Assembly (NCBI GenBank): GCA_025459195.1
Contig: JALORF010000039.1
Coordinates: 1 to 35,767 of the forward strand
Reading direction: 5' to 3'
Origin: Beijerinckiaceae bacterium
GTDB taxonomy: Bacteria > Pseudomonadota > Alphaproteobacteria > Rhizobiales > Beijerinckiaceae
Length of the DNA stretch: 35,767 nt
Both the position numbers and the translations under genes were made by a program. Under the pieces are notes generated by a model. It made no database searches. It was given only the letters and a program-made list of their open reading frames with translations, and was not told the DNA's origin. Positions 1-35,767 of the stretch are shown here, one piece after another (positions within the stretch are counted from its first letter, which is position 1; each line of letters begins with the position of its first letter).

Positions 1-1828
1 GGTCCCAGGCATCGGTGCCGAAGCCGGACCCATGAAAGGCCGAGCGCTCCGGAACAGGCTGCTTGCGCCAGTTCGCCAGGGCGCGGACAGCCGGCAACGA
101 CACCACCAGCGGGCCCCCTCCGGCCGCCGGCGCGGCAGCAACCGTGGCAGCACCGGCAAGACCCCGCCAGCGCCCCGTTCCACGCGGCGCAGCGGCGGCA
201 CCGGCAGACGCGGAACCCGAAGTGGCGGCGGCCGGCGTGAGCCCGCGCGGCATGCCGGCTGGACTGCCAGCAACCTTGCGGGCTTCCGGACCATCAAGGT
301 CGGCCCCTTGAACCGCTGCCGCATGGCGGCGCAACGGAGCAAGATCGCGCAACAGGCCAAACAGGACACCCAGCGCCAGCCCGGCCACAAGGCCGAGCGC
401 TGCGAACAGCTTGCGATTGGGGCCGAGCTTGTCGCGCGGCACGACGGCGCTGGTGATGATGCGGGCATTGGTGGAATCGACGCTGCTCTGCTCGCCGGTC
501 TCCCGGGCGCGCAGCAGGAACGCCTGATAGACTTGCCGGTTGGCATCGGCCTCGCGCTCGAGCTCGCGAAGCTGGACCGCTGCCTGACCGGTGGTGAGCG
601 TGTCACGCTTCAGCCGTTCGACCTGCGCATTGAGCGAGGCTTCCGAGGCGCGGGCGCGGTCGAGTTCAGCGCGGGCGGCCTGCACGGTGCGGGCCAGTTC
701 CTCGGCGATCTGGCGGCGCGAATCGCGCACCTGTGCCTGCGCCGACAGAAGCTGCGGATGCTGCGCGCCGTAGAGCACGAGCGCATCGGCCTCCCGCGTC
801 AGCGCCGTGCCAAGCTGGGCGCGCAAGGCCGCGATGCTGGATGAACTCAGTGCTTCGGGCGTCGCGCCCGCCTCGATGCTGGTCGGCCTGACAATGCGCA
901 CCTGGTCGAACTTGGCCTGGGCATCGGCAAGGCGCGCCCTGGCCTGCGTGAGCTGCATGTTGCTGACGGCAAGCTGTTCTTCGGTGACGAGCTTGCCGCT
1001 GGCCCCGACCAGGTTGTTGGCGGCGCGATACTTCTCGACCTTGTCCTCGGCAAGCCGAACCCGCTCGCGCAGTTCGCTCAGGCGGGCGGTCAGCGAGGCC
1101 GAAGCCCGCGTGGCGGATTCCGAGCGCACGATCGACTGGTCGTCAAGGTAGGCTTCCGCCATGGCGTTGGCGATGCGGGCCGATTTCGGCCCTTCACTGG
1201 AAATGGCGGTGATGTCGATGACGAAAGTGCGCTCGCCGCGCCGCACCTGAACCTGCTTGTCCATCACATCGAGTGCCGTCAGCACAGGGTCGCGCTGCGG
1301 GCCGGATGGGCCGGCAGACAGCCCGAGCCGCTCCGCAAGACCGGCACGCCGGCCGCCAAAGTCGGGATCGAGGGCAAGATCGAGCCGGTCGATCACCCGG
1401 CGCTTGATGCTGTCGGAGGCAATCACGCGGGCCTGGCTTTCCAGGTAGGCGGTGGTGACATCGCTGCCCACAGCCTGCGGCGCGATCTCGTTCTGGAGCA
1501 CACGCAGATCGCGCGGATCGATCAGCAACTGGGCGGTCGAGCTGTAGCGGTTCGGAACCAGAAGCGCGAGACCGATGCCAAGCCCCAGCCCCAGCAAGCC
1601 AAAGAGCGTGATGGCTACCAGATGGCGGCGCACGAAGCCGAGGCCGAAACCCACAGGGTCCGCCAGCAGGCTGGACAGGGCCGTTGGGCGGAAGGCCTGG
1701 TTTGCGCCAGATGGCTGCGGGCCGGCACTGCCCCGCGCCGCGCCGCGTCCGCTGGTGGCGTCTTGCCCGTTGGTGGCGTTTTGTCCGTTGGTATCGATCG
1801 CAAACATCGTTCCGCCGTTCCAATTCAT
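1..1828 (-). CDS. Wzz/GumC-type exopolysaccharide chain-length and transport protein, partial (C-terminus outside window)
   Basis: The reverse strand reads as one open frame from an ATG at 1828 to the window edge without a stop, so the ORF track omits it. The protein begins MNWNGGTMFAIDTNG. It has a first membrane segment near residues 70-90 (ITLFGLLGLGLGIGLALLV), then the Wzz-type periplasmic start (NRYSSTAQLLIDPRDLRV). Long helical heptad-rich stretches follow (about residues 200-430), and a second membrane segment lies near residue 480 (LFAALGLVAGLALGVLFGLL). This is the polysaccharide co-polymerase fold that controls chain length and export of exopolysaccharide in the inner membrane. After the second membrane segment comes an Ala/Pro/Gly-rich cytoplasmic linker. 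That length suggests fusion to a BY-kinase domain beyond the edge, as in ExoP, but no Walker motif is visible here. A second ATG at 1807 has a slightly better ribosome site (GGCGGA), so the start is uncertain. It is divergent from the flippase gene. Confidence 0.85.
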   Translation of the reverse strand, partial: MNWNGGTMFAIDTNGQNATNGQDATSGRGAARGSAGPQPSGANQAFRPTALSSLLADPVGFGLGFVRRHLVAITLFGLLGLGLGIGLALLVPNRYSSTAQLLIDPRDLRVLQNEIAPQAVGSDVTTAYLESQARVIASDSIKRRVIDRLDLALDPDFGGRRAGLAERLGLSAGPSGPQRDPVLTALDVMDKQVQVRRGERTFVIDITAISSEGPKSARIANAMAEAYLDDQSIVRSESATRASASLTARLSELRERVRLAEDKVEKYRAANNLVGASGKLVTEEQLAVSNMQLTQARARLADAQAKFDQVRIVRPTSIEAGATPEALSSSSIAALRAQLGTALTREADALVLYGAQHPQLLSAQAQVRDSRRQIAEELARTVQAARAELDRARASEASLNAQVERLKRDTLTTGQAAVQLRELEREADANRQVYQAFLLRARETGEQSSVDSTNARIITSAVVPRDKLGPNRKLFAALGLVAGLALGVLFGLLRDLAPLRRHAAAVQGADLDGPEARKVAGSPAGMPRGLTPAAATSGSASAGAAAAPRGTGRWRGLAGAATVAAAPAAGGGPLVVSLPAVRALANWRKQPVPERSAFHGSGFGTDAWD

Positions 1829-1912
1829 GACGGCTGCGGTGCAAAGCGGGGCCTCTGTCCGCTTGGGCAGCACGTCTGGCAGCGTGGTTGCAGATTTGGT
1901 GCCGCGGAAACT

Positions 1913-1934
1913 GTCCCGTTTCGGGGCAAACGGG
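1913..1934. promoter_or_regulatory. Inverted repeat with a 12-mer shared with the other EPS promoter
   Basis: In the divergent intergenic region the arms CCCGTTT (1915-1921) and AAACGGG (1928-1934) form a 7-bp inverted repeat with a 6-base loop. On the minus strand positions 1924-1913 read CCGAAACGGGAC, which recurs exactly at 3359-3370 ahead of the sugar transferase gene. The position, 85 bases upstream of the Wzz-like start, fits a regulator site. The binding protein is unknown. Confidence 0.4.
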
Positions 1935-2004
1935 CCTCACGCGCGCACGGGCCGCGCTGCTGCTGTCACGGCAGGCGCGCCGTCTTAGCGGTGTGGCAAG
2001 ACTT

Positions 2005-2032
2005 TTCACGGCTATCATGCCCGAGCCGTGAA
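2005..2032. promoter_or_regulatory. 9-bp perfect inverted repeat in the divergent EPS promoter region
   Basis: The arms TTCACGGCT and AGCCGTGAA pair perfectly around a 10-base loop, 66 bases before the flippase ATG. No run of T follows either side in a way that would make a terminator, so an operator or leader hairpin is more likely. Function is inferred from position only. Confidence 0.35.
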
Positions 2033-2097
2033 CCTGCGCCTTGCTTCGTCCTGAGCGGTTGACCGGCCGCGCACCGTATCCGGGGACGACGCCTGCC

Positions 2098-3292
2098 ATG
2101 ACCAACCCGCGCACGATGCGCGATCACCTGCGCGGCCAACTGCGCGACTATCTGACCCTCGCCAGCGGCTCGATGGGTCGGCTGGTGATTGCCCTGGCCT
2201 ACTTCCTTGTCGCGGCGAATGTGCTGAGCCTGGCCGATTTCGGCCTGTTCGCCACCGCCTCGGGCGCGGGCATCGTGCTGTCCCGCGTCGCCGCCTTCGG
2301 TTTCATCTCGCCGCTGTTCCGCGCCGCAACCGTGCGCCCGCGCCTGACCGGCACCTATCTCGCCGGCTATCTCGTGCTGTTTGCGCTGTCGATCCCGCTG
2401 CTTGTGGCCATCGCTGCCGGGCTCAGGCTTACCGTGTTCAGCGCCATGCCGCTGTCCGCGCTGGTGCTGATCCTGTGTGCCGAGGTGCTGGGCTGGCGGA
2501 TGCTGGAAGTGGTGGCCATCATCAACAATGGCCTGCGCGCCTTCGGCAAGTCCACGACACTGATCCTGGCCGGATCGGCGATCCGGACGCTCGCGGCGCT
2601 CGCCTTCTGGTGGTTCGGCTACTCAAGCCTGACGGAGTGGGCCTGGACCTACCTTGCCGCCAACCTTGTGGCCGCAGCCCTTGCCTTCAGCGTCTTCCTG
2701 CCGCCCTTGCGGCTGCGCCTGCGGCTGGCGCTCTATGGCCGGCAGATGCGTGACGCCCTGCCTGCCGCAGCCGCCGACATCATCTTCTATCTGCAGGCCG
2801 AACTCGACAAGGCCGTGGTGCTGGTCATGGCCGGCCCGCGTATCGCCGGCCTTTATGCCATCGCGATGCGCATCATCGATCTGACGGCCATGCCGATCCG
2901 GTCCTTCAACCAGCTTGCCATGCAGAAGATCATGACCGACCGACGGGTCAGCACCTCCACGCCGATGCTGCTGCTCGTCGAACTGGCCATCGCGGCCGTC
3001 TCCCTTGGCGGGCTGCTGGCGGCGATGGCGCTGCCTGTTCCTGCTGCTGCTGGCCGTGCCAGCTTTGCGCAACCTGATCGAGTATCACGCCGAATTGCTC
3101 TACGGCCTGGAGCGGACCGGCCTGCGGGCAGCCCTGCTGTCCGCCATCGCGCTGCTGAAGGTCGCACTGCTGACCCTCGTCATCGGCCTGTCCACCACGG
3201 AACTGGGCTGGGCTCCCTGGCTCAACGCCATCTTCCTGGCCCTCTATGCGATCTCCGCCGCAACGATCTGGCGGGTCATCCGCCAGCGCTGA
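2098..3292 (+). pseudogene. Wzx-like oligosaccharide flippase, broken by an internal frameshift (probably with a small deletion)
   Basis: Frame 1 from the ATG at 2098 encodes a polytopic membrane protein of the polysaccharide-transporter type (LVIALAYFLVAANVLSLADFGLFATASG, then repeated hydrophobic helices). It would flip lipid-linked repeat units across the inner membrane. Around 3025-3045 the similarity passes to frame 2, which continues with FLLLLAVPALRNLIEY and a last pair of helices ending at a TGA at 3290-3292. The frame 1 continuation past the break is Arg/Pro/His-rich and looks non-coding. The join runs from GGLLAAMAL directly into the LLLAVPALRNL helix. Related proteins normally have a loop and part of a helix there, so a small deletion is likely; I infer a loss of 3n+2 bases. 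A GGGGA sequence lies 11 bases before the chosen ATG; the ORF-track start at 2041 (TTG) is less likely. Either a real pseudogene or an assembly fault. Confidence 0.75.
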
Positions 3293-3358
3293 ACCTGCAC
3301 CAGCCGAGAGCGTCCGCAGCCGGCCGTGACGAGCGGTTCGGTGCCGCCAGTCCCTGTG

Positions 3359-3370
3359 CCGAAACGGGAC
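3359..3370 (+). promoter_or_regulatory. Second copy of 12-mer CCGAAACGGGAC, upstream of sugar transferase
   Basis: This 12-mer matches the minus-strand site at 1924-1913 exactly. It is embedded in a hairpin-forming stretch where GTGCC and GTCCC (3341-3354) can pair with GGGAC and GGCAC (3366-3375). It lies about 140 bases before the sugar transferase start, within the 214-base gap that separates that gene from the flippase. I see no other function in that gap. Confidence 0.4.
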
Positions 3371-3506
3371 GGCACACCCCATGCAACCTGAGCGCAAGGC
3401 TGCGCCGCCTCATCACGCGATGCGCCAGCCCGGAACAGAGTTGCGTCATCGACGGGGAGCGGGCCGGTTTGCGAGGCCCGGTGTTGCGCATGGGACATGT
3501 TGGCAG

Positions 3507-4967
3507 ATGAAGAGCGTCCAGGATCTCAGGCCGCTGCATGCCGGCGGCAATGACACGCCAGCCTCGCACTGGCGCTTTCTCGTCGGGCTGACGACGGCGC
3601 TGGTCGATTTCATCGCCGTGCTGGCCATCGTCACAACGGCCAGCGTGGCCTACCATCTGGCCGCCTACGGCAACCCCGGCGATTTCGAACTGACGGCAGA
3701 ACTCGCCGTGTTCATCGGCTCCATCTTCCTGTTCACCAACCTGTTGCAGCGCCGCTACCGGCTGACGCGCTATCTGTCACCGCGCGGCCAGATGGTCGAG
3801 GCGTTCAACGTCTGGAACGTCACCATGGTGGCTTTCATCGCCGTGGCCTTTCTCGCCAAGGTGATCGACAACTACTCACGCGCCGTCGTGCTGCTGACCT
3901 ACCTGGCCGGCATCCCGCTTGTGACACTGGCCCGCTGGTGGGTGGTCAAGATCATCTCGGTCGCCAGCAAGACCGGCCGCATCGCAGCCCAGCGCGTGCT
4001 GCTGATCGGACCGGAAGCCGATGTCACCTCGTTCATGACGCGCCATCAGCCCTGGAACACGGGGTTGATGATCAACGATCTGGTCATTCTGCGCGAGCCC
4101 CCTGCAGGTGCCAGCCCTGCCGAGCGTGACCAGATCCTGTCGGCAGACCTCGCCGAGGCCAAGGCCCGCGCCCGCCAGTCGCGCCCCGATGGCGTGTTCA
4201 TCGCCCTGCCCTGGGCCGAACGCGAGCGCATCGAGGCTTGCGTCGATGCTTTCATGAACCTGCCCGTCTCGATCAATCTGGCGCCCGAGCGCATCCTCGA
4301 CCGTTTCGACAATCCGCGCATCATCCGCACCGGCAAGATCGCCAGCCTCGAACTGACGCCATCGGCCCTGTCGATGCCGGAGATCATCACCAAGCGCATC
4401 TTCGACATCACCGGCGCCCTGCTGCTGCTGGTCCTGCTCATGCCGCTGTTTGCGCTGGTCGCCATCCTGATCAAGTGCGACAGCAAGGGGCCTGTCCTGT
4501 TCCTTCAACGACGCTTCGGTTTCAATCAGCAGCCGTTCCGCATCCTCAAGTTCCGCACCATGACCGCGATGGATGACGGCGACCATGTGGTCCAGGTCAC
4601 GCGCAACGACCCGCGTGTCACCCGCGTCGGGGCCTGGCTCCGGCGCTACAACATCGATGAGCTGCCGCAACTGGTGAACGTGCTTCAGGGCCACATGTCG
4701 CTGGTCGGCCCCCGGCCGCACGCGCTGGCCCATGACCGCGAATACGAGCAGAAGATCGGCCTCTATGCCCGCCGCCACAACGTCAAGCCCGGCATCACCG
4801 GCTGGGCGCAGGTCCATGGCCTGCGTGGCGAAACCGACACCGACGACAAGATGGCTCGCCGTGTCAGCTATGACCTGTGGTATATCGACAACTGGAATGT
4901 CTGGCTCGACATCGTCATCATGTTGCGGACGGTGTTCAGCCGCAAGGCGTTCAGCAACGCCCGCTGA
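3507..4967 (+). CDS. Exopolysaccharide biosynthesis polyprenyl-phosphate sugar-1-phosphate transferase (WcaJ/ExoY family)
   Basis: The product adds the first sugar-1-phosphate to undecaprenyl phosphate and so starts repeat-unit assembly at the inner membrane. Four N-terminal membrane helices span about residues 20-145. A nucleotide-binding-like middle domain follows (RVLLIGPEADVTSFM). A re-entrant or membrane helix lies near residues 294-322 (ITKRIFDITGALLLLVLLMPL). The C-terminal catalytic domain carries ILKFRTM, the NIDELPQLVNVLQG and SLVGPRPH motifs and KPGITGWAQVHGLRGET, all hallmarks of the bacterial sugar transferase family. Length from the ATG at 3507 is 486 residues, typical for the full-length type with four helices. 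The ORF-track start at 3381 adds a basic, low-complexity extension that lacks homologous character, so MKSVQDLRPL is preferred, although its ribosome site is weak. It belongs with the flippase and the Wzz-like protein in one EPS locus. Confidence 0.93.
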   Translation: MKSVQDLRPLHAGGNDTPASHWRFLVGLTTALVDFIAVLAIVTTASVAYHLAAYGNPGDFELTAELAVFIGSIFLFTNLLQRRYRLTRYLSPRGQMVEAFNVWNVTMVAFIAVAFLAKVIDNYSRAVVLLTYLAGIPLVTLARWWVVKIISVASKTGRIAAQRVLLIGPEADVTSFMTRHQPWNTGLMINDLVILREPPAGASPAERDQILSADLAEAKARARQSRPDGVFIALPWAERERIEACVDAFMNLPVSINLAPERILDRFDNPRIIRTGKIASLELTPSALSMPEIITKRIFDITGALLLLVLLMPLFALVAILIKCDSKGPVLFLQRRFGFNQQPFRILKFRTMTAMDDGDHVVQVTRNDPRVTRVGAWLRRYNIDELPQLVNVLQGHMSLVGPRPHALAHDREYEQKIGLYARRHNVKPGITGWAQVHGLRGETDTDDKMARRVSYDLWYIDNWNVWLDIVIMLRTVFSRKAFSNAR

Positions 4968-5081
4968 GCAGAGCCGGCGAGGGGTGCAGGTCCCGAGCAC
5001 CGGGCAGGAAAACACCGCGCGCTCCTTCCGGGCAGCAATCGGCTGTTTCCTTCCGTGCGCAAGCTGATCTAGGCTTGGGGA

Positions 5082-6368
5082 ATGCCTGTTGCCCCTGCCC
5101 TTGACCATCTCGCCGCCACCTTGCCCTCCGCCCGTGACCTGGGCGCACGCGCCTTTGCCATGCTGGCCGGCCTCAACCGCTTCAGCGACGAGCCGGGAAA
5201 ACTCACCCGGCTTTACCTGTCGCCGGCCCACCGGCTGGCGGCCGACCATGTGATCGACCTGATGCGCGCCCGCGGCCTCAGCGCCCGTCTCGATGCGGCA
5301 GGCTCCGTGCAGGGCCGCATGGAAGGCCGCTCGCCGGGCTTGCCGGCCCTCATTGTCGGCTCGCACATCGACACGGTGAAGGACGCCGGCGCCTATGATG
5401 GCAATCTGGGCGTGGTCGCCGGCCTGCTCATTGCGGAAACCCTTGCGCCGCATGCGGCAAGCCTGCCCTTCGCGCTGGAAGTCATCGCGTTCGGCGATGA
5501 GGAAAACGTGCGTTTTCCAACGAACCTTTCGACCTCGGCGGCGCTGTCGTCGGGCTATGAGCCCGGCTGGCTCGATGCGCGCGATGCCGACGGCATCAGC
5601 CTGCGCGAGGCACTTGCCGCGTTTGGCGGCGATCCCGAAGGCGTGGCGTCCTTGCAGCGTGCGCCCGGATCGGTGGCGGGCTATCTCGAACTGCACATTG
5701 AACAGGGCCCGGTGCTGGAGGCCCACGACGAGCCGGTCGGCATCGTCACCGCCATCAATGCCCAGATCAGGGCAAGGGTGCGCGTCAGCGGCGAGGCAGG
5801 CCATGCCGGCACGGTGCCGATGGCGCTGCGCAAGGATGCGCTGGCCGCTGCCGCCGAGATGGCGCTGGCACTGGAGGAGATCGCCAGGGGCCAGCCCGAT
5901 GCGGTCGGCACGGTTGGCGTCTTCCGGCCCGAACCGGGCGCGACCAATGTCGTGCCGGGTGCCTGCAGCTTCACCATCGACCTGCGCGCCCCGCTCGATG
6001 CCACGGTCAAGGTCATGGATGAGGCTGTCCAGGCCCGCTTCGGTGCCATTGCCGCGCGGCGCGGCGTCGGCCTGACCATCGAGCCCTATTCGCGCCTTGC
6101 CGCGACCCCGATGGCGGCCTCGCTCCAGTCAGCCTTGCAACACGGCATTGCCCGCACCGGTGCCAACCTGAAAGCCCGGCCGATACCGTCCGGTGCCGGC
6201 CATGATGCCATGACCATGGCGCGAACCTTTCCCGCTGCCATGCTGTTCGTGCGCAACGAGAAAGGCATCAGCCATTCGCCCCTCGAAGCCATGACCGAGG
6301 AGGATGCCGGCATCGCCATCAAGGTCATGCTGGAAACGGTTGTCGGTCTGGCCCTGGCACAAACCTGA
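5082..6368 (+). CDS. Zn-dependent M20-family amidohydrolase (allantoate amidohydrolase / N-carbamoyl-L-amino acid hydrolase type)
   Basis: A 428-residue cytosolic dimeric metallohydrolase of the AllC/HyuC group. Visible metal ligands are the His in GSHIDTV, the Asp in AYDGNLGV, the Glu pair in GDEENVRFP, the His in LHIEQGPVLE and the C-terminal His in ISHSPLEAMTEED. The SDEPGKLTRLYLSPAHR start and the GHAGTVPM lid-domain motif fit allantoate amidohydrolase best, which releases ammonia and CO2 from allantoate in purine catabolism. Carbamoylases share the same motifs, so substrate cannot be fixed from sequence. No allantoinase or ureidoglycolate gene is adjacent. The gene stands alone: the next gene, mtnP, ends 9 bases past its stop on the opposite strand, so the two converge. 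The ATG at 5082 gives a full-length N-terminus; a second Met near residue 27 would remove expected helix sequence. Confidence 0.88.
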   Translation: MPVAPALDHLAATLPSARDLGARAFAMLAGLNRFSDEPGKLTRLYLSPAHRLAADHVIDLMRARGLSARLDAAGSVQGRMEGRSPGLPALIVGSHIDTVKDAGAYDGNLGVVAGLLIAETLAPHAASLPFALEVIAFGDEENVRFPTNLSTSAALSSGYEPGWLDARDADGISLREALAAFGGDPEGVASLQRAPGSVAGYLELHIEQGPVLEAHDEPVGIVTAINAQIRARVRVSGEAGHAGTVPMALRKDALAAAAEMALALEEIARGQPDAVGTVGVFRPEPGATNVVPGACSFTIDLRAPLDATVKVMDEAVQARFGAIAARRGVGLTIEPYSRLAATPMAASLQSALQHGIARTGANLKARPIPSGAGHDAMTMARTFPAAMLFVRNEKGISHSPLEAMTEEDAGIAIKVMLETVVGLALAQT

Positions 6369-6377
6369 GCTGACTTC

Positions 6378-7253
6378 CTAGTCGCCCAGCACCCGTCCGG
6401 CCACCACCTTGAGCTTCGCCAGCAAAGCAGGATCGCGCATGGCGGGCGCGGTCATGATCGCCCCGTCCAGCGCACGGTCCGACTTGACCGGGCAGGCCTC
6501 GTGCTCCTTGGGGAAATCGCGCGCCAGCCGGGCGATCAGCCGCGCCGCATGGGCGGCATTGGCCTTCACCGTGGCAATCACGGCAGCCACGTCGACCATG
6601 TCGTGCTCCGGGTGCCAGCAGTCGAAATCCGTGACCATGGCCACGGTCGCGAAGGTGATCTCGGCCTCGCGTGCCAGCTTGGCCTCAGGCATGTTGGTCA
6701 TGCCAATCACGTCATAGCCGAGCGTCCTGTAGGTCTGCGATTCGGCCAGCGTCGAGAACTGCGGCCCCTCGATGCAGACATAGGTGCCGCCCTTGACGGC
6801 GGCCACACCCTCATCGAGCGCCGCCTGCACCAGCCTGGCCTGCAGCAGCGGGCCGACGGGATGGCCCATCGGGACATGCGCCACGCAGCCCGCGCCGAAG
6901 AACGAGCTTTCGCGCCGGTGCGTCCGGTCGACGAACTGATCGACGAACACGAGCAGCCCCGGATAAAGCTCGGCCTTCAGCGACCCGCAAGCCGAGAGAG
7001 CCACCAGATCGGTGACCCCAAGCTGCTTCATCGCATCGATGTTGGCGCGGTAGTTGATGTCGGACGGCGAATGGCGATGGCCCCGGCCATGGCGGGCGAG
7101 AAACACCACTTCGGTGTCGCCAAGCCGGCCCGTGCGCAAGCGGTCCGATGGCGCGCCCCAGGCTGTGGTCACCTCGTGCTCCGCGGTCACCTCGAGCCCG
7201 GGCAGATCATAGACCCCCGAACCACCCATCACACCCAGAACCGCCTTCACCAT
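6378..7253 (-). CDS. mtnP: S-methyl-5'-thioadenosine phosphorylase
   Basis: A cytosolic 291-residue enzyme that splits methylthioadenosine with phosphate into adenine and methylthioribose-1-phosphate, the first step of methionine salvage and of polyamine by-product clearance. The N-terminus has the phosphate loop GVMGGSGVYDLPGL. RHGRGHRHSPSDINYRANI is the family signature around the active site. VCIEGPQFSTLAESQTYR and GMTNMPEAKLAREAEI carry purine- and ribose-contacting residues of the MTAP branch. The ORF track starts at 7409, but the ATG at 7253 begins exactly at MVKAVLGVMGGSG and has an AAGGCG ribosome site, so it is preferred. It lies 13 bases behind the TVP38-like gene on the same strand and is almost certainly in one operon with it. 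That puts it under the predicted ECF promoter at 8045-8070. Confidence 0.94.
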   Translation of the reverse strand: MVKAVLGVMGGSGVYDLPGLEVTAEHEVTTAWGAPSDRLRTGRLGDTEVVFLARHGRGHRHSPSDINYRANIDAMKQLGVTDLVALSACGSLKAELYPGLLVFVDQFVDRTHRRESSFFGAGCVAHVPMGHPVGPLLQARLVQAALDEGVAAVKGGTYVCIEGPQFSTLAESQTYRTLGYDVIGMTNMPEAKLAREAEITFATVAMVTDFDCWHPEHDMVDVAAVIATVKANAAHAARLIARLARDFPKEHEACPVKSDRALDGAIMTAPAMRDPALLAKLKVVAGRVLGD

Positions 7254-7266
7254 CGCGCCTTGCCCC

Positions 7267-7983
7267 TCAACCGCCGAAACGCTTCTTGAGCGGAATGGCG
7301 GCAAGTGACAAGGCCGCGAGCCCGAACAGTCCCGCCAGAATTTCGGGCGTGAGGATCGAGCTGATCTGGAATTCGCCGCCCCGGTCAAGCACGCTGCCAA
7401 GGCCGGCACCGGCCGTGGTGAACACCGCTGTCCCCGGAATGATGCCGAACAGCGTGGTCAGCACGAACACGGGCAACCTGACGCCGACAAAGGCCGGCAC
7501 CAGATTGACCAGGAAGAAAGGAAACAGGGGCGCAAGACGCAGCACCAGCAGATAGGACCAGGCATTGGCTTTGATGTTGGCCCCCAGCCGCGTGGCCTTC
7601 TCGCCGAAACGCGCCAGCACATCGCCGCCAAACAGCGTCCGCGCGAAGAGGAAGACCAGCGTTGCCCCGATGGTTGCACCCGTCACGTTCAGTGCCGTGC
7701 CAAGCCAGGGCCCGAACAGGAAACCGCCGGCCAGTGTCAGGATCACGGCCCCGGGCAGCGACAGGCTCACCGAGGCGGCATAGGCCAGCACGAACAGCGC
7801 AGCCGCCAGCGCGCCATGCTGCGACACAAGCCCCGTCAGCGTGGCCCGGTGGGTGCGCAACGTCTCCAGGCTGAGCAGGCTGCCGAAGCCGAGTGCATGC
7901 AACGCAGCGACCGCAGCGACAAGACCAAGCACGATCCAGAGCCGTTTGTCGGAGAAAAAGGCCATGGCTGCGAATTCCGTCAT
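7267..7983 (-). CDS. TVP38/TMEM64 (DedA-like SNARE-associated) family membrane protein
   Basis: A 238-residue polytopic inner membrane protein. A first helix (LWIVLGLVAAVAALHAL) is followed by the family core: FVLAYAASVSLSLPGAVILTLAGGFLFGPWLGTALNVTGATIGATLVFLFAR. A second half contains LLVLRLAPLFPFFLVNLVPAFVGV and FGIIPGTAVFTTAGAGLGSVLD. These are the re-entrant-loop motifs of the VTT/DedA superfamily, whose members are linked to lipid scrambling and membrane homeostasis; the exact role here is unknown. The C-terminus is basic (PLKKRFGG). An alternative start at 7965 (MAFFSDKR) is possible and neither start has a strong ribosome site. It is first in an operon with mtnP and divergent from the ECF sigma gene, from which it may take its promoter. 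Confidence 0.88.
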   Translation of the reverse strand: MTEFAAMAFFSDKRLWIVLGLVAAVAALHALGFGSLLSLETLRTHRATLTGLVSQHGALAAALFVLAYAASVSLSLPGAVILTLAGGFLFGPWLGTALNVTGATIGATLVFLFARTLFGGDVLARFGEKATRLGANIKANAWSYLLVLRLAPLFPFFLVNLVPAFVGVRLPVFVLTTLFGIIPGTAVFTTAGAGLGSVLDRGGEFQISSILTPEILAGLFGLAALSLAAIPLKKRFGG

Positions 7984-8044
7984 CGGCTGGCTGTTGATCG
8001 GGGCATGCCGGCCGTGTCATCACGGAAGCGGTTGCTGCCGGAAC

Positions 8045-8070
8045 TTCGCGGGCGTGCGGGCCATTGTTAC
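8045..8070 (-). promoter_or_regulatory. Predicted ECF-type promoter for the TVP38-mtnP operon
   Basis: On the minus strand GTAACA (8070-8065), a 16-base spacer and CGAA (8048-8045) match, letter for letter and in spacing, the element on the plus strand before the sigma gene. From memory this resembles the GTAACC-N16-CGAA element of Caulobacter SigF, whose partner is an NrsF protein. Transcription would start near 8038, leaving a leader of about 55 bases. Confidence 0.55.
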
Positions 8071-8115
8071 AGGCAACACCGCTTTGTGACAGCCCTGAGC
8101 CCATGCCTTCATCAG

Positions 8116-8145
8116 CCGTGTAACATTTGCCCGTGTAACATTTCC
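8116..8145 (+). repeat. 15-bp tandem direct repeat containing the -35 element
   Basis: CCGTGTAACATTTGC (8116-8130) is followed at once by CCGTGTAACATTTCC (8131-8145), 14 of 15 bases identical. Only the second copy has CGAA at the right distance. The first may be an extra sigma contact, a regulator site or a recent duplication. Confidence 0.8.
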
Positions 8146-8160
8146 CGCAGGGCCTACGAA
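8135..8160 (+). promoter_or_regulatory. Predicted autoregulatory ECF promoter of the sigma-nrsF operon
   Basis: GTAACA (8135-8140), 16 bases and CGAA (8157-8160). The start of transcription would fall near 8166-8168, very close to the TTG/GTG start codons at 8176/8179. The message would then be almost leaderless and the AGGAAG at 8162-8167 would be partly or wholly outside it. Confidence 0.55.
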
Positions 8161-8175
8161 CAGGAAGAACAGACC

Positions 8176-8754
8176 TTGGTGCATGATCGCGAGGCAGACT
8201 GGAAACGTCTCCTGCTTGCCGCGCGCTCCGGTGACGAGGCAGCCTATCGCAGGTTCCTGGGTGATGTTGCGCAGCATTTGCGCGGCTGGGCGCAGAGAGG
8301 CCTGACGCGCGCGGGCCGGTCGCCCGCTGAAGCAGAGGATATCGTGCAGGAAACGCTGATCGCCATCCACACGAAGCGGCACACCTGGGATGACGGCCAG
8401 CCGGTCGGCCCTTGGCTGCACGGCGTGGCGCGCCACAAGCTGATCGATGCCCTGCGCAAGCGCACCGGGCACGATCACGTTTCGGTTGATGAACTGGCCG
8501 AGGTGTTGCCCATGGCGGCTTCCGGCTCCGATCTCGCCAGCAGCGATATCCTGAAGATGGTGTCCTCCTTGCCGGAGCGTCAGGCCAGCATCGTCAATGC
8601 CATCTTCGTCGAAGGCCAGCGCGCGGCGGATGTCGCGGCGCGGCTGAACATGAGCGAGGGGGCCGTGCGGGTGGCGCTGCACCGCGCGCTCAAGACCCTC
8701 GCGGCAACCTTCGGAAGCGGTTCCGGAACAGGAGCGGATGATGCGCACGGATGA
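8176..8754 (+). CDS. ECF-type RNA polymerase sigma factor (NrsF-associated, SigF-like)
   Basis: A 192-residue two-domain sigma factor. Region 2 is seen in AYRRFLGDVAQHLRGW, then AEAEDIVQETLIAIHTKRHTWD and PVGPWLHGVARHKLIDALRKR (core binding, -10 recognition). Region 4 is a helix-turn-helix near the C-terminus (LPERQASIVNAIFVEGQRAADVAARLNMSEGAVRVALHRALKTL), which reads the -35 element. The ORF-track start at 7816 is far too early. The family-length start is TTG 8176 or GTG 8179; AGGAAG sits 8 to 11 bases before them. There is no nearby in-frame ATG. The stop overlaps the NrsF-like gene by 17 bases, so the two are translationally coupled. This pairing, plus matching promoters on both strands, indicates a stress sigma factor held by a membrane anti-sigma factor; the signal is probably metal or oxidative stress by analogy with Caulobacter SigF. 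Confidence 0.9.
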   Translation: MVHDREADWKRLLLAARSGDEAAYRRFLGDVAQHLRGWAQRGLTRAGRSPAEAEDIVQETLIAIHTKRHTWDDGQPVGPWLHGVARHKLIDALRKRTGHDHVSVDELAEVLPMAASGSDLASSDILKMVSSLPERQASIVNAIFVEGQRAADVAARLNMSEGAVRVALHRALKTLAATFGSGSGTGADDAHG

Positions 8755-9373
8755 TCTGATCGAGGCGCTTGCGCGGGATCCGGTGCCGGCGCTGCCATCC
8801 GTGCCACGCCTTCTGCTCAGGGCCTTTGCGCTCGGCCTGCCGGTCTCGCTCGTGCTGTTCGCGGCAACTATCGGCGTGCGCAAGGACCTGTTGCCGGCCC
8901 TGGCCGAGGGCTGGTTCGGCATCAAGCTGCTGCTGGTCGGGCTGATCGCGGTCGCGGGCTGGCAATTGACGGGCAGCCGCTCACGGCCGGGCGGCAGCGT
9001 TCCGCTGACGGGTGTGCTGGCGGCAGGCCTGGCCATGCTGACAGCCATTGCACTCGATCTGCGCATCGAGGGTGTGGCGGACTGGTCCGAACGGCTGATC
9101 GGCGACAATGCCGTGAAATGCATGCTGCTGATTCCGCTGCTGTCACTGGCCCCGCTGGCAGGTCTGCTGCATGCCCTGCAAGACGCCGCGCCCGTCAGGC
9201 GCGGAGAGGCCGGTGCGGCGGCAGGCCTTCTGGCCGGTGCGCTCGGTGCGCTGCTCTACGGTCTGCACTGCACCGACGATTCGCCCCTGTTCCTCGGCGT
9301 CTGGTATCTGGCCTCCATCGGGCTGATGATGCTGGTCGGTGCATTCGCGGGCCGCAAGCTGCTGCGCTGGTGA
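8738..9373 (+). CDS. nrsF: NrsF-like (DUF1109) membrane anti-sigma factor
   Basis: A 211-residue integral membrane protein with six predicted helices after a short N-terminal cytoplasmic stretch (TDDLIEALARDPVPAL) of the kind that binds the sigma factor. Helices include LLRAFALGLPVSLVLFAATIGV, IKLLLVGLIAVAGWQL, TGVLAAGLAMLTAIALDL, MLLIPLLSLAPLAGLLHAL, AAGLLAGALGALLYGLHC and YLASIGLMMLVGAFAG. Two cysteines, about residues 128 (AVKCMLL) and 178 (GLHCTDD), are 50 residues apart. From memory this matches the paired cysteines needed for metal sensing in Caulobacter NrsF. A strong AGGAG lies 3 bases before ATG 8738 and 6 bases before ATG 8741, so the second Met may be the real start. It overlaps the sigma gene by 17 bases (14 if 8741 is the start). 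Confidence 0.9.
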   Translation: MMRTDDLIEALARDPVPALPSVPRLLLRAFALGLPVSLVLFAATIGVRKDLLPALAEGWFGIKLLLVGLIAVAGWQLTGSRSRPGGSVPLTGVLAAGLAMLTAIALDLRIEGVADWSERLIGDNAVKCMLLIPLLSLAPLAGLLHALQDAAPVRRGEAGAAAGLLAGALGALLYGLHCTDDSPLFLGVWYLASIGLMMLVGAFAGRKLLRW

Positions 9374-9410
9374 AGCGCAGCCTTGCGCTGCCGAACGGCC
9401 GCAACCCCGT

Positions 9411-12400
9411 TCAGCGGATCGCCCGGACCACGCCCCCGCGCCTGAGCCGCGACAACTGTGCCGCGGCCAGCATCATGGCATCTTCCGCCGGCACGGGCCG
9501 CCCCAGCAGATAGCCCTGCAACTCATGGCAACCGAGCCCGGTCAGCGCTTCAAGCTGGCTCTGCGTCTCGACGCCCTCCGCCGTGATCTGGATGCCCAGC
9601 CGTGTGCCCATGTCGACGATGGCGCGGATGATGGCATCGTTGCGACGGTCGGCAATGCCGCGCACGAAGGAGCGGTCGATCTTGATGCGGTCGAAGCGGT
9701 GACGGTTGAGATAGCTCAGCGATGACCAGCCCGTGCCGAAATCATCGAGGGCCACAGTGACACCGGCACCCTGGAGCTTGTGCAGCACGGTCAGCGCTGT
9801 CTGGTTGTCGTCGAGCAGGACCGATTCCGTCACCTCGATCTCCAGCCGTTCCGGCGCGATCCGGTGACGTGTCAGGGCCCCGCTGACAAGGGCCGCAAAA
9901 TCCGGGTGGCGGAGCTGCACCACCGAGGCATTGATCGCGATGCGGCAGGCCACCGGCCAGGTGGCGGCCTGGCGCAACGCCTCGTCCAGAACCCACGCCC
10001 CGATCGGCACGATCATGCCGGTTTCTTCCGCGATCGGGATGAAATCGGCGGGCGACATCAGCCCGTGCTCGGGATGCCGCCAGCGGATCAGGGCCTCGAA
10101 GCCGGAATGGACCAGCCCCTTGGCCTGATAGACCGGCTGGAAATGCAGTTCGAACTCGCGGTTATCCACCGCCGAGCGCAGGCCGATGTCGATGGTCTGC
10201 CTGAGCCTGACCTGTTCATCGAGCACCAGGCTGTAGCGCCGGTAGGCATTCCGGCCATCGCGCTTGGCCTGATACATGGCGAGATCGGCGCGCCGGATCA
10301 CGGCCTCGGCAGAGGTCTCGGCGGCCTCCGGTGCGGCCACGCCGATGCTGGCGCCGACATTGGCGATCTGCCCGCTGGCCAGCATGATCGGATGATTGAC
10401 ACTGGCGATGATCTGCACGGCAAGCTGCTCGCAGCGCGTGCCGGCGCGGCCCTCCGCTGCCAGAATGATGAACTCATCACCCCCGATGCGGGCCAGCACG
10501 TCTTCCTCGCCGATGATGCGGCGCAGGCGAGCGGCCACCTCGCACACCACCTCGTCGCCCGCCGCATGGCCATGGCTGTCATTGACGGCCTTGAAGCGAT
10601 CCAGATCGACATAGATGACGGAATGGGTGCCTGCACTGTCCTGTGAAAGCCGCATCTGGACGATCTCGCAGAAGGCCCGGCGGTTCGGCAGCCCGGTCAG
10701 GGCGTCGGACCGCGCCTGCCGTTCCAGCGCCGCCTGCGAGGTGACGCGCTCGGTCACATCTGCCACCATGCCTTCGACATAGATCGGCTCGCCGTTGTCG
10801 TCGCGCACCAGCCAGGCGGTTTCGGAAATCCAGATGGTCTGTTCCGAACGCAAGGTGCGCACTTCCGACACGAAGTCGGTGATCAGCCCGTCGCGGAGCA
10901 GAAGTTCGTGCCGTTCCTGCTGGCGGCGGGGATCGACACGCCAGTTCGCGTTGCCGGCATTGTTGGCATCCAGAAGCGCCTGTTCGCTGGCATAGCCGCG
11001 CATGGCCACCAGAGCCGGATTGGCCCGGACAAGGTGCCCATCCAGGGTCTTGCGGTAGATGCCGACGATGCTGTGGTCGAACAGTTTGCGGTAGTCGGCC
11101 TCCAGCGAGGTGCGCTCGGTCACGTCGCGGATGTTGGCGACGATGTGCGGCTCGGCTCCGGGAACATCGACCAGCGAGAATGCGCCCTCGACCCAGATGT
11201 AGCTGCCATCCTTGCGCTTCAGCCGATGCACGATCAATGTCTGCGGCGTCGCGGCAGAAAGCTGCGACGTGGCCTTGTAGAGCGGACCCAGATCCTCCGG
11301 ATGCACCCATTCGCGCATCGGGACGGCAAGTGCCTCATCCGGCGTGTAGCCGGTCAGCTTCAACACGGCCGGCGAGAAATAGCTGCGTCGCCCGTCATTG
11401 TGGCCGAGAATGATGACGTCGCTGCTGTTGTCGGCCAGCAGCCGGAACCGGGCCTCGCTGTCGCGCGTCTTCTGTTCGGCCTCGACCGCCTCGGTGATGT
11501 CGAAGGCAATCGACACGAAGGCGATGATCTCACCATCGTCATTGCGCTGCGGCACCACGGTCTCGTCGAGCCAGTAGTAGCTGCCGGACTTGGTGCGGTT
11601 GCAGATGCGGGAGCGCCAGGTATGCCCGGCGCTCAACGTCTCCCGGATACTGCGGAAGAAGGCAGGCGGGTGCTTGTCGGAATCGAGAAGATCGCCGACA
11701 TCCCGGCCCAGAGCCTCCTGGCGCGCATAGCCTGTGGTCTGGCAGAACAGGTCGTTCACGAACAGCAACGTGCCGGACGGATCGACGACATTGACGATGG
11801 AATGCTCGTCGAGCGCGGCCTTGTAGGCCCCCAGTTCCGACAGCACGCTGCGGGCATGGGCCAGCGCATCGCGCAATTGCTGGGTCAGCTCCTCGCGCCG
11901 GGTGACATCGCGCGCCGTGCCGCGATAGCCCCTGAACCGGCCCGCCCCGTCGAAGACCGGACGTCCGCTGACCTCGATCCACATGTCGCCACCAACACGG
12001 TCGGCTGTCTGGTAGACAAAGTTGGTGATCGCCTCGTGGCGCTCAAGGCTCTCCTTGTGCGCTTTCCAGACCGGATCGCGCTCGACATCGGCGCCGGCAA
12101 AGCCCCAGCGTGTGAAACCAATCGGAGCACGCATCACAGACTGCTGGGGCATGTGCCAGTGCGTGAACACGAAGCTCTCGTCCTGCTCCCAGATCCAGTC
12201 CGAGGAGGAATCCAGAAAATCCTGGAGCCGCGCGCGTTCCTGATCGAGTTCCGCGCGGGTGGCGATCAGCCCGGTCTGGTCGATCGAGATGCCGACTGCC
12301 CCGTTTCCACCCGCTCCGATGGCGAGTGGCCTGATGAATGTCTCCACACTGCGTGTCTCGCCGTCCTGCTGAAGCACATCGACGTAACGCACGTCTTCGC

Positions 12401-12722
12401 CGGCCAGCGCCCTGGCATGGGCAGAGCGCCAGACATCGCTGACCTCGTCACTGCAATCCTGCGCCGACTGGTCCAGCAGCGCTCCAAACAGCGCACGATC
12501 ATGGGCATTCTGGAAGATGTAGCGGCCATCGGGACCGATGATGAAGATCGAATGCGGCAGGGCATCGACCGCCGCCGCAAGCAAGCCGGTGCCAGGCCCT
12601 TGTCCGGCAGCCGCTTTGGCGGACGGCACGCCGGCGCCATCCTTGCTCACCGAAGACAGGGCCTCGGCTGGCGCGTCGGCAGCACAAGCTGCGCTGGTGT
12701 CGTCAAGGGGCGTCGGGCGCAT
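9411..12722 (-). CDS. Five-PAS GGDEF-EAL protein (putative dual diguanylate cyclase / c-di-GMP phosphodiesterase)
   Basis: A 1103-residue signalling protein with no predicted membrane helix. Five PAS/PAC units run about residues 48-155, 168-285, 305-420, 425-540 and 545-662. Each ends with a PAC-like strand such as GYRGTARDVTRRE, FVSIAFDITEAV, IVANIRDVTERT or YVEGMVADVTERV. The GGDEF domain (about 670-835) has SDALTGLPNRRAF and an intact RIGGDEF signature. The inhibitory RxxD site is absent (GEED at that place). The EAL domain (about 850-1095) keeps EALIRWRHP, the Asn of AINAS, EVTES, DDFGTG, IKIDRSFV, AEGVET and LQGYLLGRP, so the phosphodiesterase residues are complete. Both activities are possible. 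ATG 12722 (MRPTPLDDTS) is preferred to the upstream TTG 12728. It is a single gene divergent from the RluA-family gene. Confidence 0.92.
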   Translation of the reverse strand: MRPTPLDDTSAACAADAPAEALSSVSKDGAGVPSAKAAAGQGPGTGLLAAAVDALPHSIFIIGPDGRYIFQNAHDRALFGALLDQSAQDCSDEVSDVWRSAHARALAGEDVRYVDVLQQDGETRSVETFIRPLAIGAGGNGAVGISIDQTGLIATRAELDQERARLQDFLDSSSDWIWEQDESFVFTHWHMPQQSVMRAPIGFTRWGFAGADVERDPVWKAHKESLERHEAITNFVYQTADRVGGDMWIEVSGRPVFDGAGRFRGYRGTARDVTRREELTQQLRDALAHARSVLSELGAYKAALDEHSIVNVVDPSGTLLFVNDLFCQTTGYARQEALGRDVGDLLDSDKHPPAFFRSIRETLSAGHTWRSRICNRTKSGSYYWLDETVVPQRNDDGEIIAFVSIAFDITEAVEAEQKTRDSEARFRLLADNSSDVIILGHNDGRRSYFSPAVLKLTGYTPDEALAVPMREWVHPEDLGPLYKATSQLSAATPQTLIVHRLKRKDGSYIWVEGAFSLVDVPGAEPHIVANIRDVTERTSLEADYRKLFDHSIVGIYRKTLDGHLVRANPALVAMRGYASEQALLDANNAGNANWRVDPRRQQERHELLLRDGLITDFVSEVRTLRSEQTIWISETAWLVRDDNGEPIYVEGMVADVTERVTSQAALERQARSDALTGLPNRRAFCEIVQMRLSQDSAGTHSVIYVDLDRFKAVNDSHGHAAGDEVVCEVAARLRRIIGEEDVLARIGGDEFIILAAEGRAGTRCEQLAVQIIASVNHPIMLASGQIANVGASIGVAAPEAAETSAEAVIRRADLAMYQAKRDGRNAYRRYSLVLDEQVRLRQTIDIGLRSAVDNREFELHFQPVYQAKGLVHSGFEALIRWRHPEHGLMSPADFIPIAEETGMIVPIGAWVLDEALRQAATWPVACRIAINASVVQLRHPDFAALVSGALTRHRIAPERLEIEVTESVLLDDNQTALTVLHKLQGAGVTVALDDFGTGWSSLSYLNRHRFDRIKIDRSFVRGIADRRNDAIIRAIVDMGTRLGIQITAEGVETQSQLEALTGLGCHELQGYLLGRPVPAEDAMMLAAAQLSRLRRGGVVRAIR

Positions 12723-12879
12723 GCGCAAAATCCAAACAGACCGGCACAGAATTGCGCAGCGTGGTTAAGGATCCCTCTCTTGACCGGCTCATGGGAACGA
12801 TTTGCCGCAGCAATGGTTGCATGCAGCCAGCCCGCCATGGCATGGCCACCCGATGCCATCGCCCCTTGCCCCCGACACC

Positions 12880-13866
12880 ATGTCCACGCTCGATGTGCCG
12901 CCTGATGCGGCCGGCATGCGGCTGGACCGCTGGCTGGCCCAGTCCCTGCCGGCGTTCAGCCGCAGCCGGCTCCAGGGTCTGATCGTGGCCGGAGAGGTCC
13001 GGCTCGATGGCCAGGTGGTCGACGATTGCGGCCACAGGCTCAAGCCGGGCCAGCGCATCGACCTTGTGGTGCCGCCGCCCGTGGCCGCAGAACCGGTGGG
13101 GCAAGCGATCCCGCTGGTGATCGTGCATGAGGATGCCGACCTGATCGTGATCGACAAACCCGCCGGCCTTGTGGTTCATCCGGCAGCGGGCCACGAGGAC
13201 GGCACGCTCGTCAACGCGCTGATCGCCCATTGCGGCGAGAGCCTGTCCGGCATCGGCGGTGTCCGGCGTCCGGGCATCGTGCATCGCCTCGACAAGGATA
13301 CGAGCGGGCTGATCGTGGTCGCCAAGAACGACCATGCCCATCAGGAACTGAGCGCCCAGTTCGCCGACCATGGCCGCACCGGCCCGCTCGAGCGCGCCTA
13401 TCTCGCCATCGTCTGGGGCATGCCACGCCGCCCGCACGGCAGCATCGACGCGCCGCTCGACCGCTCCAGCCGCAACCGCGAGAAGATGGCCGTCGTGCCC
13501 GAGGGGCGCGGCCGCCACGCCATCACCCACTATGAGTTGCTGGAAACCTACCCGATCGGCAGCACGACGCCGGTTGCCAGCCTCGTGCGCTGCACGCTGG
13601 AAACAGGGCGGACCCACCAGATCAGGGTTCACATGGCCCATATCGGCCATCCGCTTCTCGGCGACCGGGTCTATGGCTCGGGCTTCGTCACCAAGGCAGC
13701 GCGGCTGCCCGAAGCGCCGCGCCAGGCCCTCGCAGCCCTGGACCGGCAGGCGCTGCATGCCACCTTGCTGGGCTTTGCCCATCCGACATCAGGAGAAACG
13801 CTGAGTTTCACGGCTGATCCGCCTGATGATTTTGCGAAACTGCAAGATAGCCTCGCAAAACTTTGA
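12880..13866 (+). CDS. rluD: RluA-family (RluD-type) 23S rRNA pseudouridine synthase
   Basis: Converts specific uridines in 23S rRNA helix 69 to pseudouridine if it is a true RluD. An N-terminal S4 RNA-binding domain (MRLDRWLAQSLPAFSRSRLQGLIVAGEVRLDGQ) is followed by the catalytic domain with GIVHRLDKDTSGLIVVAKN. The catalytic Asp lies in HRLDKDTSG near residue 137. Later motifs include LETGRTHQIRVHMAHIGHPLLGD, the usual family end motif. The 328-residue length from ATG 12880 (MSTLDVPPDAAG) fits the family. ATG 12853 and 12802 are other options, but none has a clear ribosome site. In alphaproteobacteria this gene commonly precedes rpoH, as here. Confidence 0.9.
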   Translation: MSTLDVPPDAAGMRLDRWLAQSLPAFSRSRLQGLIVAGEVRLDGQVVDDCGHRLKPGQRIDLVVPPPVAAEPVGQAIPLVIVHEDADLIVIDKPAGLVVHPAAGHEDGTLVNALIAHCGESLSGIGGVRRPGIVHRLDKDTSGLIVVAKNDHAHQELSAQFADHGRTGPLERAYLAIVWGMPRRPHGSIDAPLDRSSRNREKMAVVPEGRGRHAITHYELLETYPIGSTTPVASLVRCTLETGRTHQIRVHMAHIGHPLLGDRVYGSGFVTKAARLPEAPRQALAALDRQALHATLLGFAHPTSGETLSFTADPPDDFAKLQDSLAKL

Positions 13867-13991
13867 TGAGACTGAGCGCGTTTGCCTATTTTCGGCCATG
13901 GTTTGCCGCACTATAACCGCCACAGCGAAGGGCCCGATGGTGGGCGTCGCTGAAAGCCCGCCTTTGATGGGGGCTGGACAAGGAGGATGGC

Positions 13992-14900
13992 ATGGCCACC
14001 GGTTTTCTGCCGATCATGGCCGCCGAGGGCGGTCTTTCGCGGTATCTCGACGAGATCCGCAAGTTTCCCATGCTCAAGCCCGACGAGGAATACATGCTCG
14101 CCAAGCGCTGGCGCGAGCATGATGACCGCGACGCGGCCCACAAGCTCGTCACCTCGCATTTGCGCCTCGTGGCCAAGATCGCCATGGGCTATCGCGGCTA
14201 TGGCCTGCCGATCGGCGAGGTCGTGTCGGAGGGCAATGTCGGCCTGATGCAGGCGGTCAAGCGTTTCGAACCGGAAAAAGGCTTCCGCCTTGCCACCTAT
14301 GCGATGTGGTGGATCAAGGCCTCGATCCAGGAATACATCCTGCGCTCGTGGTCGCTGGTGAAGATGGGCACCACTGCCAACCAGAAGAAGCTGTTCTTCA
14401 ACCTGCGCAAGGCCAAGAGCAAGATTTCCGCACTGGACGAGGGCGATCTGCGCCCCGATCAGGTGCAGCAGATCGCCACCCGCCTCGGCGTGCCCGAGCA
14501 GGATGTGATCGACATGAATCGCCGCCTGGGCGGGGACGCCTCGCTCAACGCGCCGCTGCGCGAGGAGGGCGAGGGCGAATGGCAGGATTGGCTGGTCGAC
14601 GACCAGTCGGATCAGGAGGTCCGTCTGGTCGAGAGCCAGGAGAGCGACAACCGGCTGGCCGCCCTGCGCGATGCGCTCGGTGTGCTCAATCCGCGCGAGC
14701 GCCGCATCTTCGAGGCGCGCCGTCTCACCGATGATCCGATCACCCTTGAGGACCTGTCTGACGAGTTTGGCGTCTCGCGCGAGCGTGTCCGCCAGATCGA
14801 GGTGCGCGCCTTTGAGAAGGTCCAGGAAGCGGTGAAGATCGCGCTGGTCAAGCGCGAAACCCTGCCCGCCATGCCGCGGATTGCCCGCACCGCCGCCTGA
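13992..14900 (+). CDS. rpoH: RNA polymerase heat-shock sigma factor RpoH (sigma-32)
   Basis: A 302-residue group 3 sigma factor that directs core polymerase to heat-shock promoters. Region 2 holds HKLVTSHLRLVAKIAMGYRGYGLP, EGNVGLMQAVKRFEPEKGFRLATYAMWWIKASIQEYILRSW. The RpoH box NQKKLFFNLRKAKSKI distinguishes it from RpoD. Region 4.2 is LEDLSDEFGVSRERVRQIEVRAFEKVQ. The ATG at 13992 has a strong AGGAGG five bases upstream, so the start is secure. In the 125-base gap after the RluA-family gene, TATAAC (13912-13917) could be a -10 element with a poor -35 partner; I do not call it. Alphaproteobacteria often have two rpoH genes and which copy this is cannot be told from the window. Confidence 0.96.
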   Translation: MATGFLPIMAAEGGLSRYLDEIRKFPMLKPDEEYMLAKRWREHDDRDAAHKLVTSHLRLVAKIAMGYRGYGLPIGEVVSEGNVGLMQAVKRFEPEKGFRLATYAMWWIKASIQEYILRSWSLVKMGTTANQKKLFFNLRKAKSKISALDEGDLRPDQVQQIATRLGVPEQDVIDMNRRLGGDASLNAPLREEGEGEWQDWLVDDQSDQEVRLVESQESDNRLAALRDALGVLNPRERRIFEARRLTDDPITLEDLSDEFGVSRERVRQIEVRAFEKVQEAVKIALVKRETLPAMPRIARTAA

Positions 14901-14928
14901 GCGGCAACCCCTGAAGCGCTGTTCGCCC

Positions 14929-14952
14929 GATCACGGCCTCCGGGCCGTGGTC
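14929..14952. terminator. Hairpin between convergent rpoH and the uncharacterised gene
   Basis: GATCACGGCC and GGCCGTGGTC form a 10-bp stem with one G-T pair and a 4-base loop, in the 71-base convergent gap. No T-run follows on either strand, so it may be a factor-dependent or bidirectional end signal rather than a classic terminator. Confidence 0.4.
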
Positions 14953-14971
14953 AGCGGTGGGCTGCGCGGGC

Positions 14972-16321
14972 TCAGCGCCAACTCTCGAAGCCCTCGGCAA
15001 TGCGCAGGTCGCCCGAAGGCCCCTTCTCGAAGGCAATGATGCCGCGCCGGCCGGAGGCGAAGCGCACCGGGATGTCGATCCAGTTGCGGGTGCGGATCAG
15101 ATCGAGGTTGCGCTCGACCTCGACGGGCACGCGCGACAGCGCTGACACGAACAGGTTTTCCCCAAGCGCGTTGGTGATGGCCGAGAGCGGCGCGCCGCGC
15201 TCGTTCTCCTCGGTCTTGAATTGCGGCACGCCCGCCTCGCGCACCGCACCATTGCCATCATCCGTGACACGCTGGAACCGCATCCCGAGGATGTGGGAGG
15301 CGGGAAAGGCCGCATCGGTGTTGCGCCGGATCGTGAACACCAGGTTGAGCCCGGCCTCCGCGATCTCGATGTCGGCACGGATCACGGTTTCCAGCGGTTG
15401 GCCCTGCCCGGGATTCTGCGCCTCGACCCGCCAGGCCACGCGGCCAACCAGCGCGCGCGGCGGCTGTGTCGCTTCCGGCGGCTCGATGTAGAGCACGGCG
15501 CGCTGGGCGACAGCGATGTCCCCGCGCGGCGGCTGTCCCGCAGCACTCTGCCCGGACGGCGCTGGCGGCGGCACCTGCTGCGATGGCGCGCCGGCACGCT
15601 CGTTGATCTTGGGCCCGCCCGCGACGGGAGCGGGCTGCTGCTGGCCACCCTGGGGCACCTGCACGATGGGTTGCGGCTGGCGGTTCACGTAGTAGGCCGT
15701 GGCCGCGATGGCCGCGATGCCAAGGCCAATGCCACCAACCACGATCAACTGGCGCAAGCGCGGCCGCGATGACACCGGCGCTGCGGCAATGTCGAGGCGC
15801 GGCCTGTCGGATGGCGGCGGCACGTCTGGAGCCACCGGCAAGTCAGGGCGCTCGGCCTCCTGCCGGTCGGCGGCGGCCTGGACCGCACTGGCCGTGTCAT
15901 ACGGCTCGGCCGGCATCTCGTCACGCAGCGGCGCGAACATCGGGGCCGCCGACGCCGTCGGGGTAGGCGACACCAGGGGCGGTGCCACGGGCGGCGGCAG
16001 GGGTGCCGGTGGAGCGGCCGGCGCAGGTGTCGGCGCGACGGCCGGTATTGCTGGCGCAGGCATCACAGCAGTTGGTGGTGCTGGCGCGGCAGCCGGCTCC
16101 GGCGTCTCCTGAGGCTGATAGTCGCGTTCGATCCGGGCGATCACATCGTCGAGCGCCATGCGCTGGCGCATGATGTCAGCTTCCGAGATCGGCGGATCGA
16201 CATTCCGCAACTGCGCGACAAGCACCTGCTTTGCCCGGTCATAGACCGCGCGCCGCGCCTCCGGTGTCTGCTCTTGCAAGCCTGCGATGGCTCTCGAAAG
16301 AACCGGGTAGAAATCCGCCAT
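14972..16321 (-). CDS. Uncharacterised single-pass membrane protein next to purA
   Basis: I do not recognise a named family. Of 449 residues from ATG 16321, the first 70 (MADFYPVLSRAIAGL, then TPEARRAVYDRAKQVLVAQLR and ISEADIMRQRMALDDVIARIERDY) look like a conserved helical domain. A long Ala/Pro-rich linker follows (about 72-175). One membrane helix lies at about 189-212 (LRQLIVVGGIGLGIAAIAATAYYV). After another low-complexity stretch, the C-terminal 170 residues form a folded-looking domain (RAVLYIEPPEATQPPRALVGRVAWRVEAQ ... WIDIPVRFASGRRGIIAFEKGPSGDLRIAEGFESW). The expected topology is N-terminus inside and C-terminal domain in the periplasm. Similar proteins beside purA are, from memory, common in Hyphomicrobiales. 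The start MADFYPVL is preferred to the TTG-led extension at 16357. It follows purA by 32 bases on the same strand and is probably co-transcribed. Confidence 0.75.
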   Translation of the reverse strand: MADFYPVLSRAIAGLQEQTPEARRAVYDRAKQVLVAQLRNVDPPISEADIMRQRMALDDVIARIERDYQPQETPEPAAAPAPPTAVMPAPAIPAVAPTPAPAAPPAPLPPPVAPPLVSPTPTASAAPMFAPLRDEMPAEPYDTASAVQAAADRQEAERPDLPVAPDVPPPSDRPRLDIAAAPVSSRPRLRQLIVVGGIGLGIAAIAATAYYVNRQPQPIVQVPQGGQQQPAPVAGGPKINERAGAPSQQVPPPAPSGQSAAGQPPRGDIAVAQRAVLYIEPPEATQPPRALVGRVAWRVEAQNPGQGQPLETVIRADIEIAEAGLNLVFTIRRNTDAAFPASHILGMRFQRVTDDGNGAVREAGVPQFKTEENERGAPLSAITNALGENLFVSALSRVPVEVERNLDLIRTRNWIDIPVRFASGRRGIIAFEKGPSGDLRIAEGFESWR

Positions 16322-16353
16322 GGTCGTGGTTTGTCCCGAGACAGGCCCTTGCG

Positions 16354-17646
16354 TCAACCCTCGAACGGATTGCGCACAAGAATGGTGTCATCACGCTCGG
16401 GCGATGTCGAGAGCACGGCAACCGGCGCGCCGATCAGTTCCTCGATGCGGCGCACATACTTGATGGCCTGTGCCGGCAATTCGCCCCAGCTTCGTGCGCC
16501 GGCGGTCGAGCCGCTCCAGCCTTCGATGGTCTCGTAGACCGGCCGGACCCGCGCCTGTGCCGCCTGCCCTGCGGGCAGGGTTTCGATCTGGCGGCCATCA
16601 AGCTCATAGGCGACGCAGACCTTGATGGTCTCGAAGCCGTCCAGAATGTCGAGTTTCGTCAGCGCGATGCCGTCAATGCCGGAGGTCTTCACCGTCTGCC
16701 GCACGAGGCAGGCATCGAACCAGCCGCAGCGCCGCTTGCGCCCGGTGACGACGCCGAACTCCTTGCCCTTCGAGCCGATCAGTTCGCCGATCTCGTCGTC
16801 GAGTTCGGTCGGGAACGGCCCCTCGCCCACACGGGTCGTGTAGGCCTTGGCGATGCCAAGCACATAGCCGACCGATCCGGGCCCGAGGCCCGATCCGGTG
16901 GCCGCCTGACCGGCCACGATGTTGGACGATGTGACGAATGGGTAGGTGCCGTGGTCGACGTCAAGCAACGCGCCTTGCGCGCCTTCAAACAGGATGCGCT
17001 TGCCGGCGCGCCGTTCGCTGTCGAGCAGAGACCAGACCGTATCGGCATACGGCAGGATCTTCGGCGCGATGGCCTTCAACTCCGCCAGCAGCGCAGCCCC
17101 GTCGGCCTCGGCAATGCCAAGCCCGCGCCTCAGCGCGTTGTGGTGGGCCAGCAGCCGCTCGATCTTGGCTTCGAGCAGCGCATCGTCCTCAAGGTCGATC
17201 ACCCGGATCGCCCGGCGGCCAACCTTGTCCTCATAGGCCGGCCCGATGCCACGCTTGGTGGTGCCGATCTTGAGACCGGAATTCGAGGTTTCGCGGAAAT
17301 GGTCGAGTTCGCGGTGCAGCGGCAGGATCAGGGTGGCATTGTCGGCAATCCGCAGGTTGTCACGGCTGATGGCGACACCCTGGGCTTGCAGCTTGGCGAT
17401 CTCCTCGACCAGATGCCAGGGATCGACCACGACCCCGTTGCCGATCACCGAGAGCTTGCCGGGCCGCACGATACCGGAGGGCAGCAGCGACAGCTTGTAG
17501 ACAACCCCGTCGATGACCAGCGTGTGGCCGGCATTGTGGCCGCCCTGGAAACGCACCACGACATCGGCCTGGCTGGACAGCCAGTCCACCAGCTTGCCCT
17601 TGCCCTCGTCGCCCCACTGGGCTCCCACAACGACCACGTTCGCCAT
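16354..17646 (-). CDS. purA: Adenylosuccinate synthetase
   Basis: Catalyses GTP-dependent condensation of IMP with aspartate to adenylosuccinate, the first committed step to AMP. The full 430-residue protein begins [23 protein letters not shown] with the P-loop-like GDEGKGK. Next comes the GGHNAGHT motif holding the catalytic His, then [14 protein letters not shown]. The region [23 protein letters not shown] follows, and [15 protein letters not shown] lies in the IMP/GTP-binding part. No residue appears missing. The start at ATG 17646 fits the family N-terminus exactly. A strong terminator lies 56 bases upstream, so purA is transcribed independently of the DUF4139 gene, while the downstream membrane protein gene probably belongs to its message. 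Confidence 0.97.
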
Positions 17647-17701
17647 CGCGCACCGCCTTCAGAGTGCCCTCAAGCGCCGCATTGGCACGTCGGGCATCAA
17701 C

Positions 17702-17729
17702 AAAAAGCCCCGGCGCAAGGCCAGGGCTT
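17702..17729 (-). terminator. Rho-independent terminator of the DUF4139 gene
   Basis: Reading the minus strand, AAGCCC and inner GCC pair with GGC and GGGCTT across a short loop, and the stem is followed directly by a run of five T. It lies about 100 bases past the DUF4139 stop and before purA. Confidence 0.75.
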
Positions 17730-17825
17730 CGGGATCATCCTTGCAGTCCCTCATGATCCAGCAAAGGCGCAAGGTCAAGGAAAACCCGACCGGCAGCGGT
17801 GCCCGGCGCGCGCACGCAGGCTGAC

Positions 17826-19502
17826 CTACTGGCTCACCAGTTCGCGGTCCGCAGGCCAGCGCAGCCGCCAGCCCAGCCGGATCTCGCGCTTTTCGCCCGG
17901 CGCATAGTCATGGCTCCACGCCATCACGCCGCGCCTGTCCTGCACATTGCGCTCGCTGGCCGGCGTGTTGGTCGGCAGCGCTTCGACCGTGATGGCCGTG
18001 TTCTCCGACACGGGAATACGATCAACGACACTGATCCGCATCGGCCTGCGGTGCAGGTTGGTGATGCTGGTGCGGTGGTCGCTTATCTGGGTGCGTGTGG
18101 CATTGCTGCCAGACGGATCGTTGTCGCGCCGCCGGACCGGCACACGCTCGACCTTGATGCGGTCATCGGCACCAAAACCCAGTTCGAAGCTCTCGCCGGG
18201 TGCGACGAGGCCCAGCCTCGCCTTGCCGACAAAGGCACCGTCCCGCGTCAGCGAAACGTCTCCGGGCAACAGGGGCACATCATCGGCCCAGGCCAGGTTG
18301 GCCGACAGGTAGGCCCGTGTCTCGAGCGCCGGCGCGACCTTGGCGAGCAAGGGCGCCTCCAGAACATGGCCGGACAGCAGAAGCGTTCGCGCCGTGCCAT
18401 CGCGCCCGACGCTGACCCGCCCCGGCACGACGAAGCTGGCCGAGAAGGCGCTGGTCACGGCACTGGCCTCGCGCTCCACCACCTTGGCAGGTTCCGGGGC
18501 CGGGGCAGGCGCAGCGCCCGGAGCCATCCGCTCCTCCTGCGCCGACATGGCAAGGTTGCGCGAGCGGACACCGCCGAACACCACTGCCGGCTCACTGAGG
18601 GCCAGCGCCTGCGTCGTGACTTCGGGCATCGTTGCGCCACCGGCCACGCGGGCTGTCGACAAGGTCAGGGCGACATCGCTCCAGTCCTCGCCGGTGCGCT
18701 GGGTGATCGCGGCGCGGCGCACGAGGTTGACCTTTGCGGCGCTGCCATTCGCCTGGGTGTCGAGTTGCGCATCATAGACCGCTGCCCACCGCGCACCGCC
18801 GACGCGGTAGCTCAGTGACAGCCGCGATGAGACATCACGCTCCGCTTCCACGGCAATGGCCAGGTCGACCAGCGGCAGCGGCGGCTGGCGCGGCCGCCCG
18901 GCAGCCAGTTCGGCAGACTTGATCTCGGCATCGAGATCGGCGGCGCGTTGCTGCTCGGCCTGAAGGCCCTCGTTCGCCTGGGCCGTGCCCTCCCCGACCG
19001 CAGCCCAGGCCGCGCGGGCCTGCGCCAGATCGAAACCCTTGCCGTCCTTGACAGCAGCTTCGGCCGCCATCCGCGCAAAATCGGCCACAGCCTTCTTCTG
19101 GGCCTCCAGCGCCTCGATCCGGCCCCGCACCCTGGCAAGTTCGGTGCGCAAATCGCGCAAACGCTTCTGAAGGTCCTGATTGGGCGCGGTCTCGGCCGGC
19201 ACACGCCGCACATCGACCGAGCCGATCCGGAGCGCGCCTTGGCCTGCGCCATCGGTCTGGCCCTCGATCCGGATCGAGGCCGGGTCGAGGGCTGCCGGCA
19301 GGCCGCGCAGCAGCAGCACATGCTGGCCAGCCGGCACCCTGACCTCACCGATGCGGGTGATGGCGGCGGCATCGGGGAAGACCGTCACCGCATCGATCCG
19401 GCTGCTCAGGGCCAGTTCGGCCGACACGGCCAGCGGCGCGAGTGCCACGGATGCCACAAGGGACAAGGTTGCGCGCAAGACTTGGCGGGACATGACCATC
19501 AT
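17826..19502 (-). CDS. Exported DUF4139 / mucoidy-inhibitor MuiA family protein
   Basis: A 558-residue protein with an N-terminal signal peptide (RATLSLVASVALAPLAVSAELAL). A DUF4140-like N-terminal domain follows (SRIDAVTVFPDAAAITRIGEVRVPAGQHVLLLRGLP). A coiled coil spans about residues 110-215 (LQKRLRDLRTELARVRGRIEALEAQKKAV). The C-terminal DUF4139 region runs from VSSRLSLSYRVGGARWAAVYDAQLDT to the end (PGEKREIRLGWRLRWPADRELV). The molecular role of this family is not established; the name comes from a mucoidy-suppressing locus. An acidic and Pro/Ala-rich insert lies near residue 325-345. The start is one of three close Met codons (19502, 19499, 19493). GGAG is best spaced for 19499. The gene ends before a strong terminator and stands alone. 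Confidence 0.87.
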   Translation of the reverse strand: MMVMSRQVLRATLSLVASVALAPLAVSAELALSSRIDAVTVFPDAAAITRIGEVRVPAGQHVLLLRGLPAALDPASIRIEGQTDGAGQGALRIGSVDVRRVPAETAPNQDLQKRLRDLRTELARVRGRIEALEAQKKAVADFARMAAEAAVKDGKGFDLAQARAAWAAVGEGTAQANEGLQAEQQRAADLDAEIKSAELAAGRPRQPPLPLVDLAIAVEAERDVSSRLSLSYRVGGARWAAVYDAQLDTQANGSAAKVNLVRRAAITQRTGEDWSDVALTLSTARVAGGATMPEVTTQALALSEPAVVFGGVRSRNLAMSAQEERMAPGAAPAPAPEPAKVVEREASAVTSAFSASFVVPGRVSVGRDGTARTLLLSGHVLEAPLLAKVAPALETRAYLSANLAWADDVPLLPGDVSLTRDGAFVGKARLGLVAPGESFELGFGADDRIKVERVPVRRRDNDPSGSNATRTQISDHRTSITNLHRRPMRISVVDRIPVSENTAITVEALPTNTPASERNVQDRRGVMAWSHDYAPGEKREIRLGWRLRWPADRELVSQ

Positions 19503-19573
19503 TCTCCGGGGATCAGCATCAGGACACGATGCCGGCGCTATTCACGCGAGAATTGCGGATTTTTCACGGCCTC

Positions 19574-20446
19574 TCAGGCCCGGCCGCGCTGGCTGCGGAC
19601 CGGCTGCACGCGGTGGCGGAGGAAATTGCCGATTTCCGTCATCCGAACCATCGGCTCCAGCACCTGCGCATCGAGCCCGTGGGCCCAGGCCAGATCGCTG
19701 CGTGCAGGGTCGGCATCGAGCGTCTCGAGGTCGTCGGCATAGCGTGCGACATCCTCGGGCGAGCGCCGGAAACCCTCGGTGACCAGCGGTGCAGCCATGC
19801 GGCGCAGGATCGCCGCGACTTCGCCAAGCGAAAACTCGGGGTGATACTGCACACCCCAGAACACGCCGCCATCGTGGCGGATCTCGGCGGCCTGCACAGG
19901 CGTCATCGCGTTCGAGGCCAGCACCGTGATGTCACCGGGCGGCAACGCCACTGCATCCAGATGGATGGCTGGCGCATCGAATGCAGCCGGACGCCCTGCC
20001 AGCAATGGATGACTCCGGCCTGCCTCCGTCGGCACGATCCGCCGCGCGATGCCGATCTCGCGACCAGCAGGATTGGCCGTGACGGTTCCGCCTGCGGCGA
20101 CGGCACCGACCTGGATGCCCCAGCAAGAGCCGAAACACGGCGTGCCGCTGCGGTAGATCGCCCGCATCAACTCGATTTGCCGGGTGACGGCCGGGGCAAG
20201 CTGATAGATGTGCAGGGCAGAGCCTGTCAGGAAAATGCCGTCATAACTGGCAAGCCCGGACGGGTCCGGCAGGTTCGCGCCCTCGTCCGCCGGCAGGGCG
20301 ATGTCGCAGATGGCGCCGGCATCGAACTGCCGGATCGACTGCGCGTAGGATTCCGCCGGTGTCATCCCAAAGCCTTGCCGATAGGCTTCACGGGCCTCGC
20401 GGACATTGCCCTCGACGACGAGCAGGCGGGCGGGTCTTGTGATCAT
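19574..20446 (-). CDS. Class I glutamine amidotransferase (GATase1) domain protein
   Basis: A 290-residue cytosolic protein consisting of one GATase1 fold. The nucleophile elbow is PCFGSCWGIQVGAVA, with Cys in GSCWG. The catalytic His and Glu lie in GVQYHPEFSLGE. Substrate-binding strands are seen in YDGIFLTGSALHIYQ. Relatives are annotated as GMP synthase-like amidotransferases; this protein has no synthetase domain and I cannot name its acceptor. The C-terminal part (SPEDVARYADDLETLDADP) is an extra helical segment. ATG 20446 (MITRPARLLVVEGN) starts exactly at the first core strand, so the ORF-track start at 20509 is rejected, though no good ribosome site is seen. It is divergent from the EamA transporter gene. 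Confidence 0.85.
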   Translation of the reverse strand: MITRPARLLVVEGNVREAREAYRQGFGMTPAESYAQSIRQFDAGAICDIALPADEGANLPDPSGLASYDGIFLTGSALHIYQLAPAVTRQIELMRAIYRSGTPCFGSCWGIQVGAVAAGGTVTANPAGREIGIARRIVPTEAGRSHPLLAGRPAAFDAPAIHLDAVALPPGDITVLASNAMTPVQAAEIRHDGGVFWGVQYHPEFSLGEVAAILRRMAAPLVTEGFRRSPEDVARYADDLETLDADPARSDLAWAHGLDAQVLEPMVRMTEIGNFLRHRVQPVRSQRGRA

Positions 20447-20539
20447 GGCTGGAACAGCGAGGTGTGAGGCAGGTGCAAGGAGGGTCTGCGCCAGCAAGGC
20501 ATGACGCAAAGGTCACGACAGGCTAGAGCAATCTGGTGC

Positions 20540-20555
20540 TTGGCGGAAACGCCAA
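20540..20555. promoter_or_regulatory. Short perfect inverted repeat in the amidotransferase/EamA divergent region
   Basis: TTGGCG and CGCCAA are separated by GAAA, about 60-80 bases before the transporter start and 95 before the amidotransferase start. It may be an operator or simply part of a promoter; the evidence is only symmetry and place. Confidence 0.25.
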
Positions 20556-20617
20556 TTGGTAGGCATGCGCATCCCGCATCCGCATGGCACACAGCGCAGC
20601 AAGGTTCAGGCACAGGC

Positions 20618-21547
20618 ATGGCAGACACCCACCCGGCAGACAGCCAGACAGCGTCGCTGGTACAGCGCGCCTGGGCCAATCCCTACCTGCTGCTGGCCAT
20701 CACGACGCTGCTCTGGGGCGGCAACGCCATTGCCAGCCGCGTTGCCATCGACAACGTCTCGCCGATGGCGCTGACATCGCTGCGCTGGATCGGCGTGGCG
20801 CTGATCTTTCCGGTGGTTTTCCGCAAGGACCTGGCAGCGCACTGGCCGACGATCCGCGCTGCCTGGGTGCAGATCGTGCTGATGGGCTGCCTCGGCTTCA
20901 CCGTGTTCAACGCCCTGATGTATGTCGCCGGCCACTCCACCACCGCCATCAACATGGGCATCATCCAGGGCTCCATTCCTGTCATGGTGCTGGCTGGCTC
21001 GGTGCTGTTCTTCCGCACCCGCCTCAGGCTGATGCAGGTGATCGGCGTGCTGACCACGATGCTTGGCGTGGCGCTGACAGCGGCGCGGGGCGATCTGTCC
21101 GTCCTTTCGGAACTGGCCTTCGTGCGCGGCGATGTGCTGATGATCATCGCCTGCGCGCTTTACGCCGGCTACACGCTGGCGCTGCGCAAGCGGCCCGATC
21201 TGCCGGGGCTGGTGTTCTTCACGGCCATGGCCGTGGTGGCCTGCGTGTTGTCCGCGGGCCTGTTCGGCGTCGAGATTGCGCTTGGCCAGCATCAATGGCC
21301 GAACTGGAAAGGCTGGCTCATCGTGCTCTATGTCACGCTCGGCCCCTCGATCATCTCGCAACTGATGTTCATGCGCGGTGTCGAGTTGATCGGCCCGGCG
21401 CGCGCCGGATTGTTCGTCAACCTCGTGCCGATCTGGGCTGCCATTCTCGCTGTCGTGCTGATCGGCGAGCCATTCGCGCTCTATCATGCGCTGGCGCTCG
21501 GACTGGTGCTCGGCGGCATCTGGATGGCTGAGCAGAACCGAACCTGA
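20618..21547 (+). CDS. DMT-superfamily transporter with two EamA domains
   Basis: A 309-residue inner membrane protein with about ten helices in two EamA repeats. Repeat one begins NPYLLLAITTLLWGGNAIASRVAIDNVSPMALTSLRWIGVALIFPVVF. Repeat two holds GDVLMIIACALYAGYTLALRKRPDLPGLVFFTAMAVVACVLSAGLFG and ends ALALGLVLGGIWMAEQ. Members export amino acids, metabolites or drugs; no substrate can be read from sequence. The ORF track starts at 20501, but the ATG at 20618 (MADTHPADSQTASLVQRAWANPYLL) gives the usual short tail before helix one. The ribosome site is weak. The gene lies between the amidotransferase and the DCC gene, the latter on the opposite strand. Confidence 0.9.
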   Translation: MADTHPADSQTASLVQRAWANPYLLLAITTLLWGGNAIASRVAIDNVSPMALTSLRWIGVALIFPVVFRKDLAAHWPTIRAAWVQIVLMGCLGFTVFNALMYVAGHSTTAINMGIIQGSIPVMVLAGSVLFFRTRLRLMQVIGVLTTMLGVALTAARGDLSVLSELAFVRGDVLMIIACALYAGYTLALRKRPDLPGLVFFTAMAVVACVLSAGLFGVEIALGQHQWPNWKGWLIVLYVTLGPSIISQLMFMRGVELIGPARAGLFVNLVPIWAAILAVVLIGEPFALYHALALGLVLGGIWMAEQNRT

Positions 21548-21584
21548 CGCTGCCTTCGGCGCAGGTGTGTCAGCGCCGCATGAA

Positions 21585-21981
21585 TCAGCGCCAGAGAGGC
21601 CGAACCTTCAGAAACAATCCGTAGGCCCTCTCCAGCAGCCAGGGCAGTGGCGGAACCGATGCCACCCGGCCCAGCAGCCTGAAGCGCGGGGTTGCCCGCC
21701 ACAAGGCGATGAAGGCGGCTGCACCGGACACGACCTCGCCGCTGCCAAGCCGGACATGAAAGCGGGCCAACGCAGCCTCGCGGCTGACCCCCTCGGGCAA
21801 TACCGCCGCGTCGGCAGCAATGTTCTCGAAGGCCGGGCGATCGGCGGCACCATCGCTCAGGCGTTGATACAGCGCGATCTCGCGCGAGCAAACCGGGCAG
21901 CCGCCATCATAATAGACGGCGCAGGCTGCGGCGGGATCGAGGGTCTGCGGCGGGATCGAGGGTGGCTTTTGACAACGTCAT
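21585..21981 (-). pseudogene. DCC-family (DUF393) thiol-disulfide oxidoreductase-like gene, frameshifted by a 19-bp tandem duplication
   Basis: From ATG 21981 the frame reads MTLSKATLDPAA, then runs into a stop after the second copy of a 19-bp repeat. If one copy is removed the frame is restored: it passes into ACAVYYDGGCPVCSREIALYQRLSDG, the YDGxCxxC signature of the DCC family. It then continues through FHVRLGSGEVVSGAAAFIALWRATPRFRLLGRVASVPPLPWLLERAYGLFLKVRPLWR to the TGA at 21585. The restored product has about 125 residues, normal for the family. As sequenced, the main frame has no start codon until TTG 21800, which would lose the CxxC site. Either a very recent mutation or a sequencing/assembly duplication. 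Confidence 0.85.
21926..21963. repeat. Perfect 19-bp tandem duplication
   Basis: Two adjacent identical copies of CTGCGGCGGGATCGAGGGT (21926-21944 and 21945-21963). The unit is 3n+1 bases long and so shifts the reading frame of the DCC gene that contains it. Confidence 0.95.
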
Positions 21982-22031
21982 GAGCCGGAAATGGTGCTGC
22001 GCAGTGTTTCTGACAAGCGTGTCGAAAGGCC

Positions 22032-22226
22032 TCAGAACGCCTTGGGCAGGCCGGCCTTTTTGAGGATGGCATTGGCAAGGTGCCGCGATTTCGTTCCTGC
22101 ATCCAGCGTCAAGGAGCGACCTGTCACCCGATTGAACCAGATTTCGTGATCGCCTTTGCCCTGCCGCAGCAACTCGAAGCCCTCACGTCGCAAAATGCGT
22201 TTCAGTTCGGGGCCAATTTCGCCCAT
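22032..22226 (-). CDS. HicA-like mRNA interferase toxin
   Basis: A 64-residue protein with the compact double-stranded-RNA-binding-like fold of HicA. The helix GEIGPELKRILRREGFELLRQGKGDHEIWF holds the conserved His in GKGDHEIW, the catalytic residue of the family. The TLDAGTKSRHLANAILKKAGL end matches the HicA C-terminal pattern. HicA toxins cut mRNA during translation and are neutralised by the partner antitoxin. Here the toxin comes second, 6 bases after the DUF1902 gene on the same strand. It has no ribosome site of its own, so it is probably made by translational coupling, which would keep toxin below antitoxin level. The order antitoxin-toxin is the reverse of classical hicAB but is usual for the DUF1902 variety. 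Confidence 0.82.
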   Translation of the reverse strand: MGEIGPELKRILRREGFELLRQGKGDHEIWFNRVTGRSLTLDAGTKSRHLANAILKKAGLPKAF

Positions 22227-22232
22227 TGATGA

Positions 22233-22448
22233 TCATGCAGCCTTGACGATGTCGGTGACCCTGAAGGTCAGGTCGATGCGGACTTCGTCTGTGGTTTCCA
22301 GAAAGTCCGGCACGATCAGTCTCAGTCTTTCGCGCAAGGCCTCGACGGTTTCCGCTTCGGTCGCTATGCCAAGATCGCCGACGGCCGCAGCCCACCAGAC
22401 GCTCGCCTCGTCATCCCACTCAGCTTCAAACTGCACGACACGAGGCAT
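22233..22448 (-). CDS. DUF1902 / HicB-like antitoxin
   Basis: A 71-residue acidic protein with the partial RNase H-like HicB fold: VQFEAEWDDEASVWWAAAVGDLGIATEAETVEALRERLRLIVPDFLE. The alternation of an EAEWDxEAxVW strand, a GIATEAET turn and a long helix is the DUF1902 pattern. No DNA-binding helix-turn-helix or ribbon-helix-helix extension is present, so repression of the operon, if any, must use another surface. The ATG at 22448 has a strong AGGAG six bases upstream. Together with the HicA-like gene it forms a type II toxin-antitoxin module lying between serA and the broken DCC gene. Confidence 0.8.
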   Translation of the reverse strand: MPRVVQFEAEWDDEASVWWAAAVGDLGIATEAETVEALRERLRLIVPDFLETTDEVRIDLTFRVTDIVKAA

Positions 22449-22479
22449 GCTTGCTCCTCCCGAAGGCGAAAGACTAGCA

Positions 22480-22506
22480 CACCTCGCGTGTTTCAGTCAC
22501 CTCGCG
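22480..22506. repeat. Direct repeats upstream of the toxin-antitoxin operon
   Basis: CACCTCGCG occurs at 22480-22488 and again at 22498-22506, 18 bases start to start, about 32-58 bases before the antitoxin ATG. Spacing and place fit operator half-sites for autoregulation. It lies in the short gap after serA. Confidence 0.4.
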
Positions 22507-22523
22507 GCGAAATGGCGGTCCCC

Positions 22524-24103
22524 TCAGAACGCCAGCCGGCGTGCGCGCTTGACCTGCGGGATCGCCTCGATCCTGGCAAGCAACGTATCATCGACGCGGC
22601 TGTCGACCGCGACATAGCAGAGCCGGGCGTGTCCCGGCCAAGGTTGAAGGTTGCCACATTGACGCCGGCATCGCCGAGCAGCGACCCGAAGGCCCCGATG
22701 AAGCCGGGCTTGTCGGCATTGCGGATGTAGATCATGTGCGGCGCAAAAGCCGCATCGACCTTGATGTCGCGGATTTCGACGATCCGCGGCACGCCGTCGG
22801 ACAGCACGGTCCCGACCGCATGGCGCGGCATGTCCTCGGCCTCGACGATGATCTTGATCGAGCTTTCGAGATTGCCGGGGGCCTCGCGCTTGACCTCGTC
22901 GATGGTGATGCCCTTGTCCTTGGCGATGGCCGCAGCATTGACCATGTTGATGCCCGGCATGAACGGCCGGAGTACGCCGGCAATCGCCGCCGAGGTCATC
23001 GGCTTGACGTTCAGTTCCGCCACCTTGCCCTCATAGACGATGCGGATCGCCTTCACAGAGCTTTCGGTGAGCTGGCCCAGGAACGAGCCGAGCTTTTCGG
23101 CCAGCGCCACGAATGGCTTGACGCGCGGCGCTTCCTCCGCCGAGATCGAGGGGAAGTTGACGGCATTGGTGATCGCGCCCTTGAGCAGGTAGTCGCTCAT
23201 CTGCTCCGCCACCTGAAGCGCCACGTTTTCCTGTGCTTCGGAGGTCGAGGCACCAAGGTGCGGCGTGCAAATGACGTTTTCCAGCCCGAACAGCGGGTTG
23301 GTTTCCGCCGGCTCCTCCGAGAACACGTCGAAGGCAGCGCCCGCCACATGACCCGTCTTGATGGCATCAGCGAGCGCCTGTTCATCGACAAGCCCGCCGC
23401 GGGCGCAGTTGACGATCCGGACGCCCTTCTTGGTCTTGGCCAGCGCCTCGCGCGACAGGATGTTCCTGGTCTGCTCGGTCATCGGCACATGCAGCGTGAT
23501 CACATCGGCGCGGGCCAGCAGCGCATCGAGTTCCACCTTCTCCACGCCAAGGGCAACAGCCCGCTCCGGCGTGAGGTAGGGGTCATAGGCCACGACCTTC
23601 ATGCCGATGCCGAGCGCCTTGCGCGCCACGATCGAGCCGATGTTGCCAGCCCCGATCAGGCCAAGCGTCTTGGCTTCAAGCTCGACGCCCATGAAGCGGT
23701 TCTTCTCCCACTTGCCGGCCTGCGTGGAGATGTCGGCGGCGGGGATCTGCCGGGCCAGGGCGAACATCAGTGCGATGGCGTGCTCGGCGGTGGTGATCGA
23801 GTTGCCGAAGGGCGTGTTCATGACGATGATGCCGCGCTGCGTGGCGGCCGGAATGTCGACATTGTCGACGCCGATGCCGGCCCGGCCGATCACCTTCAGT
23901 CTGGTGGCGCTTTCGAGCAGCTTGGCGGTGGCCTTGGAGGCCGAGCGGATGGCAAGCCCGTCATAATCGCCGATCATGGCGGCGAGCTTGTCCTTGTCCT
24001 TGCCGAGGCCGGGATCGAAGGTCACATCGATGCCGCGATCCTTGAAGATCTGCACGGCGGCGGGAGAGAGAGCGTCTGAAATCAGAACCTTGGGAGCGGG
24101 CAT
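22524..24103 (-). CDS. serA: D-3-phosphoglycerate dehydrogenase, frameshifted in the last 40 codons
   Basis: Oxidises 3-phosphoglycerate to 3-phosphohydroxypyruvate with NAD+, the first step of serine synthesis. The substrate and NAD domains are complete: RAGIGVDNVDIPAA, the dinucleotide loop TLGLIGAGNIGSIVA, the catalytic Arg in NCARGGLVDE and the His in CTPHLGAST. After the intervening domain comes an ACT domain (MIYIRNADKPGFIGAFGSLLGDAGVNVATFNLGRDTPG). At about 22622-22625 the frame breaks. The annotated frame ends in basic nonsense at 22493, while the neighbouring frame continues LCYVAVDSRVDDTLLARIEAIPQVKRARRLAF to a TGA at 22524-22526, the expected family end. Consensus there is PGG-x-x-LCYVAVD, so a small loss of 3n+1 bases (perhaps 10) is likely. 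AAGG lies 7 bases before the ATG. It lies 104 bases after serC, same strand, probably one operon. Confidence 0.9.
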
Positions 24104-24164
24104 GGGAGCACCTTGTGATGAGGCTGTGGGATGTGGGCAGTCAGCAGCCGGGCGTCGCCATCCG

Positions 24165-24192
24165 CGACTGCCGACTGCCTGTTGCCGATTGC
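24165..24192. repeat. Heptanucleotide tandem repeat between serC and serA
   Basis: Four 7-base units in a row: CGACTGC, CGACTGC, CTGTTGC, CGATTGC. They occupy the middle of the 104-base serC-serA gap. Such 7-base short tandem repeats can vary in copy number. No coding role is seen. Confidence 0.6.
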
Positions 24193-24207
24193 CGGATGGA
24201 AAGCCGC

Positions 24208-25398
24208 TCAGGCGGCTTTCTGAATCTTCGCCTTTTCAGCGGCAAAGGCGCGCTCGATCCAGGGCAGCAGCGCCTTGACATCGCGCGTCTGCACGGTCGC
24301 GCCGCACCAGATCCGCAGGCCCGGAGGCGCATCGCGGTAATGGCCGAGATCAAGGCCGACACCTTCTTTTTCCAGGAAGGCCACAATGCCCTTGGCGAAA
24401 GTCGCCTGGGCATCGGCTGAAAGGGCCGTCACGGCCGGGTCAGTAAACTTGAGACAGACCGACGTGTTGGAACGGGTCTTGGGCTTCACCGCGAGGAAAT
24501 CGATCCACGGCGTCGCCTTGACCCACGCGGCGATGGCGCGGGCGTTGGCGTCGGCCCGCTTGATCAGCCCTGTCAGGCCACCCACCTTTTTCGCCCAGGT
24601 CAACGCATCGATGTAATCCTCGACGCAGAGCATGGACGGCGTGTTGATGGTCTCGCCTTCGAAGATGCCCTTGATCAGCTTGCCGCCCGAGGTCAGCCGG
24701 AAGATCTTCGGCAGCGGCCAGGCCGGCTTGTAGCTTTCGAGCCGGGCCACAGCGCGCGGGCTGAGGATCAGCATGCCATGGGCCGCTTCCCCGCCCAGCG
24801 CCTTCTGCCAGGAGAAGGTGGTGACATCGAGCTTGGACCAGTCCATGCGCTGCGCGAAGGCCGAGGATGTGGCATCGCAGAAGGTCAGGCCCTGACGGTC
24901 GGCGGCAATCCAGTCCGCATCGGGAACGCGCACGCCGGAGGTCGTGCCATTCCAGGTGAAGCAGACATCGCGGTTGCGGGTGTCGATCTTTTTGAGGTTC
25001 GGCAGCGCGCCATAAGGAGCAGTCACCGTTTCGATGTCGGCCAGCTTGAGCTGCTTGACGGCGTCTGTCACCCAGCCTTCGCCGAAGCTCTCCCAGGCCG
25101 CCATGGTCACCGGGCGCGCACCGAGCATGGTCCACATCGCCATCTCGTAGGCACCGGTGTCGGACGCCGGCACGATGCCGATCAGGTAATCGGCCGGCAC
25201 TTCAAGCACCTCGCGCGTCAGATCGATGGCCTGCTTGAGCTTGGCCTTGCCGATCTTGGCACGATGCGAGCGCCCGAGCGCAGCGTCATTCAGCGATTTG
25301 AGGGACCAGCCCGGCCTTTTGGCGCAGGGGCCGGAAGAGAAGTTCGGCACGCGTGGGCGTGCAAGTTCGCCGCTGGCGGCGTTCGGTGTCGTCGTCAT
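24208..25398 (-). CDS. serC: Phosphoserine aminotransferase
   Basis: Transfers the amino group of glutamate to 3-phosphohydroxypyruvate giving phosphoserine; PLP-dependent, cytosolic. The 396-residue protein starts [31 protein letters not shown], the usual beginning of the alphaproteobacterial SerC type. Motifs are [63 protein letters not shown] (PLP Lys in WQKALG, near residue 196) and a C-terminal [22 protein letters not shown]. The ORF-track start at 25485 lies inside the promoter; ATG 25398 has a GGAG six bases upstream. The GGAG lies at the edge of a small hairpin in the leader, so translation control is likely. It is followed by serA. Confidence 0.96.
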
Positions 25399-25404
25399 CA
25401 ATGT

Positions 25405-25449
25405 CTCCATCCTCACAGATGGGTGTCTCCCGGTGGGGGGAGATGACCC
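25405..25449 (-). ncRNA. serC leader hairpins (candidate serC RNA motif)
   Basis: On the minus strand the predicted message begins with a strong hairpin: GGGT and TCTCCC pair with GGGAGA and ACCC (25449-25421). A second small hairpin, CCATC with GATGG (25422-25407), overlaps its foot by two bases and takes in part of the GGAG ribosome site. An RNA motif upstream of serC in alphaproteobacteria is known by comparative genomics (Rfam serC). Placement fits, but I could not align it to the family model. Confidence 0.55.
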
Positions 25450-25456
25450 GTCGATG

Positions 25457-25485
25457 GGGATAGGGGACAAGCCAGAGGCCGTCAA
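25457..25485 (-). promoter_or_regulatory. Predicted housekeeping promoter of serC
   Basis: Minus strand TTGACG (25485-25480), a 17-base spacer and TATCCC (25462-25457). Transcription would start near 25450, exactly at the foot of the leader hairpin. Confidence 0.55.
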
Positions 25486-25549
25486 TCAGGATTGTTCCGC
25501 ACGAAGCATGTCTTTCGTCTGCCCTTTGGGCGACGCCCGAAAGCGAAAC

Positions 25550-25571
25550 GGCGCGCCCGCAGGGGCGCGCC
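25550..25571 (-). terminator. GC-rich terminator after the outer membrane barrel gene
   Basis: GGCGCGCCC and GGGCGCGCC form a 9-bp stem with a 4-base loop, 27 bases after the barrel gene stop. On the minus strand a moderately T-rich stretch (GTTTCGCTTTCG) follows. Confidence 0.55.
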
Positions 25572-25597
25572 GTCGGCAGATCGGCCTTTCGGCTGGA

Positions 25598-26381
25598 TCA
25601 GAACTTGCGGACCATGGGAGCGGGCGCGAACACCGGCTCGGGAGCGGGCGAGCCGCAGCAGTCGCCGCTGCCCAGAGCCCAGCGCATGCCGAGGCGGAAA
25701 TCGTGGCTGTCGATGTTGTTCATCTTCACCGAAGCCAGCGTGTTGGCTGGCAGGAACGGGTTCACCAGCACGCCCGATTCGGCCTTGCCGAGATTGAGGT
25801 AGCGATAGCTCGCTTCCAGCGTCAGGTTCTGGTTGATCTGGTAGCCGACACCGGCATGCAGCGCCCAGGCAAGGCTGGTCTTGGTGCGGTCCGGCGCGTA
25901 AGCCCAGCGCACAGAAGGTGCCGAGATCGACATAGGCATTGGCCATGAACACCCGCGACGAGAGGTTGCCGCTATAGGTGTTGGTCTGGGTCTGGCCCGG
26001 TGCGCCGGGAATGGTCAGGAAGTCGGTATAGCCGATCTGGCCGTTGCCGCGGAACTCGGCGGTCACGTCAGCGCGGAACCAGCTGTTGAACTTGTAACCG
26101 ACACCGAGCCCGACAAAGGACGGCGTGGGATGCTTCTGGCCGAACAGGGATGCGGAGCCGATGGCCGGGTTCGCATAGATGTCGGAGGTATACTTGCCGA
26201 TCTTGGTCGACCCGACGCCGACATCGCCGCGCAGGTAGATGCCACCCGCCGAGACCGTGCCGCGCAGCGGTGCATCGAAGTGGGGAGGCGGCGGCGGGAC
26301 AGGCAGATCGCCCGCGTGGGCAACGGTCGCGACGCCGACAACCACGGCGCCTGCGACAGCGAGAACTTTCAGGCTGCTCAT
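25598..26381 (-). pseudogene. Outer membrane beta-barrel protein (Omp25/Omp31-like), broken by frameshift and probable internal deletion
   Basis: From ATG 26381 the protein has a signal peptide (MSSLKVLAVAGAVVVGVATVAHAGDLPVPPPPP). The start of an eight-strand barrel follows: YLRGDVGVGSTKIGKY, FVGLGVGYKFNSWFRADVTAEFRG, RVFMANAYVDLGTF. After DLGTF the frame turns to unlikely sequence up to 25482. The neighbouring frame carries the rest of the barrel: AYAPDRTKTSLAWALHAGVGYQINQNLTLEASYRYLNLG, SHDFRLGMRWALG, ending MVRKF at 25598 with the C-terminal aromatic residue typical of outer membrane insertion. Barrels of this family normally have several dozen residues between the AYVDLGT strand and the LAWALHAGVGY strand. 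Most of that stretch is missing, so a deletion of 3n+2 bases near 25900-25920 is inferred. Family members are abundant structural porin-like proteins. Confidence 0.8.
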
Positions 26382-26469
26382 GATTTCATCCTCAACGGTT
26401 TGGCATGGTGCGAACACGCATGCGGAATGCCAACGAAGAGGACTTTCGCATCCAAGCGTTAAAAGGCAC

Positions 26470-26490
26470 TTAACCCTAACGATTAACCAT
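26470..26490. promoter_or_regulatory. TTAACC direct repeat with a CtrA-like TTAACCAT half-site upstream of the barrel gene
   Basis: TTAACC at 26470-26475 and 26483-26488 (the latter extended to TTAACCAT), in the 237-base gap between the barrel gene and glmM, about 90-110 bases before the barrel start. TTAACCAT is the half-site used by the cell-cycle regulator CtrA in related alphaproteobacteria. The spacing between the two TTAA cores is 9, not the classic 7. Confidence 0.4.
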
Positions 26491-26618
26491 CGCCGGCAAG
26501 CAAAACGGCGCGCGCAAGCGCCTGGCCCGCCAGTTCAGCGCAGTTGTCGGTCGCGTTCAGGGAGGTGAGCCGCGCCGGCAGGTGACTGCCGACACTCAGG
26601 GCTCAACGATAGCGCTGC

Positions 26619-27962
26619 TCAGGCAGCGGCCTTGGAGACGGCATCGACGACCTCATCAACCACCCGTTCCACCAGATCACGGTCATCGCCCTCGGCCATG
26701 ACCCGGATCACCGGCTCGGTTCCGGAGGGGCGGATCACCAGACGCCCGCCATTGCCGAGCTTCTTGCGCGCATCATCGATGGCCGAAACCACGACCCCGT
26801 CCTGCAAGGGCTGGCCGGACTTGTAGCGCACGTTCTTGAGGATCTGCGGCAGCGGCTCGAAGCAGTGGCAGACCTCGCTGACCGGCTTGCCAAGGCGCTG
26901 CACCACAGCCATGAGCTGGAGCGCCGCGACAAGGCCATCGCCGGTGGTGGAATAGTCGGACAGGATGATGTGCCCGGACTGCTCGCCACCCAGATTGTAG
27001 CCATGCTCGCGCATGTGCTCCAGCACATAGCGGTCGCCCACCGCCGTGCGGGCCAGCGTCAGGCCGATGCCGGCCAGATAGCGCTCGAGGCCAAGATTGG
27101 ACATGACCGTGGCCACGATGCCCGGAGCGGAAAGCTGGCCCTCGTCGCGCCAGCTTGTCGCGATCACGCCCATGAGCTGATCGCCATCCACGACCTGCCC
27201 GCGCTCATCGACGATCAGCACGCGATCCGCATCGCCATCAAGCGCGATGCCGATATCGGCCCTGAGCTCGCGCACCTTGCGGATCAGCGCGTCCGGCGCG
27301 GTCGAGCCGACATCGTGGTTGATGTTGAAACCATCCGGCTCGATGCCGATGGCGATGACCTCGGCACCCAGCTCCCAGAGCGCTTCGGGCGCAACCTTGT
27401 AGCCAGCCCCATTGGCGCAATCGACCACGATGCGCAGGCCTTCCAGCGACATGTTGCGCGGCAAGGTGCGCTTGGCGAACTCGATGTAGCGCGCGTGCAC
27501 GCTCTCGACGCGCTTGGCGCGGCCGATCGACGTCGCCTTGGCCAGCCGCGATGACAGATCCGAATCGATCAGCGCTTCGATCTCGAGTTCAACCTCATCC
27601 GACAGCTTGTAGCCGTCGGGCCCGAACAGCTTGATGCCATTGTCCTCGAACGGGTTGTGCGAGGCCGAGATCATCACGCCGAGATCGGCCCGCATCGAGC
27701 GCGTCAGCATGGCAACAGCCGGCGTCGGGATCGGGCCGAGCGGCAGCACATCGATGCCGACCGACAGGAAGCCAGCCTGAAGCGCTGTCTCGATCATGTA
27801 GCAGGACAGCCGCGTATCCTTGCCGATCACCACCCGGTGGCGGTGCTCGCCGCGGCGGAAGGCAAGCCCGGCCGCCTGCCCGACCTTCATGGCCAGTTCC
27901 GGTGTGATCACCTTGTTGGCGCGGCCACGCACGCCATCGGTGCCGAAATACTTGCGAGCCAT
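26619..27962 (-). CDS. glmM: Phosphoglucosamine mutase
   Basis: Interconverts glucosamine-6-phosphate and glucosamine-1-phosphate on the way to UDP-GlcNAc for peptidoglycan and lipopolysaccharide. The 447-residue protein starts [17 protein letters not shown], as in the family. The phosphoserine loop is [20 protein letters not shown] with the catalytic Ser near residue 101. The metal loop is [16 protein letters not shown]. The sugar loop GGEQSGHII and the phosphate loop [16 protein letters not shown] are intact. The ORF-track start at 27992 adds ten residues; ATG 27962 is preferred for its match to the family start and a nearby GGAA. It follows ftsH on the same strand but is separated by a terminator and 260 bases, so it should have its own promoter, which I could not identify with confidence. 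Confidence 0.96.
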
Positions 27963-28170
27963 GGCTTCCATCCTGTCAGAAGTGCGCTGCAACGCCGCGC
28001 AACCGTGCCGAACACTCGGCTATCGTTTATCCCGGAACAGTGGAGAACAGTTCTTCAAAAATTGTAATCGACTGTTGCAGCCAAGGTTTCATGGTTCACG
28101 AGCCATGACGGAGGCTGCCAACGGGCAGGACACAGCATGACAAGACGCTCGCCACTTGCGCGATACAACA

Positions 28171-28198
28171 AGGCCCGGACCTGACCAGGACCGGGCCT
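28171..28198 (-). terminator. Terminator after ftsH
   Basis: AGGCCCGG and CCGGGCCT form an 8-bp stem, and after a T-T mismatch CCTG and CAGG extend it almost to the loop. On the minus strand TTGTTGT follows. It lies 25 bases past the ftsH stop; the symmetry means it could act both ways. Confidence 0.7.
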
Positions 28199-28222
28199 CG
28201 ACTGAGAGATTGTTGCGCGCGA

Positions 28223-30142
<1,920 letters not shown>

Positions 30143-30202
30143 GTCCGCATCCGTTCTGCGCGGGCTCGTGCCAGGGACAGGAGAGCCGCATCGTCATCAG
30201 CA

Positions 30203-30231
30203 TACTTAGTCCTCGCCATGGCCCTTGCCAA
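30203..30231 (-). promoter_or_regulatory. Possible ftsH promoter
   Basis: Minus strand TTGGCA (30231-30226), a 17-base spacer and TAAGTA (30208-30203), in the 136-base gap between tilS and ftsH. It would give a leader of about 60 bases. It looks like a housekeeping promoter rather than an RpoH promoter. Confidence 0.4.
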
Positions 30232-30278
30232 GGCTGTGGCAGTGAACAGGGTTGACGCAGCCCCGTCTTCGGCAACCC

Positions 30279-31375
30279 TCAGCCCGGCGCACGCGCCGCC
30301 ATCCGCCCGCCTGAAATCTGCCCGGCCTGCGCGCCGCCGCGCCGGCGCTCCCCTTCGGCGTTGCCGCAGAGCAGTCCGTCGCGGTCAAGCGTGAGAATCT
30401 GGCCGGCGAGCGTGCGCCTGATCGGCCGGCCGGCCCTGAGCGCTTCCAGAAGCATCTGTGCGCAGACTTCCAGCCGCTGCAACCTGAGGCTGGAATCCGG
30501 CGCCGTGATGGCCTCGTCCCCGGCATCGCCCCGCGCGGCCACAGGGCTGACCAGCAAGCGGCCCAGCGCACGGATGACGATGGCGGACGGGTAGCCCGCA
30601 AGCCGACGGAAATCGAGTTGCCAGCCGTCCTTGTCAGGCGGCAGGCGGCAGGCTCCGAGCGCGCGCTCGGCCACCTCGTCCAGCGCCGCGTCCGCTGCCG
30701 CCAGCCGCCGCGCCAGCACGCCCAGACGCCCCGCATCCAGCCCTTCCGCCGCCAGCGCCGGAAGGATGCCGCGCCAGCGAACGCGCGCGAAGCGCAGATC
30801 GGCATTGGACGGATCATCGACCCAACCCCAGCCATGCTGCCGGCAAGTCGCGATCAGCCGCGCCTTGCTCCAGCCCAGAGCCGGCCTGACATGGATGATG
30901 CCTGCGCTGCGGGTCTGCGGGCGCATCCCGGCCAGCCCTGTCAGCCCCGAGCCGGCGGCCAGCCGCAACATCAGGGTTTCGGCCTGGTCATCCTCGGTGT
31001 GGGCCGTCACCAGCCTGTCGGCAGCAATGAGGCTGGCATGGGCGGCCAGCAGCCGGTAGCGCGCCCGGCGCGCGCTGTCCTGAAGCGCGCTGGCCGGTTT
31101 GGCGCCCGTCCAGGGCAGGACCGCAGCGGCAAGCCCGAGCGCGGCCGCACTGGCCAGGACGAAGGCCGCTTCATCGGCCGAAGCCGGGCGCAGGCCATGA
31201 TCAACCACGGCAACAGCCGGCAAGGCCTCGCCATGCCGGCGCGACCAGTGAGTGCGACCGAGTCAGGTCCGCCGGACACGCCGATCAGCACCTTTTGGCC
31301 GGCCAGCATGGCGAAGGCCGCATCGGCCTCGCCAGCCGAAATCGGCACGGCAGGTTGCGGGGCGCGCCCGTCCAT
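30279..31375 (-). pseudogene. tilS: tRNA(Ile)-lysidine synthetase, frameshifted just after the P-loop
   Basis: TilS attaches lysine to C34 of tRNA-Ile(CAU) so that it reads AUA codons. The first frame, from ATG 31375, gives MDGRAPQPAVPISAGEADAAFAMLAGQKVLIGVSGGPDSVAL with the SGGPDS pyrophosphatase loop. Around 31245-31252 the sense passes to another frame, WSRRHGEALPAVAVVDHGLRPAS, which then runs through ALQDSARRARYRLLAAHA, TAHTEDDQAETLMLRLAAGSGLTGLAGM and the middle and C-terminal domains to 30279. Homologues have about five more residues (xLLAD) at the join, so a loss of 3n+1 bases (perhaps 16) is inferred. The ORF track shows only the downstream part (30279-31223). The start codon overlaps the cpoB stop in TGATG. 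Because tilS is normally essential, an error in the assembled sequence is more likely than a true pseudogene. Confidence 0.85.
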
Positions 31376-32265
31376 CAGCCGTCGCAGCGGGCGCGCTTCT
31401 GCTCGCGCTCGACACCCTGCCGCACGTTCTGCGACGCTTCGGGATACTTGACGGACAATTGCGCATAGGTGGCGCAGGCCTGATCCCGCGCACCGAGTGC
31501 ATTCAGCGACATGCCCAGCCTCAGCATGGCGTCCGGCGCGATGGCAGCGCGGCCATGCTCGGTGGTGACCTTGAGATACTGCTCGGCGGCATCCTTGTGG
31601 CGGTTGCGCCGGAAATAGCTCTCGCCCAGCCAATAGGTCGCAGCCGGCACCAGACGGTCCCGCGGGTTCGATTGCAGGAACTGGCGGAAACCCATTTCCG
31701 CATCCTCATACTGGCGCGCATTGATGGCCGCGAAAGCCGCATCATAGGTGGCGCGCGGCGTTCCCGTGGCTGTCGCTGCCGCGCTCTGGCCCGGTCTGGG
31801 GGTTGCCGGCAGCGCTCCTTGCGGCACGCGCTGACCGGAGACATCGAGTGGCTGGCCAGAGCCCGGCCCGGCCGTATCAGGCGCGCCGCCGCCGAGCGCG
31901 CGCGGGCTGCCAGCCGCACCGGGCTGCGTGGCGGGATCAAAGGCATCATTGCGCCGGGGCCGCGCCGGCTGGCCGGGCGTTGTGGCGGGAGCGGCAGCCG
32001 GTGCGCGGGCACCGCCCCGTTCGTTCAGCCGGAACTCGACGTCTTCCTGAAAACGCTTGAGCTGCTCCGTCAGGCGGCGGTTCTCGAACTGGAGTTGCTC
32101 GATCTGCCCGGACAACTGGCGGATCTGGTTCTCCATGCGGTTGACGCGCACGCTGACCTCGGCGGCATCCTGGGCGTGAGCCGGCCCGGCAAACGCCAGC
32201 CAGAACCCGAAGAGGGCTGCAAGGCCCGCTCCTGTCGCCCGTGTCTGAACCGCTGCAAACCGCAT
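31375..32265 (-). CDS. cpoB: Tol-Pal system coordinator CpoB (YbgF)
   Basis: A periplasmic protein that links outer membrane constriction by Tol-Pal to peptidoglycan synthesis. A signal peptide (RATGAGLAALFGFWLAFAGPAHAQ) is followed by a trimerising coiled coil (VSVRVNRMENQIRQLSGQIEQLQFENRRLTEQLKRFQEDVEFRL). A Pro/Gly/Ala linker comes next, then C-terminal TPR repeats (YDAAFAAINARQYEDAEMGFRQFLQSNP, AATYWLGESYFRRNRHKDAAEQYLKV, DAMLRLGMSLNALGARDQACATYAQLSVKYP). The ORF-track start at 32397 runs through the hairpin and is unlikely. ATG 32265 has GGAG five bases upstream and gives a clean signal peptide; starts at 32283 and 32298 are alternatives. The stop overlaps the tilS ATG by one base. Confidence 0.92.
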   Translation of the reverse strand: MRFAAVQTRATGAGLAALFGFWLAFAGPAHAQDAAEVSVRVNRMENQIRQLSGQIEQLQFENRRLTEQLKRFQEDVEFRLNERGGARAPAAAPATTPGQPARPRRNDAFDPATQPGAAGSPRALGGGAPDTAGPGSGQPLDVSGQRVPQGALPATPRPGQSAAATATGTPRATYDAAFAAINARQYEDAEMGFRQFLQSNPRDRLVPAATYWLGESYFRRNRHKDAAEQYLKVTTEHGRAAIAPDAMLRLGMSLNALGARDQACATYAQLSVKYPEASQNVRQGVEREQKRARCDG

Positions 32266-32361
32266 CACTGCTCCACGAACCATCTTGCCAAGCCCCATCC
32301 TGACCGGAACCGTTTCACCCGAATACGGCGTCAAACGGGCAAACGCCATGCCATAAACGCG

Positions 32362-32388
32362 ACAACCGGCGCAGTTTGCGCCGGTTGT
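32362..32388 (-). terminator. 12-bp perfect hairpin between pal and cpoB
   Basis: ACAACCGGCGCA and TGCGCCGGTTGT are exact complements around a 3-base loop, 40 bases past the pal stop. On the minus strand only a short T-run follows (GTTTATGG), so it may attenuate or stabilise the message rather than end it fully. Confidence 0.5.
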
Positions 32389-32428
32389 GATGAACACAGG
32401 TGCAACGCCGCCACTGCGGCGGAGGACC

Positions 32429-32935
32429 TCAGAGCCCTGCCGTGTCCAGCAGGGTCACGGCGCGCCGGTTCTGCGACCAGCACGAGATGTCGTTGCAGAC
32501 CGCCACTGGGCGCTCCTTGCCATAGGAGACGATGCGCATGCGGTTGGCCGGAATCCCGCGCGAGGCGAGATAATCGCGCACGGCCTGGGCACGGCGGGCA
32601 CCGAGCGAGAAGTTGTATTCGCGGGTGCCGCGCTCATCGGCATGGCCTTCGATGGTGAAGGTGTAGCGCGGATAGCGGCCCAACCAGGTCGCCTGCTTGT
32701 CGAGGGTTGCGGTGGCGGTCGAGGTCAGGTCGGTCGAGTCCGACTCGAAGAACACCCGGTCGCCGACATTGACGACGAAATCCTGCGCGCTGCCGGGCGT
32801 GGCCGCCCCGCCTGCCCCGAAGCCGGCATTCGGATCAGTGGTCGGCGTGCTCGAACAGGCTCCGAGCGCCAGACCGCCGAGCACGATCAGGGCGAGCTTG
32901 GCAGCGCGGGCGCTGGCAAAAAGGGACATCAACAT
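32429..32935 (-). CDS. pal: Peptidoglycan-associated lipoprotein Pal
   Basis: An outer membrane lipoprotein that binds peptidoglycan and, through TolB, the Tol complex. The signal sequence ends in a lipobox LGAC with the lipidated Cys near residue 27. A short flexible stretch (SSTPTTDPNAGFGAGGAATPG) follows. The OmpA-like domain contains DRVFFESDSTDLT, FTIEGHADERGTREYNFSLGARRAQAVRDYLASRGI and RMRIVSYGKERPV; the Asp and Arg of the meso-diaminopimelate site (TDLT and NFSLGARRA regions) are in place. The DISCWSQNRRAV end is usual for alphaproteobacterial Pal. ATG 32935 (MLMSLFASARA) has GGAG eight bases upstream and is preferred to 32971. A promoter and a CtrA-like site lie in the gap before it, so pal can be expressed apart from tolB. 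Confidence 0.96.
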   Translation of the reverse strand: MLMSLFASARAAKLALIVLGGLALGACSSTPTTDPNAGFGAGGAATPGSAQDFVVNVGDRVFFESDSTDLTSTATATLDKQATWLGRYPRYTFTIEGHADERGTREYNFSLGARRAQAVRDYLASRGIPANRMRIVSYGKERPVAVCNDISCWSQNRRAVTLLDTAGL

Positions 32936-33012
32936 GGTTTCAACTCCGAAGACGGCAACAGGGGCAGGCATCTGTGATCAGGACGCCACATGCCGCGACA
33001 ATGTCGCCTCAT

Positions 33013-33042
33013 CCTAAACGAGACCTTGCCAGATCAAGTCAA
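33013..33042 (-). promoter_or_regulatory. Possible pal promoter
   Basis: Minus strand TTGACT (33042-33037), an 18-base spacer and TTTAGG (33018-33013), about 80 bases before the pal start in the 167-base tolB-pal gap. The -10 is weak. Confidence 0.35.
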
Positions 33043-33061
33043 AATGGCGGCATCGGGGCAG

Positions 33062-33069
33062 ATGGTTAA
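33062..33069 (-). promoter_or_regulatory. CtrA-like half-site TTAACCAT upstream of pal
   Basis: The minus strand reads TTAACCAT within GGTTAACCAT, 20 bases upstream of the proposed -35 element of pal. The same octamer is found upstream of the barrel gene at 26483-26490. An octamer is short, so confidence is modest. Confidence 0.4.
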
Positions 33070-33102
33070 CCGTTTCCGAAGGCTCGAGCCGCCCCGCATC
33101 TG

Positions 33103-34482
33103 TCAGGACCGCACCTCGGTCAGCAGCGGCGACCAGGTCGGATCGGAGGCGAAGGCGGGTGTCGGCACCGGCTGCTCGACCCGGCCGGTGATGTCGACCA
33201 TGTAGAGTTTTCCGCCCGATTGGCCGCCCGGATCACGGAAAAACATCAGATACTGGCCATTGGGCGCGAAGGTGGGCGACTCGTTGTGGAAGCCTTCGGT
33301 CAACAGCCGCTCGCCCGAACCGTCGGGTCGCATCACGCCGATGGCGAAGCCGTTGCCGGTGCGCTTGGTGAAAGCGATGAGATCACCTTTTGGTGACCAG
33401 GCCGGCTGCGAATAGGACCCTTGCGCAAACGAGATGCGCTTGGCCGCCCCGCCGCCGGAACCCATCAGGTAAAGCTGCTGGGAGCCGCCCCGGTCGCTCT
33501 CGAACACGATCTGCGTGCCATCAGGCGAATACGAGGGCGATGTGTCGATCGCCGCCGTGTCGGTGAGGCGCGTGGTCGAGCGCGAGCCGAGGTTCATGGC
33601 ATAGAGGTTGGAGTTGCCGCCGGTCTGCAGCGACAGCGCGATGGTCTGGCCATTGGGCGAGAAGCGCGGGCTTGAGGTCATGTCGGGGAAGTTGCCGACC
33701 ACCTGCCGTGCGCCGCTCTCGATGTTGATGACATGCACGCGCGGCTGCTCGCCTTGCCGCTGCGCCATGTAGGTCACATCCTGCGACACCGGCGAATAGC
33801 GCGGCGTCACCACGCTGACATCGCCCGTGGTGAGGAAGCGCACATTGGCCCCGTCCTGGTCCATGATGGCGAGCCGCTTGCGACGGTTCTCCTTGGGGCC
33901 CGCCTCATCGACAAAGACCACGCGCGTGTCGAAATAGCCGCCAACGCCGGTGATCTTGGAATAGACGGCATCGGAAATGATGTGCGCCACCCGGCGCATG
34001 TTGTTGGGGTCGGTGAAATACTGCTGCCCGGCCAGTTGCTGGCCGCTGGTCACGTCCCACAGCCGGAACTCGGAGCGCAGGCGCGCACCATCGCGCACCA
34101 CCCGGCCAACCACGAGGCCCTGCACGCCGGTCGGCTTCCATTGCTCGAAGTTGGGGATGCCATCGAAGGGCGGGGTCCGTTCGGCATGGCGCTCGCGCGG
34201 CAGCGGCACGAAATAGCCGGAACGACGCAGGTTGTTGGTGATGATGCCCGAGACGCGCGGACCCATGTCGCCCTCGCCGCCGAAATCGGCGATGGCGATG
34301 GGCATGGGCTGGAACGTGCCCTTGCGCAGGTCGATCACCAGTTGCGCCATGGCGGCGGATGTCCCCAGTGCCTGGGCGGCCATCACCGCTGCCGTTCCGG
34401 CCAGGAGGCGGCGGCGGCTCAGGAGGGCAGAACCGGCAGGCGTGGGGCCGGGGGGCGCAAGCTCAAGGGTGTTGATCATCAT
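33103..34482 (-). CDS. tolB: Tol-Pal system beta-propeller protein TolB
   Basis: A 459-residue periplasmic protein that shuttles between Pal and TolA. After the signal comes the N-terminal domain ([20 protein letters not shown]) and then a six-bladed propeller with TolB-type repeats such as [64 protein letters not shown] and [15 protein letters not shown]. The signal region carries [26 protein letters not shown]: a run of arginines before a weakly hydrophobic stretch, resembling a Tat signal. The ATG at 34482 is preceded by AAGG seven bases upstream. It is 18 bases downstream of tolA and in one operon with it. Confidence 0.96.
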
Positions 34483-34500
34483 GCTCGAACCTTGTGGTGT

Positions 34501-35767
34501 TCACAGGACATCGCGCGCGTCGAAGTTCACCACGACATCGCGCCAGTCATTGTAGAAGGGCGCAAATTGCGCCGGAATGCGCAGCGGCGTGCAACGCCGC
34601 GTGGCGGTGAGAGCGGAGTCGGCCGCCACGCGGAACAGCGGGTCTGCCGAAGTGTTGACCACCGAGGGCTGGCTGGCCAGCGTGCCATCCTGTTTCAGCG
34701 CAACTCTCACCGAGGGCACTGGCGGTCGCTGCGCGCTTTGCAGCGCCACGGGCACGACCCAGCAGCGCTCAAGCTGCTCCTTGATGATGCCGATCAGTTG
34801 CGAGCGCATGTTCGGGTTCATGCGCTGTGCGGTGCCGGTCTGGGTGCCGAGTGAGGCGACGCGGTTGACCTCGCGCCCCGTCGAGCCGGACGACTGCGCC
34901 TGCTCCTTCGAATTGAGCAGCTTGGAAATGTCGTTCGGGTTGAACTGTGCTGCCAGTTGCGCATCGCGGCGCGCCTTGGCTTCGGCAGCCGCCTTGGCCT
35001 TGGCATCTGCCGCAGCCTTGGCTTTGGCCAGCGCTTCGGCCTTGGCCCTGTTCTCGGCTTCGGCCTTCTCCTTCGCCTCGGCAAGCGCTTCAGCCTTGGC
35101 ATCGGCCTCGGCCTTGGCCTTGGCAGCCGCCTCGGCACGCGCTTTCGCAGCAGCCTCAGCCTGGGCACGGGCGCGGGCTTCAGCCTCGGCACGGGCCCTG
35201 GCAGCAGCGCGCGCTTCCTCGGCGGCCTGCTCGCGGCGGGCCTGGAGTTCAGCCTGCTCGGCGAGGGCGGCAAGCTGGTCGCGGCGCATCTCCGGCTTGG
35301 GCTCGGGCCTGGTCGCTTCACGCGGCTTGGGGTCGGGCTTGGCCTCTTGCGCTTGCGTCTCCGGCCTCGCGGCCTGCTGGGCAGGTGCGGGGGCAGGCCG
35401 GGCTGGCGGAGGCGGCGGTGCAACCTCGTCGCGTTCGGCGGTTCTGAGATCGGCGGGGCGTGTCGGCGGCGTCGGCGCATCGCGCTTGTTCTCGCCGGGA
35501 TCCTTCTGTTCGGTGATCTCGCTCTGGCGCTCGGCGCGCGGGCGCGGCGTCTCCTGCACCGCCTGGGCGCTGCGCTCGCCGCGTGTCACCTCGTTGAGCG
35601 CGGAAGGGTCGACCACCTCGACGGCAATTGCTTCGTCGGCGTCCTTGAAGGGCGGAGGCGAACTGCCAAACGCGACCAGGCCCGCAACCACCACGGCTGC
35701 GTGCCCGAACGCCGAAACGGCAACGCCCGGCTCCTGCTTCGAGAACAGCTTGGCGAAACGCAACTGC
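34501..35767 (-). CDS. tolA: Cell envelope integrity protein TolA, 5' end cut by window
   Basis: TolA spans the periplasm from an inner membrane anchor and joins TolQR to TolB/Pal. Seen are the membrane helix (VAVSAFGHAAVVVAGLVAFGS), a Pro/Arg/Glu-rich stretch and a long Ala/Glu/Lys-rich helix (repeats of the AEAKAKAEA type, about residues 170-270). A C-terminal domain follows (NPNMRSQLIGIIKEQLERCWVVP ... VRVALKQDGTLASQPSVV ... ALTATRRCTPLRIPAQFAPFYNDWRDVVVNFDARDVL). The frame is open to the end of the window; the TTG at 35763 shown in the ORF track is probably not the true start. TolQ and TolR would be expected next, outside the window. Confidence 0.93.
   Translation of the reverse strand, partial: QLRFAKLFSKQEPGVAVSAFGHAAVVVAGLVAFGSSPPPFKDADEAIAVEVVDPSALNEVTRGERSAQAVQETPRPRAERQSEITEQKDPGENKRDAPTPPTRPADLRTAERDEVAPPPPPARPAPAPAQQAARPETQAQEAKPDPKPREATRPEPKPEMRRDQLAALAEQAELQARREQAAEEARAAARARAEAEARARAQAEAAAKARAEAAAKAKAEADAKAEALAEAKEKAEAENRAKAEALAKAKAAADAKAKAAAEAKARRDAQLAAQFNPNDISKLLNSKEQAQSSGSTGREVNRVASLGTQTGTAQRMNPNMRSQLIGIIKEQLERCWVVPVALQSAQRPPVPSVRVALKQDGTLASQPSVVNTSADPLFRVAADSALTATRRCTPLRIPAQFAPFYNDWRDVVVNFDARDVL

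Follow-up and report, generated by a model that had tools for sequence, protein, structure and literature searches.

Two SigF-type promoter elements between an ECF16 sigma factor-nrsF pair and a divergent tvp38-mtnP pair in a Beijerinckiaceae bacterium: a predicted auto-promoter and a lineage-restricted candidate target promoter

The question raised by this locus is whether one ECF sigma factor serves both its own gene and a pair of genes transcribed away from it, and which function such a regulon would have. The stretch of DNA analysed, referred to as the window, is 35,767 nt long and represents contig JALORF010000039.1 of the Beijerinckiaceae bacterium assembly GCA_025459195.1. The original prediction had joined the sigma-nrsF pair and a TVP38-mtnP operon into one regulon on the basis of two GTAACA-N16-CGAA elements. 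Both elements are indeed present, the plus element GTAACATTTCCCGCAGGGCCTACGAA at 8135-8160(+) and the minus element GTAACAATGGCCCGCACGCCCGCGAA at 8070-8045(-), each with a spacer of exactly 16 bases, and they face outward, toward sigma-nrsF and tvp38-mtnP, respectively.

The sigma gene (8179..8754, plus strand) has a GTG start and codes for a 191-aa ECF sigma factor of the SigF/ECF16 type, with the Sigma70_r2 and Sigma70_r4_2 domains (PF04542 and PF08281, both above cut-off) and a match to NF009165 of 223 bits vs the cut-off of 198. Directly downstream, overlapping its 3' end, lies the gene for the 211-aa anti-sigma factor NrsF (DUF1109/NrsF family; 8738..9373, plus strand; PF06532, E=3.5e-47, 161 bits), a protein presumably having the six transmembrane segments expected from its Pfam family. 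It contains exactly two cysteines, Cys128 in the motif NAVKCML and Cys178 in LHCTDD, which correspond to the functional pairs C131/C181 in the Caulobacter NrsF (PMC3511200) and C129/C179 in both OsrA (PMC3420878) and AbcS (PMC8315932). The window NrsF scores 95.2 bits against the narrow NCBIfam Caulobacter-type equivalog NF042994, below its cut-off of 300, and is a member of the Pfam family outside that equivalog. The profile matches together with the two cysteines bear out the identification of an ECF sigma-NrsF pair. By the features tested, all of them read from the sequence, the system is a member of ECF16, and an ordinary one of a known switch type.

On the opposite strand, tvp38 (7267..7983) codes for a TVP38/VTT membrane protein of the DedA superfamily (VTT domain PF09335, E=6.4e-20, 72.3 bits vs the cut-off of 33.9). 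Its real start is likely the ATG at 7965, since the upstream one at 7983 has no counterpart in the alignment with two sibling genomes (G344, locus L065, and G345, locus L066), whose locus genes share 84-96% protein identity with those of the window and stand in the same order. The mtnP gene, coding for S-methyl-5'-thioadenosine phosphorylase (6378..7253, minus strand; NF006492, 488.5 bits vs 437; TIGR01694, 280.6 vs 274.85), follows 13 nt behind tvp38, and the two probably form one operon. The neighbour convergent with nrsF, at 9411-12728(-), codes for a large PAS-GGDEF-EAL protein and is the same in both siblings.

How unusual the two elements are depends on the scale considered. They are the sole matches to GTAACM-N16-CGAA in the window, and 100 dinucleotide shuffles gave 0 matches. 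The search of the whole genome proposed in the original prediction returned four such matches (seven for GTAACN-N16-CGAA), and the reversed control pattern was commoner (10 and 19, respectively), so that there is no genome-wide enrichment of the motif. The weight of the elements rests on the position of the sites, not on their genome-wide frequency: what stands out is that two copies lie about 65 bases from each other and that each points at a gene start, and chance does not account for this divergent pair. Their SigF-like character is upheld by a matrix whose training set, made up of sigF promoters from other genomes, excluded the window and its siblings. It gives 23.8 bits to the minus element and 19.4 to the plus element, against a training median of 21.1 and 10.9 bits for the third-best site in the window; since the training sites were picked by the GTAAC..CGW pattern, the matrix favours that pattern. 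A score of 19 was reached nowhere in 274,872 background strand-positions, and when the divergent region was shuffled 20,000 times, 23.7 was never reached on the minus strand.

The plus element, with the -35 box GTAACA at 8135..8140 and the -10 box CGAA at 8157..8160, is the more readily interpreted of the two. A GTAAC-N15..17-CGW site is found within 400 nt upstream in 62 of 64 related sigma loci; 55 of these sites have the N16 spacer, and all 55 end the -10 box in A, even though this base was left free in the search. The distance between CGAA and the GTG at 8179 gives a leader of 18 nt, short as in other ECF16 loci, and the boxes are kept exactly in both siblings. Auto-regulation via such a promoter is the norm described for ECF16 sigma genes, and the plus element may be taken as the auto-promoter of sigma-nrsF, an assignment settled short of experiment. 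In the distant NrsF group of the same genus (L204-L218) such a site is mostly absent before the sigma gene; four of these loci (L204, L205, L208, and L212), devoid of a CGAA-type site at that place, carry TGTAACC-N16-CGAT on the opposite strand. It is worth adding that a 15-bp near-tandem repeat at 8119..8148(+), with the units CGTGTAACATTTGCC and CGTGTAACATTTCCC, supplies a spare GTAACA box upstream of the sigma -35; the alignment shows a single copy in G344 and a degenerate repeat in G345.

The minus element (-35 GTAACA at 8065..8070, -10 CGAA at 8045..8048, minus strand) requires more caution. The siblings keep TGTAACA-N16-GCGA with the spacing of the window, amid varying neighbouring bases, and their final -10 base is G or T, not A (CGAG/CGAT), which leaves them at 13.7 bits. 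Five further members of the genus (G229, G378, G379, G381, and G383) and the outgroup G065 have tvp38 divergent from sigF and an intact sigF element, and no recognisable tvp38 element. The TVP38 proteins of the five are 73-80% identical; spacers of 14, 15, 17, and 18 before their tvp38 genes likewise revealed no site, and the upstream region in G229 offers only a degenerate match of 9.5 bits. The minus element is confined to the window genome and, weakened, to its two siblings, and it is strong in the window genome only. Loss of an element in close relatives that keep the gene order had been named at the outset as evidence against the regulon; it is largely what was found, for the minus element alone and with the siblings retaining most of it.

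This distribution invites the reading that the plus element alone represents a genuine sigma promoter and that the minus one is a fortuitous match, with tvp38-mtnP relying on an ordinary housekeeping promoter. It would fit the absence of the element from the five genus members and the outgroup, as well as the siblings' departure from the invariant last -10 base and the freely variable stretch just downstream of the -10 core. Against it, the score of the minus element exceeds the median for true sigF promoters and was not reached in the shuffles, and the element is right in strand, spacing, and distance; moreover, the siblings hold its conserved parts while the bases beside it change, and homologous TVP38 operons of other genomes have SigF-type sites upstream (see below). 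We regard a fortuitous match as unlikely, and consider it probable, judging from the sequence comparisons, that the ECF16 switch drives both its own promoter and a divergent tvp38-mtnP promoter. A further possibility, compatible with this explanation at the level of mechanism, is that the minus element is functional but marks a recent lineage-specific capture of tvp38, or a decaying remnant, devoid of a conserved physiological role. Its restriction to the window and, in weakened form, the siblings speaks for such a capture, whereas a shared physiological reason is more likely given that TVP38 operons of other genera, and of a second family, repeatedly have SigF-type sites in front of them; we hold this second alternative to be conceivable, though doubtful.

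The recurrence itself is as follows. A MerA-like-TVP38 operon with a SigF-type promoter of its own, 31-42 nt upstream, occurs in seven NrsF-bearing genomes of two families: three assigned to the window's genus in the genome collection used (G255, G385, and G355), three of another genus (G262, G311, and G282), and one of another family (G101). In the last one, a separate contig carries nrsF, and the CGTA -10 box of the promoter matches that of its own sigF promoter. Homologous operons or clusters in six genomes in which NrsF was not found (G337, G324, and the rSAM-TVP38-type clusters of G139, G073, and G030, as well as G089) have no SigF-type site. In G019 and G132, which also bear NrsF, no site faces the MerA-like-TVP38 operon, and the genomes compared are related, so that these trials are not fully independent. 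The TVP38 proteins of the operons and of the window form one clade (100/100 support), with the divergent arrangement as one sub-clade within it (95/96). In the same loci SigF-type sites stand also before genes for DUF547, radical SAM, TIGR04283-like glycosyltransferase, and metallophosphoesterase proteins. With these genomes taken into account, the predicted link of the sigma factor to TVP38 is supported, with the sites at TVP38 operons elsewhere as evidence separate from the window; the original prediction as a whole holds in part, the narrow conservation of the minus element counting against it.

A candidate ECF16-controlled cluster was seen around or apart from sigF-nrsF in several loci (L101, 2512-12554; L102-L104, L228-L230, L220, and L221). 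An assignment of the related loci to arsenosugar biosynthesis was rejected, L101 scoring 59 bits vs 300 for the ArsS radical SAM profile TIGR04167 and 136 vs 182 for TIGR04283; TIGR04282 in L104 is just over its cut-off (134.4 vs 134). For the window genome the same assignment was discarded as well, TIGR04282 being absent. On balance, we lean toward the view that, in Hyphomicrobiales, a TVP38-centred module tied to envelope thiol/oxidant stress is under the control of ECF16/NrsF sigma factors, and that the window would hold a reduced TVP38-MtnP version of it. The module so understood consists of a MerA-like disulfide oxidoreductase and TVP38, the latter a COG0398-like DedA protein, together with the DUF547, radical SAM, TIGR04283-like glycosyltransferase, and metallophosphoesterase proteins.

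The second gene of the putative target operon raises the question whether methylthioadenosine/methionine salvage is the point of the regulon, with mtnP as the selected target. This could explain its position behind tvp38 in the window, both siblings, G381, and G383, as well as its place immediately after nrsF in G262, G311, and G282; mtnP has thus come into ECF16-linked operons in two layouts. In the latter three, of another genus (L104, 4997-5863; L102, 10443-11312; L103, 10916-11779), a sigF-nrsF operon extending to mtnP is probable. Yet mtnP is near-universal, being present in 187 of 199 family genomes, most of which (G229 among them) have it unlinked, and no SigF-type site directly preceding any mtnP was seen, which renders the salvage reading improbable. 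Methylthioadenosine salvage, the regulated function first proposed, is likewise weak, the 13-nt distance between the two genes being its sole basis. MtnP is probably an operon passenger or else clears MTA/5'-deoxyadenosine, the clearing role being a guess.

Other regulon candidates of the window genome point elsewhere. A SigF-type site precedes a periplasmic thioredoxin-DsbD_TM gene pair (contig C84 of the genome; L139, 2983-4314) and is kept in both siblings, and this pair probably belongs to the regulon. This favours envelope thiol/oxidant repair over lipid homeostasis as such. A SigF-like site was also noted before a gene for an acetolactate synthase-like TPP enzyme, with a gene for an OpgC-like acyltransferase behind it (L138, 7430-10352; contig C69). 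Its boxes are kept in the siblings, where an A before GTAAC lowers the score to 10.4 bits, and it is only a candidate member. A site before trxB (contig C243), kept in G344, was rejected, as it falls within an open reading frame, and the encoded protein sequence accounts for its being kept. Membrane-lipid homeostasis, the other function originally proposed, had been deduced from the family name, and is not sustained by the known and conserved ECF16 targets, which indicate oxidant/thiol and metal stress instead.

The preferred explanation, a switch acting on both promoters, can be sketched by analogy with the characterized systems. The membrane protein NrsF, which carries the two signature cysteines, would hold the sigma factor until, as judged from Caulobacter, Bradyrhizobium, and Brucella, stress by an oxidant or a thiol-reactive metal acts on NrsF and sets the sigma factor free; the freed sigma factor would direct RNA polymerase to TGTAACR-N16-CGAA promoters, the one at 8135-8160(+) driving sigma-nrsF and that at 8070-8045(-) driving tvp38-mtnP. 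Promoter activity, sigma dependence, and the signal are all predicted here from sequence. TVP38 may act as a lipid scramblase with thiol redox partners, and the regulon as a whole likely serves the response to envelope thiol/oxidant stress.

The ECF16 prototype is SigF-NrsF of Caulobacter crescentus, with GTAACC-N16-CGAA promoters including that of sigF itself (PMC3511200). It shares with the window the sigma-NrsF operon, the two NrsF cysteines, and the promoter type. Under metal stress its sigF shows only weak auto-regulation; its targets differ, being DUF2282/DUF692/DUF2063/DoxX and YedY genes, and TVP38 or mtnP are not reported among them (PMC3511200). The divergent layout seen in the window is experimentally known from BcrS-AbcS of Brucella melitensis, where divergent, near-identical GTAAC..CGAA promoters with mapped start sites lie between the sigma gene and the target operon, bcrXQP; that target, a methionine-rich peptide/MsrPQ-like operon conferring hypochlorite resistance, is a different one (PMC8315932). 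A divergent layout with two elements has been reported for Sinorhizobium rpoE7, too (PMC6180224), so the divergent auto/target promoter pair itself is already known. EcfF-OsrA of Bradyrhizobium japonicum is likewise an auto-regulated ECF16 pair, but with a spacer of 14-15, a CG(t/a) -10 box, and targets centred on methionine sulfoxide reductases (PMC3420878). Its experimentally supported targets include bll1027-1026, a periplasmic thioredoxin and DsbD-like pair of the same type as the thioredoxin-DsbD target predicted in the window genome (PMC3420878).

TVP38 as an ECF16 target has not been described before, as far as the literature search reached, and it recurs in other genomes; mtnP and the MerA-like genes are likewise without description as such targets in the literature searched. 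No link of ECF16/NrsF with TVP38, MerA-like, or radical SAM proteins was found there, an absence of little weight in a search that took in few subscription papers. Within the DedA superfamily, the COG0398 subfamily (TVP38/TMEM64-like) is associated with, and known to be fused to, pyridine nucleotide-disulfide oxidoreductase domains, and a search of the text of that study returned no mention of sigma-factor control (PMC10127716). The pairing of TVP38 with an oxidoreductase in the MerA-like-TVP38 operons agrees with this, and the window protein, which has the VTT domain, is a putative COG0398-like member.

Taken by itself, the window yields a modest gain, its second promoter being lineage-restricted. 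If the broader reading is true, ECF16 regulons would extend beyond bufferins and methionine sulfoxide repair. We know of no physiological role assigned to the COG0398 DedA/TVP38 subfamily in bacteria, and a stress sigma factor along with disulfide-reductase partners would provide both a condition and a genetic handle for the function of TVP38.
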